From Actinophytocola algeriensis (lineage in GTDB: Bacteria > Actinomycetota > Actinomycetes > Mycobacteriales > Pseudonocardiaceae): a stretch of 64,000 nt of DNA. Every line of letters starts with the position of its first letter. Positions within the stretch are counted from its first letter, which is position 1. The stretch is from assembly GCF_014203735.1 (NCBI RefSeq), contig NZ_JACHJQ010000009.1, positions 310,001 to 374,000 of the forward strand, written 5' to 3'. Under the pieces are notes generated by a model. The model saw nothing but the letters and a program-made list of their open reading frames with translations, was not told where the DNA came from and made no database searches. Positions 1 to 64,000 of this stretch are shown in pieces. Position numbers and translations under genes: made by a program.

Positions 1-1
1 C

Positions 2-253
2 ATTCGCCCTGGTCGGCCGACCGCCGAGTACCTGCAGTTCGTGCTGAGCAGGATCACCCTCCCCGGGTCGATCTACCTCGGCATCATCGCGGTGTTGCCC
101 AACTTCTTCCTGGACATCACCGGTGACGGCCAGAACCAGAACTTCCCCTTCGGTGGTACAGCTGTTTTGATCATGGTTGGCGTCGGCCTTGACACCGTCA
201 AGCAGATCGAAAGCCAGCTCATGCAACGCAACTACGAAGGGTTCCTCAAGTGA
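2..253 (+). CDS. secY: SecY preprotein translocase subunit, C-terminal part
   Basis: The window opens inside this gene; only the last 83 codons are present. SecY is the membrane channel of the Sec secretion pathway. The visible part holds the last transmembrane segment ([21 protein letters not shown] region) and the conserved end QRNYEGFLK, which is nearly invariant in actinobacterial SecY. Its TGA stop overlaps the GTG start of adk by four bases, so the two are probably translationally coupled. The secY-adk-map order is standard at the end of the spc ribosomal operon. Identity is certain; the gene is cut only by the window edge. Confidence 0.95.
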
Positions 254-804
254 CACGACTCGTTCTCGTCGGTCCGCCGGGTGCGGGCAAAGGCACTCAG
301 GCGACCGCGCTGAGCGAGAAGCTGAGCATTCCGCACATCTCCACCGGCGACCTGTTCCGCAAGAACATCGCCGAGGAGACCGAGCTCGGCAAGCAGGTCA
401 AGCACATCCTCGACAGCGGTGGCCTCGTCCCGGACGAGGTCACCAACCAGATGCTGATCGAGCGGCTCGAGCACCCCGACACGGCGAACGGCTTTCTGCT
501 GGACGGTTTCCCGCGCAACATCGGGCAGGCCGAGGTCCTGTCGAAGGAGCTCGCGGAGTCCGACCAGAAGCTCGACGCGGTCGTACAGCTCGTGGTCGAC
601 GAGGAGGTCGTCGTGAAGAGGCTGCTCACCCGCGGCCGCAGCGACGACAACGAGGACGTCATCCGCCACCGGCAGCACGTGTACCGGTCGGAGACCGCGC
701 CGCTCCTCGACTACTACCGGGACGTGCTGATCACCGTCGACGGCGTCGGCGCGGTCGACGAGATCACCGACCGGGTGCTTGCCGCGCTGCGCGACCGGAC
801 GTGA
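250..804 (+). CDS. adk: Adenylate kinase
   Basis: Catalyses ATP + AMP <-> 2 ADP in the cytoplasm. The 184-residue protein carries the P-loop GPPGAGKGT at residues 8-16, the AMP-binding stretch ISTGDLFR, the DGFPRN motif, and a short LID (around [13 protein letters not shown]) without zinc cysteines, as is usual for actinobacterial Adk of about 181-185 residues. The GTG start overlaps the secY stop (GTGA). map follows 41 bp downstream in the same direction. No oddities seen. Confidence 0.97.
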
Positions 805-845
805 CCGGTGGCCTGTTCGGCACGTTGCTCCGGCGGCGTGACAGC

Positions 846-1613
846 ATGATCGAGCTGAAGACCCCAGCCGAGCTGGAGGCGATGCGCGCGGCCGGCCTGG
901 TGGTGGCGAAGGCGCTCGCGGCGGTCACGGCCGCCGTCCGCCCCGGTGTCAGCACGGGGGAGCTGGACGAGGTGGCGTTCCAGGTGATCCGCGACGCCGG
1001 GGCCGTTCCGTCGTTCCTCGGCTACCACGACTACCCGGCCACGATCTGCGCGTCGGTGAACCACCAGATCGTCCACGGCATCCCGTCGACCGACCAGGTC
1101 CTGGCAGAGGGCGACCTGATCTCGGTGGACTGCGGCGCCATCCTCGACGGCTGGCACGGCGACTCGGCCGTGACGCTGCCGGTGGGCACGATCTCGGCGG
1201 CCGACCAGGCGCTGTCCGACGCGACCAGGGCGTCGATGGAGGCCGGCATCAAGGCGGTCCGCCCGGACGGCAGGCTCACCGACATCTCACACGCCATCGA
1301 GGAGTCGGTCCACCGGTCCGAACGCGCGTCCGGCACGACGTACGGCATCGTCCGCGAGTACGGCGGCCACGGCATCGGGCGGGCCATGCACATGGAGCCG
1401 TTCCTGCCGAACTACGGCAAGCCGGGCAAGGGCCCCCGCCTCCGGGCCGGCATGGCGATCGCCATCGAACCGATGCTGACCATCGGCGGCGAGCAGACCC
1501 AGGAGCTCGACGACGGCTGGACCGTGGTCACCGCCGACGGCTCCAGGGCGGCCCACTGGGAACACACGGTGGCCATCACCGAAGACGGCCCGTGGGTGCT
1601 CACCGCGCCGTAG
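846..1613 (+). CDS. map: Methionine aminopeptidase, type I
   Basis: Removes the initiator methionine from nascent proteins; a two-metal M24A enzyme. The five metal ligands are visible in order: Asp in VDCGA, Asp in GDSAV, His in YGGHGIGR, Glu in AIEPML and Glu in HWEHTV. The length of 255 residues is normal. The ATG at 846 is chosen because the protein then begins [14 protein letters not shown], a typical start; the open frame runs further upstream but overlaps adk. The 3' end overlaps the convergent membrane protein gene by 14 bp, so transcripts from the two strands collide here. Confidence 0.95.
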
Positions 1614-2154
1614 CGGCACGGCGGGCGCGCTTGGCGGCCATGCCCCGGCCGATCGCAGGCAGGCACCACAGCACCGTCAGCAGGATGAACGGGACGAGGA
1701 ACACCAGCGCGTACAAGCTGTCCGAGCCGCCGTCCACCACGCCGTAGACGACCACGCCCATGGGGCCGAGCGTCAGGAATACGGTGAGGACGCGGGCCCA
1801 CCGCAGGCCGAAGCCCGCGAGCAACGCCATGACTCCCAGCAGGGCGACCGCGACCAGCGTCGCGGTCACGATGACGATGTCGGCCTCCGCGCTGGCGATG
1901 GCCTCCTTCCCGCCCTTCAGCCCCTTGCCGTCGCCGGAACCGCGGCCGGCCATGCCGTCGAACTGCTCCAGGAACTCCTTCTTGCGGTACATCTCCTGCA
2001 CCCAGAACATGGAGGCCACGGTCAGCAGCGCGGAGAGCACCACGGTGACCCACTTGACCACCGTCAGTGTCCGGGTCGACCGCGGCGGCACAGGTCCGTA
2101 GCCGTAGCCGTACGGTCCGGGCGCGGCAGGCGCCCACTGCTGTGGCTGGTGCAT
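1600..2154 (-). CDS. Proline/tyrosine-rich N-terminus, four-helix membrane protein of unknown function
   Basis: 184 residues. The first 27 are rich in Pro, Gly, Tyr and Gln and should face the cytoplasm. About four hydrophobic segments follow (around residues 33-51, 92-115, 121-140, 146-165), separated by a charged, Gly/Lys-rich loop, and the tail is Arg/Ala-rich. I do not recognise a named family; such Pro-rich small membrane proteins are common in actinomycetes. The gene stands alone and converges on map. A TAGCCT hexamer lies six bases before the ATG, so the mRNA may be leaderless. An 18-bp perfect palindrome lies 35-52 bp upstream of the start. Confidence 0.7.
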
Positions 2155-2188
2155 TCGGTCAGGCTAGGTAGCCCAGCCGGGTGGCTGG

Positions 2189-2206
2189 GTCAGGCGATCG
2201 CCTGAC
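2189..2206. promoter_or_regulatory. 18-bp perfect palindrome upstream of the membrane protein gene
   Basis: GTCAGGCGATCGCCTGAC reads identically on both strands. It lies 35 to 52 bp upstream of the ATG at 2154 (minus strand), near where the -35 region of a leaderless promoter would be. That position suits a dimeric regulator, but no regulator gene is adjacent, so a role as operator is inference. Confidence 0.4.
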
Positions 2207-2339
2207 ATCGGGCCGCCGGAGATGACAGAGGGTGAGAAAACGTCACCCCAGGGGGTCAAGTGGGCGGGTTACCATGGCGGGTAGGCCTCGTCTTCACGTG
2301 TACATAACCCCCTGAGTGCCGCTCCGTCAACAGCACGCG

Positions 2340-2345
2340 TACACT
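2340..2345 (+). promoter_or_regulatory. Possible -10 element for the infA operon
   Basis: The 319 bp between the membrane protein gene and infA hold no credible gene. TACACT at 2340-2345 fits the sigma-A -10 consensus TANNNT; no good -35 could be placed at 17-18 bp. If used, it leaves a leader of about 120 nt before infA, which includes the direct repeats at 2431-2456. TACATA at 2310-2315 is an alternative. Confidence 0.3.
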
Positions 2346-2430
2346 AGATCGGTGGCGCACTCGTTGCGCCGTCTCCGTCGTGCGTGTGAGCAGTTGGATA
2401 CATGCGCGGCGGGCTGCGTAAATCAGGACA

Positions 2431-2456
2431 CGTAGACCAAGACGCGTAGACCAAGA
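2431..2456 (+). repeat. Two direct repeats CGTAGACCAAGA in the infA leader
   Basis: The 12-mer CGTAGACCAAGA occurs at 2431-2442 and again at 2445-2456, a period of 14 bp, ending 17 bp before the infA start. The spacing (about 1.3 helical turns) would place two protein-binding sites on adjacent faces, or two copies in the mRNA leader. Function unknown. Confidence 0.7.
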
Positions 2457-2473
2457 AACGAAACGCGGAGGAC

Positions 2474-2695
2474 ATGGGCAAGAAGGACGGGGCCATCGAG
2501 GTCGAAGGCCGTGTGGTGGAGCCGCTCCCCAACGCGATGTTCCGTGTCGAGTTGGAGAACGGACACAAGGTCCTTGCACACATCAGCGGCAAGATGCGGC
2601 AGCACTACATCCGCATCCTGCCCGAGGACCGAGTGGTCGTGGAGCTGTCGCCCTACGACCTGTCCCGCGGCCGAATCGTCTACCGCTACAAGTAG
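2474..2695 (+). CDS. infA: Translation initiation factor IF-1
   Basis: 73-residue OB-fold protein that occupies the ribosomal A site during initiation. The start [21 protein letters not shown] and the conserved HISGKMR and YDLSRGRI stretches are diagnostic, and the length is standard. A GGAGG ribosome-binding site (CGCGGAGGAC) lies directly before the ATG. It is the first gene of the infA-rpmJ-rpsM-rpsK-rpsD-rpoA-rplQ block. Confidence 0.98.
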
Positions 2696-2719
2696 AGCCA
2701 CCGATAGAGAGACAGGGAC

Positions 2720-2833
2720 GTGAAGGTCCAGCCGAGCGTCAAGAAGATCTGTGACAAGTGCAAGGTGATCCGCCGTCACGGCCGGGTCATGGTGATCTGC
2801 GAGAACCTGCGCCACAAACAGCGTCAGGGCTGA
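2720..2833 (+). CDS. rpmJ: 50S ribosomal protein bL36
   Basis: 37-residue protein read from GTG at 2720: [17 protein letters not shown] at the start, with the zinc-ribbon residues C11, C14, C27 and H32 (CDKC, then ICENLRH). This is the zinc-binding (C+) form. The gene is too short for routine ORF lists but its family and position between infA and rpsM are unmistakable. Confidence 0.97.
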
Positions 2834-2869
2834 TCACAGCACAACACAAGAGGCCCTCCCCACACCTGC

Positions 2870-2930
2870 CGAGCCACACGGGCTCGGTTCACCTCCGGAC
2901 CAGGCCGGAGCCCGTCTGAGCACCGCTCAG
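2870..2930 (+). promoter_or_regulatory. Mutually exclusive hairpins in the rpmJ-rpsM intergenic leader
   Basis: The 147-nt gap before rpsM can fold two ways. CGAGCC (2870-2875) pairs with GGCTCG (2881-2886), or ACGGGCTC (2878-2885) pairs with GAGCCCGT (2908-2915); the two share bases and cannot form together. A third hairpin, CTGAGC with GCTCAG (2916-2921 and 2925-2930), can form with either. This is the geometry of an attenuator or of an S4/S13-type autoregulatory leader, but no U-tract is seen. Confidence 0.4.
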
Positions 2931-2980
2931 GCACACGGGGCGGTAGGGGAGCAGACCTGGAAGAACCTTCAAGAGGAGAT

Positions 2981-3361
2981 ATGGCACGCGTTGCTGGCGT
3001 CGACCTCCCCCGCGAAAAGCGGATGGAGATCGCGCTGACCTATATCTACGGCATCGGCCGTACCCGCTCCAAGGAGCTGCTGACCGCGACGGGCATCAGC
3101 CCGGACCTGCGGGCCAAGGACCTGTCCGACGAGGACGTGGTCAAGCTTCGTGAGCACATCGAGACCAACTTCAAGGTCGAGGGTGACCTCCGCCGCGAGG
3201 TGAACGCGGACATTCGCCGGAAGATCGAGATCGGCTGCTACGAGGGCCTTCGCTGGCGCCGCGGGCTGCCTGTCCGAGGCCAGCGCACGAAGACGAACGC
3301 TCGCACCCGCAAGGGCCCCAAGAAGACGGTCGCCGGCAAGAAGAAGGCTGGGAAGAAGTGA
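2981..3361 (+). CDS. rpsM: 30S ribosomal protein uS13
   Basis: 126-residue small-subunit head protein. The helix-turn region [21 protein letters not shown], the [19 protein letters not shown] stretch and the Lys-rich tail that reaches the P-site tRNA are all present. A strong AAGAGGAGAT site precedes the ATG. Its TGA stop overlaps the GTG start of an extra small ORF (3358-3546), which is unusual: rpsK normally follows directly. Confidence 0.98.
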
Positions 3362-3546
3362 GCACGGTCGTATCGGTCGTCCCGCAGCGGCGACGCAACC
3401 GTCAGTTCGTGGCACTGCAGGTGGCCCCCAAGGCCCGCCCGCAGGCACTTCGCGACCTGTACCGGGATTACGGCACGGTCATCCGTCACGCGGACCGCGA
3501 CTCGTCCACCGAGTCCGAGTCCGCCACCACCCAGACTTCGCGCTAA
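3358..3546 (+). CDS. 62-residue basic protein of unknown function between rpsM and rpsK
   Basis: A GTG start overlapping the rpsM stop (GTGA) opens a 62-codon frame that ends 18 bp before rpsK. The protein starts [17 protein letters not shown], has a central basic part ([15 protein letters not shown]) and a Ser/Thr/Glu-rich tail. About 85% of its third codon positions are G or C, much like the neighbouring ribosomal genes, which supports real translation. No named family is recognised. The coupled start and operon position suggest a ribosome-linked role, but that is inference. It could also be a non-functional spacer that happens to be open. Confidence 0.5.
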
Positions 3547-3564
3547 CAGGAGCTCCCGAAAGAC

Positions 3565-3972
3565 ATGCCACCCAAGTCCCGTCAGGGCGCCGGGGTCAAG
3601 AAGGTCCGGCGCAAGGAAAAGAAGAACGTCGCTCACGGCCACGCGCACATCAAGAGCACGTTCAACAACACCATCGTCTCCATCACGGACCCGAGCGGCA
3701 ACGTGATCAGCTGGGCGTCCAGCGGCCACGTCGGCTTCAAGGGCTCGCGCAAGTCCACCCCGTTCGCCGCTCAGATGGCCGCCGAGAACGCGGCCCGCAA
3801 GGCGGCCGAGCACGGCATGCGCAAGGTCGACGTCTTCGTGAAGGGCCCCGGCTCCGGCCGGGAGACCGCGATCCGCTCGCTGCAGGCGGCGGGCCTCGAG
3901 GTCGGCACCATCCAGGACGTCACGCCGCAGCCGCACAACGGGTGCCGCCCGCCCAAGCGGCGCCGGGTTTGA
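3565..3972 (+). CDS. rpsK: 30S ribosomal protein uS11
   Basis: 135-residue platform protein. Diagnostic stretches are [44 protein letters not shown] and the end [16 protein letters not shown]. Normal length. A CAGGAGCT ribosome-binding site lies about 14 bp before the ATG. rpsD follows 17 bp downstream. Confidence 0.98.
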
Positions 3973-3989
3973 GGGGGGACTGAGAAAAA

Positions 3990-4595
3990 ATGGCTCGTTA
4001 TACCGGACCTGTCACCCGCAAGTCCCGCCGCTTCAAGGTCGACCTGGTCGGCGGCGACCGCTCGTTCGAGCGTCGTCCGTACCCGCCCGGTCAGCACGGC
4101 CGCGGCCGCATCAAGGAGAGCGAGTACCTGCTTCAGCTTCAGGAGAAGCAGAAGGCTCGCTACACGTACGGCGTGCTGGAGCGTCAGTTCCGCCGCTACT
4201 ACGAGCAGGCCGCGCGCACCAAGGGCAAGACCGGTGAGGCACTGCTGCAGCTCCTCGAGGCCCGCCTCGACAACGTGGTGTACCGCGCGGGCCTCGCCCG
4301 CACGCGCCGCCAGGCCCGGCAGCTCGTGTCGCACGGTCACTTCATCGTGAACGGCAAGAAGGTCAACGTCCCGAGCTTCCAGGTGTCGAAGTTCGACATC
4401 ATCGACGTGAAGCAGAAGTCGCTGGGCACGCTGCCGTTCGTGGCCGCCAAGGAGTCCTTCGGCGACCGGCCCATCCCGGGCTGGCTGCAGGTCGTGCCGA
4501 ACACGCTCCGCATCCTCGTGCACCAGCTGCCCGAGCGCGCACAGATCGATGTGCCCGTGCAGGAGCAGCTGATCGTCGAGTTCTACTCGAAGTGA
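3990..4595 (+). CDS. rpsD: 30S ribosomal protein uS4
   Basis: 201-residue primary 16S rRNA-binding protein and, in many bacteria, translational repressor of its own operon. It begins MARYTGPVTRKSRRFKVDL and holds the S4 RNA-binding fold around residues 90-150 (RLDNVVYRAGLARTRRQARQ). This is the actinobacterial short form without an N-terminal zinc cluster. A G+C-rich hairpin follows between rpsD and rpoA. Confidence 0.98.
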   Translation: MARYTGPVTRKSRRFKVDLVGGDRSFERRPYPPGQHGRGRIKESEYLLQLQEKQKARYTYGVLERQFRRYYEQAARTKGKTGEALLQLLEARLDNVVYRAGLARTRRQARQLVSHGHFIVNGKKVNVPSFQVSKFDIIDVKQKSLGTLPFVAAKESFGDRPIPGWLQVVPNTLRILVHQLPERAQIDVPVQEQLIVEFYSK

Positions 4596-4604
4596 TCCAT
4601 GCCT

Positions 4605-4632
4605 GGCGGTGGCCCGTTCCCGGGCCGCCGCC
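4605..4632 (+). terminator. Strong hairpin between rpsD and rpoA
   Basis: GGCGGTGGCCCG (4605-4616) pairs with CGGGCCGCCGCC (4621-4632) over 12 bp with one G-T wobble and a TTCC loop. There is no T-run. It may act as a partial terminator or as an RNA-processing/stability hairpin that sets rpoA output relative to the ribosomal genes. Confidence 0.55.
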
Positions 4633-4691
4633 GGGTTCATCTCCGGTGGGCGTCAAATAGCGGTCGCCCCTGAGGTAAAGGAAACAAGAAA

Positions 4692-5750
4692 GTGCTGATT
4701 TCTCAGCGGCCCTCGCTCGGCGAGGAGCCGGTCAACGAGACGCGCTCCCGGTTCACCATCGAGCCGCTGGAGCCGGGTTTCGGCTACACGCTGGGCAACT
4801 CGCTGCGGCGGACCCTGCTGTCGTCGATCCCGGGTGCGTCCGTCACGAGCATCCGCATCGACGGTGTGCTGCACGAGTTCACCACCGTGCCGGGCGTGAA
4901 GGAAGACGTCACCGACATCATCCTGAACCTCAAGGAGCTCGTCGTCAGCTCCGAGGAGGACGAGCCGGTCACGATGTACCTGCGCAAGCAGGGCCCGGGT
5001 GAGGTCACCGCGGGCGACATCGTGCCGCCGGCCGGTGTCACCGTGCACAACCCCGATCTCCACATCGCCACGCTGAACGGCAAGGGCAAGCTGGAGATCG
5101 AGCTCGTCGTCGAGCGCGGCCGCGGTTACGTGCCCGCGGTGCAGAACAAGCAGGCTGGCGCCGAGATCGGCCGCATCCCGGTCGACTCGATCTACTCGCC
5201 GGTGCTGCGGGTCACCTACAAGGTCGAGGCGACGCGTGTCGAGCAGCGCACCGACTTCGACCGGCTGATCCTCGACGTCGAGACGAAGCCGTCGATCACC
5301 CCGCGGGACGCCGTCGCGTCGGCCGGCAAGACGCTGGTCGAGCTGTTCGGTCTCGCCCGCGAGCTGAACGTGGACGCCGAGGGGATCGAGATCGGTCCGT
5401 CGCCGCAGGAGGCGGACACCATCGCCGCCTACGCGATGCCGATCGAGGACCTCGACCTCACCGTGCGTTCGTACAACTGCCTCAAGCGCGAGGGCATCCA
5501 CACCGTGGGTGAGCTCGTCTCGCGCAGCGAGGCCGATCTGCTGGACATCCGCAACTTCGGCGCGAAGTCGATCGACGAGGTCAAGATGAAGCTCGTCGGT
5601 CTCGGCCTGGCACTGAAGGACAGCCCGCCCGGGTTCGACCCGACCACCGCCGCCTCGGACTACTCGAGCGAGGGCTGGTCGGACAGCGGCGTTGGCGCGG
5701 ACACCGGCAGTGACGATGGCCAGGACTACGCGGAGACGGAGCAGCTGTAA
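4692..5750 (+). CDS. rpoA: RNA polymerase alpha subunit
   Basis: 352 residues. The N-terminal assembly domain (residues about 20-230, with [20 protein letters not shown]) is followed by a linker and the C-terminal domain (about 255-320, [14 protein letters not shown] and [14 protein letters not shown]) that contacts UP elements and activators. The Asp/Ser/Gly-rich acidic tail after residue 325 is typical for actinobacteria. The GTG start at 4692 is supported by AGGTAAAGGAA about 7-15 bp upstream. The TAA stop overlaps the rplQ ATG by one base (TAATG). Confidence 0.97.
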
Positions 5751-6463
5751 TGCCCACGCCAACCAAGGGCGCCCGCCTGGGCGGCTCGCCGGCCCACGAG
5801 CGGCTGATGCTGGCAAACCTCGCCACATCGCTGTTCCAGCACGGCCGGATCACCACCACCCAGGCCAAGGCCAAGAAGCTGCGGCCGTACGCGGAGCGCC
5901 TGATCACCAAGGCGAAGGTGGGTGACCTCCACAACCGCCGCATGATCATGAAGGTGATCCGCGACCAGGAGGTCGTGCACCGTCTCGTCACGGAGATCGG
6001 CCCGTTCTTCGCGGACCGCAACGGCGGCTACACCCGCATCCTGAAGACGATCCCGCGCAAGGGCGACAACGCCCCCATGGCGATCATCGAACTGGTGCAG
6101 GAGAAGACCGTCACCGCGGAGGCCGAGGCCGCGCGCAAGACGAAGTTCGCCAAGGACGAGAAGCCCGCCGCGACCGAGGCCCCCGCCGAGGACACGGCTG
6201 CTGCCGAGGCCCCGGCGGACGTCGAAGTCGAGGAGAGCACGTCGGACGACGAGCACCCCTACGGCGCGGGCAGCCGCGCCGCGCTGGAGGACGGTTCGCA
6301 GCCCGAGGGCTTCCCGATCAAGGGCAACGCCGACTCGATGCTGTACCACGAGCCGGACACGCAGTACTACGACCGGACCGTCGCCGAGGTGTGGTTCGCC
6401 ACCGCCGAGGACGCGGAGGCCGCGGGCTTCAGCAAGCCCACGTCGCAGGAAGACGAGTCCTGA
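5750..6463 (+). CDS. rplQ: 50S ribosomal protein bL17 with a long C-terminal extension
   Basis: Residues 1-118 are a normal bL17 ([20 protein letters not shown], then [21 protein letters not shown]). An Ala/Glu/Pro-rich linker (about 120-163) leads to a second conserved block of about 60 residues, with [52 protein letters not shown] recall this block from other actinobacterial bL17s and a few unrelated proteins under the name sunset domain; its function is not established. Total length 237, about twice the core protein. It is the last ribosomal gene of the block and is followed by a strong hairpin. Confidence 0.93.
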
Positions 6464-6478
6464 CCGGTTTCGCTCCGC

Positions 6479-6512
6479 ACGAGCCCGTCACCCCCAGGGG
6501 TGGCGGGCTCGT
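6479..6512 (+). terminator. 16-bp hairpin after rplQ
   Basis: The arm ACGAGCCCGTCACCCC (6479-6494) pairs with GGGGTGGCGGGCTCGT (6497-6512), with a single T-G wobble. This is the strongest hairpin in the ribosomal block. It ends eight bases before the chosen truA ATG, so it could end most rplQ transcripts and also hide the truA ribosome-binding region. Confidence 0.75.
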
Positions 6513-6519
6513 CCGGTTC

Positions 6520-7290
6520 ATGCTCGGCATCGCCTACGACGGCACGGATTTCTCCGGCTGGGCGCGGCAGCCCGGCCGCCGCACGGTGTGCGGGGTCATC
6601 GAGGACACCCTGTCGATGGTCCTGCGCCACGACGTCCGCCTGACGGTCGCGGGCCGCACCGACGCCGGTGTGCACGCGTCGGGCCAGGTGGCGCACACGG
6701 ACGTGCCCGCGGTGCCGGATCTGAACCGCCTGGCCCGCGCGCTGCCCTCGGACGTCCGCGTCCACTCGATCTCCGTGGCACCGCCGGGCTTCGACGCCCG
6801 CTTCTCCGCGGTGCGCAGGCACTACCGCTACCGGCTGTGCGACCGCCAGTGGTCCGCGGACCCGTTGCGCCGCAACGACACGGTGACGTGGCCGCGCCTG
6901 CTGGACGTGCCCGCGATGAACGAGGCGTCGGCGCGTCTGGTCGGCCTGAACGACTTCGTGGCCTTCTGCCGCCGCCGCGAAGGCGCGACCACCATCCGCG
7001 ACCTGCAGCGCCTGTCATGGACACGCGACGGCGACGTGGTGACGGCGCACGTGTCCGCGGACGCGTTCTGCCACTCGATGGTGCGCAGCCTCGTCGGTGC
7101 GCTGCTGGCGGTGGGCGAGGGCCGCAAGGCCGCGGAGTGGCCGGGTTCGCTGCTGACGGCGGGAACCCGCCCGAGCACGATCACGGTCGCGCCCGCGCAC
7201 GGCCTGACGCTGACAGGTGTCGACTACCCGCCGCCGGACCAGCTGGCCGCCCGCGCGGAGCAGACCCGCAACATCCGCGAACACCTCTGA
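6520..7290 (+). CDS. truA: tRNA pseudouridine(38-40) synthase TruA
   Basis: Converts U38-U40 in the anticodon arm of tRNAs to pseudouridine. [13 protein letters not shown] at the start and [10 protein letters not shown] with catalytic Asp48 identify the family; [18 protein letters not shown] near the C-terminus is also typical. 256 residues, normal. The start is uncertain: ATG 6520 gives [10 protein letters not shown], slightly short, and no ATG/GTG/TTG lies upstream in frame before rplQ. The only in-frame alternative is a CTG at 6460 that overlaps the rplQ stop, which would put the hairpin inside the coding region. Confidence 0.93.
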
Positions 7291-7446
7291 GGCCGGCCGT
7301 CGCGGTCGGGTGACACTCCAGCGGAACCCGCGCTGCGCCGCTGCGACACGGCTCAGGGAACGCAACCACCGCCTCGGCGGCCACCTGCCGACGCCACGTT
7401 GGCTCGCCGGGCCCGCGCTCGCCCGCCGCGCGCCTGTCCGGCGCCC

Positions 7447-7494
7447 CGGCTGGCCTCCGGCCCCCTCGAACCACGCTACGGCACGGCACCGACA
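7447..7494 (-). repeat. PafBC-type promoter motif with GGCCGGAGGCC tail, copy 1
   Basis: On the minus strand TGTCGGTG (7487-7494) is followed after exactly 8 bp by TAGCGT (7473-7478) and then by GGGGGCCGGAGGCC (down to about 7453). The same arrangement recurs at 15416 (plus) and 36722 (minus). The motif matches the RecA-independent DNA-damage promoter consensus of mycobacteria. No gene lies in a position to be transcribed from it: leftward it runs into the 3' end of truA. The rest of the 386-bp gap (7291-7676) holds a DnaA-box pair and the protease terminator. Confidence 0.6.
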
Positions 7495-7518
7495 GCAACG
7501 GGTCGCTGAGCCCCGCCC

Positions 7519-7546
7519 TGTGGACAACCAGCCCACCTGTGGACAA
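7519..7546 (-). other. Pair of DnaA-box-like 9-mers, 19 bp apart
   Basis: TGTGGACAA occurs at 7519-7527 and 7538-7546; on the minus strand this is TTGTCCACA, the high-GC actinomycete DnaA box. The 19-bp period is the same as in the dispersed elements at 24.9, 36.7 and 46.6 kb, but the conserved 50-bp core of those elements is absent here. Confidence 0.6.
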
Positions 7547-7628
7547 CCGCCCTCGGAGCCGACGGGAGTGTCGGTGGTCCGTGCGAGGCTTGAACCGGGG
7601 GCCGGAGGCCAGAGGCCACACGTGGAAC

Positions 7629-7661
7629 GGCGCTCCCCACCACGAACGGGCGGGGAGCGCC
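7629..7661 (-). terminator. Terminator hairpin of the subtilisin-type protease gene
   Basis: GGCGCTCCCC (7629-7638) and GGGGAGCGCC (7652-7661) form a perfect 10-bp stem with a 13-base loop, 16 bp beyond the protease stop codon. No T-run, as is normal in high-GC actinomycetes. Confidence 0.7.
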
Positions 7662-7676
7662 GGAACAACTGCCAGG

Positions 7677-9218
<1,542 letters not shown>

Positions 9219-9426
9219 GTGTGTTTCTCCTTGTCGCAGGGCACGTGCGGCCTCAGCCCTCGATGAGGTCCCGCCCGTGTGTTCAAGGTCAACATTCGCT
9301 GGAAATGATCACTCGAACAAGAAACGCAAGTAGGTACTTTTGAACAACCGACCACGCTGTGGGAAGAGGTTCGGCTGAACGGTCCTGGAAGTTGGCCCGG
9401 GTGCCGCGTCCCGGCCGGGCCGTTCC

Positions 9427-10155
9427 TCAGTCGCCGCGCCGGACCGGGCCCAGGATCTGCTGTTCCTTGGTGTTGGTGATCAGCTTCATCCGCTTCCACA
9501 GCATGTGCCCGAGCGCGACGACCTCGTCGTCGGCGAGCGTGGTCAGCTCGTGCACCATCGGCGGCGGCAGCCGCCACACGCGTGCCGCGAGCTGGGCCTG
9601 ACCGACCGGCAACCGCTGCAGCAGCACCAGGTCTGCCGCGTTCGCGGTCGCCCCGGCCTGCGGGTGCATGTACGGCAGCACGTAGACCGTGGTCTGCCAC
9701 GGTGACCGCGGCGGGAACAGTTCCTGCGGGGTCGGGCCGCCGTCGTGCACGACGAGCAGCGGGCCGTCCTCCGAAGGACGGGGCAGCTCGACCGGCGAGA
9801 GGCGCCGGATCTGCACGAGCGGCGCGGGCCGCCCGTCCGGTCCGGTGCCCGCGGCCTTCTGCAGCACCTGCCACGAGGCGGGCCGCCCGGTGGCGACGAC
9901 CACCCACGCGCCGACCGCCATGGCACGCAGCGCCACCTGCCGCGCCAGGTACAGCCCGCCGACCAGCACGAGGCGGGTCGGCGCGGGCCGCAGCGCGGAG
10001 ATCGTCATCGGCTCGCCCTGCAGCGACGAGCCGAGCATCATGCCGCCCCGGTCACCGGTCGGGCTGATCGCGTCGAGCATCGTGGGCGACATCAGGAACT
10101 CCTGCGTCAGCCCGTTGCCGGTCTGGATGTCGAGGAGCCTCGACGATTCACTCAT
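9427..10155 (-). CDS. Type VII locus-associated protein of unknown function
   Basis: 242 residues, no signal peptide; the segment RLVLVGGLYLARQVALRAMAVGAWVVVATG looks like a Rossmann-type beta-alpha-beta unit, and the middle part (SEDGPLLVVHDGGPTPQELF) and end (ALGHMLWKRMKLITNTKEQQILGP) are compatible with a degenerate nucleotide-binding or FtsK/EccC-like fold. I do not recognise a named family. It follows eccE on the same strand, 64 bp downstream, with a mini-ORF cassette between them whose stop overlaps this ATG (ATGA). Co-expression with eccE is therefore likely. A part in ESX secretion is inferred only from context. Confidence 0.6.
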   Translation of the reverse strand: MSESSRLLDIQTGNGLTQEFLMSPTMLDAISPTGDRGGMMLGSSLQGEPMTISALRPAPTRLVLVGGLYLARQVALRAMAVGAWVVVATGRPASWQVLQKAAGTGPDGRPAPLVQIRRLSPVELPRPSEDGPLLVVHDGGPTPQELFPPRSPWQTTVYVLPYMHPQAGATANAADLVLLQRLPVGQAQLAARVWRLPPPMVHELTTLADDEVVALGHMLWKRMKLITNTKEQQILGPVRRGD

Positions 10156-10220
10156 GACGCCCCCTCGCAGGCGCCGGGGCGTGCCGGTGCCTCATGGTTC
10201 GCTCCGCAAGCTCCGCTCAC
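10152..10220 (-). CDS. Mini-ORF cassette, copy 1 (22-residue MSGACGANH peptide)
   Basis: GTG at 10220 opens a 22-codon frame starting MSGACGANH and ending GACEGAS. The GTG overlaps the eccE stop (TAGTG) and its own TGA overlaps the ATG of the next gene (ATGA). The CCTGCGAGGGG stretch inside it is the ribosome-binding region of the downstream gene. Two further copies, at 14259 and 28259, keep the first 27 nucleotides unchanged. Whether the peptide matters or only the RNA is unknown. Confidence 0.5.
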   Translation of the reverse strand: MSGACGANHEAPARPGACEGAS

Positions 10221-12070
10221 TACGCCCGGCCTCCCAACGGCAGCGTCGCGGCGAGCCCAGCGACCTGCAGCCCGCGCAGCGGGGTCAGGGTGATGCCGAG
10301 CCGGTCGGAGATCGTGGTCAGCCGCTCGTCGGCGTACTCCAGCTCACCGGGTGTGCGGGCGCTGACCCGCACCAGCCCGCGGATGCCGACCTGGTCCTCC
10401 TCGGCGCCGGGCGAGATCGACACGGCCACCGTCGACGACAGTGCGCGCACGCCGGTCAGCGCGTTCAGGCTGGTGGCGGGCTTGCCGCGGGACCAGCCGG
10501 TGATGGCGTAGCTCGCGTGGCCGATGCCGGCGACCGTGACACCGGTCCACCGCTCGGTGAGCCGCGCCCTCGGTGTCTGCGGTTGCTGCGGTACCGGGCC
10601 ACCCGCCTGCGTCGGCGGCGCCACGTGCAGCGCACCGGTCAGCTCCGAGGCGGAGATACCGGCCTTGAGCAGCTCGTCCGGGTCGAGCGGACGGGTCGGC
10701 ACACCACGCGACTCGAGTGCGTTGCGCACGCGGGAGAGTGCACCGATCAGCGCGCGGTGCGCACCGAGCACGCCGCCACCACGCTCGCGGACCGCCGCGG
10801 GGCAGCGGCGCGGGTCCAGCCGCACGGCGACCCACGTGGTGCGGCGCGCGGCCGCGGGCAGCGGGCCGAGCAGCTCCATGTAGGAGGCCAGGGCGGGGGA
10901 GTTCGGCGGCAGCGCGGCGCTGCCCGGGTAGCAGTGCCAGATGACCTGGATGGCGTCCAGCACCACACCGCGGTCCTCGAGGCAGGGCGCGAGCGCGCCG
11001 AGCGGCAGGTTCGGTGCGCCGCCGAGTTGCGTGACCAGGCCCGGTGCCGGGTCGACGAGCAGGACCGCGGTCCACGTGCCGTCGTGCCACGCGAGGCCGA
11101 GCGGCCTGCGCTCGTGGTCGGTGCCGTGCGCGACGACCAGGTCCGGCACGGCGAGCCGCAGCAGGCTGACGCGCGGGTCGTCGGGGCCGGTGACCGGCGT
11201 GGCGTCGGAGTCCGCGATGCCTTCGATGCCCTCGATGCTGACCGGCTTGGTCGGCTTGGACAGCCGCGCGTGCGAGCGCATCGCGTACCGCATCGTCAGG
11301 CCGATCCACTGCGTGAACCAGCGGCCGCGCCAGCGGATGGCGGCGACCAGCAGCCCGATGACCGCGATGCCCATGGAGACGTAGACCAGGTCGATGTCGA
11401 TCGCGAGCAGGACCAGCCCGATCGCGACGGCGACCTCGAGCACGACCAGGTTGCCGACGGGCAGCGCGCCGAGGCTCGAGCCCCGCGTGCGCCGCCGTGC
11501 CGACATCGGCGGCCGCGGCGGGCCTGCCGGGGGCCGTGCCCCGGACCCGCCGCCGTTGCCACCCGGGCCGCCGGGACCACCGGGTCCGCCACCCGAGCCG
11601 CCGCCGGAACCACCAGGGCCACCTGGCCCACCGGGACCGCCGGGGCCACCAGGACCGGGAGCGGCGGGCCTGCCAGGGGCGCTGCCCTGACCGCCGCGAC
11701 CGCCAGGTCCACCAGGCCCGGCGGGCACGCCAGGACCACCAGGACCACCAGGACCGCCGGGCACGCCAGGACCGCCGGGCACGCCAGGACCGCCGGGCAC
11801 GCCAGGACCACCGGGCACGCCAGGACCACCGGGCACGCCGGGTCCGGCCGGGCGACCAGGTGCCGCGGGCCGCGCGGGCATGCCGCCGGGCGGCGTGCCA
11901 CGGCCGGGCGTGGCGCCCGGCGCAGCGGGTGCGCCGGGCATGGCCGGTCGTGCGGGGGCACCTTGTCCTCCGTGCCGACCAGCGGGGGCCCCGGACCCCG
12001 GCGGTCTCGGCGGCTGGGCCGGAGGAGGCGTTCCGCCGTTCCCGCGCCGTGGAGGAGTGCTCACCGACAT
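10220..12070 (-). CDS. eccE: Type VII secretion protein EccE with collagen-like N-terminus
   Basis: 616 residues from ATG 12070 (GAGGGGAAAG lies about 10 bp upstream). Residues 1-190 are almost only Gly, Pro, Ala and Arg, with five near-perfect GVPGGP repeats and many Gly-X-Y triplets. Two adjacent membrane helices follow (about 206-245, LVVLEVAVAIGLVLLAIDID and VSMGIAVIGLLVAAIRW), then the EccE C-terminal domain (about 300 residues), which in ESX systems sits at the edge of the membrane complex. Mycobacterial EccE lacks such a long N-terminus. The gene is divergent from eccB, 136 bp away, which supports the call. Confidence 0.82.
   Translation of the reverse strand: MSVSTPPRRGNGGTPPPAQPPRPPGSGAPAGRHGGQGAPARPAMPGAPAAPGATPGRGTPPGGMPARPAAPGRPAGPGVPGGPGVPGGPGVPGGPGVPGGPGVPGGPGGPGGPGVPAGPGGPGGRGGQGSAPGRPAAPGPGGPGGPGGPGGPGGSGGGSGGGPGGPGGPGGNGGGSGARPPAGPPRPPMSARRRTRGSSLGALPVGNLVVLEVAVAIGLVLLAIDIDLVYVSMGIAVIGLLVAAIRWRGRWFTQWIGLTMRYAMRSHARLSKPTKPVSIEGIEGIADSDATPVTGPDDPRVSLLRLAVPDLVVAHGTDHERRPLGLAWHDGTWTAVLLVDPAPGLVTQLGGAPNLPLGALAPCLEDRGVVLDAIQVIWHCYPGSAALPPNSPALASYMELLGPLPAAARRTTWVAVRLDPRRCPAAVRERGGGVLGAHRALIGALSRVRNALESRGVPTRPLDPDELLKAGISASELTGALHVAPPTQAGGPVPQQPQTPRARLTERWTGVTVAGIGHASYAITGWSRGKPATSLNALTGVRALSSTVAVSISPGAEEDQVGIRGLVRVSARTPGELEYADERLTTISDRLGITLTPLRGLQVAGLAATLPLGGRA
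11759..11845 (-). repeat. Five tandem 18-bp repeats coding for GVPGGP
   Basis: Units starting at 11759, 11777, 11795, 11813 and 11831 share GGGCACGCCAGGACC with small changes. They code in eccE for repeated GVPGGP hexapeptides. The tract should vary in length between strains by slippage. Confidence 0.85.
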
Positions 12071-12206
12071 CCGCTCGATCTTTCCCCTCGTCCCTGTGTG
12101 CCCACCGGACCGTGATTCTGCCGTTGGTCCGGAACCGCCGTGCAACCGACGCCGGTAGGGCTATCCTGCGGAACCGTACCGCGATCGGGGAGCTGCAGAG
12201 GCGGAA

Positions 12207-13832
12207 ATGCCATCTACACCGACTACCAAGTCACAGGTTCAGGCGTATCGGTTCGTGCTGCGCAGGATGCAGTCGGCCCTGGTCCGCAAGGACGCGGTGA
12301 TGTTGCACGACCCGATGCGGACGCACAGCCGTGCGACCGTCGTGGGTGTGTGCATCGCCGCACTCGGTCTGCTGGGTTTCCTGATCTGGGGGATCCTGTC
12401 GCCGAAACCACAGGCGCCGACCAAGGACGGCATCGTCATCGGCAAGCCGTCCGGCCAGGTCTACGTGCTCATCGCCCAACCGGACAAGAAGCTCTTGCCG
12501 GTGTTCAACATGGCATCGGCGCGGCTGCTGCTCATGGCGCAGCAGCAGAAGGACACGCCGGGGGGTGACAGCCAGCCCGCCGCCAACCAGCAGGCCGCGC
12601 CCGTCGAGGTCGTCGCGCCGACCGTGGTCGACGACAACGAGCTGCGGGACATCCCGAAGGGCCGCAAGGTCGGCATCGCGGACGGGCCCGACCTGCTGCC
12701 GAGCGCGGACCAGCGCATCGAGTCCCGGTGGACGGTCTGCGACCAGTACATCCTCGACCGCGGTCTGCCCGACCCGGCGAAGGAGAACAAGGTCGAGACC
12801 ACGGTGATCGCCGGGGTCAAGGAGCTGGGGCCGCAGCTGAAACCGAACGAGTCGCTGCTGGTGCGCGCCCCGAACGGCAAGACCTACCTCGTCTACCGCA
12901 CACCGGGCACGGCGAACCTGCCGAACACCAGCGCGGTGCGCGCCGAGGTGAACATCGAGGACGACGCGGTGGCCGCCGCGCTCGAGCTGGAGGGCGTTGA
13001 GCCGCGCACGATCACGACCGGCATGCTCAACGCCATCCCGGAGAAGGCGCCGCTGCGGCCGCCGGGCATCACCGGCCGCGAGACCGACTCCAACGTGGAC
13101 CTCGAAAACCCGGAGCTGCGGGAGGTCGGGTCGGTGTTCGAGGTCGAGCGCGCTGGCGACGTGACCAGGACCTACGTGTTGCTCAAGAACGGCATCGAGG
13201 AGATCAAGCGGTCGACGGCGAACCTAATCCGGTACTACCGCAACCTCGGCGGGGAGCGGATCGCCGCGGTCAGCCCGGCGCTGATCGCGAACGTCGAGCA
13301 GAGCAGTGACATCGACGACTCGACGTTCCCCGAGCGGGACACCGAGGTGCTCGACCCGGAGAACTTCCCGGTCGCCTGCCTCGGCTGGAGCTACTCCGGT
13401 GCGGGTGACAACGCGGAGGAGTTCACGTCGGTGCACGTCGGCAAGGCCCTGCCGGGCATCAAGCTGAACCGGGACGGCTCGCCGCAGACCGTCCCGATCT
13501 CGAGCCCGAACGCGGACGGCGTGCGGATCGACCACTTCTACATGCCCGCGGGCCGGGGTGCGGTGGTGCGGCAGTCGACGTCGCCGGAGGACTTCCAGCG
13601 CGGGCAGATCACGCTGATCTCCGACCGCGGCGTGAAGTACGGCGTGCCGGACCGGGCGACCGCGGAGGGGCTGGGTCTGTCCGACCAGAAACCGGCGCCA
13701 CGCAGCATCATCCAGCTGTTGCCGGACGGCGCGTCGTTGAGCGTGAAGGACGTGGAACAGAGCTACGACTCGACACCGATCGGGCCGGGGCAGTACCCGT
13801 CCGACACACCGGACGCGCAAGGCGGGGGCTGA
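12207..13832 (+). CDS. eccB: Type VII secretion protein EccB
   Basis: 541 residues. It starts MPSTPTTKSQVQAYRFVLRR, the conserved cytoplasmic head of EccB, with one membrane helix at about 44-64 (VVGVCIAALGLLGFLIWGIL) and a large periplasmic part (R1-R4 repeats and core). Paired cysteines (TVCDQ and VACLGWS) are those of the family. EccB forms part of the ESX membrane pore and is often called an ATPase, though no Walker motif is seen. A GAGGCGGAA site precedes the ATG. It is followed by two ESX-type substrates. Confidence 0.93.
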   Translation: MPSTPTTKSQVQAYRFVLRRMQSALVRKDAVMLHDPMRTHSRATVVGVCIAALGLLGFLIWGILSPKPQAPTKDGIVIGKPSGQVYVLIAQPDKKLLPVFNMASARLLLMAQQQKDTPGGDSQPAANQQAAPVEVVAPTVVDDNELRDIPKGRKVGIADGPDLLPSADQRIESRWTVCDQYILDRGLPDPAKENKVETTVIAGVKELGPQLKPNESLLVRAPNGKTYLVYRTPGTANLPNTSAVRAEVNIEDDAVAAALELEGVEPRTITTGMLNAIPEKAPLRPPGITGRETDSNVDLENPELREVGSVFEVERAGDVTRTYVLLKNGIEEIKRSTANLIRYYRNLGGERIAAVSPALIANVEQSSDIDDSTFPERDTEVLDPENFPVACLGWSYSGAGDNAEEFTSVHVGKALPGIKLNRDGSPQTVPISSPNADGVRIDHFYMPAGRGAVVRQSTSPEDFQRGQITLISDRGVKYGVPDRATAEGLGLSDQKPAPRSIIQLLPDGASLSVKDVEQSYDSTPIGPGQYPSDTPDAQGGG

Positions 13833-13865
13833 CGCCCCGGGTCCGTTCTGTTCGCAAAGTCCTGT

Positions 13866-13914
13866 CCCCGCGTGGTGACCTCGTTGCACAAGCATCGATG
13901 GGAACCACGCGGGG
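13866..13914 (+). repeat. 11-bp inverted repeat between eccB and the DUF2580-type gene
   Basis: CCCCGCGTGGT (13866-13876) and ACCACGCGGGG (13904-13914) are perfect inverted copies 27 bp apart, starting 33 bp after the eccB stop. The spacing is long for a terminator, but a cruciform or operator is possible. It ends 36 bp before the next start codon. Confidence 0.5.
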
Positions 13915-13950
13915 TCACCTATCGTCGGAGGCCTGACGAAGGGTGGACTT

Positions 13951-14262
13951 GTGACGGGGATCAAGTTCGACGCGACGTGGGTCGGCGGGTACGCGCAGCT
14001 CGCGGGCAACAGCGCGGACGCGCTGGCCGAGGGCGTCAAGACGATGGGCATCGAGCCGCTGGACCAGGAGTCGTTCGGGCAGCTCGGGCGGACCGTCAAC
14101 ACCACCCAGGCCTACGGCAAGGCCGCGCAGCTCCTGCGTGAGCAGCTCGCGCGTGCCGTCGACGCGCTCGCGTCGGCGTCCGACGGGCTCGACAAGGTCA
14201 CCGCCGGCTACGTCGACACCGACGACGACGGTGGCGTCACGATCCGTCGGGAGGAGCGGTGA
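13951..14262 (+). CDS. ESX secretion target, EspC/DUF2580-like
   Basis: 103 residues, mostly helical (GYAQLAGNSADALAEGVKTMG, then QAYGKAAQLLREQLARAVDALASASDGLDKVTAGYVDTDDDG). Size, helical hairpin pattern and the position next to eccB fit the DUF2580 (EspC-like) group of type VII targets. The YVDTDD stretch near the end resembles the YxxxD/E secretion signal. GAAGGGTGG lies before the GTG start. The stop overlaps the GTG of a mini-ORF cassette that links it to the WXG100-like gene. Confidence 0.75.
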   Translation: MTGIKFDATWVGGYAQLAGNSADALAEGVKTMGIEPLDQESFGQLGRTVNTTQAYGKAAQLLREQLARAVDALASASDGLDKVTAGYVDTDDDGGVTIRREER

Positions 14263-14339
14263 GCGGAGCTTGCGGAGCGAACCATAAGACGCAGGGCGAC
14301 CGCGAGCGGCGACACGGAGCCTGCGAGGGGTCGTCGTGA
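14259..14339 (+). CDS. Mini-ORF cassette, copy 2 (26-residue MSGACGANH peptide)
   Basis: GTG at 14259 overlaps the stop of the DUF2580-like gene; the frame starts MSGACGANH and ends GACEGSS. The TGA at 14337-14339 overlaps the next GTG (GTGA). The ends match copy 1 in sequence and reading frame, while the 30-nt middle is different, so the two conserved boxes are selected and the middle is free. CCTGCGAGGGG serves as the ribosome-binding region of the following gene. Confidence 0.5.
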   Translation: MSGACGANHKTQGDRERRHGACEGSS

Positions 14340-15373
14340 GCTACGAGGTCACCGACGTCGCGACAGCGCCGGACGGCAAGGAGATCGAGAACCGGATCGC
14401 CGCGCAGCTCGACTACCTGTCGAAGCTCGCGCGCCACCTGGGCATCGCCGACCCGGTGGAGGAGTACTTCGCGCCGGTCGTCGGCCGCTGGAGCGACCTG
14501 CACGCCGAAGCCGGGCGCTGGCGCCTCGTCGGCGAGGGCGCCGAGCAGGTGACGGAGGCGTTGACGACGCCGCTGGGCAAGCTGGACGCCGCGTGGGACG
14601 GCGAGGCCGCGGACTCGTTCATCGCGTACATGCAGAAGGTCGGCCTGGCGGGCAACGACCTGTCGGACGCCATGATCGCGATGGCCGACGTGCTCGACAA
14701 GATTGCGGACGGCATCCGCGAGGTCGTCGTGCAGCTGGCCACCGTCATGGCGGAGACGGCGGAGACCGCGTCGGACGCGATGGCACTCCCGGTGCAGGGC
14801 GACGACCGCACCCGCGAGTACCTCGACCTGATGCGCAGGCCGTCCAAGGAGCTGTTCGAGGCCGTGCGGCAGATCCTCGAGGCGTTCGTGCAGCTGTGCG
14901 AGGGCGTCGACGGTTCCGACGCCTTCCAGGGCGTGACGATGGCGCACACGTTCCCCGAGGACAACTGGGCGATGCCCGCGCCCGCTGCTCCGCCCACGGT
15001 CCCGCCCCCCGGAGAGCCGATCGACACGAGCACCGACAAGGCAGGCGCCGGTGGCGGTGGGTTCGGCGGTGGCGGTGGTCTGGGCGCGGGCGACTCGGCG
15101 AAACCCTTGGCGGCGGGCAACTTCACGGTCGCCGGGGAGCAGGCACCGCGCCTGGAGAACCCGCCCGCGGCCGGGGCCGCCGCGGCGAGCGAGCCGAAGA
15201 GCGCCGGCCGCGGCGGCATGGGCATGATGCCGATGATGCCGATGGCCGGCGCACAAGGCGGCGGCGGGGACGGCGACCACAAGTCCCGCAGCCGCGTGGT
15301 GGGCAACCCCCTCGACATCTTCGGCAAACCGGAGAAGGCCAGCACCCCGGTCATCGGCGGCGACGACGACTGA
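14336..15373 (+). CDS. WXG100-like type VII substrate with Gly-rich tail
   Basis: 345 residues. A helical N-terminal half holds the motif WDGEAADSF (W about residue 86), the WxG turn of WXG100 proteins, in a domain longer than ESAT-6, more like PPE or LXG-sized substrates. From residue 205 the chain is rich in Pro, then Gly (GAGGGGFGGGGGLGAG), then Met-rich (GMGMMPMMPMAG). It ends in NPLDIFGKPEKASTPVIGGDDD. No signal peptide. The gene is coupled to the DUF2580-like gene through the mini-ORF, consistent with a pair of co-secreted partners. Confidence 0.7.
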   Translation: MSYEVTDVATAPDGKEIENRIAAQLDYLSKLARHLGIADPVEEYFAPVVGRWSDLHAEAGRWRLVGEGAEQVTEALTTPLGKLDAAWDGEAADSFIAYMQKVGLAGNDLSDAMIAMADVLDKIADGIREVVVQLATVMAETAETASDAMALPVQGDDRTREYLDLMRRPSKELFEAVRQILEAFVQLCEGVDGSDAFQGVTMAHTFPEDNWAMPAPAAPPTVPPPGEPIDTSTDKAGAGGGGFGGGGGLGAGDSAKPLAAGNFTVAGEQAPRLENPPAAGAAAASEPKSAGRGGMGMMPMMPMAGAQGGGGDGDHKSRSRVVGNPLDIFGKPEKASTPVIGGDDD

Positions 15374-15415
15374 CCTCGGACGAGAGTCCCACCGGCTCGG
15401 TTTCGCGGCGGTTTC

Positions 15416-15464
15416 TGTCGGTGCCGCTGCCTAGGCTGGATCCCGGGGCCGGAGGCCGCCGGGG
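15416..15464 (+). repeat. PafBC-type promoter motif with GGCCGGAGGCC tail, copy 2
   Basis: TGTCGGTG (15416-15423), 8 bp, TAGGCT (15432-15437), then CGGGGCCGGAGGCCGCCGGGG. Same order as at 7.5 and 36.7 kb. No sense gene begins downstream; it points against the 3' end of the small membrane protein gene at 15499-15624, so an antisense RNA is possible. Confidence 0.55.
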
Positions 15465-15498
15465 AGTTCCCGGCGTGCGGTTCCTCGCGGTCGCGTCG

Positions 15499-15624
15499 TC
15501 AGCGAGCGCCCGCGGTGTCCGGGGCGATGTCCGGCCCCATGGCGATGAGCACGGTGACGACCACGAGCCAGGTCAGGACGAACGACAGCATCCAGAAACG
15601 GGGGTTGGTGAGCAGCTTCGACAC
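15499..15624 (-). CDS. 41-residue single-helix membrane protein
   Basis: GTG at 15624 is preceded by a good GGGAGG site. The peptide begins MSKLLTNPRFWMLSF, has one membrane helix (about residues 11-30, WMLSFVLTWLVVVTVLIAMG) and a short acidic tail. It follows corA on the same strand, behind the corA terminator. No named family is recognised. A role in modulating a transporter is possible by analogy with other small membrane proteins, but that is speculation. Confidence 0.6.
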   Translation of the reverse strand: MSKLLTNPRFWMLSFVLTWLVVVTVLIAMGPDIAPDTAGAR

Positions 15625-15664
15625 GGGGAACCTCCCTCGACACACATGGACGGGTGAGCTCGAC

Positions 15665-15683
15665 AGCTGGGTGCGACCCAGCT
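15665..15683 (-). terminator. Terminator hairpin of corA
   Basis: AGCTGGGT (15665-15672) and ACCCAGCT (15676-15683) form a perfect 8-bp stem with a GCG loop. The stem overlaps the last base pairs of the corA stop codon. Confidence 0.6.
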
Positions 15684-16758
15684 ACAGCCATCGGTTCTTC
15701 CGGAAGATGCGGTAGAGGATGAAACAGGCGGTCACGATCACGCACATGACGAGCGGGTAGCCGAACCGCCAGTGCAGCTCCGGCATGTAGTCGAAGTTCA
15801 TGCCGTACACGCCGACCCCCATGGTCGGCACGGCGATGATCGCCGCCCACGCGGTGATCTTGCGCATGTCGGTGTTCTGCTGCAGCGAGATCTTCGCGAG
15901 CGTGGCGTCCACCAGCGTGGTCAGCAGCTCGTCGTAGCTCGCGACGCGCTCGGACACCGTGGTGAGGTGGTCGTCGACGTCGCGGAAGTACGACCGGACC
16001 TGCTCCGGCACCAGCGGCGTGTAGCCCTCCGCGAGCCGTCGCAGCGGCACGGCGAGCGGCATGACCGCGCGGCGCAGCTCCAGGATCTCCCGCTTCATCA
16101 GGTACATCTGCTCGGCGCCGATCGGGCTGCGCGGCGCGAACACGCTGGCCTCGATGACGTCGATGTCGCCCTCGAACGCCTCGCTCACCGCGAGGTAGGA
16201 GTCGACGATCCGGTCCGCGATGCCGTGCAGCACCGCGGCAGGCCCGATCTGCAGCCGGTCCGGCTGGCCTTCCAGCTCCTCGCGCAGCGACTGCAGGCCG
16301 GAGTGCTTGCCGTGGCGCACGGTCACGATGAACTGCTTGCCGAGGAACGCCATGATCTCGCCGGTCTCGACGATCTCGTTGGCGGTCGTCGGCGACTCGT
16401 GCGCGATGTACCGGACGGTCTTGAGCACCATGAACAGCGTCTCGTCGTACCGGTCCAGCTTGGGCCGCTGGTGCGCGGTGACCGCGTCCTCCACGGCCAG
16501 CTCGTGCAGCCCGAACACCTCGGCGATGCCCTGCAGCTGCTCCTCACCCGGCTCGTACAGCCCGATCCACACGAACCCGTCGCGCCTGCGCCGGGCCTCG
16601 GTGATCGCGTCCACCGGCGACCACTGGCCAGGCAGCCGCAGCCCGTCGACGTACACACCGCAGTCGACGACGTGCGCCTGCTCCTCGGTGGGCGCGGGAT
16701 GCTGATGGCGCCGGTTGTTCCGGCCCCGCAGGTTGCCGAGCGAGGGGATGGCGGGCAT
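15682..16758 (-). CDS. corA: CorA-family Mg2+/Co2+ transporter
   Basis: 358 residues. A long acidic cytoplasmic funnel domain is followed by two C-terminal membrane helices with the signature YGMNFDYMPE between them and a basic end (RIFRKNRWL). That is the CorA pentameric channel for Mg2+ uptake. CTGGAGGT lies before the ATG. The 271-bp region upstream, shared with the divergent MaoC gene, was read for a magnesium riboswitch and none was recognised. Confidence 0.94.
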   Translation of the reverse strand: MPAIPSLGNLRGRNNRRHQHPAPTEEQAHVVDCGVYVDGLRLPGQWSPVDAITEARRRRDGFVWIGLYEPGEEQLQGIAEVFGLHELAVEDAVTAHQRPKLDRYDETLFMVLKTVRYIAHESPTTANEIVETGEIMAFLGKQFIVTVRHGKHSGLQSLREELEGQPDRLQIGPAAVLHGIADRIVDSYLAVSEAFEGDIDVIEASVFAPRSPIGAEQMYLMKREILELRRAVMPLAVPLRRLAEGYTPLVPEQVRSYFRDVDDHLTTVSERVASYDELLTTLVDATLAKISLQQNTDMRKITAWAAIIAVPTMGVGVYGMNFDYMPELHWRFGYPLVMCVIVTACFILYRIFRKNRWL

Positions 16759-17029
16759 GGTGACCTCCAGCTGGGAGACAGGACGGCACGCGCCACGAAG
16801 GCGCCGGAGCGTCCGGCCGGATCCAGCGGGAACCTGCTGCCTTAGCTGGTGACCCCTCCGGCGGGAACGCGGGTGCTACTGCGACTTGTCACGCCGGAAT
16901 GGTTATGCGGGTCGCTCACGCGTCCTCACCTCCTCGGGTCATGTTGGTGCGGGCTCACTCACACACCAGTTGTCGAGGGTACTCCACCTGACAGACTGCC
17001 TGCGTCCGGTCATGACAAGGAGGTTCGCC

Positions 17030-17536
17030 GTGCAGTTCGGTCGGTACTACGAGGAGTTCGAGGTCGGGGCCGTCTACAAGCACTGGCCCGGCAAGACCGT
17101 GACCGAGTACGACGACCACCTGTTCTGCCTGCTCACCATGAACCACCACCCGCTCCACCTGGACGCGAACTACGCGGAGAACACCACCGACTTCGGCAAG
17201 AACGTGGTCGTCGGCAACTACATCTACTCGTTGCTGCTCGGCATGTCCGTGCCCGACGTCTCCGGCAAGGCGATAGCGAACCTGGAGATCGAGTCGCTGC
17301 GGCACGTGAAGCCGACCTTCCACGGCGACACCATTTACGGCGAGACCGAGGTGCTGGACAAGACGCCGTCGAAGTCGAAGGACGACCGCGGCGTCGTGTA
17401 CGTCGAGACCCGTGGCTACAAGCAGGACGGCACCGTGGTCTGCGTGTTCCGGCGCAAGGTGATGGTCCCGAAGCGCTCCTACGGTGACGCACGGGGAGGC
17501 GAGCAGCCCGGCCGGCCGGAGCCTGCGGCAAACTAG
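17030..17536 (+). CDS. MaoC-family hotdog dehydratase
   Basis: 168 residues from GTG 17030, chosen because AAGGAGG lies 6-12 bp upstream. The start FGRYYEEFEVGAVYKHWPGKTVTEYDDHLFC and the NHHPLHLDANYAE motif with catalytic Asp/His are typical of MaoC-like enoyl-CoA hydratases of the mesaconyl-CoA hydratase-related group. The tail after residue 155 is low complexity. Substrate unknown. The next gene follows after four bases. Confidence 0.85.
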   Translation: MQFGRYYEEFEVGAVYKHWPGKTVTEYDDHLFCLLTMNHHPLHLDANYAENTTDFGKNVVVGNYIYSLLLGMSVPDVSGKAIANLEIESLRHVKPTFHGDTIYGETEVLDKTPSKSKDDRGVVYVETRGYKQDGTVVCVFRRKVMVPKRSYGDARGGEQPGRPEPAAN

Positions 17537-17540
17537 GGGT

Positions 17541-18623
17541 ATGAGCGCCGCGCTTGACGGGATCCGGGATCGGTTGCGGCGGTTCGCCGACGAAGCAGCG
17601 GAAGTTTCGCCCCTCTACAGCCATCTGGCCGCGCACGCGGCGGACGACGACGAGGTCGCGAAGCTGCTCACGGACGCGGCCTCGCCCGATCCGGCACTGT
17701 TGCTCGCCGCCGTCCAGCGTGTGCTGCAGGCGGAGCCGTTCCACGAGCTGACGAACTACTACCCGGCGCTCGGCGGTTCGTACGGGCCGGATCCGAGCCT
17801 GTGGCCGATGTTCCGGACGTTCGTGCTGGACCGGGCCGACAAGATCCGCGTGCTCGTGGCGAGCCGGGTGCCCCGCAGCAACGAGGTCGGCAGGGCCGCC
17901 CTGTTCTACCCGGCCGTCGCGCACGCGGCGCGGCTGGCGGGTGGCGGGCCGGTGGCCCTGCTCGAGGTGGGCGCGTGCGCCGGTCTGCTGCTGGGCATGG
18001 ACCTGTACTCGTACCGGTACCAGTCGGAGCAGTCCGGGCAGATCGTGGCGGGCCCTGGGCGGGCCGCCCTCGGGCTGCACTGCGCGCTGAAGCTCGAGCC
18101 GGGGCAGAAGGGGCCCACGATCCCCAAGCGGTTGCTGGTGTCCGCGAAGGTCGGCCTCGACACCGATCCGGTGGATCTCGACGACGAGGACGAGTACGCG
18201 TGGCTCGAGGCGTGCGTCTGGCCGGACCAGCCCGACCGGCTGCGTCAGCTGGGTGCCGCGGCCACCGCACGCAGGAAGAAGCCGCCGACGATGATCGCGG
18301 GCGACCCGGTCACCGACCTCGCGGCCGCGGCGGCCCGGATCCCCCTCGAACTGCCGGTGATCATGCTCACCAGCAACGCACTGCGATCACTTTCGGCCGA
18401 ACGGGTGACGGCTTTCCGGACGGCGGTCGCTGAGTTGGCCGCCGCACGACCGGCCTACTGGGTGAGCCTGGAGGCCTACGGCGTCGGCCTGTGCCCGGAC
18501 CGCCCTGACCTGGACACGGGCCTCGCGGTCCTGGCGGCCACCCGGTGGGTCGACGGCGAGGAGCAGACCACCCCGCTCGCGCGGACCTCGTGGCACGGCG
18601 AACGCATGCACTGGCTCGCCTGA
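17541..18623 (+). CDS. DUF2332-family protein
   Basis: 360 residues from ATG 17541. NYYPALGGSYGPDP and ALLEVGACAGLLLGMDLYSYRYQ, with the C-terminal PAYWVSLEAYGVGL and SWHGERMHWL, match the DUF2332 family known from many actinomycetes. The GACAGL part looks like a methyltransferase glycine loop, but the catalytic role is unknown. TAGGGGT directly precedes the start, so the mRNA may carry little leader. Probably co-transcribed with the MaoC gene. Confidence 0.8.
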   Translation: MSAALDGIRDRLRRFADEAAEVSPLYSHLAAHAADDDEVAKLLTDAASPDPALLLAAVQRVLQAEPFHELTNYYPALGGSYGPDPSLWPMFRTFVLDRADKIRVLVASRVPRSNEVGRAALFYPAVAHAARLAGGGPVALLEVGACAGLLLGMDLYSYRYQSEQSGQIVAGPGRAALGLHCALKLEPGQKGPTIPKRLLVSAKVGLDTDPVDLDDEDEYAWLEACVWPDQPDRLRQLGAAATARRKKPPTMIAGDPVTDLAAAAARIPLELPVIMLTSNALRSLSAERVTAFRTAVAELAAARPAYWVSLEAYGVGLCPDRPDLDTGLAVLAATRWVDGEEQTTPLARTSWHGERMHWLA

Positions 18624-18628
18624 GCCCG

Positions 18629-19054
18629 CTAGCGGCGAGGGAGCACCTGCCAGCCGGTCAGCGTCTCCGCCAGCTGGTCCACCAGCAGACCGCGCCGGTC
18701 GAGGTCGGTGAATGTGACGAGGTCCACCCACGCGACATCGGACGCATCGTCACCTGCGGAAAGCCGTCCGCCGACGACGCGCGCGACGTAGTCGAAGATC
18801 AGGTAGACGCCCTGTGGAGCGGGTCGCGATACGCTCCCGGCCAAGGATCCGGCCAGCACCTCGAGGCCGGTCTCCTCACGGAGTTCGCGGGCGACGGCGG
18901 AAGCGTCGCTCTCCCCGGGCTCCACGCGGCCACCGGGTAGCGACCACTGCCCCCGGCCGGGGTCGTTGGCCCGCTGGACCAGCAGCAACCGCCCCTCCGC
19001 GTCGTGCACGACCGCCCCGACACACCGGATCATCGGAACGTCGGAGTCGGTCAT
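18629..19054 (-). CDS. Nudix hydrolase
   Basis: 141 residues from ATG 19054. The Nudix box is complete: GGRVEPGESDASAVARELRE followed by ETGLEV. The protein begins MTDSDVPMIRCVGAVV and lacks extra domains, suggesting a house-cleaning NTP or ADP-sugar pyrophosphatase. Convergent with the DUF2332 gene (5 bp apart). Confidence 0.9.
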   Translation of the reverse strand: MTDSDVPMIRCVGAVVHDAEGRLLLVQRANDPGRGQWSLPGGRVEPGESDASAVARELREETGLEVLAGSLAGSVSRPAPQGVYLIFDYVARVVGGRLSAGDDASDVAWVDLVTFTDLDRRGLLVDQLAETLTGWQVLPRR

Positions 19055-19200
19055 GAACACGAAGCGTAGCCGCTGGGCAGCGAGTTACCCGACCCTTGCC
19101 CCAAGAGCAGTACTACCCTCCCGTTTGGCCGCACCGTGCTGTACAACGGTTTTCAAGAACGACAGTCAGCAACCCACCCAAGGACACGGAGTAACACCCG

Positions 19201-19365
19201 GTGAAAGCCAAGAAGGTCCTGATTATCTCTGGCGCGGCGTTGTTGGTGTTCTTCCTCGTCACCCAGCCCGTCCAGTCGGCAGCGCTCGTGACGTCCATCC
19301 TGAACACCCTGAGGGACGCGGCAGAAGCGGTGATCACGTTCGTACGCTCGGTATTCCAGACCTGA
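19201..19365 (+). CDS. 54-residue single-helix membrane protein
   Basis: GTG 19201 starts MKAKKVLIISGAALLVFFLV, one hydrophobic helix, followed by a second amphipathic part (ALVTSILNTLRDAAEAVITFVRSVFQT). AAGGACACGGAG lies upstream. It precedes the PH-domain gene by 18 bp on the same strand. I have seen small proteins of this shape beside PH-domain genes in actinomycetes, but no function is known. Confidence 0.6.
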   Translation: MKAKKVLIISGAALLVFFLVTQPVQSAALVTSILNTLRDAAEAVITFVRSVFQT

Positions 19366-19383
19366 TCCGAGTAACGTCGAACC

Positions 19384-19944
19384 ATGTTCGCCCCACGGGA
19401 TTCAGACGAGTACCTGCTTGACTCTGAACGTCGGGTCATTCGGGTGCGCCTGCACTGGGCATGCCTTGCCTGGGAGATCTTCGAGACGATCGCGTTGCTC
19501 GCGGTCGCGGTGATGGTGTCCTACCTGCTACCGCCGTCGATGTGGCTCGTTCAGAACATCCTGTGGTACGCGGCGCTGTTCGTACTGCTCCGCTTCGCCT
19601 ACCAGGTGGTGTCCTGGTGGGTGGAGCGGATCGTGGTGACCGACAAACGCATGATGATGACGACCGGCATCATCACCACCAAGGTGCTGATGATGCCGAT
19701 CGGCAAGGTCACCGACCTCACCTACGAACGACCGCTCATGGGCCGCGTCCTCGGCTACGGCACGATGATCGTCGAGTCCGCCGGTCAGATCCAGGCACTG
19801 AACCGCCTCGAGTACCTGCCCAAGGCCGAGCAGGTCTACGACGCGATCTCGGAACTGGTCTTCGGTGACAAGGACGCGCAGAAGGCCCGCTTCTCGATGA
19901 TCAAGGCGCAGCGCCTGGCCAGGCGGAAGCCGATGGTGGGCTAG
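19384..19944 (+). CDS. Membrane protein with bacterial PH domain
   Basis: 186 residues. Two membrane helices (about 30-50 and 56-74, WEIFETIALLAVAVMVSYLL and ILWYAALFVLLRFAYQVVSW) are followed by a bPH_2-type domain (VERIVVTDKRMMMTTGIITTKVLMMPIGKVTDLTYERPLMGRVLGYG pattern, about 80-150). Such proteins probably act at the cytoplasmic membrane face; the ligand is unknown. It ends with a basic tail. Confidence 0.85.
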   Translation: MFAPRDSDEYLLDSERRVIRVRLHWACLAWEIFETIALLAVAVMVSYLLPPSMWLVQNILWYAALFVLLRFAYQVVSWWVERIVVTDKRMMMTTGIITTKVLMMPIGKVTDLTYERPLMGRVLGYGTMIVESAGQIQALNRLEYLPKAEQVYDAISELVFGDKDAQKARFSMIKAQRLARRKPMVG

Positions 19945-19960
19945 AGCGTTCAATAGGGGT

Positions 19961-20821
19961 GTGAGGATTGATCTGCACACCCACTCGACGGCGTCCGACG
20001 GCACCGACACCCCGGCCCAGCTGGTCGCCAACGCGGCCGGGGCGGGGTTGGACGCACTGGCCATCACCGACCACGACACGACGGCCGGGTGGGACGAGGC
20101 ATTCGATGCGCTCCCACCCGGTCTCCGTCTTGTCCGGGGGGCGGAGCTGTCGTGCGTCTCGCCCGACGGGCGCGGTGGCCAGTGCACCGTGCACCTGCTG
20201 GCCTACCTGTTCGACCCCGCTGCCGACGCGGTGGTCCGGGAGTACGCGCGGGCACGGGCCGAGCGGCGGGAGCGGCTGGCCCGGATCGCCGACCTGATGG
20301 CCGCCGACGGGTTTCCGATCTCTGCCGAGTCGTTGCTGGAGTCCGTGCCGGAGACGGCCACCGCGGGCAGGCCGCACCTCGCCATGGCGTTGATGCGGGC
20401 CGGGGTGGTGTCGTCGGTGGACGAGGCCTTCGCCCGGTTCCTGAACGATCGGGGGCGGTACTACCTGCCGAGCTCGCGGACACCCATCTTCGAGTCGATC
20501 GAGATGATCGAGCGGGCCGGCGGGGTGACCGTGCTCGCGCATGCCTTCGCCACGCACCGGGGGCCCACCGTGACCGCTTCGGTGATCAAGGAGCTGGCCG
20601 GGGTCGGGCTGGGCGGGGTGGAGGTCGATCACCCCGACCACGACCAGGATGCCCGCAAGCGTTTGCGCGACCTCGCCGACGAGATGGGGTTGATCACGAC
20701 CGGGTCCAGTGACTACCACGGGACCAACAAGGTGATCCGGCTCGGACAGGAGATGACTGCTCCGGAGGCGCTGGAGGAGATCGCCCGGCGGGCCACCGGG
20801 GTGCCTGTCGTGTCCGGATAA
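19961..20821 (+). CDS. PHP-domain phosphoesterase
   Basis: 286 residues. MRIDLHTHSTASDG with ITDHDT, ELSC, and the C-terminal SDYHGTNK carry the metal-binding His/Asp residues of the PHP fold. The layout matches the TrpH/YciV group (3',5'-nucleoside bisphosphate phosphatase). GTG start; it follows the PH-domain gene by 16 bp. Confidence 0.88.
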   Translation: MRIDLHTHSTASDGTDTPAQLVANAAGAGLDALAITDHDTTAGWDEAFDALPPGLRLVRGAELSCVSPDGRGGQCTVHLLAYLFDPAADAVVREYARARAERRERLARIADLMAADGFPISAESLLESVPETATAGRPHLAMALMRAGVVSSVDEAFARFLNDRGRYYLPSSRTPIFESIEMIERAGGVTVLAHAFATHRGPTVTASVIKELAGVGLGGVEVDHPDHDQDARKRLRDLADEMGLITTGSSDYHGTNKVIRLGQEMTAPEALEEIARRATGVPVVSG

Positions 20822-20887
20822 GTGGTCCGGTCCTCCGGTTGCTCGTCGGTGTCGTCGGTGTGGTCGCCGGCATGGCAGGCTGACGCG

Positions 20888-21502
20888 GTGCTGTTCGATG
20901 CCCGTCTGTTCGCCGAGGCCACGATCACCCTCGTCGTGATCATGGATCCGCCCGGCACCATTCCCGTCTTCCTCAGCCTCGTCGGCAGGAAGGCACGGGC
21001 GGCACGATTGCGGGCAGCGCGGCAGGCGGTCCTCGTCGCGCTCGGGGTCATCAGCCTCTTCGCCGTCGGCGGGGAGGCGATCCTCTCCTACCTCGGCATC
21101 GGGATTCCCGCCGTGCAGGGGGCGGGCGGCCTTCTCCTCCTGCTGATCGCGCTCGACCTGCTCACCGGGCGGGACACGACGCAGCCCCAGGAAGTCGACG
21201 ACGTCAACGTCGCGCTCGTGCCGCTGGGCACTCCGCTGCTGGCCGGGCCGGGTGCCATCGCCGCCACGATCGTCTTCGTGCGGCACGCAGAAGGGCAGGC
21301 CGGGTCGTACCTCGCGCTCGCGCTCGCGATCGTCGCCGTGCACCTGATCCTGTGGCTGTGCCTGCGGTTCTCCGGGTTGCTGATCCGCATCTTCAAGGAC
21401 AGCGGCATCACGCTCCTCGCGAAGATCGCCGGCCTGCTCCTGGCGGCGATCGCGGTGCAGCTCATCGCCGACTCCGTGCAGGGGTTCGTGAGCGGCGCGT
21501 AA
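20888..21502 (+). CDS. MarC-family integral membrane protein
   Basis: 204 residues from GTG 20888 (the open frame continues upstream, but the family start is MLFDARLFAEATITLVVIMDPPG). Six hydrophobic segments and the motifs MDPPGTIPVFLSL and GTPLLAGPGAI identify the MarC/YhgN group. Despite the name, no role in multidrug resistance is established. Downstream gene starts 67 bp later with its own promoter. Confidence 0.9.
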   Translation: MLFDARLFAEATITLVVIMDPPGTIPVFLSLVGRKARAARLRAARQAVLVALGVISLFAVGGEAILSYLGIGIPAVQGAGGLLLLLIALDLLTGRDTTQPQEVDDVNVALVPLGTPLLAGPGAIAATIVFVRHAEGQAGSYLALALAIVAVHLILWLCLRFSGLLIRIFKDSGITLLAKIAGLLLAAIAVQLIADSVQGFVSGA

Positions 21503-21541
21503 CTCCGCCGGGGATCCGGGGGATCGCTCCCCAGAAGTTTC

Positions 21542-21563
21542 TGTCGGTGGTGTCCTCTACCGT
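21542..21563 (+). promoter_or_regulatory. PafBC-type DNA-damage promoter of the RecB-type nuclease gene
   Basis: TGTCGGTG (21542-21549), exactly 8 bp, TACCGT (21558-21563), and the GTG start at 21570 just where transcription should begin. The motif equals the TTGTCRGTG-N8-TANNNT consensus of mycobacterial RecA-independent damage promoters. A leaderless transcript is implied. Confidence 0.7.
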
Positions 21564-21569
21564 GGCACC

Positions 21570-22403
21570 GTGCAACTCGGGTTCGACGCCATGCCGCGCA
21601 GGCTCATCAAAGTCACCCCCTCCCGGCTCTCCACCTGGGTGGACTGTCCGCGCCGTTTTCGCATGGCCTACCTCGACCGGCCCACGCCGCCGCGGGGCGG
21701 GGCGTGGGCGCACAGCACGCTGGGTGCGGTGGTGCACAACGCTTTGCGCGCCTTCTTCGACCTGCCCGTCGCCAAGCGCACGCCCGAAGCGGCGGTCGCG
21801 CTCGTCGGGCAGCACTGGAGCGACGAAGGGTTCGCCGGGCCCACGCAGGCCGCGGAGTACCGGACCCGTGCCGCGGGCTGGGTCGCCGACTACGTGGCCG
21901 AGAACGACGTCTCGATGGACCCCGTCGGGCTGGAGCGGTGGGTGTCGGCACCCGTCGGCACGATCGTCGCCGAGGGGCGGGTCGACCGGATCGACGAGCG
22001 GGACGGCGAGGTCGTCATCATCGACTACAAGACCGGGCGGTCCGCGCTGACCACCGACGACGCGCGGTCGTCGCAGGCGCTGGCGCTCTACGTGCTGGCG
22101 GCCCGGCGGACGTTGCGCAGGCCGTGCACCCGCGTCGAGCTGCACCACCTGCCGACCGGCACGGTCGCGGCGTGGGAGCACACCGAGGAGTCCCTCACCC
22201 GGCACCGCACGCGGGCCGAGGAGGCGGCGGAGGAGTTCCACCTCGCCACGGACACCCTCAACGCAGGCGGTGACCCGGACGTGCTGTTCCCCGCGCAGGT
22301 CGGCCGCCAGTGCTCCTGGTGCGACTTCCGCCGCAGCTGCCAGGAAGGCCAGGCGGCCGGGCCCGCGATGGAGTCCTGGGCGATGCTCGCGCCGTTGGGT
22401 TAG
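21570..22403 (+). CDS. RecB-type PD-(D/E)XK nuclease with four-cysteine iron-sulfur site
   Basis: 277 residues. The nuclease core shows EGRVDRIDERDGEVVIIDYKTG, with the metal-binding Asp and the DYK triad. One cysteine near the start (DCPRRFRM) and three near the end (QCSWCDFRRSCQ) form the AddB/Dna2-type iron-sulfur clasp. No helicase domain is present, so it is a stand-alone nuclease, like Cas4-sized proteins. The damage-type promoter upstream supports a role in DNA repair. Confidence 0.88.
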   Translation: MQLGFDAMPRRLIKVTPSRLSTWVDCPRRFRMAYLDRPTPPRGGAWAHSTLGAVVHNALRAFFDLPVAKRTPEAAVALVGQHWSDEGFAGPTQAAEYRTRAAGWVADYVAENDVSMDPVGLERWVSAPVGTIVAEGRVDRIDERDGEVVIIDYKTGRSALTTDDARSSQALALYVLAARRTLRRPCTRVELHHLPTGTVAAWEHTEESLTRHRTRAEEAAEEFHLATDTLNAGGDPDVLFPAQVGRQCSWCDFRRSCQEGQAAGPAMESWAMLAPLG

Positions 22404-22428
22404 AGTCGCCCGGACTTGTGGAGGTCCT

Positions 22429-22767
22429 GTGGACTACTCGAACGCGACCACGGTGGAGCTGCCTGTGGGACCACGACCCACCCCGCCCCCCGCGCATCGC
22501 GGTGGGCCGTGGCGTGAGCTCTCCGGTGCGCTGGCGGTGGGCATGTCCGTGCTCGCCGTGGTCGTCGTCGTGTTCCAGGTGCTCGCGTTCTTCCAGGGGA
22601 TGCCGGGGCCCGGCCCGCTGACCGTGTTCGGGCACATCGCCGCCGCGGTGCTCGCCGTGTTCGTGCAGCGGTTCGCCGACCGCCGCACCGGGTGGCAGGC
22701 CGCGTTGTCCGTGCTGGGCGTGGTGGCCGTGTCCGCCGCCGCGCTCTGGCTCTTCTGGTGGTCCTGA
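22429..22767 (+). CDS. Small membrane protein of unknown function
   Basis: 112 residues from GTG 22429. A Pro-rich cytoplasmic start (ELPVGPRPTPPPAHRGG) is followed by three hydrophobic segments (about 34-54, 60-80, 90-110), ending ALWLFWWS. GTGGAGGTCC before the start serves as ribosome-binding site. No family recognised. Confidence 0.65.
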   Translation: MDYSNATTVELPVGPRPTPPPAHRGGPWRELSGALAVGMSVLAVVVVVFQVLAFFQGMPGPGPLTVFGHIAAAVLAVFVQRFADRRTGWQAALSVLGVVAVSAAALWLFWWS

Positions 22768-22774
22768 CCAGGGC

Positions 22775-23293
22775 TTACTCCGGCCAAGCCAGGTCGATGA
22801 ACTCCTGGACCGACGCGTCCACGGCCTCCCGGTCGCCGGTCGCGAGCAGGTCCAGCAGCGCGCCGCGGGCGAACGCCAGCGTCATCCGCGCCTGTGCGAG
22901 CGACTGGCCCGCGAACCGTGACTCGTCCGCCAGCCACGACGTGACGATCCCGTCCAGCACCGGCGCGAACGACTCCTGACCCGCCAGCGCCGCCCCGTAC
23001 AGCTCGAAGAACAGCCGCTCGTACGGGGCGAGCGCCGGGTCGCTCAACCGCTGCCAGAACTCCGTCGCCTGCTCCCTCGGCGACCTGGCCCGCAGCGACG
23101 CGAGTGCCTCCCGCGTGCGTTCCTCCACCGCGCGCACGACCTCGACGAGCAGCGCCTCCCGCGTGCCGAAGTGGTAGATCAGCATGCGGTGGCTCGTCCC
23201 AGCGCCCGCCGCGATCCGGCGCAGGCTGCGGTCACCGACACCCGCGTCCGCCAGATAGGTGATCACGCGCTCGAGAAGGTCCGCTCGCGACAT
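22775..23293 (-). CDS. TetR-family repressor
   Basis: 172 residues from ATG 23293. N-terminal helix-turn-helix SLRRIAAGAGTSHRMLIYHFGTREALL (about 24-50) and a helical ligand-binding part. It is divergent from the SRPBCC gene, with only 24 bp between the two starts, and the palindrome TGTACCAAATGGTACA fills most of that gap. It should repress itself and the SRPBCC gene. The ligand is unknown. Confidence 0.88.
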   Translation of the reverse strand: MSRADLLERVITYLADAGVGDRSLRRIAAGAGTSHRMLIYHFGTREALLVEVVRAVEERTREALASLRARSPREQATEFWQRLSDPALAPYERLFFELYGAALAGQESFAPVLDGIVTSWLADESRFAGQSLAQARMTLAFARGALLDLLATGDREAVDASVQEFIDLAWPE

Positions 23294-23308
23294 GTACCAA
23301 ATGGTACA
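23293..23308. promoter_or_regulatory. TetR operator overlapping two divergent leaderless promoters
   Basis: TGTACCA and TGGTACA are perfect 7-bp half-sites with AA between. On the plus strand TACAGT (23305-23310) lies seven bases before the SRPBCC ATG; on the minus strand TACCAT (23306-23301) lies seven bases before the regulator ATG. Both -10 hexamers overlap the operator, so one bound dimer would block both promoters. Confidence 0.75.
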
Positions 23309-23317
23309 GTCGCGGAT

Positions 23318-23740
23318 ATGAGACACGAGGTGACCACCACCATCGACGCCCCGGCCGACCTGGTCTGGCGCACCGTCAAGGACATCGAGAAGTGGCCGGA
23401 GTGGACGCCGACGATGACCGAGGTCCGGCTGACGGGCGACAGCCTGCGCGCGGGCAGTGTCGCCAGCGTCCGGCAGCCGAAGCAGCCCGCGCGGACCTGG
23501 ACCGTCACCGCGCTGAACGACGGCCACTCGTTCACGTGGGCCAGCGCGGGCCGCGGGCTGCGCATGTCCGCCGACCACGTCGTGACCGAGGACGACGGCC
23601 GCACGACCGTGCTGCTCACGTTCGACCTTGCGGGGCCGATGGCGCCGCTCACGAGCCTGCTGGTGGGCAGGCTCATCCGGCAGGCCGTCGACACGGAGGC
23701 GGCGTCGCTCAAGAAGTGGTGCGAACGTACGTCGCGATGA
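23318..23740 (+). CDS. SRPBCC (START/Bet v1-like) family protein
   Basis: 140 residues: MRHEVTTTIDAPADLVWRTVKDIEKWPEW, a middle strand region, and a long C-terminal helix (RLIRQAVDTEAASLKKWCER). It binds a hydrophobic ligand in a helix-grip cavity; polyketide-cyclase-like relatives are common. Regulated by the adjacent TetR protein, judging by the shared operator. The ligand may be the inducer of that repressor, but this is inference. Confidence 0.85.
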   Translation: MRHEVTTTIDAPADLVWRTVKDIEKWPEWTPTMTEVRLTGDSLRAGSVASVRQPKQPARTWTVTALNDGHSFTWASAGRGLRMSADHVVTEDDGRTTVLLTFDLAGPMAPLTSLLVGRLIRQAVDTEAASLKKWCERTSR

Positions 23741-23792
23741 GCACGCCGGTGCCGGTGGTGACCGACCCGGCCGGCTCGATCGACAGGCAGCG

Positions 23793-24674
23793 TCAGGTGA
23801 GCCAGGTGCGCCAGGTGGGTAGGAGCGTGGCGAGCAGCCCCTCCGGGTTCTCGGTGTTGGGCGAGTGGCGGGCGGCGGGGATGACGGCGAAGTCCGTGTC
23901 GAGGCGGTCGGCCATGTCGCGCTGCGCCGAGACGGGCCACGCGTCGTCGAACTCGCCGCAGCACACGAGGCACGGCGTGCCGGAGGTGTGGAGGACGCGG
24001 GCGAGTGCGCTGACCAGGTCGGGTTCGCTGCGCAGCGCGCGGGCCTTGCCGAGCAGGGCGGCCGGGTGCGAGCGCAGGAACCGGTCGCGGAAGAACGTCG
24101 CCAGCTCCGGGGTGCGCCCCGGCTGCGGCGGGGCCATCGCGTCGAGCTGTTCGCGCAGCTTGTAGGCGGCTTCGATGCCGTGCTCGCGCATGGTGGGCTC
24201 GCCGTACTCCAGTGCCTGGCGGCGCAGGCCTTCCGGCAGTTCGGCTGGACCGGAGGCCATGAGCGTCAGGCCGGCGACGGGCGCGCCCGCGAGCACGGCG
24301 GCCCGTGCGACAAGGCCGCCGTACGAGTGGCCGAGCAGCACGACGGGGCTGCCTTCGGCGGCGAGCTTGCCGACCAGCTCGGCGATGATCCCGCCGAGCG
24401 CGGCCGGCTGGTAGGCGGCTTCGTCGTCGGGCCCGTCGGACTCGTTCTGCCCGGGGAGGTCGACGGCGATGGCCTCGAACCCGGCGGTGGCGATGGGGTC
24501 GAACAGCGGCGAGAAGTCCTCTTTGGACCCGCCGTAGCCGGGCAGGAGGAGGGCGGTCGGCTTGGGGTCCGTCGCGCCGACCGCGCGCCTGCGCAAAGCG
24601 GCGAGGCGCCCGTACCGACCCGGCAGATCGACCCGGTCCGCCCCGTGCGGCGACAACTGCGACGGGATGTTCAC
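23793..24674 (-). CDS. Alpha/beta hydrolase
   Basis: 293 residues from GTG 24674. LLLPGYGGSKEDF (oxyanion region), nucleophile elbow GHSYGG, and the C-terminal GEFDDAWPV (acid) and ARHSPNTENP (His) give a full triad. Substrate unknown; probably an esterase or C-C hydrolase. A dispersed DnaA-box element (24779-24893) points into this gene's 5' region, about 105 bp from its start. Confidence 0.88.
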   Translation of the reverse strand: MNIPSQLSPHGADRVDLPGRYGRLAALRRRAVGATDPKPTALLLPGYGGSKEDFSPLFDPIATAGFEAIAVDLPGQNESDGPDDEAAYQPAALGGIIAELVGKLAAEGSPVVLLGHSYGGLVARAAVLAGAPVAGLTLMASGPAELPEGLRRQALEYGEPTMREHGIEAAYKLREQLDAMAPPQPGRTPELATFFRDRFLRSHPAALLGKARALRSEPDLVSALARVLHTSGTPCLVCCGEFDDAWPVSAQRDMADRLDTDFAVIPAARHSPNTENPEGLLATLLPTWRTWLT

Positions 24675-24778
24675 GTTCTGAGTGTGCCTCAAGGTCACTC
24701 GTGAACGTGTGGAATCACGCCGGACTTCACTCACACCGTCACAATGCGCCCGCACCCGGCGTCACCGCCGAAACGGCT

Positions 24779-24893
24779 GGATGCCAAACCCCACCCTGTC
24801 CCGGGGGCGTCCCGCCTTGCCAGTCTATCAGTTATCGCCGATTACACAAGGTGTGTGGGGCCAACTGTGGACAACTCGCCCTGCTGTGGATAA
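24779..24893 (-). repeat. Dispersed DnaA-box element, copy A
   Basis: On the minus strand: TTATCCACA (24893-24885), 10 bp, TTGTCCACA (24874-24866), then 44 bp from box to core TGATAGACTGGCAAGG (starting 24830) and the GGGACGCCCCCGGG part, ending near 24779. The outer box lies one base from the stop codon of the Rv3212-type gene. The element fills most of the 220-bp gap. Confidence 0.85.
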
Positions 24894-24894
24894 C

Positions 24895-26274
24895 TCAGCG
24901 GAGCGCGACCAGTGTGTCGCCGCGCTGTTCGAAGACCATCGGGCCCGAGGCCGACATGGTGATCTCGCCGTCGTAGCCCTCGCGGTCCAGCGGGGTCGTC
25001 GCCACGATCTCGCCCGTAGCCGGGTTCAGGACCTCGATCGCGCCCTTGACCGGGACCAGGATCTTCCCCGCGAACGCGGTGCCGGGGCCCATGGCGTCGT
25101 CGATTGTCCACAGTGGACGTAGGTCGTCCAGGGACAGGGCGATCGTGCGCGAGCCGGTGAACCAGTAGACGGCGCCGGTCACGCGGTTCACCGACATCAC
25201 GTGGTCCGCCGGGTCGCCGCGCAGGTCGCCCGGGCCGATGTCCAGGGGGTACGACCGGATCTGGCTGCCCTTCTCGTTCAGCAGCACCAGCCGGTTCGGG
25301 TTCGGCAGCGCCACCGCGGTGCACTGCTGCACCTCGTCCGGTTGGGAGGCGTCCAGCCGGCACTGCTCGCTCATGGCGACGACCTTGGCGCCGTTGCCGA
25401 CCACGACGCTGGACACGACCACCGGCTTCTCGGAGTCGTCCTCGCCGGTCGCCTTGTAGACCGTCACCCGGTCGCCCGGGTCCGTCGGGCAGCGTTCCAC
25501 CACCGCGATCTTGCCGGTGACCACCGCGGTCGTGCCGTACTCGCAGCCGTTCCTCGGCTGCTTGTCCGGGTTCTGGATCGCGCCGACCTTGCCGTACTCC
25601 ATGGTCAGCACCAGGTCGGACCGCCACGTCGTCAGCAGGTGCGCGCCGGTCGTCGTCAGGTACGTGCCGTCCGACAGCAGCCGGGTGCCCAGCTCCGCGT
25701 CGGAGTTGCGGGTGCCCAGGTACGGGCTGTCGCGCTGCTCGTCCTGGCGAGCGGGGCGGCCGCGCTGACCGGTTTCCGGCCACAGCGCGGTGACCTCGCT
25801 GCAGCCACCCGCCTTGCGCGGGTCGCCGTCGGGCAGGAGGTTGTCCTTCTTCGCGTACACGGCGATCGCCAGCTGCCACGCCGACGACACCGTGCACAGC
25901 GGCAGGTCGCGGTTGTAGCGCCAGCGGACGTCACCGGTGAGCGGGTCGCGGCCGGCCACCTCGCCGCCGTTGCCGGTCACCACGGCCGGGCCGACCGTCA
26001 CCGGCTCCGGGGTCGCGGGCGACCGGGCACGCCACACCTCGGCGAGCGACGGCGGGAACACCGGCGGCCGGGCGGGTGAGGTCATCGGCGAGCCGGCAGT
26101 CTCGGACGTGGTCGCGCGGATGTCGCTGGACTGCCACAGGAGCAGCCCGCCGACCAGTGCGGCCACCGCGATGACCGCCGCGACGAGGACGTCGCGCTTG
26201 CGGTGGAACCTGGTCCGTTCCCAGCGCTCGACGGGATTGTCCGTCCCGTCGAGCACGTCCTCGTCGCCAATCAT
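24895..26274 (-). CDS. Rv3212-type membrane-anchored beta-propeller protein
   Basis: 459 residues. A short cytoplasmic start with IGDEDVLDGTDNPVERWERTRFHRKRD precedes one membrane helix (about 30-48, VLVAAVIAVAALVGGLLLW) and an extracellular PQQ-type beta-propeller with repeated VTGxVxW-like blades and four or more cysteines. Position directly behind the RhlE helicase gene matches M. tuberculosis Rv3211-Rv3212. Function unproven. Confidence 0.8.
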   Translation of the reverse strand: MIGDEDVLDGTDNPVERWERTRFHRKRDVLVAAVIAVAALVGGLLLWQSSDIRATTSETAGSPMTSPARPPVFPPSLAEVWRARSPATPEPVTVGPAVVTGNGGEVAGRDPLTGDVRWRYNRDLPLCTVSSAWQLAIAVYAKKDNLLPDGDPRKAGGCSEVTALWPETGQRGRPARQDEQRDSPYLGTRNSDAELGTRLLSDGTYLTTTGAHLLTTWRSDLVLTMEYGKVGAIQNPDKQPRNGCEYGTTAVVTGKIAVVERCPTDPGDRVTVYKATGEDDSEKPVVVSSVVVGNGAKVVAMSEQCRLDASQPDEVQQCTAVALPNPNRLVLLNEKGSQIRSYPLDIGPGDLRGDPADHVMSVNRVTGAVYWFTGSRTIALSLDDLRPLWTIDDAMGPGTAFAGKILVPVKGAIEVLNPATGEIVATTPLDREGYDGEITMSASGPMVFEQRGDTLVALR

Positions 26275-26429
26275 GGTGACCTAGTGTTCCACGCCTTGAT
26301 GGCAGGAAGGAGCTAGGTAGCGTGTGGAGTAGTCCTCACGCTCGTCAGCAGAGCCTCAGGGGAACGTGGCGGTACTTGGCCACCAACCGCCTGCGGTCCG
26401 CGAGTGACGCTGGGTCGGGACCAACACTT

Positions 26430-28139
26430 CTAATCGCGGGGAGGCGGGTTGGCACCGCCTGTTTCGCTGGTGTTCGGCGTCTCGCCCGTGGACACCCCGG
26501 CCCGGCTGCGGCGCCGCCGCGTGCGGGCCGGACGCTCCGACTTCGGCGACGACGTGGCGGCCGTGGCCTCCTGCGTCTCCGCGGGCTGCTCACCGCCCTC
26601 GCCACCACCGCGGCGGCGCCGACGGCGCTGCCGCGGCTCGCCACTGGTCTCGGTCGACTCGGTCTTGCGCGGCGAGTCGGCGGCCGGACCGGCCGGGCGG
26701 CGCGAACGACGCCGGTTGCGGCCCTTCTTCGTGCCGCCCAGGTCCTCCTCCGGCTCCGCGTCCAGCCCAACGCGGGTCCGCTTGGCCAGCGGCAGCCTGC
26801 CGGTCGAACCCTCGGGGATGCCCAGGTCGGAGAACAGGTGCTCGGACGTCGAGTACGTCTCCACCGGCACCGGCATGTCCAGGCCGAGTGTGTCGCTGAT
26901 CAGCTTCCAGCGCGGTTCGTCGTCCCAGTCGACGAGCGTGATCGCCACACCTTCGCGGCCCGCGCGGCCGGTGCGGCCGATGCGGTGCACGTAGGTGCCG
27001 TCGTCCTCGGGGCACTGGAAGTTGATGACGTGCGTGACGTCGTCGATGTCGATGCCGCGGGCCGCCACGTCCGTGGAGATCAGGACGTCGACCTTGCCGG
27101 AGCGGAACGCGCGCAGCGCCTGCTCGCGGGCGCCCTGGCCCAGGTCCCCGTGCACCGCGGCGACCGCGAAGCCGCGCTCCTCGAGGTCGTCGGCGACCTT
27201 CTGGGCGGTCCGCTTGGTGCGGCTGAAGATCATCGTCAGACCGCGGCTGTCCGCCTGCAGCGCACGCGCGACGACCTCGATCTTGTCCAGCGAGTGCGCC
27301 CGGTAGACGAACTGGCGGGTGCGCTCGTGGATGGCGCCCGCGTCGTTCTCCTCGGCCCGGATGTGCGTCGGCTGGTGCAGGAACGTGCGGGCCAGCGTGA
27401 TGATCGGGCCCGGCATGGTCGCGGAGAACAGCATGGTCTGCCGCTCGTCGGGCACCATGCGCAGGATCCGCTCGATGTCGGGCAGGAAGCCGAGGTCGAG
27501 CATGCGGTCGGCCTCGTCGAGCACCAGCGCGCGGACCTTGCCCAGCACCAGGTGGCGCTGTTCGGCGAGATCCAGCAGGCGGCCCGGCGTGCCGACGACG
27601 ACGTCGACGCCCTTGCGCAGCGCCGCGATCTGCGGCTCGTACGGGCGGCCGCCGTAGATGGCCTCGACGCGGATGCCGAGGTGCTTGCCCGCGTCGGACA
27701 GGTCGTGGTTGACCTGCAGGCACAGCTCGCGGGTCGGCACCACGATCAGCACCTGCGGGGTGCCGTCACCCGGCAGGTCGATGCGGTTCAGCAGCGGCAC
27801 ACCGAAGCCCAGCGTCTTGCCGGTGCCGGTGCGGGCCTGACCGATGACGTCCTCGCCGGCGAGTGCCAGCGGCAGCGTCAGTTCCTGGATGGCGAAGGTC
27901 CGCTCGATGCCGGCCTCGGAGAGGGCCTTGACGATCTCCGCCTTCACGCCGAACTCGGCGAACGTGGGGGAGTCGGAGCGGACGGGCGCATCGGCCTTCA
28001 GCGGATGCGACGTGTCGGTGTCGGGGACCCCTGCCTCGCTGTGTTCCAGCGTGACCGGGTCCAGGTCCTGTGTGTTCTGTTCAGTGATGTGATCTCTCCC
28101 TTGTCCAGCGCGCTCGCCCTGGACGGGCCGCTCGACCAC
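26430..28139 (-). CDS. rhlE: DEAD-box RNA helicase RhlE
   Basis: About 569 residues. All core motifs are present: Q motif (TFAIQELTLP), GTGKT, VLDEADRM, FSATMPG, ARGIDI and HRIGRTGR. The C-terminal 130 residues are Arg/Lys-rich and disordered (GRNRRRSRRPAGP and similar), as in mycobacterial RhlE. The start is unclear: the family start TEQNTQDL follows an ATC codon at 28088 with a very good AGGGAGAG site before it, whereas the first usable start codon is GTG 28139. I give the GTG, but initiation at ATC is worth testing. Confidence 0.9.
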   Translation of the reverse strand: MVERPVQGERAGQGRDHITEQNTQDLDPVTLEHSEAGVPDTDTSHPLKADAPVRSDSPTFAEFGVKAEIVKALSEAGIERTFAIQELTLPLALAGEDVIGQARTGTGKTLGFGVPLLNRIDLPGDGTPQVLIVVPTRELCLQVNHDLSDAGKHLGIRVEAIYGGRPYEPQIAALRKGVDVVVGTPGRLLDLAEQRHLVLGKVRALVLDEADRMLDLGFLPDIERILRMVPDERQTMLFSATMPGPIITLARTFLHQPTHIRAEENDAGAIHERTRQFVYRAHSLDKIEVVARALQADSRGLTMIFSRTKRTAQKVADDLEERGFAVAAVHGDLGQGAREQALRAFRSGKVDVLISTDVAARGIDIDDVTHVINFQCPEDDGTYVHRIGRTGRAGREGVAITLVDWDDEPRWKLISDTLGLDMPVPVETYSTSEHLFSDLGIPEGSTGRLPLAKRTRVGLDAEPEEDLGGTKKGRNRRRSRRPAGPAADSPRKTESTETSGEPRQRRRRRRGGGEGGEQPAETQEATAATSSPKSERPARTRRRRSRAGVSTGETPNTSETGGANPPPRD

Positions 28140-28258
28140 GCCTTCTGACGAGGCGCGGGAGGGCCGGCGAGGCGCGCACACCCTCTTTACGCAGCTCATT
28201 TGACAAGGCCGCGTCAGTGTCAGTCTACCTGCGAGGGTCGACGGATAGGCTGCACCCC

Positions 28259-28333
28259 GTGAGCGGAGCTTGCGGAGCGAACCATCGGACACGGACAGGC
28301 CGCTCGGAGCCTGCGAGGAGCGGCTGTGAGTGA
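28259..28333 (+). CDS. Mini-ORF cassette, copy 3 (24-residue MSGACGANH peptide)
   Basis: GTG 28259 opens a frame with the same first nine residues as copies 1 and 2. TAGGCT at 28246-28251 lies seven bases upstream, so the mini-ORF could itself be leaderless. Here the spacer is 20 nt, not a multiple of three, so the second conserved box is read in another frame; the ORF still stops (TGA 28331-28333) just inside the next gene. Box GGAGCCTGCGAGGAG supplies that gene's ribosome-binding site. Confidence 0.45.
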
Positions 28334-28985
28334 GCCGCGCGACGCTGTCATCGATCCCGGTGTTGTTGACCTGCTCGGAGTGCTCGCGTACGGCGAGCTG
28401 TCGGCTTTCGACCGGCTCGCCGAGGACGCGCGCACGGCGCCGTCGATCGCGGGCCGGGCGGCGCTGTCGGCCATGGCCTCGGCCGAGATGGGCCACTACC
28501 AGCGGATCGAGCGGTACCTCGCCGAGCACGACATCGACGTGCAGGACGCGATGCGCCCGTTCATCGGGCACTTCGACACCTGGCACGCGTCCACCGCGCC
28601 GCGCTCGTGGCTGGAGTCGCTGGTCAAGGCGTACGTCGGCGACGGGCTCGCGGCCGACCTGTACCGCGAGATCGCGTCCTGGCTGGACGAGGAGACCTCG
28701 TCGCTGGTGCTCGAGGTGCTGGGTGACACGGGTCACTCGGCGTTCGCCCAGCGCGAAGTGAAGGCGGCCATCGAACGGGACCGCACGGTGCGCGACCGGC
28801 TCACGCTGTGGGGGCGCCGCCTGCTGGGTGAGGCACTCACGCAGGCCCAGTACGTGGTGGCCGAGCGGGACGGGCTCGCCGAGCTGATCGTCACCGGCAC
28901 CGGAGACCTCGCCGGAATCGCCGCGCTCTTCCGGCGGTTGCAACAGCAACATGGCAAGCGGATGACCGCGCTCGGTCTCGGCTAG
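28326..28985 (+). CDS. Ferritin-like protein (Rv3210c-type)
   Basis: 219 residues, all helical. [27 protein letters not shown] and [15 protein letters not shown] carry the Glu/His residues of a di-iron four-helix bundle; the family is related to MiaE-like hydroxylases. Divergent from rhlE as Rv3210c is near Rv3211. GTG start coupled to the mini-ORF cassette. Confidence 0.8.
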
Positions 28986-29056
28986 CCTTGCAGGGTCGCG
29001 AAGCTCGTAGCTCGCCGAGCGACGATTGATTCAGCCGGGGTTTATGGAGGTTCAGC

Positions 29057-29284
29057 GTGGAGGTCAAGATCGGAGTCGCGGACACCGCGCGGGAGCTGCT
29101 GATCAACAGCTCGCAGACTCCGGAAGAGGTGGAGTCGCTGGTGACCGACGCGTTGAAGGACTCGTCGGGAACCTTGGCGCTCACCGACGACAAGGGCCGC
29201 CTATACCTGGTGCCGTCCGTGCGCGTCGCGTACGTGGAGATCGGCACGGCCGACTCTCGGAAGGTCGGTTTCGTCACCAACTGA
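29057..29284 (+). CDS. DUF3107 protein (Rv3208A/TB9.4-type)
   Basis: 75 residues: MEVKIGVADTARELLINS, then VTDALKDSSGTLALTDDKGRLYLVPSVRVAYVEIG. A small conserved protein found in nearly all actinobacteria, always near the Rv3208-type TetR gene. ATGGAGG lies 9 bp before the GTG start. Function unknown. Confidence 0.9.
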   Translation: MEVKIGVADTARELLINSSQTPEEVESLVTDALKDSSGTLALTDDKGRLYLVPSVRVAYVEIGTADSRKVGFVTN

Positions 29285-29348
29285 GTGAGCTTCGACGAAG
29301 GGCAGGGCCGTCCGGTCCTGCCCTTCTGCGTCTCGTCCCCGGCAGTGC

Positions 29349-30065
29349 TCAGCCCGCGTTCGGGTGCGCCTCGGAGAGCTTCACGACCCGGTTCAGCTCC
29401 AGCGGCTTGTTCGGGTCGAGCGTGACGCCGTTCGCCCTGGTGAAGCCGTCGATCGCGGCCCAGATGATCTGGGTCAGGTACTCGACCACCGCGTCGCGGC
29501 TCATGGTGCGGCGCTCCAGCCACCACTCGCTGACGTTCTGGACCATCCCGACGATGCCGTGCGCCCACGGCTCCGCCGCGCCGGAGTCCATGTTCATCGC
29601 ACGCAGGTAGTCGCCGAGCAGGGCGGACAGGGCCTGCGCGATCAGCTCCTTGTCCTCCGCGACGATGTCCTGCTCGACCGGCCGGTTCGCGAGCGAGCGG
29701 CGGACCAGCAGGCGGTACAGGTGCGGGTACTCCTCGACGGTGGAGAAGAACGCGTCGAGGCTCTTGCGGATGCGCGGGACCGGGGCTTCCTCGTTGTTGA
29801 GCGCCGGGATGAGCCGGTCGAAGAGGATCTCGGTGCCGCGGTGCCCCAGTGCGACGAACAGGTCGGCCTTGTCGGCGAAGTGGCGGTACAGGACGGGTTT
29901 CGTGACACCCGCCTCGGCGGCGATGTGGTCCATGCCGACGTCCGGGCCGTGTTCCGCCAGCGCCCGCATGGCCGCCTCGACGAACTCCGCTCGCCGTGCT
30001 GCCCGGTGGGAGCGCCAGCGGTCCCGTCTCGCGTCACCTGTCGCGTTGCCGGTTGCTTCTGGCAT
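29349..30065 (-). CDS. TetR-family regulator
   Basis: 238 residues. HTH region GMDHIAAEAGVTKPVLYRHFADKADLF at about 43-69; long C-terminal domain with NVSEWWLERRTMSRDA. It lies behind the next TetR gene on the same strand (25 bp), a pair of tandem regulators. The ligand is unknown. Possibly a membrane-lipid regulator, by similarity of the ligand domain to other large TetRs, but with low certainty. Confidence 0.85.
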   Translation of the reverse strand: MPEATGNATGDARRDRWRSHRAARRAEFVEAAMRALAEHGPDVGMDHIAAEAGVTKPVLYRHFADKADLFVALGHRGTEILFDRLIPALNNEEAPVPRIRKSLDAFFSTVEEYPHLYRLLVRRSLANRPVEQDIVAEDKELIAQALSALLGDYLRAMNMDSGAAEPWAHGIVGMVQNVSEWWLERRTMSRDAVVEYLTQIIWAAIDGFTRANGVTLDPNKPLELNRVVKLSEAHPNAG

Positions 30066-30090
30066 TTGGCCGAATCTACTCCTCAGAGCA

Positions 30091-30732
30091 CTAAGGCTGC
30101 TGCAGCGGGAAGCCGCCGCCGATGCCCTTCCAGGCCAGGGTGCTGATCAGCGCCACGGCTTCTTCCTTGGCCATCGTCCTGCCGTCGGCGAGCCACGAAC
30201 GGGCCGCCACCTGGCTGATGCCGACGAGTCCGACCGCGAGCAGCCGCGCGGGCTCCTCGTCCAGGCCGGCGTCGGCGGTGATGGTCCTCGTGATGGCCTG
30301 CACGCACGCGTCGGTGCCGCGGTCGATCGCGGCCTGCACCACCGGCTCGCCGCGCAGGTCGGACTCGAAGACCAGCCGGTACGCCTGGCTCTCGCCGTCC
30401 ACGAAGTCGAAGTACGCGGTCACCGCGTTCTGCACCCGGACCTTGTTGTCCGTGGTCGACTCCATCGCGTCGGTCACCCGCATGATCAGCTCGTCGACGT
30501 GGATCTCGAGCAGCGCGAGGTACAGCTCCAGCTTGCCGGGGAAGTGCTGGTAGAGCACCGGCTTGGAGACACCGGCGCGCTCGGCGATCTCGTCCATGGC
30601 GGCTGCGTGGTACCCGTTCGCCGCGAAGACGTCCTGGGCGGCGGCCAGCAGCTGGGCGCGCCGAGCGGTGCGCGGCAGCCGCGCGGCCCGGTTCGCCTGC
30701 CCGGCCAGTCCGTGCTGAATCGTCTCCGACAT
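30091..30732 (-). CDS. TetR-family regulator (Rv3208-type)
   Basis: 213 residues from ATG 30732 (MSETIQHGLAGQANRAARLP). HTH AMDEIAERAGVSKPVLYQHFPGKLELYLALL is nearly identical in kind to Rv3208 of M. tuberculosis, and the genomic position agrees. Divergent from the alpha/beta hydrolase gene. Confidence 0.88.
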   Translation of the reverse strand: MSETIQHGLAGQANRAARLPRTARRAQLLAAAQDVFAANGYHAAAMDEIAERAGVSKPVLYQHFPGKLELYLALLEIHVDELIMRVTDAMESTTDNKVRVQNAVTAYFDFVDGESQAYRLVFESDLRGEPVVQAAIDRGTDACVQAITRTITADAGLDEEPARLLAVGLVGISQVAARSWLADGRTMAKEEAVALISTLAWKGIGGGFPLQQP

Positions 30733-30816
30733 TCGCCCCTCCACGTCCGTCGCGGGCCAGGGTTGCCGACCCGTGGCCACGACCTTACTCGCCGGTAATG
30801 CGACTTCGGGAGAGTC

Positions 30817-31815
30817 ATGGACACTGGACGGGTGAGCACCGGCACCGAATCACGCCCTCCCGTCACCTACGTCCCGCTGTCCGACGCGGTCCTGCCGGCC
30901 GTCGACATGTCGATCCCGCCGTGGCCGGGAGAGGACCGGACCTCGGGCGGGGTGCGCATGCACATCCGCGTCACCCCCGGCCCCGAGGACGCCCCCACCG
31001 CCGTCTACGTGCACGGACTGGGTGGCTCGGCCACGAACTGGACCGACCTCGCCGCCCAGCTCTCCTCCCGGGTACCCGGGATCTCGGTGGATCTACCGGG
31101 GTTCGGCAGGTCGGAGCCGCAGCCGGGCTTCGACTACTCGATCGCGGCGCACGCGGACGCGGTCGCGCGGTTCATCCGGGGGCTCGGTGTCGGCCCGGTG
31201 CACCTGCTCGGCAACTCGATGGGCGGTGCGATCTCGATGAACGTCGCCGCCGACCACCCCGACCTGATCCGCACCCTCACGCTGGTGTCGCCCGCGGTGC
31301 CCGACCTGCGGCCGCGCTTCTCGCGGATGTCCGACCCGCGCCTGGCCATCGCCTACCTGCCGCTGATCGGCGCGTCCGTGCGGCGCAGGCTCGCGGCGGT
31401 GCCCGTGGAACAGCGCGTGCTGCAGCTGTTGCGGCTGGTGTTCGCGGACGTGGCGCGGGTGCCGCAGTCCCGCAAGGACGAGGCGGCGGCCGAGTTCGCG
31501 GAGCGGGCGCGGCAGGTGTGGGCCAACCCGGCGCTCGCCCGCAGCACGATCGGGTTGTTCCGGTCGTGGCTGGTGCCGAGGTCGAGGTCGATGTGGACCC
31601 TCGCGCCGCGGATCACGGCGCCGACTCTGGTCGTGTGGGGCACGGACGACAAGCTGGTGACCGTCCGCAAGGCGCCGAGGACCGCCCGGCTCATCCCGAG
31701 GGCGCGGCTGCTGGTGCTGCCGAGGACCGGGCACGTCGCGCAGATGGAGCGGCCTGCCACGGTCGCGCGGGCGGTGCTGGGCATGTGGGAACAGGTCGAC
31801 ACGGGCAACTGGTGA
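30817..31815 (+). CDS. Alpha/beta hydrolase
   Basis: 332 residues. VYVHGLGGSATNW, nucleophile GNSMGGAIS, VWGTDDKLV (acid) and PRTGHVAQMERP (His) form the catalytic set. GGGAGA before ATG 30817 supports this start; GTG 30832 is the alternative. Large cap region suggests a lipid-type ester substrate. Lies between the Rv3208-type regulator and the DUF3152 gene. Confidence 0.87.
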   Translation: MDTGRVSTGTESRPPVTYVPLSDAVLPAVDMSIPPWPGEDRTSGGVRMHIRVTPGPEDAPTAVYVHGLGGSATNWTDLAAQLSSRVPGISVDLPGFGRSEPQPGFDYSIAAHADAVARFIRGLGVGPVHLLGNSMGGAISMNVAADHPDLIRTLTLVSPAVPDLRPRFSRMSDPRLAIAYLPLIGASVRRRLAAVPVEQRVLQLLRLVFADVARVPQSRKDEAAAEFAERARQVWANPALARSTIGLFRSWLVPRSRSMWTLAPRITAPTLVVWGTDDKLVTVRKAPRTARLIPRARLLVLPRTGHVAQMERPATVARAVLGMWEQVDTGNW

Positions 31816-31897
31816 GCTGGGTTCACCCCGGTGTGAAACGTCACTCCGACGCGCCGTGCGAATCGGTGTCGTTTCCGGAGTGTGGCACCCTGGGCCC

Positions 31898-32896
31898 GTG
31901 ACGAAGCGGGTACAGGACCGGTACCGCGCAGGTGAACGCCGCACGTCGAGCGAGCCTCTCGCGGCCTCGTGGCGACCCGAGACGCGGCCGAGGAAAAAGG
32001 CGCCGAAGAAGAAGCAGGGCGTGCTCGCGACGTATGGCTGGCGCGTGTACGCGGTCCCGGTGCTGGTGGCGATCACCGCGCTCGTGGTGGTCCAGACCGC
32101 CGGTGAGGACAGCACTGACACGCGGGCCGCGCAGGACCAGGTGGCCGCCGACGACCCGCAGAACACCGGTGACGTGCAGGAAGGCCCCGGGGTCAGCGAG
32201 AAGCCCGCGAAGCCGCAGGACCTGAAGATCCCGACCGCCGACCTGCCGCCCGGCGCGGCTTTCCCGCAGGCGGGACAGGGCGAGTGGGACGTCGTTCCCG
32301 GCACCACGCCGCGCGTGGGCAACGCGGGCGAGCTCTACACGTACACGATCGAGATCGAGAAGGGGATCGACCTCGCGCCCTACGGCGGGATCGACTCGTT
32401 CGGGCGGCTCGTCGACACGACGCTCGCCGACCCGCGTGGGTGGACGTCGACCGGGCAGGTGTCGGTGCAGCGTGTCGACGGGGACGCCGACCCGGACATC
32501 CGGATCAGCCTCTCCACGCCAGAGACCGTGCACCGGCCGGACTTCTGCGGGTACTCGATCACGTACGAGTCGTCGTGCTGGCGGCGCAGCGAGAAGCGCG
32601 TGATGATCAACCTGGCCCGGTGGGTGCGTGGGGCGCTGGCCTTCAGCGGCGACATCGGGTCGTACCGCGAGTACGCCATCAACCACGAGATCGGGCACGC
32701 GTTCGGCAACGGGCACGTCGGTTGTGCCGAGGAGGGCGGGCTCGCGCCCGTGATGATGCAGCAGACCTTCGGCGTGAACAACGACTTCGTGGCCCGCCTG
32801 AACGACCAGGTCGGCAACTCGGACCCGGTGCGGGCCGACGGCAAGACGTGCCGCGTCAACCAGTGGCCCAACCCCCAGGCCCAGCCACCGGCCTGA
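31898..32896 (+). CDS. DUF3152 membrane-anchored metallopeptidase-like protein (Rv3207c-type)
   Basis: 332 residues from GTG 31898. A basic cytoplasmic start is followed by one membrane helix (about 47-65, VYAVPVLVAITALVVVQTA), an acidic linker, and an extracellular domain with the zinc motif HEIGHAFGNGH, i.e. HExxHxxGxxH of metzincins, preceded by a cysteine pair (FCGYS, SSCWRR). Function unproven. Directly upstream of moeZ, as in M. tuberculosis. Confidence 0.85.
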   Translation: MTKRVQDRYRAGERRTSSEPLAASWRPETRPRKKAPKKKQGVLATYGWRVYAVPVLVAITALVVVQTAGEDSTDTRAAQDQVAADDPQNTGDVQEGPGVSEKPAKPQDLKIPTADLPPGAAFPQAGQGEWDVVPGTTPRVGNAGELYTYTIEIEKGIDLAPYGGIDSFGRLVDTTLADPRGWTSTGQVSVQRVDGDADPDIRISLSTPETVHRPDFCGYSITYESSCWRRSEKRVMINLARWVRGALAFSGDIGSYREYAINHEIGHAFGNGHVGCAEEGGLAPVMMQQTFGVNNDFVARLNDQVGNSDPVRADGKTCRVNQWPNPQAQPPA

Positions 32897-33028
32897 CGGA
32901 CCGATGCCCGGAAAGCGTCTTTCATGGCGTGCTTCCCGCGATGTGGGACTCGCGGAAGAGCGGGTGGGACGATCGCGTTGTACGCGGGGAGACTTGGAGT
33001 CATCCAGTCACGCGTCGAGGAGGAACCC

Positions 33029-34207
33029 ATGGCAAGCGGTTTGCCACCACTGGTGGAACCGGCCGCCGAGCTGACCAAGGACGAGGTCGCGCGCTACAGC
33101 CGGCACCTGATCATCCCGGACGTCGGGGTCGACGGGCAGAAACGGCTGAAGAACGCGAAGGTCCTGGTCGTCGGGGCGGGTGGGCTCGGCAGCCCCGCGC
33201 TGCTGTACCTGGCCGCGGCCGGGGTCGGCACGCTCGGCGTGATCGACTTCGACGTGGTGGACGAGTCGAACCTGCAGCGCCAGGTCATCCACGGCGTCTC
33301 GGACGTCGGGAAGCCCAAGGCGCTGTCGGCGAAGGAGTCGATCGCCGAGATCAACCCGCTGGTCGACGTCATCCTCCACCAGGAGCAGCTGACCAGCGAC
33401 AACGCGCTGGACATCTTCCGCCCGTACGACCTGATCCTGGACGGGACGGACAACTTCGCGACCCGCTACCTGGTCAACGACGCGGCGGTGCTGCTCGGGA
33501 AGCCGTACGTGTGGGGCTCGATCTTCCGGTTCGAGGGCCAGGTCAGCGTGTTCTGGGAGGACGCGCCGAACGGTCAGGGCCTGAACTACCGCGACCTCTA
33601 CCCCGAGCCGCCGCCGCCCGGCATGGTGCCGTCGTGCGCCGAAGGTGGCGTGCTGGGCGTGCTGTGCGCGTCGATCGGGTCGGTCATGGTCACCGAGGCG
33701 ATCAAGCTGCTCACCGGGATCGGTGAACCTCTGCTCGGACGGCTGATGGTGTACGACGCGCTGGAGATGTCGTACCGGACCATCAAGATCCGCAAGGACC
33801 CCGAGACCAAGCCGATCGAGGGCCTCATCGACTACGACGCCTTCTGCGGTGTCGTCTCCGACGACGCGCAGCAGGCCGCCGCGGGCAGCACGATCACGCC
33901 CCGTGAGCTCAAGGAGAAGTTCGACCGGGGCGACAACTTCGCGCTGATCGACGTCCGCGAGCCGCACGAGTACGAGATCGTGAAGATCCCCGGCGCGGTA
34001 CTGATCCCGAAGGACGAGATTCTGTCCGGCGCCGCGCTCGCGACGCTGCCGCAGGACAAGCCGATCGTCCTGCACTGCAAGTCCGGCGCCCGGTCCGCGG
34101 AGGCGCTCGCCGCGCTGCACAAGGCCGGATTCAAGGACGCGGTGCACGTCGGTGGCGGTGTGCTCGGCTGGGCGCGGGACGTCGACTCGAGCCTGCCGAC
34201 CTACTGA
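33029..34207 (+). CDS. moeZ: Adenylyltransferase/sulfurtransferase MoeZ
   Basis: 392 residues from ATG 33029 with AGGAGGAA upstream. The N-terminal ThiF/MoeB domain has GAGGLGSPALLYLAAAG and the catalytic Cys in VPSCAEGG; the C-terminal rhodanese domain carries active-site Cys in LHCKSGARS. MoeZ activates the C-terminus of ubiquitin-like sulfur carriers and passes sulfur to them, for molybdopterin, thiamine and cysteine pathways. The zinc CXXC pairs of E. coli MoeB are absent, as in mycobacterial MoeZ. Confidence 0.94.
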   Translation: MASGLPPLVEPAAELTKDEVARYSRHLIIPDVGVDGQKRLKNAKVLVVGAGGLGSPALLYLAAAGVGTLGVIDFDVVDESNLQRQVIHGVSDVGKPKALSAKESIAEINPLVDVILHQEQLTSDNALDIFRPYDLILDGTDNFATRYLVNDAAVLLGKPYVWGSIFRFEGQVSVFWEDAPNGQGLNYRDLYPEPPPPGMVPSCAEGGVLGVLCASIGSVMVTEAIKLLTGIGEPLLGRLMVYDALEMSYRTIKIRKDPETKPIEGLIDYDAFCGVVSDDAQQAAAGSTITPRELKEKFDRGDNFALIDVREPHEYEIVKIPGAVLIPKDEILSGAALATLPQDKPIVLHCKSGARSAEALAALHKAGFKDAVHVGGGVLGWARDVDSSLPTY

Positions 34208-34293
34208 CCTCGCTCGTCCATTCGGGTCAGCGACGCGCACGGCGGCGTGACCTGCACGACGTGTAGTGGTGCGGCGGGGTAGCGTGCCTGGAC

Positions 34294-35091
34294 GTGACTG
34301 CGTCCCCACCTGCCCCGCCGCCCCAGCACGTGCGTGCTGCCTTCGGCGCGAAGGACAGCGTGCCGGAACTGGTCGGCAACGGTCCGCTGTGGCGCTGTGG
34401 CGACACCGCGCTGCGGCCGGTGACGAACCCGGCCGAGGCGTCGTGGGTCGCGCAGACGTTGACCGAGCTGCACGTGCCCGATCTGCGCATCGGCCGCCCG
34501 CTGCGGGCGAGCGACGGCCGGTACGTGGTCGGCGGGTGGATCGCGTTCCGCCACCTCGATGGGCGTCCCGAACCGCGCTACGACGAGGTTGTGGCCGCGT
34601 CCTTGCGGCTGCACAAGGCGACCGCCGACCTGCCCCCGCCGCGTTTCCTCACGCTGCGGGCCGACGTGTTCGCGATGGCCGACCGCGCCGCGGCCGGGGA
34701 GGAAGAGGCGCCGCTGACCCCCGGGCTGGGCGGGCGGCTGTTCGACGTGATCTCCGGAGCCCGCAAGCCGCTGAACCTGCGCGCGCAGGTGGTGCACGGG
34801 GACCTGTTCGGCAACGTGCTGTTCGCCGGGGACGCCGCGCCCGGCATCGTGGACTTCACCGCGTTCCACCGCCCGCCCGAGTGGGCCGCGGGGGTCGTGG
34901 TCGTGGACGCGCTCGCGTGGGGCGGCGCGGACGAGGGCCTGCCGAAGCGGTGGTCGCACCTGGCGGAGTGGCCACAGGCGTTGTTGCACGCGCTGCTGTT
35001 CCGGCTCGCGGTGCACGCGCTGCACCCGCGTTCGACGGAACAGTCGATGCGCGGCCTGGAGCGGGCCGCGCGGCACATCACCACGTTGTAG
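34294..35091 (+). CDS. TIGR02569-family protein (Rv3205c-type)
   Basis: 265 residues. PPQHVRAAFG at the start and NLRAQVVHGDLFGNVLFAGDAAPGIVDFTAFHRPPEWA resemble the catalytic loop and DFT/DFD of aminoglycoside-phosphotransferase-like kinases (HGDLFGNVLF with D and N, then VDFTAF). The first Asp is kept, so a small-molecule kinase is possible. Family and position match Rv3205c. The 3' end overlaps the convergent membrane gene by 14 bp. Confidence 0.8.
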   Translation: MTASPPAPPPQHVRAAFGAKDSVPELVGNGPLWRCGDTALRPVTNPAEASWVAQTLTELHVPDLRIGRPLRASDGRYVVGGWIAFRHLDGRPEPRYDEVVAASLRLHKATADLPPPRFLTLRADVFAMADRAAAGEEEAPLTPGLGGRLFDVISGARKPLNLRAQVVHGDLFGNVLFAGDAAPGIVDFTAFHRPPEWAAGVVVVDALAWGGADEGLPKRWSHLAEWPQALLHALLFRLAVHALHPRSTEQSMRGLERAARHITTL

Positions 35092-35605
35092 CGAGCGGCC
35101 CGAACATCATCTGCAGGTAGAGGATCAGGATCGAGGGCCTGCCCTCGAGCAGTACGAACCCGATCAACAGCGCGACGGCGGTGAGGAACGCGGCCGCCAT
35201 GTTCATGCGCTTGGGCTTCGCCAGCAGACCCGCGACCAGCGCGAACGGCAGCCCGCCGCAGGTGTAGGCCAGGACGAGCTGCGCGGTGGGCGCGAACTCG
35301 GCGTAGAAGGTGACCGCGGCCGCGTATCCCCAGCCCGCGAGCCCGCCGCCCGCGACGAGGATCGTCCAGAGCAGCACACCGCGGCCGCCGTTCGGGAGCC
35401 AGCTCGCGTGCTGGGTGCGCCAGCCGATCGCGAGCGTGGCGACGCCGAGCGCGAACAGCAGCACGGCGAGCGTGAACAGCGACCCCGGCGACAACATCTC
35501 GAGCGGCCGGAACGGAAACCCGTCGGTGTCGTGGGTGAACAGCACCGCCAGGGTGCCGGTGATCGCGGAGCCGACGAGCCACGTCAGCCCGAGCTGTCGC
35601 CACAT
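35078..35605 (-). CDS. Integral membrane protein of unknown function
   Basis: 175 residues from ATG 35605; five hydrophobic segments (about 5-24, 41-62, 75-96, 101-121, 134-155). No charged motif or family was recognised. It starts back-to-back with the pirin gene (82 bp apart), so the two may share a control region. Confidence 0.65.
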   Translation of the reverse strand: MWRQLGLTWLVGSAITGTLAVLFTHDTDGFPFRPLEMLSPGSLFTLAVLLFALGVATLAIGWRTQHASWLPNGGRGVLLWTILVAGGGLAGWGYAAAVTFYAEFAPTAQLVLAYTCGGLPFALVAGLLAKPKRMNMAAAFLTAVALLIGFVLLEGRPSILILYLQMMFGPLATTW

Positions 35606-35686
35606 GGCTGCGCACTGTATCGAGGCGGAATAATTGAGGACGCAACTACCTTGTGGTGGGTACCGTTTCGTCCCAGGAGGCGCGAC

Positions 35687-36673
35687 ATGCCGGCGATCAC
35701 CGCGGACACGCTGACCCTGCCCCGTCTTTCCGTGCCTGCCGACCCGGCCTGGCGCGAGCCGTACAAGGTGGTGACGGCGCAGAAGTTCCTGGAGGGCGAG
35801 GGTTTCCAGGTGCGCCGCCCGTTCCCCGGCGTCGACCTGGCGCTGGCGGACCCGTTCCTGCTGCTGGACCACATGGGTGCCGTCGAGTACGGCCCCGGTG
35901 AGGCGAAGGGTGCCCCGTGGCACCCGCACCGCGGCTTCGAGACGGTGACCTACATGATCGACGGCGCCTTCCAGCACACCGACTCGATCGGCGGCGGCGG
36001 TCTCATCACCGACGGCGCCACGCAGTGGATGACCGCCGGGGCCGGGATCCTGCACAACGAGGTGCCCCCGCAGGAGATGGTCGCCCGCGGCGGCCTCTTC
36101 CACGGTGTGCAGCTGTGGGTCAACCTGCCGCGCGCGCTGAAGATGACCACGCCCCGCTACCAGGACATCCAGGCGACCGACGCCGCGCTGCTGTCGAGCG
36201 AGGACGGCGGCGCGCTAGTCCGCGTCATCGCGGGCTCGCTGGACGGCCACGACGGTCCCGGTGCGACGCACTCGCCGATCACGTACCTGCACGCGACGGT
36301 CAGTGCGGGTGCCCGGCTCGCGATGCCATGGCCCGCGGACTACAACGCGCTCGTGTACGTGCTGTCCGGCCGCGGCACGGTGGGTGCCGGCAGGCCCCTT
36401 GAGGAAGGTCAGCTGGCCGTCTTCGGCCTGGGCGACGCGTTGTCGGTGCGGGCGGCGGACACGCAACCGGCGAACTCGCCGACGGGGTGGGAGATCCTCG
36501 TGCTGGGCGGTGCGCCGATCAACGAGCCGGTGGCCAGGTACGGCCCGTTCGTGATGAACACCCGCGAGGAGATCGTCCAGGCTTTCGAGGACTTCCAGGC
36601 CGGGCGGCTGGACCAGATCCCGGCGGAACACCTGGCACACCGCACGACCGCGGACGACAAGCTGGTGGAGTGA
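35687..36673 (+). CDS. Pirin-family cupin protein
   Basis: 328 residues from ATG 35687 with CAGGAGG upstream. The N-terminal cupin has the metal site PWHPHRGFETVTYMIDG plus QWMTAGAGILHNE (three His and one Glu), as in pirins with quercetinase activity. A second cupin follows. The C-terminus (FVMNTREEIVQAFEDFQAGRLDQIP) is typical. A strong hairpin ends the gene. Confidence 0.93.
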   Translation: MPAITADTLTLPRLSVPADPAWREPYKVVTAQKFLEGEGFQVRRPFPGVDLALADPFLLLDHMGAVEYGPGEAKGAPWHPHRGFETVTYMIDGAFQHTDSIGGGGLITDGATQWMTAGAGILHNEVPPQEMVARGGLFHGVQLWVNLPRALKMTTPRYQDIQATDAALLSSEDGGALVRVIAGSLDGHDGPGATHSPITYLHATVSAGARLAMPWPADYNALVYVLSGRGTVGAGRPLEEGQLAVFGLGDALSVRAADTQPANSPTGWEILVLGGAPINEPVARYGPFVMNTREEIVQAFEDFQAGRLDQIPAEHLAHRTTADDKLVE

Positions 36674-36692
36674 GGGGCCGGCCTCCGGCCCC
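36674..36692 (+). terminator. Terminator hairpin of the pirin gene
   Basis: GGGGCCGG (36674-36681) and CCGGCCCC (36685-36692) form a perfect 8-bp stem with a CCT loop, beginning directly after the stop codon. The hairpin is also the GGCCGGAGGCC tail of the minus-strand repeat at 36722. Confidence 0.7.
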
Positions 36693-36722
36693 CGGTCACC
36701 ACGCTACGGCACCCCACCGACA
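36675..36722 (-). repeat. PafBC-type promoter motif with GGCCGGAGGCC tail, copy 3
   Basis: Minus strand: TGTCGGTG (36722-36715), 8 bp, TAGCGT (36706-36701), then GGGGGCCGGAGGCCGGCCCC. As at 7.5 kb it points into the 3' end of a plus-strand gene and stands next to a DnaA-box pair. Any transcript would be antisense to pirin. Confidence 0.6.
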
Positions 36723-36744
36723 ACGTGACCTGCGAGGACGTCGG

Positions 36745-36861
36745 TTATCCACAGCAGGGTGAGTTATCCACAATCGGGCTCGCGTGCGTGACATCGCCGC
36801 CCTCCACTGATAGACTGGCATGGCGGGACGCCCCCGGGTCAGGGTGGGGGTTGCGTTCCGG
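36745..36861 (+). repeat. Dispersed DnaA-box element, copy B
   Basis: TTATCCACA at 36745-36753 and 36764-36772 (19-bp period), core TGATAGACTGGCATGG from 36808 to about 36861. TAGACT in the core has GTGACA 17 bp upstream (36788-36793), a fair sigma-A promoter. The core differs from the other copies at two A-to-T positions; one of them makes the stop codon of the minus-strand 69-aa ORF. Confidence 0.85.
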
Positions 36862-37048
36862 CTGGTTTGCGGGATTTCGGCCATCGGAGTTTGTGTGGGC
36901 CGGGCTTTCGTGAGGTCTCTCGGCTCCTCGGTTCGCCATGCGCCGGTGCCTCGTTCTTCGGTCTGCTGGACCAGCGGGCCGCCAGCTTTCCCAGCTCGGT
37001 CTCCGTTTCCCGGGTCGGGGGCTGCGTCAGCACGGTCGGGACGTACAT
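36839..37048 (-). CDS. 69-residue protein divergent from the ECF42 operon
   Basis: ATG 37048 has an excellent AAAGGAGAGGAG site and a predicted ECF42-type promoter (-35 TGTCGA at 37098-37093, -10 CGTC at 37076-37073). The peptide starts MYVPTVLTQPPTRETETELG, has GKLAARWSSRPK, and an Arg/Lys/Pro-rich tail. Codon bias is strongly coding up to about residue 35 and weaker after that, where the reading frame approaches and finally enters the repeat element. Its original end may have been altered by the repeat. No family recognised. Confidence 0.6.
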   Translation of the reverse strand: MYVPTVLTQPPTRETETELGKLAARWSSRPKNEAPAHGEPRSRETSRKPGPHKLRWPKSRKPAGTQPPP

Positions 37049-37072
37049 CGTGTCTCCTCTCCTTTCCACCCC

Positions 37073-37134
37073 GACGCCGCCACCCCGCGGAATCGACAAC
37101 CGTCGCGGTGTCGATTTCCGCGGGGTGCTGCGTC
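37073..37134. promoter_or_regulatory. Mirror-image pair of ECF42-type promoters
   Basis: Plus strand: TGTCGA (37109-37114), 16 bp, CGTC (37131-37134), 47 bp before the first DGPF gene. Minus strand: TGTCGA (37098-37093), 16 bp, CGTC (37076-37073), before the 69-aa ORF. Both fit the TGTCGA-N16/17-CG[A/T]C motif I recall for ECF42 sigma factors. The two lie in an inverted repeat with arms 37083-37098 and 37109-37125. Confidence 0.7.
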
Positions 37135-37180
37135 GAGGGGGTGAGAGGCTGCACAGCGGCAGCCGTTCCTGGAGGTACAC

Positions 37181-37519
37181 GTGCGGTACATGTTGATGAT
37201 CACCGACGACGGGGCCGAGCTTGCGAGCCCGGCCGAGATCGACGCCCAGCCCGCGTTCCTGTCCTGGCTGGTCGACGTCGAGGCGCGGGGCGGTCGGCGG
37301 GCCGGCACGCTCCTGCGGCCACCGGACGAAGCGGTCACCGTGCGGGTGCGGGACGGGCGTGTGCTGCGGTCCGACGGGCCGTTCGCCGAGACCAAGGAGT
37401 GGATCGCCGGGGTCGAGGTGCTCGAGTGCGCCGACCTGGACGACGCCATCGCCCTCGCCGCCACCCACCCTGAGGCCGGGCGGTTTCCCATCGAGATCCG
37501 GCCGTTCTGGGAGGACTGA
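37181..37519 (+). CDS. YciI/DGPF-domain protein
   Basis: 112 residues: MRYMLMITDDGAELAS, then the signature DGPFAETKEWIAG. The DGPF group of YciI-like (dimeric ferredoxin-like) proteins is nearly always found with ECF42 sigma factors; their biochemical role is unknown. GGAGGTACAC precedes the GTG. Stop is 3 bp from the next start. Confidence 0.9.
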   Translation: MRYMLMITDDGAELASPAEIDAQPAFLSWLVDVEARGGRRAGTLLRPPDEAVTVRVRDGRVLRSDGPFAETKEWIAGVEVLECADLDDAIALAATHPEAGRFPIEIRPFWED

Positions 37520-37522
37520 CCC

Positions 37523-37831
37523 ATGCGTTTCCTGATGTTCGTGTGCGCCGACCCCGACCTGACCGGCGACGGCAGTCCCGACACCTGGCTCGCCGAGACC
37601 GGGGAGCGGCGACTGGAAGGCAGCAGGCTGCGACCCCTCAGCGACGCGACCACCCTGTGGCCCAAGGAGGGCGGCACCTTCGTGTCCGACGGGCCGTTCG
37701 CCGAGACGAAGGAGTTCATCGCCGGGTACGACATCATCGAGTGCGCCGACCTCGACGAGGCCGTGGACATCGCAGCCAAGCACCCCGTCGCGAAGTTCGG
37801 TGCGATCGAGCTGCGTCCCGTATGGGAGTGA
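37523..37831 (+). CDS. YciI/DGPF-domain protein, second copy
   Basis: 102 residues: MRFLMFVCADPD, and DGPFAETKEFIAGYDIIECADLDEAVDIAAKHP. Similar to the upstream gene in both halves, so a tandem duplicate. Its stop overlaps the sigma factor ATG by 10 bp, a strong sign of translational coupling. Confidence 0.9.
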   Translation: MRFLMFVCADPDLTGDGSPDTWLAETGERRLEGSRLRPLSDATTLWPKEGGTFVSDGPFAETKEFIAGYDIIECADLDEAVDIAAKHPVAKFGAIELRPVWE

Positions 37832-39018
37832 CGGACGCCGTCGACGAGGCCTTCCGCACCGAGTGGGGGCAGGTCGTCGCCACCCTGATCCGCGTCACCG
37901 GGGACTGGGACCTCGCCGAGGAATGCGCGTCCGACGCCTTCGCGAGCGCGTTGGCCACCTGGCCCCGGGACGGCGTGCCGCGCCGTCCCGGGGCGTGGCT
38001 CACCACGACCGCACGCAACCGGGCGCTGGACCGCCTCCGCCGGGGCGCCGCCGAGTCCGGGCGGCTGCGGCGGCTCGCGCCCGTCCTCGAGGACGACTCC
38101 CCACCAGCCGAGGAGGACGCCGTGCCCGACGACCGGCTGCGGCTGATGTTCACCTGCTGCCATCCCGCGCTGCCGCTGGAGGCGCAGGTCGCGTTGACGT
38201 TGCGCACGCTCGCCGGGCTGACGACACCGGAGATCGCGCGGGCGTTCCTCGTGCCGGAGGCGACGATGGCGCAACGGCTCGTCCGCGCGAAACGCAAGAT
38301 CCGCAACGCCCGCATCCCGTACCGGGTGCCGCCTGCCGAGCTGCTGCCGGAACGCATGGCCGGGGTGCTCGGCGTCCTGTACCTGCTGTTCAACGAGGGC
38401 TACTCGACCGAGCGGCGGGAGCTGGCCACCGAGGCGATCCGGCTCGCGCGGGTGCTGGTCTCGTTGCTGCCCTCCTCGGAGGCGGGTGGGCTGCTCGCGT
38501 TGATGCTGTTCCAGGAGTCTCGCCGCGCCACCCGCACCGAGCACGGCGACCTGGTGACACTCGCCGAGCAGGACCGCACCCGGTGGGACCGCGCGATGAT
38601 CGACGAGGGCCTCGCGGTGCTCGACGAGATGTTCGCGGACCCGGGTCCCTACCAGCTGCAGGCGGCGATCGCGGCCTGTCATGCCATGGCACGGCACGCG
38701 GAGGACACCGACTGGCGGCGCATCGCGGACCTGTACGAGCTGGTGGCGGAGCTCAACCCGTCTCCGGTGGTCGAGCTGAACCGGGCGGTCGCGGTCGCGG
38801 AGGTCGACGGTCCCGCCGCCGGGCTCGCGCTCGTGGACGACCTGCGTGCGGAGCTGCCGGGCTACCACCTGCTCGCCGCGACCCGCGCGGACCTGCTGCG
38901 CCGCCTGTCCCGGCACCAGGAGGCACGCGAGGCCTACGAGGAAGCCCTCAACCAGGCGCCGACCGACGCGGAACGTCGTTTCCTCGCCCGCCGCCTCGTC
39001 GAGCTCACGACCTCCTGA
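37822..39018 (+). CDS. ECF42-type RNA polymerase sigma factor
   Basis: 398 residues. Region 2 (TLIRVTGDWDLAEECASDAFASALATWP, TTARNRALDRLRR) and region 4 (LTLRTLAGLTTPEIARAFLVPEATMAQRLVRAKRKIR) occupy the first 180 residues. The remaining 220, with YLLFNEGY and NPSPVVELNRAVAVAEVDGPAAGL, form the TPR-like extension that defines ECF42. No anti-sigma gene is present; the extension is thought to control activity. It should transcribe its own operon and the divergent 69-aa gene. Confidence 0.92.
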   Translation: MGVTDAVDEAFRTEWGQVVATLIRVTGDWDLAEECASDAFASALATWPRDGVPRRPGAWLTTTARNRALDRLRRGAAESGRLRRLAPVLEDDSPPAEEDAVPDDRLRLMFTCCHPALPLEAQVALTLRTLAGLTTPEIARAFLVPEATMAQRLVRAKRKIRNARIPYRVPPAELLPERMAGVLGVLYLLFNEGYSTERRELATEAIRLARVLVSLLPSSEAGGLLALMLFQESRRATRTEHGDLVTLAEQDRTRWDRAMIDEGLAVLDEMFADPGPYQLQAAIAACHAMARHAEDTDWRRIADLYELVAELNPSPVVELNRAVAVAEVDGPAAGLALVDDLRAELPGYHLLAATRADLLRRLSRHQEAREAYEEALNQAPTDAERRFLARRLVELTTS

Positions 39019-39103
39019 CCCGGACGGGGCGTGTTGCCGGAACGGCAAGATCGCGTGCCGTCCGGGCGCGGAGTGGGCACGATGGGCCGGGAGGTGATCG
39101 GCG

Positions 39104-39706
39104 ATGACGGATCCTGGTGCCGCGGCGTTCTGGGAGGAGCGCTGGTCGGGTGTACTGCGCGAGCACGCGGACGTGGTCGCCCAGCGGCCGCCCAGCGCCT
39201 ACCTGACCTCGATGGACCTGCTGCCAGGTAAGGCACTCGACGCCGGGTGCGGGCACGGGGCCGAGACGCTCTGGCTCGCCGAACGGGGGTGGCACGTCAC
39301 CGCCGTCGACTTCTCTGCTGCCGCGCTCACGCACGCCAGTGCGGCCGCCGAGGCCGCCGGGCTCGCCGACCGGGTCGACTGGGTCGAAGGAGACCTCGGC
39401 GTCTGGGCACCGGAACAGAACCACTACGACCTCGTCGTCTGCCTCTACGTCCACGTCGCCGGGTCGGTCACCGAGATGGTGCGGCGGATGGCATCCGGGG
39501 TCGCGCCTGGCGGAACACTGCTCCTCGCCGGGCACCAGCCCGTCGACCCGGCCACCGGAGCGGCGACGGCCGCGGCCGGGCAGGTGCAGGTGTCCGTCGA
39601 CGACGCCGTCGGCGCGCTCGGTGGCTGGACGTTCCTCGTCGCCGAGGAGCGGCCGCGCGTCGCTGGCGGCGGCGTCGACGCCGTGGTCCTCGCCCAGCGG
39701 CCCTAA
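39104..39706 (+). CDS. Class I SAM-dependent methyltransferase
   Basis: 200 residues. Motif I ALDAGCGHGAETLWLAERGWHVTAVDFS, acidic loop DWVEGDLG and post-motif YDLVVCLYVHV are clear. The substrate is unknown; thiopurine/tellurite-type small methyltransferases have this layout. GGAGGTGATCGGCG precedes the ATG. The end overlaps the convergent ATL gene by four bases. Confidence 0.88.
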   Translation: MTDPGAAAFWEERWSGVLREHADVVAQRPPSAYLTSMDLLPGKALDAGCGHGAETLWLAERGWHVTAVDFSAAALTHASAAAEAAGLADRVDWVEGDLGVWAPEQNHYDLVVCLYVHVAGSVTEMVRRMASGVAPGGTLLLAGHQPVDPATGAATAAAGQVQVSVDDAVGALGGWTFLVAEERPRVAGGGVDAVVLAQRP

Positions 39707-39993
39707 GGCCGCCAGCGGTACTCGCGCATGCTGACCTTCTCGCCGTCCGCCAGCACACCCTCCGCGCGCAACAGCTCCAGCTGGCGCCGCGCCAGGCCCG
39801 GCGCGGGTGTGCCGTTGGCACGCAGCACCCGGTGCCACGGCAGGTCGTGGCCGTCCTCGGACAGGATGCGCCCCACCAGGCGCGGTGTGGGGGCCGAGGC
39901 CAGCGCCGCGATGTCACCGTACGACGCGACCCGGCCACGCGGAATCGACCTGATGATCTCCCGCACGCGCTCGTGCAGCTCCTCGGACACCAC
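39703..39993 (-). CDS. Alkyltransferase-like protein (MGMT-related)
   Basis: 96 residues with MGMT fold: IPRGRVASYGDIAALA and the altered active site PWHRV, where Trp replaces the acceptor Cys (PCHRV). Such ATL proteins flag O6-alkylguanine for nucleotide excision repair. The position before adnAB matches Rv3204. CATACT lies six bases before the GTG start, so the mRNA may be leaderless. Confidence 0.92.
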   Translation of the reverse strand: MVSEELHERVREIIRSIPRGRVASYGDIAALASAPTPRLVGRILSEDGHDLPWHRVLRANGTPAPGLARRQLELLRAEGVLADGEKVSMREYRWRP

Positions 39994-40010
39994 GGTCCAA
40001 GTATGACGGC

Positions 40011-43000
40011 GTGCCGCCCGCGACCCCGCGCGCCCGGCGTGGTTCCATCGTCGTCGTGGTCGCCACGAACATGCCGGCTCCCCGGCTCGTTCGCCGGCCG
40101 GTTGCCCCCCGCGTCGAGACCCGGTGGGAACCGGCCGTCCGGCGCGTGCTCGACGGCGCCGACGGGTTCGTCCGCGTCCTCGGCGGGCCCGGCACCGGCA
40201 AGACGACCCTGATCACCGAGATCGCGGCCGACCGCATCCTGCGTGGTGGCGTGGATCCCGAACAGCTGCTCATCATCACCGCGAACCGGCGGGCCGCGAC
40301 CGAGGTGCGCGCCGCGGTCGCGCGGATGGTCACCGAGCACGACGAGACCGACGACGTGCCCCGCACGGTCCGCGAGCCGCTCGTCCGCACCGTCCACTCG
40401 TACGCGTTCTCCGTGCTGCGGCTGCACGCACACCTGCGGGACGTGCCGGGACCGCGGCTGCTGTCCGGGCCGGAGCAGGACGCCGTCGTCCGCGAGCTGC
40501 TCGCCGGGGACGTCGAGGACGGGGTCGGCTACTGGCCGGAACGGCTCCGGGCCGCGCTCACCGTGCCCGGGTTCGCCGAGGAGCTCCGCGACCTCATGCT
40601 GCGGGCCGCGGAGCGCGGGCTCGGGCCAGAGGACCTGGTCAAGCTCGGCCGCGAAGCCAAACAGCCGGAATGGGTCGCCGTCGGCCGGTTCGCGCTGCAG
40701 TACGAGCAGGTCAACCTCCTCGCGTCGGCCGCGGACAGCGCGGTGGCCCAGGAGTCGGCGCCCGCGCTGGACGCCGCCGAGCTGGTGGCGAGCGCGGTGC
40801 TCGCGTTCGACACCGACCCCGCGCTGCTCGCCGCCGAACGGGACCGGGTGCGGTACCTGCTCGTCGACGACGCGCAGCACCTCGACCCGCTCCAGTACCG
40901 GCTGCTCGCCCGGCTCGGCCTGGCCGCCAAGGAGTTCGTCCTCGTCGGCGACCCCGACCAGGCCGTGTTCTCCTTCCGTGGCGCCGATCCCCGGCTGCTC
41001 GCCGACACCGACCCGCAGGGCGGCACCGTCGTGCTGCGCGAGCCGCACCGGATGGCACCCGCGGTCCGCGAGGCCGTCGCCCGGCTCGCCGCGCGGCTGC
41101 CCGGCGCGGCGCCGCAGCGACCCGCGCCGCGTGCGGAGGTCGAGAACTCCCGCGCAGGCGGCAGCGTCGACGTGCACCTCCACACGACGGAGGCGGCGGA
41201 GGCGGCGTGGATCGCCGACCAGTTCCGCCGCGCGCACCTCATCGACGGGGTGCCGTGGTCGGAGATGGCCGTGCTGTGCCGGTCCGTCACCCGTTCCGCG
41301 CCCGTGCTGTACCGCGCGCTCACCGCCGCGGGCGTACCGGTCGCGACCGACGCCGACGAGCTGCCGCTGGCGCGACAGCCCGCGGTGCGGCCGTTCCTCG
41401 AGCTGCTGCGCGTCGCCACCTACCCGCGACTGCTCGACCCCGAACGCGCGGAGATGCTGCTGACCAGCCAGTTCGGCGGCGCCGACCCGCTCGCCGTGCG
41501 CAGGCTGCGCCGCGGGCTGCGCAGGCTCGACCTCGCCGCCGGGCAGGATCGGCCCTCCGACGAGCTGCTCGTCGAGGTCCTGAAGTCCGAGGACCTCCTG
41601 ACCGCGCTCGACGACGCCGAGGCCGCCAGCGTCCGCCGCGTCGCCGGGCTGCTCGCCACCGCACGCCAGGCGATCGCCGAGAACGTCGGCATCGAGCAGG
41701 TGCTCTGGCTGGTGTGGCAGCAGAGCAACCTCGAGCCGCGCTGGGTCGCGCAGTCGCACCGCGGCGGAACCCTTGGCGCGCAGGCGGACCGCGACCTCGA
41801 CGCGATCGTCGGCCTGTTCCACGCCGCCGCGAGGTACGCCGACCGCCTCCCCGGCGCCGGCGTCACCGGCTTCGCGGACTTCCTCGCCGCACAACGGATC
41901 GTCGGCGACACGCTCGCCCCGTCCGCGCAGCGCGACAACGTCGTCTCCGTGCTCACCGCCCACGGCGCCGTCGGTCGCGAGTGGACGGTCGTGGCCGTGC
42001 TCGGCGTGCAGGAGGGCACCTGGCCGGACCTGCGGCTGCGTGGCTCGCTGCTCGGCGTCGAACGGCTCGTGGACCGCCTGGCCGGGTTCGACGACACCGC
42101 GGAGTCGCAGATGTCCGCGACCGCGCCGCTGCTCGCCGAGGAACGCAGGCTCCTGCTCGTCGCCGCGAGCCGCGCCCGCCGCAGGCTGCTCGTGTCCGCC
42201 ATCCGCGGCGAGGACGAGCAGCCGTCCCGGTTCCTCGCCGAACTGTCCGGTGTGGACATCGAGGAACTGGCGGACGCGGGCAGGCCCACCTCGCTCGGTG
42301 GCACCCGCCGTGCGCTCGTGCTCGCGGACCTCGTCGGCGACCTGCGCCGCGCGGTCTGCGACCCCGACGCACCCGAGGACCGCAGGCGCGCCGCCGCACG
42401 CCAGCTCGCGCGTCTCGCCGATGCGGGCGTGCCCGGCGCCAACCCCGGCACCTGGTACGGGCTCGCCGAACTGTCCACCACCGATCCCTTGCGCGCCAAG
42501 GAAGACCGCGTCACCGTGTCGCCGTCCAACGTCGAGACACTCGCCAAGTGCCCGCTGCGCTGGGTGGTCGAGCGGCACGGCGGCACCGACCCCGCGGAGC
42601 TGGCGTCGATCACCGGTGTGCTCGTGCACGCGCTCGCGCAGGCCGCCGCGTCCGGCGCCGACGAGGTGCACCTGCGGGCCGAGCTGGACCGCGCGTGGGA
42701 CGCCGTCGACGCGGGTGCGCCCTGGTTCTCCCGCCGGGAGCGGGCACGGGTTCACGCCATGCTTGACACCTTCCTCTCCTGGGTCGCGGCGACCCGAGGT
42801 GAGTTGACACAGGTCGCGGTCGAACACGACTTCACCGTCGACATCCCGGAGACCGAACCGCCGGTGCGGGTCCGCGGCCGCGTCGACCGGCTGGAGGCCG
42901 ACAACGGGGGCCACCCCGTGGTGGTCGACGTGAAGACCGGCAAGAACGCGGTCACCGAGGCCGACGCCCGCGAGCACCCGCAGCTCGCGGTGTACCAGCT

Positions 43001-43283
43001 CGCCGCAGCGTACGGCGCGTTCGTGAAGCTCGGCCTGGACAGCGAACCCGGTGGTGCGCGGCTGTTGTACGTCGCCAAGGCCAACCGCAAGAAGGCCGCC
43101 ACCGAACGCAACCAGGACCCGGTCGGCGAGGACGGCGTGAAGCACTGGACCGGCGTGGTCGCCGACGCGGCCGCCGCCAGCACCGGGCCCGAGTACCGGG
43201 CCAAGCAGAACCCGGACTGCCCGCGCTGCCCGGTCCGGGTCAGCTGCCCCATGCACGCCAGCGGGCGGCAGGTCACCGAGTGA
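40011..43283 (+). CDS. adnA: AdnA subunit of the AdnAB helicase-nuclease
   Basis: Up to 1090 residues. An N-terminal UvrD-type motor has Walker A GGPGTGKTT, but Walker B is LVDDAQHLD, with Asp in place of the usual Glu, in line with AdnA being the weaker motor. The C-terminal nuclease has VRGRVDRLEADNG and VDVKTGKN, framed by iron-sulfur cysteines (KCPLRW; PDCPRCPVRVSCP). AdnAB resects double-strand breaks in actinobacteria. The start is uncertain: GTG 40011 gives the longest form; GTG 40056 and ATG 40071 are good alternatives. Its GTG overlap with adnB couples the two. Confidence 0.93.
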   Translation: MPPATPRARRGSIVVVVATNMPAPRLVRRPVAPRVETRWEPAVRRVLDGADGFVRVLGGPGTGKTTLITEIAADRILRGGVDPEQLLIITANRRAATEVRAAVARMVTEHDETDDVPRTVREPLVRTVHSYAFSVLRLHAHLRDVPGPRLLSGPEQDAVVRELLAGDVEDGVGYWPERLRAALTVPGFAEELRDLMLRAAERGLGPEDLVKLGREAKQPEWVAVGRFALQYEQVNLLASAADSAVAQESAPALDAAELVASAVLAFDTDPALLAAERDRVRYLLVDDAQHLDPLQYRLLARLGLAAKEFVLVGDPDQAVFSFRGADPRLLADTDPQGGTVVLREPHRMAPAVREAVARLAARLPGAAPQRPAPRAEVENSRAGGSVDVHLHTTEAAEAAWIADQFRRAHLIDGVPWSEMAVLCRSVTRSAPVLYRALTAAGVPVATDADELPLARQPAVRPFLELLRVATYPRLLDPERAEMLLTSQFGGADPLAVRRLRRGLRRLDLAAGQDRPSDELLVEVLKSEDLLTALDDAEAASVRRVAGLLATARQAIAENVGIEQVLWLVWQQSNLEPRWVAQSHRGGTLGAQADRDLDAIVGLFHAAARYADRLPGAGVTGFADFLAAQRIVGDTLAPSAQRDNVVSVLTAHGAVGREWTVVAVLGVQEGTWPDLRLRGSLLGVERLVDRLAGFDDTAESQMSATAPLLAEERRLLLVAASRARRRLLVSAIRGEDEQPSRFLAELSGVDIEELADAGRPTSLGGTRRALVLADLVGDLRRAVCDPDAPEDRRRAAARQLARLADAGVPGANPGTWYGLAELSTTDPLRAKEDRVTVSPSNVETLAKCPLRWVVERHGGTDPAELASITGVLVHALAQAAASGADEVHLRAELDRAWDAVDAGAPWFSRRERARVHAMLDTFLSWVAATRGELTQVAVEHDFTVDIPETEPPVRVRGRVDRLEADNGGHPVVVDVKTGKNAVTEADAREHPQLAVYQLAAAYGAFVKLGLDSEPGGARLLYVAKANRKKAATERNQDPVGEDGVKHWTGVVADAAAASTGPEYRAKQNPDCPRCPVRVSCPMHASGRQVTE

Positions 43284-46200
43284 TCTCGCCGAGAGAACTG
43301 GCGAAGGAACTCGGACTGCCCGCACCGACCGCCGAGCAGGCCGAGGTGATCGCCGCGCCCACCGACCCCGCGCTGGTCGTCGCGGGTGCGGGCGCGGGCA
43401 AGACCGAGACCATGGCCGCGCGCGTCGTGTGGCTGGTCGCCAACGGCATCGTCACCCCGGACCGCGTGCTGGGCCTCACGTTCACCCGCAAGGCCGCCCG
43501 CCAGCTCGCCGACCGGGTCCGCTCGCGCCTGCGCAGGCTCGCCGGTTCGCGGCTGCCGTACCGGCTCGACCCCAGCGGGCAGCTGCTCGCCGAGCTGTAC
43601 GCGGGCGAGCCGACCGTGCTGACCTACCACGCCTACGCGGGCCGCCTGGTCGCCGAACACGGGTTGCGGCTGCCGGTGGAGCCCGGCGCGCGGCTGTTGA
43701 CCGAGACCGCGTGCTGGCAGCTCGCGCACCGCGTCGTGTCGACGTGGACCCAGGACCTGGAGACCGAACGGGTGCCGGTCACGGTCACCCGGTACCTCCT
43801 CGAACTCGCGGGCGATCTGGCCGAGCACCTCGTCGACCTCGACCGGCTGCGTGAGTACGGCGAGGATCTCGCCACCACCATCGAGAACGCGCCGCGCGGC
43901 CCCCGCCAGCGTGCCGAGCTGTCGCAGGACCTCAAGGAAGTCGTTGCCACACAACGGTTCCGGATCGCGATGCTGCCGCTCGTGGCTGCCTACGGCGACG
44001 CGAAGCGCAAGGAGGGCGCGCTCGACTTCGCCGAGCAGATGGCCCTGGCCGCGCAGCTCGCGGACACCCAACCCGAAGTGGCGGAAGGGGAACGCGCCCG
44101 CTACGGCACCGCGCTGCTCGACGAGTACCAGGACACCGGCCACTCGCAACGGATCCTGCTGCGGTCGCTGTTCGGCGGCAAGAAACCGATGCCCGTCACC
44201 GCGGTGGGCGACCCGGTGCAGGCGATCTACGGCTGGCGCGGCGCGAGTGCCGCGAACCTGCCCCGGTTCGCGACCGACTTTCCCAAGCTGGACAACAAGA
44301 AGCTCGTACCCGCCACCCGCTACGGCCTGCTGACGAGTTTCCGCAACCCACCCGAGGTGCTGGCGCTCGCCAACGCGATCTCCGGTTCGCTGCGGCGCGC
44401 CGGGCTGGACGTCGACGAGCTGCGGGCACCCGAGGGCCGAGGGCCGGCGGACGTCCGCGCCGGGTTGTTCCCCGACGCGGTGACGGAGGTCGAGTGGCTG
44501 GCCGACGAGATCGCCCAGCGGTGGCGGTTCATCTCGGACGAACGGGACCGGCCGCCGACCGCCGCGGTGCTGGTGCGGCGCCGTGCCGACATGAGCGACA
44601 TCGCGACCGCGCTGCGCGCCAGGGGGTTGCCGGTCGAGGTGGTCGGTCTCGGTGGCCTGCTCGACGAACCAGAGGTGCGCGACCTGACCTCGGCGCTGCG
44701 CGTGCTGATCGACCCGCTCGCCGGTGCCGCCGCCGCCCGGCTGCTGACCGGCGCGCGGTGGCGGCTCGGCGCGGCCGACCTCGCCGCACTGTGGAAGCGT
44801 GCCGCCGAGCTGGGGCAGGACTACCGGCCCGACGGCGAAGGTCGACTTGTCGACATGGTGCCGCCGGAGGGTGCCGAGCAGGCCGGTCTGGTCGACGCGA
44901 TCGACGACCCCGGCGAGGCGGGGCGGTACTCGCCGGAGGGGTACCGGCGGATCCGGTCGCTCGGCGGTGAGCTGCGGATGCTGCGGCGGCGGCTCGACCA
45001 GCCGCTGCCCGAGCTGGTCGCGGACGTCGAACGCGCCATGCTGCTCGACGTCGAGGCGACCGCCAGGGTCGGCGGCGCGCGGCGGGCCCACCTGAACAAG
45101 TTCGCCGACGTGGTGTCCGACTACGCGCAGGCCAGCCCGTCCGCCAGCCTCGGAGCCCTCCTGGACTACCTCATCGCCGCCGAGAGCGCGGAGGACGGCC
45201 TCGAGCCGGGTGAGGTGGAGGTTGCCGAGGACCGCGTGCAGATCCTGACCGTGCACAGCGCGAAGGGTCTCGAGTGGGAGATCGTCGCGGTGCCGCACCT
45301 GGTCAACGACGTGTTCCCCAGCCGGAAGCGGACGTCGTGCTGGCTGCGCGCCGTGACCGAGCTGCCCGCCGCGCTGCGCGGCGACGCGGTGGACCTGCCG
45401 ACACTGGACCTCTCGAACGCGGGCAACCGCAAGGAGATCGAGGTCGAGCTGACCAACCACGCGGAGGCGTTCGCCGTGCGTGACCTCGTCGAGGAGCGGC
45501 GGCTCTGCTACGTCGCGCTCACCAGGTCGGAGCGGACGTTGCTGGTGTCCGCGCACTGGTGGGGTCGGACCGGCAGCAAACCGAAGGGGCCGTCGGACTT
45601 CTTCACCGAGGTCGCGAACGCGGTGGCCACGATGGACGAACGGGTCGCGTCGGTCGAGCACATGGCGGCCGAGCCGCCGGAGCACGAGGAGAACCCGCTC
45701 GCCACCGCGGAACGCACCGCGCTGTGGCCCGCCGACCCGCTGTCGCCGGCGCGCCGCCACGTCGAGGACGCGGCGGAGCTGGTCCGCGCCGAGCTGGCGG
45801 CGCTGCGGTCGGGGGAGCAGCTGGCGCTCGAAGCGGACCCGGACGGTTGGGTGGCGGACACGGACGTGCTCCTCGCCGAGCGCGCGGCGGCCGCGAACCG
45901 GCGCGAGGACGTGACGCTGCCCGACTCGATCTCCGTGAGCCAGCTCGTGGAACTGGCGCGGGACCCGGAGGCCCTCGCGCGCAGGCTGCGCCGTCCGCTG
46001 CCGTTCCCGCCGAACCCCGTGGCGAGGCGGGGGACGGCGTTCCACTCGTGGCTGGAGAAGCGGTTCGGCTCGCGCGCCCTGCTCGACCTGGACGAACTGC
46101 CCGGCTCGGCCGACGAGGCCGCCGCGCCGGATGCCGACCTGGAGGCGCTGCAGGAGGCGTTCGACGCGTCGGACTGGGCGGAACGCTCGCCATCGGCGGT

Positions 46201-46513
46201 CGAGGTGTCCTTCACCTGCGACGTCGACGGGATGACGTTGCGCGGCAGGCTGGACGCCGTGTTCGCCGACCGGGAGGGCGGGTGGACCGTCGTCGACTGG
46301 AAGACCGGCGCGGTGCCGTCGGAGGAGGAACTGCCCGCGTTGTCGGTGCAGCTCGCCGCGTACCGGCTGGCGTGGGCCAGCCTCAACGGGGTGCCGGTGT
46401 CGCAGGTGCGCGCGGCGTTCCACTACGTCCGGTCCAACGTGACGCTGCGGCCGGTGGACCTGATGGACGCGCCCGCGCTGCGGACGTTGCTGCGGGGCAT
46501 CCCGCACAGCTGA
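43280..46513 (+). CDS. adnB: AdnB subunit of the AdnAB helicase-nuclease
   Basis: 1077 residues. Canonical UvrD-type motor: GAGAGKTET, TFTRKAARQLADRVR, LLDEYQDTGHSQ, VGDPVQAIYGWRGA, TVHSAKGLEWE and VALTRSER. The C-terminal nuclease has RGRLDAVFADREGGWTVVDWKTG, without an iron-sulfur clasp. AdnB is the main motor of the pair. GTG start overlaps the adnA stop (GTGA). Confidence 0.95.
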   Translation: MISPRELAKELGLPAPTAEQAEVIAAPTDPALVVAGAGAGKTETMAARVVWLVANGIVTPDRVLGLTFTRKAARQLADRVRSRLRRLAGSRLPYRLDPSGQLLAELYAGEPTVLTYHAYAGRLVAEHGLRLPVEPGARLLTETACWQLAHRVVSTWTQDLETERVPVTVTRYLLELAGDLAEHLVDLDRLREYGEDLATTIENAPRGPRQRAELSQDLKEVVATQRFRIAMLPLVAAYGDAKRKEGALDFAEQMALAAQLADTQPEVAEGERARYGTALLDEYQDTGHSQRILLRSLFGGKKPMPVTAVGDPVQAIYGWRGASAANLPRFATDFPKLDNKKLVPATRYGLLTSFRNPPEVLALANAISGSLRRAGLDVDELRAPEGRGPADVRAGLFPDAVTEVEWLADEIAQRWRFISDERDRPPTAAVLVRRRADMSDIATALRARGLPVEVVGLGGLLDEPEVRDLTSALRVLIDPLAGAAAARLLTGARWRLGAADLAALWKRAAELGQDYRPDGEGRLVDMVPPEGAEQAGLVDAIDDPGEAGRYSPEGYRRIRSLGGELRMLRRRLDQPLPELVADVERAMLLDVEATARVGGARRAHLNKFADVVSDYAQASPSASLGALLDYLIAAESAEDGLEPGEVEVAEDRVQILTVHSAKGLEWEIVAVPHLVNDVFPSRKRTSCWLRAVTELPAALRGDAVDLPTLDLSNAGNRKEIEVELTNHAEAFAVRDLVEERRLCYVALTRSERTLLVSAHWWGRTGSKPKGPSDFFTEVANAVATMDERVASVEHMAAEPPEHEENPLATAERTALWPADPLSPARRHVEDAAELVRAELAALRSGEQLALEADPDGWVADTDVLLAERAAAANRREDVTLPDSISVSQLVELARDPEALARRLRRPLPFPPNPVARRGTAFHSWLEKRFGSRALLDLDELPGSADEAAAPDADLEALQEAFDASDWAERSPSAVEVSFTCDVDGMTLRGRLDAVFADREGGWTVVDWKTGAVPSEEELPALSVQLAAYRLAWASLNGVPVSQVRAAFHYVRSNVTLRPVDLMDAPALRTLLRGIPHS

Positions 46514-46578
46514 TCGCGGTTCGTTCATGGGGACATGCCAACAGACGACCCCGACAGCGACCGGCTCGCGAAGCCGAG

Positions 46579-46701
46579 TTGTCCACAGCCGATGCGGTTG
46601 TCCACAGGCAAGATCGACAACGCCCGCACTGTCGGGGGGTACCGGTAAGCTGGCAAGGCGGGACGCCCCCGGGACAGGGTGGGGGTTGCTTTCCGGCCGG
46701 G
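46579..46701 (+). repeat. Dispersed DnaA-box element, copy C
   Basis: TTGTCCACA at 46579-46587 and 46598-46606 (19-bp period), then 45 bp from the second box to the core (from 46643, GGTAAGCTGGCAAGGCGGG) ending near 46701. The -10-like hexamer is TAAGCT instead of TAGACT. The remaining bases of the 351-bp gap (46514-46864) hold nothing I can assign. Confidence 0.85.
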
Positions 46702-46864
46702 TTCGGCGGTTTTGGCGGTTTCCGCAGGTCAACGACGCAGCTTCGGCGCCCTGGTTGTCCTTGAGCACGCCCGCTTCGCGGGCTGTGGCTGGTGTCGCGA
46801 CGGGGTGCGGACAGGGACATTCATGGTCCCTGTCCGCACCCTCACGACCGTCGAGAATGGTCGG

Positions 46865-49342
46865 TCAGTAGATCGCGTACGCGGTGGTGAGACCGGTGCC
46901 GACCGCCGTCACGCTGCTCACTCCGGGGACCTGCGCCGGCACATCTCTCGGGGACCACGTGCCGCCGAGCTGGCCCTGGGAGTTCTGGCCCCACGTCCAC
47001 AGCGTCCCGTCGGCGCGGCGGGCCATCGCGAACGAGCCGCCCGCCGCCACGTCCACGACGTCGGTCAGGCCGGTGACCGGGCCCGGTGTGGTTCGCACGC
47101 AGTTCGGGACCGTCTCGTCGGCGCACTCGCCGCCGGTGGTGCCGTTGCCGAGCTGGCCTGCCGCGTTGTAGCCCCACGACTGGACGGTGCCGTCGGTCAT
47201 CAGCGCGTAGGTCGCCGAGGTGCCGCCGGTGACGATCTTGCTCACGCCCGCCAGACCCGGGATCCGCACCGGCGACAGCGCCATGCAGTCGGTGCGGAGC
47301 GGGTTGGCGTAGCAGCCCGGGCCGCCCGCGGTGCCGATGCCGAGCTCGCCTTCCGCGTTGAAGCCCCACGCCCAGACCGAGCCGTCCGACTTCACGGCGA
47401 ACGCCGCGTTGTAGGACGCGGCGATCGAGACGACCCCGGTCAGGCCGGGCACCTGGATGGGCGTCGCCGCGCGGCAGCCGGGGCCGACGGGGGTGGTGTC
47501 GCAGCCGGTGCCGTAGGTGCCGTTGCCGAAGGAACCGCCGTTCGCGCCCCACACCCACACGGTCCCGTTCGACCGCAGCGCGAACGTGGTGAGGTGCCCG
47601 GCCGCGATCTGCTGGACGTCGTTCGGCAGGGCCACCGGGACCGGGGTGTTCACCTGTGTCACCGAGCCGTTGCCCAGCTCGCCGTCACCCGCGTATCCCC
47701 ACGACCAGGCCCTGTTGTCCTGGTCGAGCGCGTAGCCGTTGTAGGCGCCGATCGCGATCTGCCGGACATTCGTGAGCCCGTTGATCCGCACCGGCTTGAC
47801 CGCCACGCCGTATCCGACGCCGTTGGCGAGGCCCGAGGCGCCGTTGGTGCCCCACGCCCAGACCGTGCCGTCGTCGCGCAGCCCGTAGCCGTTGCTGATG
47901 CCGCCCGCGACCGAGGTGAACTGGCTGTTGCCGTCGACGCGGCCCGGCTCGCCTGAGTAGCCGCCCAGGGTGCCCACGCCGAGCTGGGCGTTGTTGTTCG
48001 CGCCCCACGAGTGCACGCAGTTCGCGGCGCAGACGACGGGCGGCGGCGCGAAGTAGCCTGCCACGTCGATGATCACGTGCACGGACCCGGCGTTGTTGAA
48101 GATGTCGAGCCGCTTCTGCGTCCCGAACGCCACGGTCGCCATGTTCGCCGCCGTCTGGCCGCGCACCAGGTTGAGGTTCGACGCCGTCGGCTGTGCCGTG
48201 TCCGATGGCCACGCGGTGACGTAGGTCGAGGCCGTCGGGGCGGTGCCGGTCAGGTTGAACACGAGCGACGACGCCGAGGCGGGCACGACCTCCGAGAACC
48301 CGAACCACCAGGTCTCGCCAGAGCCCACCGGCACGTCGAACCGCGTGTCGAACCAGCGGAACGGCGACATCTGGTAGAACGCGTCGCCCCGGTCGGTGGC
48401 GTAGTAGCCCGCGAGGTCGGCCACCAGGTGCGTGCTGCCGGAGTTGTTGTGCAGCGTGACGCTGCGGTTGGTGCCGAGCGCGACGGTCACGAGGTTCGGC
48501 GTGACCTGGCCGGGCACCATGTTCAGGCTCGACGCGAGCGGCCGCGCCTGGCCCGCCGGGTACGCGGTGACGAACGTGCTCAGCGTCGCGCTCGCGCCGG
48601 TCAGGTTGAAGGTGACCGCCGTGGCCGTGGCAGGCACGCGGGACGACAGGTTGATGGTCCGGGTGGCACCCGGGCCGAGCGCCCCACCCGAGTCGCGGGT
48701 GTCGAGCACGCGCGCGGGCGACAGCGACGTGAACTTCGCGGCCGCGGCCGGTGCGTAGTAGCCCGCGAGGTCGGCGACGACATGGGTGGTGCCGGAGTTG
48801 TTGCGGAACGCCAGGGCCCGCTCCGGGCCGAGCGCGACCGTGGCCGCGTTCGCGCGGATCTCCCCGGCGCGCAGGTTGAGCGTCGACGCCTCCGGCCGTT
48901 CCTCACCAGCCGGCCACACGGTGATGACGGTGCTCAGCGTCGGCGACACGCCGGTCACGTTGAGCACGACCGCGGTCGCGTTCGCGGGCACGCGGGACGA
49001 CAGGTCGACGGCCCGGGTGCCGCCAGGGCCGAGTGCCCCGCCGGAGTTGCGGGTGTCGAGCACGCGGGTCGGCGTCATCGACGTGAACGCCGAGCCACCC
49101 GACCCGGCCGCGGCGGCGGACACGGCGCCCGAACCGGTGGCAGCGCGGGCGTTCAGCCCACTCGCTCCCGTGCCGAACCCGGCGCGGGCGCGGGCGTCCC
49201 CAATGGACACGACGCCGGTGTCGGCCGGTACCGCGTCGGCCGCACCCGGTGGCGCGGCCGACGCGGTGCCCGGCGCACCGACCAGCGCGGCGGCGGTCAC
49301 CGCCACCAGCAGCGCGGTTCTCGTGCGAGCAGGACGTGTCAT
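46865..49342 (-). CDS. Secreted RCC1-repeat protein with three TRVLDTR-type domains
   Basis: 825 residues. A Sec signal peptide (1-29) and a disordered Ala/Gly stretch are followed by three tandem domains of about 110 residues, each starting with RVLDTR/WFDTR and ending in VVADLAGYYAP-like strands, found in many actinobacterial exoproteins. From about residue 430 seven RCC1-type repeats follow (GTVWAWGTNGASGLANG, WSWGYAGDGELGNG and so on), forming one beta-propeller. Many Cys pairs occur in loops. Likely binds a surface or polymer; the target is unknown. Confidence 0.88.
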   Translation of the reverse strand: MTRPARTRTALLVAVTAAALVGAPGTASAAPPGAADAVPADTGVVSIGDARARAGFGTGASGLNARAATGSGAVSAAAAGSGGSAFTSMTPTRVLDTRNSGGALGPGGTRAVDLSSRVPANATAVVLNVTGVSPTLSTVITVWPAGEERPEASTLNLRAGEIRANAATVALGPERALAFRNNSGTTHVVADLAGYYAPAAAAKFTSLSPARVLDTRDSGGALGPGATRTINLSSRVPATATAVTFNLTGASATLSTFVTAYPAGQARPLASSLNMVPGQVTPNLVTVALGTNRSVTLHNNSGSTHLVADLAGYYATDRGDAFYQMSPFRWFDTRFDVPVGSGETWWFGFSEVVPASASSLVFNLTGTAPTASTYVTAWPSDTAQPTASNLNLVRGQTAANMATVAFGTQKRLDIFNNAGSVHVIIDVAGYFAPPPVVCAANCVHSWGANNNAQLGVGTLGGYSGEPGRVDGNSQFTSVAGGISNGYGLRDDGTVWAWGTNGASGLANGVGYGVAVKPVRINGLTNVRQIAIGAYNGYALDQDNRAWSWGYAGDGELGNGSVTQVNTPVPVALPNDVQQIAAGHLTTFALRSNGTVWVWGANGGSFGNGTYGTGCDTTPVGPGCRAATPIQVPGLTGVVSIAASYNAAFAVKSDGSVWAWGFNAEGELGIGTAGGPGCYANPLRTDCMALSPVRIPGLAGVSKIVTGGTSATYALMTDGTVQSWGYNAAGQLGNGTTGGECADETVPNCVRTTPGPVTGLTDVVDVAAGGSFAMARRADGTLWTWGQNSQGQLGGTWSPRDVPAQVPGVSSVTAVGTGLTTAYAIY

Positions 49343-49516
49343 GAAACCCCCAGAGAAAGAACGGCGAGATCCGTTGTCGTGCCCCGTATCGCCCCACCGG
49401 GTGTTGACGTTTCACATGTGTGCAGCGTGGTTTGCCGATCGTGCACATGTCGTCCTCTCCTCCGCCGGGCGGTGCGACGTTGCCCGCGCAAGGGCAGCAA
49501 ACCGAGGAGGACACAC

Positions 49517-49975
49517 ATGGTTCGCAAGGCACTGGGTGTGCTGGTGGTGGCGCTGTGCATGGCGGTCGCCGTGGCGTCGCCCGCTTCGGCGGGTGGCAAG
49601 GAGCTGAGCCACAAGGCCGCGGCCGCCAAGCTGAAGGCGGCCGGCATCGGCTGGACGTCGAGCGGGCACTGCAGCAACCGCAACAAGCCGACCTGCACCT
49701 CGTTCAGCGGCATCAAGTCCGGCACCATCAGCGGGATCGTCACGTTCAAGAAGTCCAGCCGCTGCAAGGTGACCGTCACCGGGGGCACCGAGACCGGGCA
49801 CGCGTCCGGGACCTACAGCCACTGGAACGGCTACAAGGTCGACATCGCGATCACGTCCTGCGTGAACGGGTACATCAAGCGGAACTTCAGCTACATCGGC
49901 GGCAGCAAGTGGCGCTCGGCCGCCGGGAACGTCTACTACAACGAAGGCAACCACTGGGACATCACCTACTACTGA
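49517..49975 (+). CDS. Secreted mini-protein with M15/hedgehog-type zinc site
   Basis: 152 residues from ATG 49517 with GAGGAGG upstream. A Sec signal peptide ends at ASPASAGG. The mature part has GHASGTYSHWNGYKVDI and YYNEGNHWDITYY: His, Gly three and Asp seven residues later, then ExxH. That spacing is the zinc-binding pattern of M15 DD-peptidases (VanX/VanY type). Three or more cysteines near the N-terminal half may form disulfides. It could be a cell-wall peptidase or a non-catalytic relative. Followed by a strong terminator. Confidence 0.65.
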   Translation: MVRKALGVLVVALCMAVAVASPASAGGKELSHKAAAAKLKAAGIGWTSSGHCSNRNKPTCTSFSGIKSGTISGIVTFKKSSRCKVTVTGGTETGHASGTYSHWNGYKVDIAITSCVNGYIKRNFSYIGGSKWRSAAGNVYYNEGNHWDITYY

Positions 49976-49990
49976 GCCCCGCTGATCCGT

Positions 49991-50016
49991 GGGGCCGTCA
50001 CGCGCGTGGCGGCCCC
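49991..50016 (+). terminator. Terminator after the M15-like gene
   Basis: GGGGCCGTCACG (49991-50002) and CGTGGCGGCCCC (50005-50016) pair over 12 bp with one T-G wobble, 15 bp after the stop codon. It separates this gene from the ion-channel gene. Confidence 0.75.
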
Positions 50017-50036
50017 TAGCGGCTAACCTCCCCACC

Positions 50037-51137
50037 GTGACCAGCCCAGACGAGGCCCCACAGCGGCGCCTGCGCAAGCTGCGCTTCGCCGACCGGCTCA
50101 CCGACCGGCCGGACCACTCGCTGGTCGGCGTCATCCGCATGCCGGAGAGCACGGTCAGCCCGATCACGGCGATCGTGCGCCGGGTCGTCTGGGCGGTCGT
50201 CGCCCTGTTCGCGGCCGTGCTGATCGTGTACCTGGACCGGGACGGCTACCGCGACGGCAACGGGGACGGGCTGTCGTTCCTCGACTGCGTGTACTACGCG
50301 ACGGTGTCGCTCTCGACCACCGGCTACGGCGACATCACGCCGGTCACCTCGTCGGCGCGGCTGGTCAACGTCCTGGTCATCACCCCGCTGCGGGTCCTCT
50401 TCCTGATCGTCCTGGTCGGTACCACCCTCGCGGTGCTCACCGAACGGTCCCGCCAGGCGTTCAAGCTGCAACGATGGAGGTCGAAGGTGCGCGATCACGT
50501 GGTGGTCGTCGGGTACGGCACCAAGGGCCGCTCCGCGGTGCGGTCCGTGCTGTCCGACGGCGTGGAGCCCGAGCAGATCGTGGTGGTCGACACCGACCAC
50601 GCGATGCTGGAGGCGGCGTCCGCGCTCGGCCTCGTCACCGTGCACGGGTCCGGCACCCGCTCCGACGTGCTGCGCGTCGCCGGGGTGCCGCGTGCGCGGG
50701 CGGTCGTCGTGGCCGCGAACCGCGACGACTCCGCGGTGCTGGTCACGCTCACGGCCCGCGAGCTGGCGCCCAAGGCGCAGATCGTGGCCGCGGTGCGGGA
50801 GGCGGAGAACGTGCACCTGCTGCGCCAGTCCGGCGCCAACCAGGTCGTGGTGTCCAGCGAGACCGCGGGCCGGCTGCTCGGCATGGCGACGCACACGCCG
50901 ACGGTCGTCGACATGGTCGAGGACCTGATCACGCCGGAGTCCGGGCTCGCGATCGCCGAGCGGGACGTCGAGGAGAGCGAGATCGGCGGGTCGCCGAGGC
51001 ACCTGCCGGACATCGTGCTCGGGGTGGTGCGGGCCGGGAAGCTGTACCGCGTCGACCACCCGGAGGCCGACGCGGTGGAGGTCGGCGACCGGCTGCTCTA
51101 CGTCAAGAAAGTCACGCGGGCACAAGAAGACGACTGA
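50037..51137 (+). CDS. K+ channel with RCK/TrkA-N domain (Rv3200c-type)
   Basis: 366 residues from GTG 50037. Two membrane helices (about 48-68 and 108-130) flank the pore filter STTGYGDITPV, the TGYGD of potassium channels. A cytoplasmic RCK domain follows with the dinucleotide fold VVVGYGTKGRSAV and acidic end VVDTD, then a TrkA-C-like end. It opens in response to a nucleotide or Ca2+ in relatives. Position between adnB and nudC is as in M. tuberculosis Rv3200c. Confidence 0.92.
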   Translation: MTSPDEAPQRRLRKLRFADRLTDRPDHSLVGVIRMPESTVSPITAIVRRVVWAVVALFAAVLIVYLDRDGYRDGNGDGLSFLDCVYYATVSLSTTGYGDITPVTSSARLVNVLVITPLRVLFLIVLVGTTLAVLTERSRQAFKLQRWRSKVRDHVVVVGYGTKGRSAVRSVLSDGVEPEQIVVVDTDHAMLEAASALGLVTVHGSGTRSDVLRVAGVPRARAVVVAANRDDSAVLVTLTARELAPKAQIVAAVREAENVHLLRQSGANQVVVSSETAGRLLGMATHTPTVVDMVEDLITPESGLAIAERDVEESEIGGSPRHLPDIVLGVVRAGKLYRVDHPEADAVEVGDRLLYVKKVTRAQEDD

Positions 51138-51175
51138 CCTGTCGGATCGCGGTGGGTGTCTGGGACCATCACCGC

Positions 51176-51655
51176 GTGCGGATCTGGGGCGTGCTCATCC
51201 CACCCGGCTACCTGAGGTGGGCGGCGGCGGGCACCGGGGTCGTCGTGCTCGGAACACTGATCGCCGTGCTGGTCAGCGCCGTCGGCCTGTTCGGCGAGTC
51301 CCAGGAGGACGTGGGCACCCCGACCCTCGCGACCGTGGTGGCGGGGGTGTCCTGCGACCGGGTCGGCGCGCCGGAGACGGTGGCGTTCACGGCAGCGGGC
51401 AAGGTCCACCGCGCGAAGTTCGACGGCTGCGGCCACGCCAAGGGTGAGCCGGTCGACGTCACCGTCCCGGACGGACCGCTGACCGAGGACCTGATCGTCC
51501 ACGCGGCCGACGCGGCGGTGGGCGACAGCAGGGACGGCGAAGGTCTCGGGCTCCTGCTGATCGTGGTCAGCGGCATGGCGGGCGCGGGCTACGCGTTCCT
51601 CCTGCGCCGGGGCCCGCGCACCACCCGCCTCCCCACGGCTCTGCGCCTGGCCTGA
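51176..51655 (+). CDS. Two-helix membrane protein of unknown function
   Basis: 159 residues from GTG 51176. Helices at about 15-37 and 128-146 flank an external domain of about 85 residues with two cysteines (SCDRV, DGCGH) that may form a disulfide. The tail is Arg-rich. No family recognised. It follows the channel gene by 38 bp, so the two may be co-transcribed. Confidence 0.6.
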   Translation: MRIWGVLIPPGYLRWAAAGTGVVVLGTLIAVLVSAVGLFGESQEDVGTPTLATVVAGVSCDRVGAPETVAFTAAGKVHRAKFDGCGHAKGEPVDVTVPDGPLTEDLIVHAADAAVGDSRDGEGLGLLLIVVSGMAGAGYAFLLRRGPRTTRLPTALRLA

Positions 51656-51698
51656 AACCACGTGCCCGCGGCCGGTGCGGTGGTGTGTGATCGCGGGT

Positions 51699-52565
51699 AT
51701 GGCGATCGTGTTGGGCACACCGGGGGTCGACGGTCTCGGCGAGGCGGTGGGCGCGCTGCGGGAGTGGCAGCACGACGGGGCACCGATGCAGCTGCACCCG
51801 GGGGACGTGGGCTGGTTCTGGCGGTTCGGTGCGGCGGCGACGGCCGCGGCCGTCCGCACCTGGAGCCGGGACGGGCGGGTTCTCGCCGTCGGGATGCTCG
51901 ACGGGCCCGAGCTGTTGCGGATGACGATCGCGCCGGACGCGTACCAGGACGAGGAGCTGGCGCGGCGGCTGGTCGAGGACCTCACCGAACCCGGCCGCGG
52001 CGTGCTGCCCGCCGGGAAGGTGAACGTCGAGGCACCCACGGGCGTGCTGGTCCAGGACCTGCTTGGTGAGCACGGCTGGCAGGCCGACGAGCCGTGGACG
52101 CCGCTGCGCCGCGACCTCACCGAGCCGGTGCGGGCCCCGGCCGTGCGGATCGAGGTGGCCGGACCGGAGCTGGCGCACGTGCAGGCCGCCGTGGTGCGGG
52201 CCTCGTTCGACCGGTCGACGTTCACCGGCGAACGCAGGCACGCGATGGCGGCCGGACTGCCGTACGCCGACGCCCGGTCCCTGGTCGCGTACGACGACCG
52301 GGACAACGCGGTGGCGACGGTGACGGTGTGGTCGGCAGGTCCGGGGAAGCCCGGCCTGCTGGAGCCGATGGGCGTGCACCGGGACCACCGCGGTCATGGC
52401 CACGGCAGGGCCATCTCCGCCGCCGCGGCGGCCGCGCTGCGGGAGATGGGGTCGTCGAGCGCACTCGTCTGCACGCCGAGTAGCAACGTCGGCGCCGTCG
52501 CCACCTACCGCTCAGCCGGGTTCCGGCCGCTCCCCGAGGTCCGGGACCTGTACCGGACCGCCTAG
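51699..52565 (+). CDS. GNAT-family N-acetyltransferase
   Basis: 288 residues from ATG 51699 (GTG 51675 is an alternative). An uncommon N-terminal half is followed by a GNAT domain with MGVHRDHRGHGHGRAISAAAAAALREMG (acetyl-CoA loop) and NVGAVATYRSAGF. Substrate unknown. The end overlaps the convergent metallopeptidase gene by four bases. Confidence 0.85.
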   Translation: MAIVLGTPGVDGLGEAVGALREWQHDGAPMQLHPGDVGWFWRFGAAATAAAVRTWSRDGRVLAVGMLDGPELLRMTIAPDAYQDEELARRLVEDLTEPGRGVLPAGKVNVEAPTGVLVQDLLGEHGWQADEPWTPLRRDLTEPVRAPAVRIEVAGPELAHVQAAVVRASFDRSTFTGERRHAMAAGLPYADARSLVAYDDRDNAVATVTVWSAGPGKPGLLEPMGVHRDHRGHGHGRAISAAAAAALREMGSSSALVCTPSSNVGAVATYRSAGFRPLPEVRDLYRTA

Positions 52566-53869
52566 GACACGTCCTCCGGCGGTGACAGCCACGTGTTGCA
52601 CTGGTAGGTGCGGTTCAGCTGTGCGCCCTGCTCCCACCAGGCGATGGCGTGTTCGTCGCTGCCGTGGTCGCGGGGCATGCCCGGGTTGTGGTCGCCGCGG
52701 TCCTGGGTGGTGCGGGCCTCGGTGAGGATGTTGTCGTCCACCGAGCCTCGGCCGTACGTCGCCGCCAGGAACATGCCCGAGAGGCACTGCGCCTGCAGCT
52801 CGAACCGGCGGGACAGCTCCAGCCCTGGCTCGGTGTCCGCGCCCGCGTTGTACCTGGCGTCCCAGTAGGTGTCCATGACACCGCTCATCGCCTGCACGTG
52901 GTGCCCGTACTCGTGTGCGAGCACCGCCAGGTACACGCCGGGCCGTGCGCCGTACATCTCCGTCTGCAACCCGGCGAACGGCATGTACAGCGTGTTGTCG
53001 TAGCTGCAGTAGAAGGCCGCGACCGCGCCACCGCCCGCGGACACGTCACCGCACGGGCTCGACCACTCCGTGCCCTCCGGGAACGCGAGACCCGGCGTGA
53101 AGAACGGCAGGCCCTGGTACTCCATGACCGGCTGCCACGCCGCGTCCAGGCACGGCAGCGCGCTCTGGAAGAACGCCGCCGCACCGGCCGGGCTGGTCTC
53201 CCACCGGGTCAGGTTGCACGTCACCGCCGGGGTGCCGACGTCGCCCGCGAACAGCGGGTTGTCCGCCAGCGCGTACACCGGCCGCGGGCCGGCTTGCGTG
53301 GTCTCCGTGGGGGTGTCGTCCGTGGTCTGCTCGTCGGTGGTTGTTGTCGTCGTCGGCGGCGTTGTCGTTGTCTCGGACGAGGTGGAGTACGAGTCGGAGG
53401 AGGTGGTCGTCGTGGTGGCCGAGTCGTCGTAGCCGGTGTCGGCGACGCTGTCACCCTTGTCGTTCATGGCGAGCACGCCGACCATCGCGACCGCGCCGAG
53501 CAGCACCACCACGAGCAGCGTGCCGACAAGAGCGGCCGTGTTCGACTTCCTGCGGGGCGCCAGCAGGTGCTGGTGGCCCGGGTACTGCAGCCACGGCGGC
53601 CGGGCAGGCGGCGGGTACGTGCCGGGCGGCGGGAACTGACCAGGGGGCGGGAACTGACGGGGTGGCGGGTACTGGCCCTGCGGTGGGTGCTGGCCGGGCG
53701 GTGGCCCCGGCGGCATGCCGGGCGGGATCGGGTACGGCCGGGTCGGTGGGCGCTGCAGGTGCTGGCCGGGCGGCGGGCCGTACCCGCCGGGACGGGGTGG
53801 CAGCGGCGTCGCCCGCGGTGGCGGCAGCGGTCCGTTCGGACGCCACGGACCCTGCGGCGGCTGCGTCAT
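52562..53869 (-). CDS. Neutral zinc metallopeptidase (YpfJ type) with proline-rich N-terminus
   Basis: 435 residues. The first 105 are Pro/Gly/Gln-rich repeats (cytoplasmic), then one membrane helix (about 112-134, LVGTLLVVVLLGAVAMVGVL), a Thr/Ser-rich linker (SATTTTTSSDSYSTSSETTT), and the catalytic domain with the zinc motif LAHEYGHHVQ, later EL in the QAQCLSGMF region. Relatives are secreted or anchored neutral proteases of unknown substrate. Divergent from the DUF2207 gene. Confidence 0.88.
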   Translation of the reverse strand: MTQPPQGPWRPNGPLPPPRATPLPPRPGGYGPPPGQHLQRPPTRPYPIPPGMPPGPPPGQHPPQGQYPPPRQFPPPGQFPPPGTYPPPARPPWLQYPGHQHLLAPRRKSNTAALVGTLLVVVLLGAVAMVGVLAMNDKGDSVADTGYDDSATTTTTSSDSYSTSSETTTTPPTTTTTTDEQTTDDTPTETTQAGPRPVYALADNPLFAGDVGTPAVTCNLTRWETSPAGAAAFFQSALPCLDAAWQPVMEYQGLPFFTPGLAFPEGTEWSSPCGDVSAGGGAVAAFYCSYDNTLYMPFAGLQTEMYGARPGVYLAVLAHEYGHHVQAMSGVMDTYWDARYNAGADTEPGLELSRRFELQAQCLSGMFLAATYGRGSVDDNILTEARTTQDRGDHNPGMPRDHGSDEHAIAWWEQGAQLNRTYQCNTWLSPPEDVS

Positions 53870-53937
53870 TCCCCGTCTCCCCCTGCTTGTGTCAGACAGC
53901 GGGTGAGCATATGGGCACTCGGCTAGGCTCCGCAGGC

Positions 53938-55698
53938 GTGTTGGCGAAGTGGGGGATTCCCGCGGCGGCGTTGGCCGCGTGCGCGCTGGTAGGACTGGCT
54001 TCGGGGGCAGGGGCGGAGGAACAGCCGACCCTGCCGTCGGTGCCCGCGCCGCCGTCGGCCGTGCCCACGCTCAAGTGGCCGAGCGGGAACCCGCCGCCGT
54101 CCGGCGACCTCGGGGATCTCAAACCCACCAAGCCGAGCGAACCGACCAGTGCCGGCAACCGGCCGCCGATCGGCAGGCCGCTGCTGCCGGAGAGCATCAA
54201 CATCGCGCTGAAGGTGGAGCGCGACGGGAGCCTGTCGGTCACCGAGCAGGTGTTCGTGCAGGCCCGCAAGACGATGACGCGGCACGCGCCGCTGCGCATC
54301 CAGGCCGGTGACGACCGCGACCGCGTGTTCTCGATCCGGGACGTGCGGGTCGACGGCAACGGCTCGACCGAGGTGACCGGCGACCAGTTCGTCATGACGC
54401 TCGGGGAGGGCGCCACCACCGTCACGTACACAGTGGACGGTGCGGTCACCGACGTCGCCGGGCACCAGGAGGTGCGCTGGCAGGTGGCGAGCGGCTGGGA
54501 CACGAAGGTGCGCCTGCTGCGTGCCTCGTTCATCGCGCCGGACCAGCCGGAGTCGGTGGTGTGCCTGGCGGGGGCGTTCGGGTCCGACTCGCCGTGCCGG
54601 TCCGCGCTCACCGACTCCTCACAGGTGCTGCGGGTCGTCCAGGAAGGACTGCCCGCCGGGGAACGCGTCGACCTGACCGTGACCCTGCCAGCGGGGACGG
54701 TCGGGGCGAACGCCCGGTTCGACGACATCGGCACCGCGAGCGCGTTCGCCCTCACCACCACGAGCGGTGTGGGGCTCGGCGCGCTCGTGCTGTTGCTGAT
54801 CGGCGGGTTCGTGCTGCTGTGGCTGGCCAGGGGGCGGGACGCGCGGGCACTCGCCGGTGACGTCGGGTCCGTGGAGCTGTTGATGACCGGCGACGGTGGC
54901 CGGGTCGCGTTCGCCTCGCCGGACGGGGTGCTGCCCGGGCAGGTCGGCACGGTCGTCGACGAGCGCGTGGACGTCGCGGACGTGACGGCCACCGTGGTCG
55001 ACCTCGCCGTGCGGAACTACCTGTCGGTGCGGGAGACCGGGCCGACCCCTGGCACCGAGTGGGTGCTGGTGCGCCGCAACCCGCCGGACGCCGCGCTCAC
55101 CGACTACGAGCGGGCGGTCTACCAGCAGGTGCTGGGCGACGCGGCCGAGGTGCCGCTCACCGCGCTGCGCGTCGACCTGACCGTGATCCGGGAAGCGCTG
55201 TACACGGATGTCGTGAAGCGGCAGTGGTTCGTGCGGCGGCCCGACCACGACCGGTCACTGTGGTCACTCGTCGGCGTGCTGCTCGCGGTCGTCGGGGTGG
55301 CCGCCACGGTGGTGCTGGCGTTGACCGTGGGGCACGCGCTGCTGGGGCTCGCGCTCGTGGTCGGCGGGCTGGGCCTCGCGCTCGGCGCGCGGTTGATGCC
55401 CGCCAGGACCAAGCGTGGTTCCGTTCTGGTGCAACAGGTTCGCGGTCTGCTGAACTACCTGCGCACCACCGACGCCGCCACGATCCCGGCCGCCGACCGG
55501 GAGATGGTGCTGTCGCGGTCGCTGCCGTACGCGGTGGTGCTCGGCGAGGTCGACGGGTGGGTCCGCGGGTTCACCGACCTCGACTCGGGCGCCGACGGCA
55601 CACCCGGCATCTACTGGTACGAGTCCGGCGATTCTTCCGAATTCCCTGCGCGGTTCGCGGCTTTTCTGTTGGCTTTGGACAGTGCCCTGGCTCGGTGA
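53938..55698 (+). CDS. DUF2207 membrane protein
   Basis: 586 residues. GTG 53938 is preferred over ATG 53911, since it begins directly with a signal peptide (MLAKWGIPAAALAACALVG) and TAGGCT lies eight bases upstream. A Pro-rich stretch, a beta-rich external domain (about 95-265), one membrane helix (about 275-296), a cytoplasmic domain, and two more helices (about 440-480) follow, as in the DUF2207 family. Function unknown. Confidence 0.85.
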   Translation: MLAKWGIPAAALAACALVGLASGAGAEEQPTLPSVPAPPSAVPTLKWPSGNPPPSGDLGDLKPTKPSEPTSAGNRPPIGRPLLPESINIALKVERDGSLSVTEQVFVQARKTMTRHAPLRIQAGDDRDRVFSIRDVRVDGNGSTEVTGDQFVMTLGEGATTVTYTVDGAVTDVAGHQEVRWQVASGWDTKVRLLRASFIAPDQPESVVCLAGAFGSDSPCRSALTDSSQVLRVVQEGLPAGERVDLTVTLPAGTVGANARFDDIGTASAFALTTTSGVGLGALVLLLIGGFVLLWLARGRDARALAGDVGSVELLMTGDGGRVAFASPDGVLPGQVGTVVDERVDVADVTATVVDLAVRNYLSVRETGPTPGTEWVLVRRNPPDAALTDYERAVYQQVLGDAAEVPLTALRVDLTVIREALYTDVVKRQWFVRRPDHDRSLWSLVGVLLAVVGVAATVVLALTVGHALLGLALVVGGLGLALGARLMPARTKRGSVLVQQVRGLLNYLRTTDAATIPAADREMVLSRSLPYAVVLGEVDGWVRGFTDLDSGADGTPGIYWYESGDSSEFPARFAAFLLALDSALAR

Positions 55699-55738
55699 GC
55701 CGCGGGGATTTCTGTTCGGGGCCAGCGGGAGGGAAATC

Positions 55739-56149
55739 GTGTCGAGCGCTGATGAGTGGCTGCGCGGTGCGGAGGAGCAGAACGAGCGCGCCCTGGAAGA
55801 GGCCGCCGACCTGCGGACCGTCGTGAGCACCACGCGAGGGAGCGCGCGCAGCGCGGACGGTCTGGTGTCGGCCGTGGTCGCGCCAGGCGGGGCGCTGGTG
55901 TCGCTCGAGCTGGACGAGCGGGTGATGACCGGGACCGCACTGCAGCTGCAGCAGTCCGTTGTGGACACCATCCGGCGGGCCAGTGCGGACGCCGCGGCAC
56001 AGCTGACGGCCGCGGTGCGGCCGATCGTGGGGGACCGGTACGACGAGGCGCTGGCCGCGGCCCAGTCGGAGATGCCGGACATCCCAGGGCTGCCCGAACG
56101 CGCGGATGACGACGAGGACGCCGGCGACGTGTTCGGCAGGCAGCCATGA
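55739..56149 (+). CDS. YbaB/EbfC-family DNA-binding-like protein
   Basis: 136 residues from GTG 55739, with GCGGGAGG upstream. The fold pattern (helix RALEEAADLRTVVST, strands GLVSAVVAPGGALVSLELDERV, helix QQSVVDTIRRASADAAAQL) fits YbaB. In actinomycetes such genes often precede WXG100 genes, where they may be adaptors rather than nucleoid proteins. The stop overlaps the next ATG. Confidence 0.8.
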   Translation: MSSADEWLRGAEEQNERALEEAADLRTVVSTTRGSARSADGLVSAVVAPGGALVSLELDERVMTGTALQLQQSVVDTIRRASADAAAQLTAAVRPIVGDRYDEALAAAQSEMPDIPGLPERADDDEDAGDVFGRQP

Positions 56150-57471
56150 GTGGTGACTTCTCCGTCCACCCGAGCGCGCTGCGGCAGAAGGCCGGTTACG
56201 ACGAGCAGCGTGCCGAGGTGATCAGGGGCCTCGAGGAACAGATCGCGCAGGCGAAGGCGACCGAGGACTGCTTCGGCCTGATCGGCGTGAACGCCGGGTT
56301 CTTCTCCGGCTACGACGACATGGTCACGGGAGTGCGGGAGAACGTCGGGAACGCCGCCGACTACCTGAGCAACGCCGGTGAGCGGCTCGCCGCGTCCGCC
56401 GAGCAGTACGGCGTGATCGAGGTCGACATCGTCGACGGGTTCGGCCAGCTCGAACAGGCGCTGCCGAAGGGCGACTTCACGTCCGTGGGCCCGCTCGACG
56501 CCGCGACCCCGAAGGTGGACGCCGCCGCGTCCGCGCAGAAGCTGGGCGACTCGGTCGGCGACTTCCAGAACGCGCAGTCGCTGCCCCAGGTGTTCGTGGC
56601 AGGCGTTTCTGCGAAGCGGGACGTCGACCAGCTGCTGCAGCACCCCATGCAGGGGCTGTGGGACAACGGTCTCGGCTTCCTGGTCGAGTGGTGCATGTAC
56701 CCGCTGCGGCCGCTGTTCGAGCAGGTCACCGGCGACCCCGACCAGATGCGGGCCACCGCGGCCGGGTGGGAGCGGATGTCCGGGTTCGTCCGGTCGCTCG
56801 CCGACGCGGACGCGTCCGAGCAGGAGTCGCTCGCCACGTACTGGGAGGGCCCGGCGCAGGCCGCGCACAACAAGCAGAAGACCGAGTTCCAGGACGGCCT
56901 GCGCGCGCTCGCCGACTCGTGCCTGCAGCTCAAGGAGCACCTGAACCAGGTCGTGGACTTCTTCGAGGGCCTGTGGGACATCCTCGTCGACATCGTCCGC
57001 GAGCTGGTCGAGAGCCTGATCATCACGTGGCTCGCGGCACTGGCGACGTCGGCGATCTCGTTCGGCTCCTCGGTCGCGGCCGCGTGGTCGGTGACGGTCG
57101 CGCGGTTCTCGGTGACGCTGTCGCGGATCCTCATGCAGATCAGCAAGGCGCTGCAGTGGCTGGTGCGTGCGCTGCAGGCGCTGAAGCGGATCAAGACGGC
57201 CATCGAGCAGGCGTTGAAGACGCAGAGCCTGCTGGTGCGGACCGGTGCGCGGGCTCTGGGCGTCAACCGCGCGCTGCGGTTCCTCGACCCGGCGTCGATG
57301 CTGGTCCGGGGCGCCACCGGCCTGACGGGCACCACACCGGGCATGACGGCGTTGAACAGCGGGACCGAGCTGGCCACCGACACCGCGCTGCAGGAGGCGG
57401 GCGAGGAGGCCACCGGCGAGAACCAGCGGAACGAGGACAACAGAGAAGCGATGGACCGTGGATTCAGCTGA
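56146..57471 (+). CDS. WXG100-domain protein with hydrophobic C-terminal helices
   Basis: 441 residues. A first helical part (about 1-100), a linker, and a WXG100 core with YWEGPAQAAH (about residue 232). Then strongly hydrophobic helices (ELVESLIITWLAALATSAISFGSSVAAAWSV and following, about 285-335) and an amphipathic stretch. The end is acidic. No enzymatic toxin domain was recognised; a pore-type effector or secreted structural protein is possible. Overlaps both neighbours by 4 and 14 bp. Confidence 0.7.
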   Translation: MSGDFSVHPSALRQKAGYDEQRAEVIRGLEEQIAQAKATEDCFGLIGVNAGFFSGYDDMVTGVRENVGNAADYLSNAGERLAASAEQYGVIEVDIVDGFGQLEQALPKGDFTSVGPLDAATPKVDAAASAQKLGDSVGDFQNAQSLPQVFVAGVSAKRDVDQLLQHPMQGLWDNGLGFLVEWCMYPLRPLFEQVTGDPDQMRATAAGWERMSGFVRSLADADASEQESLATYWEGPAQAAHNKQKTEFQDGLRALADSCLQLKEHLNQVVDFFEGLWDILVDIVRELVESLIITWLAALATSAISFGSSVAAAWSVTVARFSVTLSRILMQISKALQWLVRALQALKRIKTAIEQALKTQSLLVRTGARALGVNRALRFLDPASMLVRGATGLTGTTPGMTALNSGTELATDTALQEAGEEATGENQRNEDNREAMDRGFS

Positions 57472-58126
57472 GACCGCGCTCGTCCGCGCCCGCGCCACGA
57501 ACGAGTGGCTGCGGGGCGACGTCATCCAGGCCCTGGTGGTCGCGACCGAGCTGGACCGCGAGGTGTACCGGGTGCGCGGGCTGGACGAGAACGGGCACCC
57601 GACCGGGCGCGTGGAGAAGGCGTTCGACGCGTTGTTCAGCGAGTCGGCGGGGGAGTACGTCGCGGTGCGCGGTGACCACCCGGCGTGTGCGGCGGTGGGG
57701 CTGTACCAGGCCCTGTCGACCGAACACACGTGGCTGGTGGTCACCTCGCACCGGCTCGCCGTGCTGCGGCTGCGGGACCGCGCGAAGGGCACGGCGTCCG
57801 AGGACGCGTTCAACGCGGTGAAAGAGGAGCGGTCGGTCGGCGGCGCGCTGCGCGGGCTGGGGAAGTTCGTCTCGGCGTCGGCGGCCGAGTTCGCCAAGAG
57901 CGTACGGCGGCCGCCGCTGCACGAACGGCCCGGCGACGCGGTGCTGGAGAGCCCCTACGAGGCGCCGCGCGCGGTGCTCGCGCGGGTCGAGAAGTGGAAG
58001 CAGCCCCTGGTTCCGCAGTTCCGCGGCGGACCCCGCTGGCTGGCCGTTCACTTCGCCGACGGGTCGTGGGCGCGGGTGAAGACCGACGAGTCCGGGCAGG
58101 CGGCGCTGACCGGTTCCGCCGGCTGA
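57458..58126 (+). CDS. Unknown protein coupled to the WXG100 gene (possible immunity or PH-like)
   Basis: 222 residues from GTG 57458. WLVVTSHRLAVLRLRDR resembles the central strands of bacterial PH domains, and GPRWLAVHFADGSWARVKTD the end. No signal peptide, so cytoplasmic. It overlaps the WXG100 gene by 14 bp; in toxin cassettes this place is taken by the immunity gene. No family recognised with certainty. Confidence 0.6.
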   Translation: MDSAETALVRARATNEWLRGDVIQALVVATELDREVYRVRGLDENGHPTGRVEKAFDALFSESAGEYVAVRGDHPACAAVGLYQALSTEHTWLVVTSHRLAVLRLRDRAKGTASEDAFNAVKEERSVGGALRGLGKFVSASAAEFAKSVRRPPLHERPGDAVLESPYEAPRAVLARVEKWKQPLVPQFRGGPRWLAVHFADGSWARVKTDESGQAALTGSAG

Positions 58127-58153
58127 TCAAGTCGGGACGAGTCGGGCGCCGAG

Positions 58154-58175
58154 TGTCGGTGGGGCCACGTAGGCT
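58154..58175 (+). promoter_or_regulatory. PafBC-type promoter of the M16 peptidase operon
   Basis: TGTCGGTG (58154-58161), 8 bp, TAGGCT (58170-58175), ATG six bases later at 58182. Same geometry as at 21542. It implies a leaderless, DNA-damage-inducible transcript of the M16-M16-nudC operon. Confidence 0.7.
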
Positions 58176-58181
58176 GCGGAC

Positions 58182-59465
58182 ATGCCAGGAAACGAGCTGA
58201 CCCGGTTCACGCTTCCCAACGGTCTGCGCGTGGTGCTCGCCCCCGATCCGACGGCACCGGTCGTGGGCGTCAGCGTGCACTACGACGTGGGGTTCCGCTC
58301 CGAGCCGGAGGGCCGAACGGGCTTCGCGCACCTCTTCGAGCACCTCATGTTCCAGGGCAGCGAGAGCCTCGAGAAGCTCGCCCACTTCCGGCACGTCCAG
58401 TCCTCCGGCGGCACGTTCAACGGCTCGACGCACCCCGACTACACCGACTACTTCGAGGTGCTGCCGTCCGCCGGGCTAGAGCGGGCGCTGTTCCTCGAGG
58501 CCGACCGCATGCGGGCGCCGAAGATCACCGCGGAGAACCTGGCGAACCAGATCGACGTGGTCAAGGAAGAGATCCGGCTGAACGTGCTGAACCGGCCGTA
58601 CGGCGGGTTCCCGTGGATCCTGCTGCCGCCGGTGCTGTACCAGACGTTCCCCAACGCCCACAACGGTTACGGCGACTTCACCGAGCTGGAGTCGGCGAAC
58701 CTGGACGACTGCGCGCAGTTCTTCGACACCTACTACGCGCCCGCCAACGCGGTGCTGACGGTCGCCGGGGACCTCGACGTCGAGCGGACCAGGGACCTGA
58801 TCGACAGGCACTTCGGCGACGTGCCCGCGCGCTCCGCGCCGGACCGCCCGTCGTTCGGTGAGCCGAGGCCCGCCGGTCAGCTGGAGTCCGAGCACGTCGA
58901 CCCGCACGCGCCGCTGCCCGCGCTCGCGATCGGCTACCGCATGCCGGACCCGATCGCCGAACTGGACGGCTACCTCGCGAACCTGGTGCTCGCGTCGGTG
59001 CTCACGGAAGGTGACGCGTCCCGGCTGCAGCAGCGCCTGGTGCTGCGCGAGCCGCTGGTCACCGACGTCAACGCGGCCTGCGGCCTGTTCGGCCCGTTCG
59101 AGGCACGCGACCCGGACACGTTCACGATCACGGCCGTGCACTCACCGGACGTCACCCAGGACCGGGTGCTCGCCGCGGTCGACGACGAGCTGGAGAAGCT
59201 CGCCACGACCGCGCCGTCCGACCAGGAGCTGGCGAAGGTGGTCGCACGCTGGGTCGCGGGCCTGCACCGCGAGCACGACCGGTTGGTGTCCCGCACGCTC
59301 GCACTCGGCTCGTTCGAGCTGCTCTACGGCGACCCCGGTCTCGTGTACCAGCTCACCGACCGGCTGTCGGCGGTCACGCCGGACGCCGTGTCCGCCGCCG
59401 CCAAGGGATTGCGCCCCGACTCGCGCGCGGTCCTGATCGTGTCGCCCGCAGGAGGAGAGAAGTGA
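58182..59465 (+). CDS. M16-family zinc peptidase, catalytic subunit
   Basis: 427 residues. The inverted zinc motif HLFEH at 50-54 with the distal Glu in KEEIR marks the active M16 half; the second half (from about 220) lacks it. Typical of heterodimeric bacterial M16B peptidases related to mitochondrial processing peptidase. No signal peptide, so cytoplasmic. It is overlapped by the second M16 gene (four bases), which supplies the partner. Confidence 0.93.
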   Translation: MPGNELTRFTLPNGLRVVLAPDPTAPVVGVSVHYDVGFRSEPEGRTGFAHLFEHLMFQGSESLEKLAHFRHVQSSGGTFNGSTHPDYTDYFEVLPSAGLERALFLEADRMRAPKITAENLANQIDVVKEEIRLNVLNRPYGGFPWILLPPVLYQTFPNAHNGYGDFTELESANLDDCAQFFDTYYAPANAVLTVAGDLDVERTRDLIDRHFGDVPARSAPDRPSFGEPRPAGQLESEHVDPHAPLPALAIGYRMPDPIAELDGYLANLVLASVLTEGDASRLQQRLVLREPLVTDVNAACGLFGPFEARDPDTFTITAVHSPDVTQDRVLAAVDDELEKLATTAPSDQELAKVVARWVAGLHREHDRLVSRTLALGSFELLYGDPGLVYQLTDRLSAVTPDAVSAAAKGLRPDSRAVLIVSPAGGEK

Positions 59466-60817
59466 CTTTTCGTACTGCTGCCGAGATCGGCCGCACCGAG
59501 AAGGGCCCTCGGCCGCTCCCCGAGCTCGGTGACCAGCGCTCCGCCACCGGCCTGACGTCCGTCGACACGGTGCTGGACAACGGATTGCGGGTCATCGCGG
59601 TGCACCAGCCGACCGTGCCGATGGCCGAGGTGCGGTTGCGGATCCCGTTCGCGGGCACCGACCGGCGGCACTCGGCGATCGCCGAGGTGCTGGCCGCCAC
59701 GATCCTCACCGGCACGCAGCGCCGCGACCGCGTCGCCATGGACACCGACCTCGCGCTGGTCGGCGGCGAGCTGGGTGCGGGGGTCGACCCGGAGCGGCTC
59801 GCGATGGGCGGCAACGCGCTCGCGAGCGGCCTGGACACGTTGCTGGACGTGCTGGCCGACGCGCTGACCGGTGCCGCGTACCGCGACGAGGAGGTCGAGG
59901 GCGAGCGGGCGCGGCTCGTGGAGCGGATCGCCGTCGCCCGGTCGCAGCCGAGCGTGATCGCGCGCGAGGCGCTGCAGCGGCACCGCTACGGCGACCACCC
60001 GTTCACGCGCGAGACGCCGGAAGCAGCGGACGTCGCGACCGTCACCGCCGACGAGGTGCGGGCCATGCACCGCGAGTCGGTGCTGCCACGTGGTTCCGTG
60101 CTGGTGTTCGTCGGCGACATCGCGCCGGACACGGTGATCGCGAAGATCGGCGCCGCGCTGGCCGGCTGGTCGTCCGACAAGAGCGCCGTCGAGCTGCCGG
60201 ACCTGCCGGACGTGGTGGGCGGCGACGTGCTGTTCGTGCCGCGGCCCGGTGCGGTGCAGTCGCAGCTGCGACTGTCGGCGCAGGCCATCCGGCGCACCGA
60301 CCCGCGCTACCCGGCGCTGCAGCTCGCGAACCTGACCTACGGCGGGTTCTTCTCGTCGCGGCTGGTGGAGAACATCCGCGAGGACAAGGGCTACACCTAC
60401 CACGCGCGGTCGTCGCTGGAGTTCACCGTGCGCGGCGCGACGCTGCTGGTGGACGCGGACACGGCGAGCGAGGTCACCGCGCCCGCGCTGCTGGAGATGC
60501 GGTACGAGCTGGGCAGGCTCGGCGCGGTGCCGCCGACGGCCGAGGAGGTCGACACCGTCCGCCAGTACGCGATCGGGTCGCTGTTGATCTCGACCGCGTC
60601 GCAGACCGGGCTCGCGTCGCAGCTCGCCGCGCTGGCGCCGCTGGGGCTGGGCACCGACTGGCTGGTCGAGCACCCGGACCGGCTCGCGCAGGTCACGGCC
60701 GAGCAGATCGCCGAGGCGGCGCGGGAGTTCTTCTCGCCCACCAGGTTCACCGGTGTGGTCGTCGGCGACGGGGCACAACTGCCCGCACTGCGATCCCTGG
60801 GTGGCGTCGTCGAGTGA
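59462..60817 (+). CDS. M16-family peptidase, non-catalytic partner
   Basis: 451 residues. The zinc motif is lost (RRHSAIAEVLAAT), but the substrate-gripping R/Y pair is kept in YGGFFSSRLVENIREDKGYTYHARSS. This is the usual beta-type partner of the upstream subunit. It is followed by nudC, again with a four-base overlap. Confidence 0.93.
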   Translation: MTFRTAAEIGRTEKGPRPLPELGDQRSATGLTSVDTVLDNGLRVIAVHQPTVPMAEVRLRIPFAGTDRRHSAIAEVLAATILTGTQRRDRVAMDTDLALVGGELGAGVDPERLAMGGNALASGLDTLLDVLADALTGAAYRDEEVEGERARLVERIAVARSQPSVIAREALQRHRYGDHPFTRETPEAADVATVTADEVRAMHRESVLPRGSVLVFVGDIAPDTVIAKIGAALAGWSSDKSAVELPDLPDVVGGDVLFVPRPGAVQSQLRLSAQAIRRTDPRYPALQLANLTYGGFFSSRLVENIREDKGYTYHARSSLEFTVRGATLLVDADTASEVTAPALLEMRYELGRLGAVPPTAEEVDTVRQYAIGSLLISTASQTGLASQLAALAPLGLGTDWLVEHPDRLAQVTAEQIAEAAREFFSPTRFTGVVVGDGAQLPALRSLGGVVE

Positions 60818-61773
60818 CGGAGCCCTTTCAGCTCGCGGAGGTGCCCCGGCTCTCACGGTCCACTGTGGACCGTGATGAGCCGGTGCGCACCGACCCGGAC
60901 CGCCTGGCGAAGCTGTGGGAGACCGGGCTGGTGATCCTCGTCGACCGCAAGGGCCGCACGCCGGTCCGCGCTGGCGCGACCGAGCTGGCGCCGCGGCCGA
61001 CCACGGGCGAGCTGCCACCGGACGCGGCGCTGCTCGGCGAAGCCGACGGCGTCGGCTACTGGGCGGTGCGTTTCGAGGAGGAGCTGCAGGAGGGCGTGCC
61101 GTCGCCCGACTCGGCGTGGGGGCTGTGGAGCGGCGCGTCGAAGGACGGCGAGGAGTGGCACGACCTACGCACGACCGGCGCACTGCTGTCGGACACGGCG
61201 GCGGGCCTGTTCACGACGGCGGTCGCGCTGGTGAGCTGGCACGCGCGGGCGAAGTTCTGCGCGAACTGCGGCACGGCGGTCGAGCGCCGCAACGCGGGCT
61301 GGGCGACGCACTGCCCGCACTGCGGCCGTGAGGAGTACCCGCGCACCGACCCGGCGGTGATCTGCCTGGTCCACGACGGCGTGGGCGTCAACGGTTCGCA
61401 CGTCCTCCTTGCCCGCCAACCGATCTGGCCGCCGGCGCGGTACTCGGTGCTGGCGGGTTTCGTGGAGGCCGGCGAGTCCCTGGAGGCGTGCGTCGCGCGG
61501 GAGATCGCGGAGGAGGTCGGCGTCGCGGTGTCGGACATCCGCTACCTCGGCAGCCAGCCGTGGCCGTTCCCGCGTTCGATCATGGTCGGCTTCACGGCCG
61601 TCACCGACGGCACGGCGCCACTGCACCCGGCGGACGGCGAGATCGAGGAAGCTCGCTGGGTGTCCCGCGCGACGGTGCGGGAGGCGCTGGTCACGGAGCT
61701 GCCCGACCTCAAGCTCCCCGGCCCGACGTCGATCGCGTACCAGATGATCAAGGGCTGGGCGCTGGCCGACTAG
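60814..61773 (+). CDS. nudC: NAD+ diphosphatase NudC
   Basis: 319 residues. Zinc ribbon CANCG...CPHCG (about 150-173), Nudix box GFVEAGESLEACVAREIAEEVG, and the NADH-specific SQPWPFPRS motif. NudC cleaves NAD(H) and removes NAD caps from RNA. As Rv3199c it belongs to the mycobacteria-like block. GTG start overlaps the M16 stop; the end overlaps the next, convergent gene by four bases. Confidence 0.95.
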   Translation: MTEPFQLAEVPRLSRSTVDRDEPVRTDPDRLAKLWETGLVILVDRKGRTPVRAGATELAPRPTTGELPPDAALLGEADGVGYWAVRFEEELQEGVPSPDSAWGLWSGASKDGEEWHDLRTTGALLSDTAAGLFTTAVALVSWHARAKFCANCGTAVERRNAGWATHCPHCGREEYPRTDPAVICLVHDGVGVNGSHVLLARQPIWPPARYSVLAGFVEAGESLEACVAREIAEEVGVAVSDIRYLGSQPWPFPRSIMVGFTAVTDGTAPLHPADGEIEEARWVSRATVREALVTELPDLKLPGPTSIAYQMIKGWALAD

Positions 61774-62201
61774 GCCCAGATCGCGAGCCCGCCCTCGATC
61801 GTCTGCGTCGCGATCACGACGTAGAAGGCGAACACGCGCAGCGGCAGGGGCAGGTGCGCGGGCAGGTCGCTTTCGCCGCTGAACGTGGTGGAGCGGCAGG
61901 AACCGACGACCTGCTCGCCTTCGTGCAGCTCCCAGCGCCGCGAGAACCGGCCCGTGCGCCGCAGGTACAGCTCGTGCGGGTGGCAGCTGATCAGCAGTTC
62001 GCCGCGTCCGGCGCGGTGCGCGACGCCGACGGTCCCGGTCGGCCCTTCGAGCCAGAACCGTTCCCGGCCTTCGCGCGTCAGCCAGTAGGCGATTCCGTCG
62101 ATGTCGCACGGCGTCTGCGCGAAGTGGGTGAACGAGGTGACCTCACGGCTGCCTTCGGAGATCAGGAAAGTGACCGCACCCTGCCGTTCCATGACAAGCA
62201 C
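61770..62201 (-). CDS. Paralogue 1 of an unknown tandem pair
   Basis: 143 residues from GTG 62201. The protein is beta-rich (TREGRERFWLEGPTGTVGVAHRAG) and ends in a hydrophobic helix LPLPLRVFAFYVVIATQT. The end and several inner blocks (RERFWLEGP against RKRFVLHGP) match the upstream gene, so the two are tandem duplicates. A lipid-binding LURP/tubby-like fold is possible from the strand pattern, but I am not sure. Confidence 0.6.
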   Translation of the reverse strand: MLVMERQGAVTFLISEGSREVTSFTHFAQTPCDIDGIAYWLTREGRERFWLEGPTGTVGVAHRAGRGELLISCHPHELYLRRTGRFSRRWELHEGEQVVGSCRSTTFSGESDLPAHLPLPLRVFAFYVVIATQTIEGGLAIWA

Positions 62202-62218
62202 GGGTGGATCCAACCACG

Positions 62219-62680
62219 TCAGACCCCGGCCGCGGCGTTCGCTTCGCGTTCGTAGTTGACGAGCACCACGTACAGCGCGAACACGCGCACCGGCAGCGGC
62301 ACGTCCGACGGCAGGTCCGCGGCGAAGGACCGGCTGAACACCCCGTCGTGGCGAATGGTGCCGCGCGCCGAGCCGCGCTGGTGGATCTCCCACCCCGACC
62401 GCCACATCGACGGCTTCACGAGCTGCACGTTGCCGGTCTGCGCCCGGACCGCCCACTCGCGACGCGTCATGCGCTCGGCGGTGGCCACGCGGCCGCCCGG
62501 ACCGTGCAGGACGAACCGTTTCCGGCCGTCGCGTTCGACGCGGTACTCGGCGCTGTCGAGGGCGTAGGCGCAGCCTTCGCGGCGCGCGCCCGCCAGTGTC
62601 GTGACGGGTCCACCGTCCGACTCGATCTCGTAGTCGCGCCGGAACACACCCCGCCTGCGTGCTCGCAACATGCCTCTCAT
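62219..62680 (-). CDS. Paralogue 2 of the unknown tandem pair
   Basis: 153 residues from ATG 62680 (ATG 62671 possible). Beta-rich, with a hydrophobic C-terminal helix VPLPVRVFALYVVLVNYE. Very basic start (MLRARRRGVFRRDYEIE). Separated from paralogue 1 by 17 bp. The 5' end overlaps the longest reading of the divergent cobD frame, so the true starts of both are further apart. Confidence 0.6.
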   Translation of the reverse strand: MRGMLRARRRGVFRRDYEIESDGGPVTTLAGARREGCAYALDSAEYRVERDGRKRFVLHGPGGRVATAERMTRREWAVRAQTGNVQLVKPSMWRSGWEIHQRGSARGTIRHDGVFSRSFAADLPSDVPLPVRVFALYVVLVNYEREANAAAGV

Positions 62681-62723
62681 CGAACCAGTGCGGCTGCGCT
62701 ACGGTGTCGTCCGCACGGAGGGG

Positions 62724-63677
62724 GTGGCTCGTTTGGTCAGCGTGGCGCGCGCGGTCGGACTTCTGCTGGGGGTGGCCGCGGACGGGACGTTCGGCGACCC
62801 GCGCAGACGGCATCCGGTGGCCGGGTTCGGTCAGGTCGCGCAGCGGGTGGAGCAGGTCCTGTACCGCGACGACCGGCTCGCGGGCGTCGTGCACGCGGCG
62901 GTGCTGAGCGGCGGCGTGGTGGCACTGGGCGTGGCGATCGAACGCGCAGGCAGGCGCAACCGGGTACTGCAGACCCTGACCACCGCCGCCGCGACGTGGC
63001 TGGTCCTGGGCGGCCGCTCACTGGCGGTGCAGGGCGCCGCGATCGGCCGCGAACTCGACGCGGGCGACCTCCCGTCGGCCCGTGACCGCCTTCCCCACCT
63101 GTGCGGCCGCGACCCGAGCACCCTCGACGCGGAAGGCCTGGCGAGGGCGGCGGTCGAGTCGGTCGCGGAGAACACGTCCGACGCGGTGGTGGCGCCGCTG
63201 TTCTGGGGTGCCGTCGGCGGCGTCCCGGCCCTGCTGGGCTACCGAGCGGTGAACACGCTGGACGCGATGGTCGGTTACCGGTCGCCGAGGTACCGCAAGT
63301 TCGGCTGGGCCAGCGCGCGCCTCGACGACCTGCTGAACCTGGCCCCGGCGCGCCTGGCGGCCGCGCTGACGGTGGCGGGCGCCCCGGTGGTGGGCGGCTC
63401 GTGGCGCGGCGCGTGGCAGTCGTGGCACCGAGACGCCCCGGCCCACCCGAGCCCGAACGCGGGTCGCGTGGAGGCGGCGTTCGCGGGTGCGCTGGAAGTC
63501 CGCCTCGGCGGCCGCACGGTCTACCGCCACGGCGTGGAAGAACGCCCCATCCTGGGCGAAGGCCGCACCCCGGACTCCGGCCACGTGACCCGAGCGGTGG
63601 AACTGTCCCGGGTGGTTGGCAGCCTGACCGCGGCGCTCACGGCACTACTGGCTCTGCTCCGAGGCCGCCGCCGCTGA
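62724..63677 (+). CDS. cobD: Adenosylcobinamide-phosphate synthase CobD/CbiB
   Basis: 317 residues from GTG 62724. GLLLGVAADGTFGDPRRRHPVAGFG, AVESVAENTSDAVVAPLFWGAVGGVPALLGYRAVNTLDAMVGYR and GRVEAAFAGALEVRLGG are diagnostic for this membrane enzyme of cobalamin synthesis, which joins aminopropanol phosphate to adenosylcobyric acid. No other cob gene is in the window. TACGGT at 62700-62705 may be its -10. Confidence 0.92.
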   Translation: MARLVSVARAVGLLLGVAADGTFGDPRRRHPVAGFGQVAQRVEQVLYRDDRLAGVVHAAVLSGGVVALGVAIERAGRRNRVLQTLTTAAATWLVLGGRSLAVQGAAIGRELDAGDLPSARDRLPHLCGRDPSTLDAEGLARAAVESVAENTSDAVVAPLFWGAVGGVPALLGYRAVNTLDAMVGYRSPRYRKFGWASARLDDLLNLAPARLAAALTVAGAPVVGGSWRGAWQSWHRDAPAHPSPNAGRVEAAFAGALEVRLGGRTVYRHGVEERPILGEGRTPDSGHVTRAVELSRVVGSLTAALTALLALLRGRRR

Positions 63678-63723
63678 CTCTGCCCAACCCCTCTCTGCCA
63701 ACCCCGTCGAAGAGTCCAGGAAG

Positions 63724-63823
63724 TTATCCACAGCTGGACCCATGGGGCTGGCTTCGAAAGCCACCCACTGATAGACTGGCAAGGCGGGACGCCCCCGGGA
63801 CAGGGTGGGGGTTGGCATCCGGC
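63724..63823 (+). repeat. Dispersed DnaA-box element, copy D
   Basis: One box TTATCCACA at 63724-63732; the partner 19 bp away has decayed (ATGGGGCTG). Core TGATAGACTGGCAAGG begins 45 bp after the box, at 63769, and runs to about 63823. The remaining bases up to 63903 hold nothing assignable. Confidence 0.85.
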
Positions 63824-63903
63824 CGATTCACAAGGGGGACGCACCTGCCCGTCCGGCGAGGACATCCTTGGAATCACCCCGAGACCGACCAGCAGGCGAG
63901 GAC

Positions 63904-64000
63904 TCAGCCGATGCCGACCGTCTGGCGTTCGGGTTCGATCACGCCCACCACGCGTTCCAGGTCCCGCGGGTAGGACATCCCGGTGTACTTCATCGCCAGC
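63904..64000 (-). CDS. C-terminal end of an unidentified protein
   Basis: Only the last 32 codons are in the window (…KYTGMSYPRDLERVVGVIEPE…QTVGIG, stop at 63904). Codon use is coding-like. Too short to name. Confidence 0.55.
   Translation of the reverse strand, partial: LAMKYTGMSYPRDLERVVGVIEPERQTVGIG

Follow-up and report, generated by a model that had tools for sequence, protein, structure and literature searches.

A pair of DnaA-type boxes 19 bp apart, located 38-40 bp upstream of a putative -10 hexamer, probably serves as the operator of a promoter unit that belongs to a DNA-uptake and repair regulon in Actinophytocola algeriensis. We assign the unit to such a regulon because the same operator and spacing recur in front of DNA-uptake, Tad-pilus, and related genes across the Pseudonocardiaceae and also in front of the organism's own recA, which would imply co-regulation. 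A protein bound to both boxes, most likely DnaA, would activate RNA polymerase. In many units the predicted -10 would double as the PafBC motif and confer induction by DNA damage, and the units with this motif would also answer to single-stranded DNA. The dispersed units would start a short noncoding RNA on a GC hairpin, mostly in intergenic regions, with convergent gene ends as the most frequent location.

The window, a stretch of 64,000 nt (G000:C9:310001-374000) of the 9.73-Mb genome, harbors four copies of this element with a conserved core. The copy at 36745 consists of DnaA box 1 (36745..36753, TTATCCACA), an identical box 2 at a distance of 19 bp (36764..36772, TTATCCACA), the hexamer TAGACT (36811..36816), which follows box 2 at a distance of 38 bp, a GGCG-GGA-CGCC hairpin (36822..36832), at which the RNA is predicted to start by analogy with leaderless genes, and the G-tracts GGG-TCA-GGG-T-GGGGG (36836..36850), which close the strongly conserved payload. 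All these features are on the plus strand. The copy forms the rightward, core-type half of a divergent unit, while the leftward half on the minus strand (36680-36722), not noted in the first-pass annotation, is of a second type, type B. The latter comprises the PafBC-type promoter motif TGTCGGTG-N8-TAGCGT (36701..36722, with the motif as given in the consulted part of PMC5656591) and the hairpin payload GGGGGCCGGAGGCC (36680..36693), located a few bases beyond the stop codon of a pirin gene that is encoded on the other strand and ends at 36673. The second copy (24804..24893, minus strand) has boxes at 24885-24893 and 24866-24874 and a core at 24804-24827; its box 1 is separated by one base from the stop codon of the gene at 24895-26274. 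The third copy (46579..46701, plus strand), with boxes at 46579 and 46598 and a core at 46646-46669, includes a PafBC-like TGTCGGGG-N8-TAAGCT (46630-46651, plus strand). The fourth (63724..63823, plus strand) has its core at 63772-63795. The first-pass annotation of this DNA had described one shared plan for the four copies; all four are indeed present, but the fourth has a single box (63724-63732). A further type-B unit is found on the minus strand at 7452..7610, with boxes at 7538-7546 and 7519-7527, the promoter motif at 7473-7494, and the hairpin at 7452-7465. An inverted hairpin (7597-7610) is present on its far side, and convergent genes flank the unit.

The genome-wide search for core and boxes that the annotation had suggested confirmed their association. 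With up to 3 mismatches, the core pattern TARACTGGCANGGCGGGACGCCCC was found 54 times in the genome and the reversed pattern, used as a control, not at all. In all 54 copies the TANNNT hexamer was preceded by a DnaA box (box 2; one mismatch or none), and in 48 of them box 1 (at most one mismatch) was present exactly 19 bp further upstream, while six units lacked box 1. The counted boxes contained four mismatches, all of them at box positions 1-2. Counted from its end, box 2 was 38 bp away from the hexamer in 27 units and 39 bp away in the other 27. The gap of 44-45 bp originally reported is therefore fixed as claimed, but that value counts from box start to core start. The view that this geometry is functional, with control exerted through the boxes, is backed by the fixed distances. 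The gap sequences had been considered unrelated; they are in fact related, with a mean pairwise identity of 0.46 as compared to 0.28 for shuffled gaps. Hundreds of copies per genome had been expected, but 54 core copies were counted, and they are unevenly distributed along the genome: 46 are located in five contigs that represent 35% of it (the binomial p of 4e-14 is overstated, as the contigs were chosen after the counts had been seen).

The hexamer itself, initially taken as an invariant TAGACT, occurred in six forms (TAGACT 37, TAAGCT 9, TAGAAT 4, TAAGAT 2, TAAACT 1, and TAGCCT 1), and TAAGCT is the form in the copy at 46579. Variation was confined to positions 3-5, and TA...T was kept in all 54 core units. 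Since only positions 3-5 vary, the hexamer resembles a -10. The preceding triplet was TGG in 24 units, CGG in 15, TGA in 9, CGA in 5, and TAG in 1. As a sequence pattern, the interpretation of TAGACT as the -10 of a promoter is strongly supported by the fixed distance, by the conserved TANNNT with its varying middle, and by the equal distance before the starts of protein genes.

Box pairs also occur without the core. The genome contains 102 pairs of the form TTRTCCACA-N10-TTRTCCACA versus 0 in the control, and among the 100 listed pair sites 46 were near a core and 54 away from cores. Contig C3 (1.137 Mb) was analysed as a whole for boxes, pairs, and motif spacing. It harbors 29 same-strand pairs with the 19-bp distance, while any other same-strand spacing up to 150 bp was observed at most once. 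At L052 (G000:C14, about 33300), tandem boxes at 19-bp steps form three overlapping pairs in front of one core unit. The high number of exact boxes in C3 (95 in 1.14 Mb, versus 2-8 expected from five first-order Markov sequences) would suit sites for DnaA titration or reset like datA and DARS. We consider this function, which the annotation had offered as an alternative for datA-like titration, highly improbable, as the boxes keep a single distance to the -10 hexamers and are placed before genes, and specific support for titration did not extend beyond the boxes themselves. Like the units described here, datA and DARS are non-coding chromosomal loci with DnaA boxes, but they are few in E. coli and consist of a dense box cluster with IHF/Fis-type sites, in contrast to about a hundred two-box promoter units in this genome and mostly two boxes per unit among the 54 core units.

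The DnaA domain is encoded in C3 at 448451-448936. The box TTGTCCACA is present at 449670 and 449805 and TTATCCACA at 453417, and from dnaA and these boxes oriC is presumed to lie in C3. Both box forms of the pairs are identical in letters to boxes of the own dnaA region, and because of this identity we infer that DnaA is the likely binder of the pairs, with somewhat lower confidence than we have in the promoter unit as such. No 19-bp pair was found in the 2.9 kb examined around dnaA, so that the regulator could also be a protein other than DnaA. A dedicated competence regulator might read the DnaA 9-mer, with DnaA bound only incidentally and with operator and promoter unchanged. We regard this as possible, though doubtful. 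Besides the lack of a 19-bp direct repeat in these 2.9 kb, it would fit the narrow distribution of the pair, which was present in 6 of 394 class-level genomes (own genome included), all six from the own order and none from outside, although DnaA is, to our knowledge, nearly universal among bacteria. The presence of both TTGTCCACA and TTATCCACA in the own dnaA region argues against it, as does the placement of the four box mismatches at positions 1-2, where actinobacterial DnaA boxes tolerate changes.

The assignment to DNA uptake and repair depends on the protein genes behind the pair. In the own genome, pairs precede recA, comEA, cpaE/ssd, yraN, a cpaB-like gene, a DUF4192-like gene, a gene for an M23-like peptidase, and one unnamed gene. 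The ComEA, RecA, CpaE/Ssd, and YraN proteins exceeded the NCBIfam cut-off, the CpaB and M23 proteins missed it, and the DUF4192 label is based on likeness to scanned relatives. The own recA has a PafBC motif in addition to the box pair; a box pair ahead of recA was seen in the own genome only. We also inspected one locus each in 30 genomes that have 1-14 pairs and represent 27 genera (two of the genomes being congeners), together with additional loci from G062 (12 of 12), G027 (8 of 10), and the class-level sample (6). Of 38 downstream ORFs, 30 were scanned; the remaining 8 comprised duplicates, unclear cases, and reading frames that run across RNA-type units. Pfam assigned the 30 ORFs to ComEA-type proteins (HHH+SLBB, 3), UPF0102/YraN (3), DUF4192 (3), M23 (3), SAF/RcpC (1), ParA/MinD-like proteins (5), DUF559 (4), and DUF5319 (1), and 7 had no Pfam family. 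The five ParA/MinD-like ORFs are consistent with CpaE, with scores around the cut-off and some below it. One operator is common to comEA, tad, and yraN genes, as expected for a competence/Tad regulon. DUF559 or MTES_1575 nuclease-like proteins were recurrent after the box pair (L299, L300, L305, L306).

To compare gene units and RNA units, the loci L097-L162, L224-L253, and L264-L339 were pooled. Of the resulting 166 distinct pairs, 85 were RNA-type, 46 were gene-type, and 35 were other; on inspection, the last group contains several RNA units as well as genes that have a leader. NANNNT was present 38-40 bp downstream of box 2 in 143 of the 166 pairs. Start codons of the gene-type units, sought at 46-57 bp after box 2, were located at 50-53 bp in 38 of 46 cases and at 51-52 bp in 30. 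The G-runs of the RNA-type hairpins, sought at 46-62 bp, were found at 49-53 bp in 82 of 85 cases. The gene units therefore seem to be leaderless for the most part, and the likely transcription start is marked by their start codons. In the RNA units this start point falls on the first hairpin, which suggests a short RNA that starts at the hairpin.

A short structured RNA that starts at this GC hairpin is plausible, and such a putative RNA would more likely be a small RNA of the regulon than a passenger. The G-tracts of the payload, a conceivable G-quadruplex, are kept while the loops are variable. To judge by eye, a stem seems to be conserved, with arms such as GGCG/CGCC, GGGG/CCCC, and GGGC/GCCC; the MAFFT alignment is misregistered at the first hairpin across types. 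One of five test RNAs folded better than its shuffled versions and four did not. A longer second hairpin that includes the 3' G-run was rejected: the flanks could be swapped without a sign of covariation (-5.07 kcal/mol for the own and -5.26 kcal/mol for the swapped flanks, with C-run boundaries that are not ideal for the core type). A short peptide encoded by the core was likewise rejected, since on reading any frame is broken by payload indels (e.g., L061 and L054). Rfam gave 0 matches in the window at the gathering score, and in 8 loci searched with E up to 1 the three sub-gathering matches (SNORD23, mir-1249, sR53) were chance-like. In streptococci, the csRNAs are several short hairpin RNAs linked to competence. 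The putative RNAs of the units would resemble them as multi-copy short hairpin RNAs tied to competence, but differ in regulator, phylum, and sequence.

The type-B units match a known damage promoter. According to the consulted part of PMC5656591, LexA-independent damage promoters of mycobacteria have the motif tTGTCRgtg-8 nt-TannnT; PMC6789036 states that PafBC acts through this motif, and PMC11804915 that PafBC is activated by single-stranded DNA. Among 55 extracted core-less pairs, 36 showed TGTCRGYS-N8-TANNNT (at most one mismatch in the first 8 letters), in 35 the payload position was occupied by a GGGG(G)CC hairpin, and 33 had both together. A core-like GGGGTGCCCCC payload was present in 3 of the 55, and 15 had neither motif nor hairpin nor core-like payload; pairs of protein genes are among these. 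A loose test detected a PafBC-type motif in about 10 of the 54 core units. The spacing within the motif is strict: in C3, TGTCGGTS-Nk-TANNNT occurred 30 times with k=8 and 0-1 times with any of the remaining k in the range 3 to 13. When one mismatch is allowed, C3 contains 46 PafBC-type motifs, 27 of which have a box within 60 bp upstream. Type-B units are often divergent, and the lay-out of the divergent ones is palindromic. In C3, 10 divergent motif pairs at a distance of up to 200 bp were found, separated by 73-74 bp (7), 84 bp (2), or 63 bp (1), with the boxes located between the motifs; there was no tandem and one convergent motif pair. We conclude that the units with a PafBC motif would be inducible by DNA damage.

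PafBC-type motifs are also found without boxes. Twelve genes behind such motifs were picked by hand (same-strand gene downstream) and ten of them scanned. Five exceeded the cut-off (SSB, DnaX, RadA, a beta-clamp protein, and a TM0106 RecB-like nuclease), one SNF2-type helicase was below it, and four were unrelated to repair. In the window, a box-free TGTCGGTG-N8-TACCGT (21542-21563, plus strand) is located 6 bp ahead of a PD-(D/E)XK nuclease gene (21570-22403), a PafBC-type motif (58154-58175, plus strand) ahead of an M16 peptidase gene (58182-59465), and a type-B motif without boxes but with a CGGGGCCGGAGGCC hairpin (15416-15457, plus strand) between convergent genes. The PafBC / RecA-NDp promoters of Actinobacteria, with the motif taken from the consulted part of PMC5656591, thus have counterparts here in many units and in front of repair genes. 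Compared to those promoters, the units add the 19-bp DnaA-box pair and, if dispersed, a noncoding payload, and 7 of the 10 divergent motif pairs share the 73-74 bp separation.

Regarding their position, 26 of the 54 core units are located between convergent genes, 13 between two opposite-strand genes, 8 between two own-strand genes, and 2 between divergent genes, while 5 are inside a called ORF. The gene calls behind these positions, behind the start codons of the pooled pairs, and behind the window genes relied on home-made GC-frame callers rather than a standard gene finder. In 13 units, a same-strand gene ends at most 12 bases from box 1. This arrangement could indicate two-way terminators or insulators at convergent gene ends, and three counts point in that direction: the 26 convergent locations, the 15 of 28 non-genic C3 pairs that fall into convergent gaps (19% of the intergenic DNA; p 6e-5), and the 9 of 54 core units in which box 1 lies 0-2 bases past the gene end. 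Such a role is nevertheless improbable, since a -10, a PafBC motif, and boxes at a fixed distance are superfluous for termination, and since the junction of unit L278 has a terminator-like hairpin both in the congener G002, with the unit, and in the window, without it.

Beyond the promoter unit itself, we tentatively propose a wider, speculative role: the pair may be the missing competence operator of a large group of Actinomycetota, at which DnaA freed by stalled replication, together with PafBC sensing single-stranded DNA, would switch on DNA uptake, Tad pili, RecA, and about a hundred hairpin-RNA promoters, amplified separately in several genera. Through such a switch, DNA uptake and repair may be coupled to replication. 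If the proposal is true, uptake of DNA would be connected with both the replication initiator and the DNA-damage activator, and the hairpin RNAs of the dispersed promoters would be a small-RNA class of the competence stage. For the actinomycetote model Micrococcus luteus, the upstream signal and regulatory cascade of competence is described as unidentified in the consulted part of PMC12849477 (2026). With its exact spacing, the single operator in front of comEA, Tad genes, yraN, and recA offers a testable answer for the competence switch in Pseudonocardiaceae. As noncoding promoters or small RNAs, the dispersed units would form a new class, with as many as about a hundred copies in one genome. 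DnaA-regulated promoters likewise have DnaA boxes upstream, but the strict direct repeat of two boxes at one distance and the set of DNA-uptake genes set the units apart. Word searches did not find "competence" in the searched text of the DnaA review PMC8203912 or "DnaA" in that of PMC12849477 and PMC8467076, and in the portions of the PMC literature covered we found no report of the 19-bp operator or of the dispersed element.

The exact sequence TAGACTGGCANGGCGGGACGCCCC was found in 12 stretches of named GTDB contigs, all from Actinophytocola oryzae or A. gossypii. The congeners G001, G002, and G004 contain 6, 8, and 8 copies of a similar core pattern; G003 and G005 have none, yet carry related units. 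The pair was present in 47 of 100 relatives (own genome included). A looser RNA-unit pattern (partial single box, 38-40 bp, TANNNTGG, GGGG), which misses the GGCGGG core type, matched in 49 of 120 family genomes, with 4 control matches in total. High numbers were obtained for G000, G003, G006, G024, G034, G035, G075, G544, and others; these counts are inflated by overlapping matches at G-runs of at least 5 G and indicate presence and rough size only. From these patterns the unit is, by our reading, a family-wide kind that has been multiplied in several genera separately. In G544, many matches with the order box, TTGATCATCTTCG-like stretch, TGTCGG, TAGAATGGA, and GGGG represent a further lineage-specific subfamily.

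Orthologous junctions differ in their content. The window junction 29325..29377 is empty, while the corresponding junction in G002 carries the unit L278 directly behind the stop codon. Both genes share the end GCGGGCTGAG; in L278 the first box begins at the end of GCGGGCTGAG, and the terminator-like hairpin beyond the unit is also present in the window. Further cases (C3:456.2k and C3:269.6k) were less clean. The junction at the pirin gene carries a unit of a different subfamily in G002, and no box pair was present at the pirin loci identified in G004 and G005. Other junctions have a unit in both the own genome and G002 (e.g., L067, L036, and L024). The existence of empty orthologous sites implies that units are gained or lost.

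The jumps in copy number from genus to genus, the lineage-specific subfamilies, the empty and filled orthologous sites, and the preference for convergent junctions would also be expected of a selfish, dispersed element of the REP/BIME or MITE kind that inserts copies of itself at gene ends, with the promoter features as passengers or in the service of its spread. We judge this unlikely, since the box/-10 geometry is shared with protein genes, inspection by eye showed no terminal inverted repeats in core units, and window positions 36670-36870 were unmatched in 50,697 phage and 72,556 plasmid records. REP and BIME elements resemble the units in being dispersed and intergenic, with hairpins and often at 3' gene ends, but the units have a conserved promoter and operator. 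One unit can, however, be mobile and a promoter at once.

Across genera, RNA units hardly ever share their positions: only three cross-genus locus pairs (L290/L331, L225/L231, and L010/L308) were found, each with one similar flanking protein; otherwise, shared positions were seen between congeners only. In G006, the loci L235 and L243 contain tandem duplicated units about 200-270 bp apart, with near-identical gaps in L243, which hints at a way in which the units may multiply.
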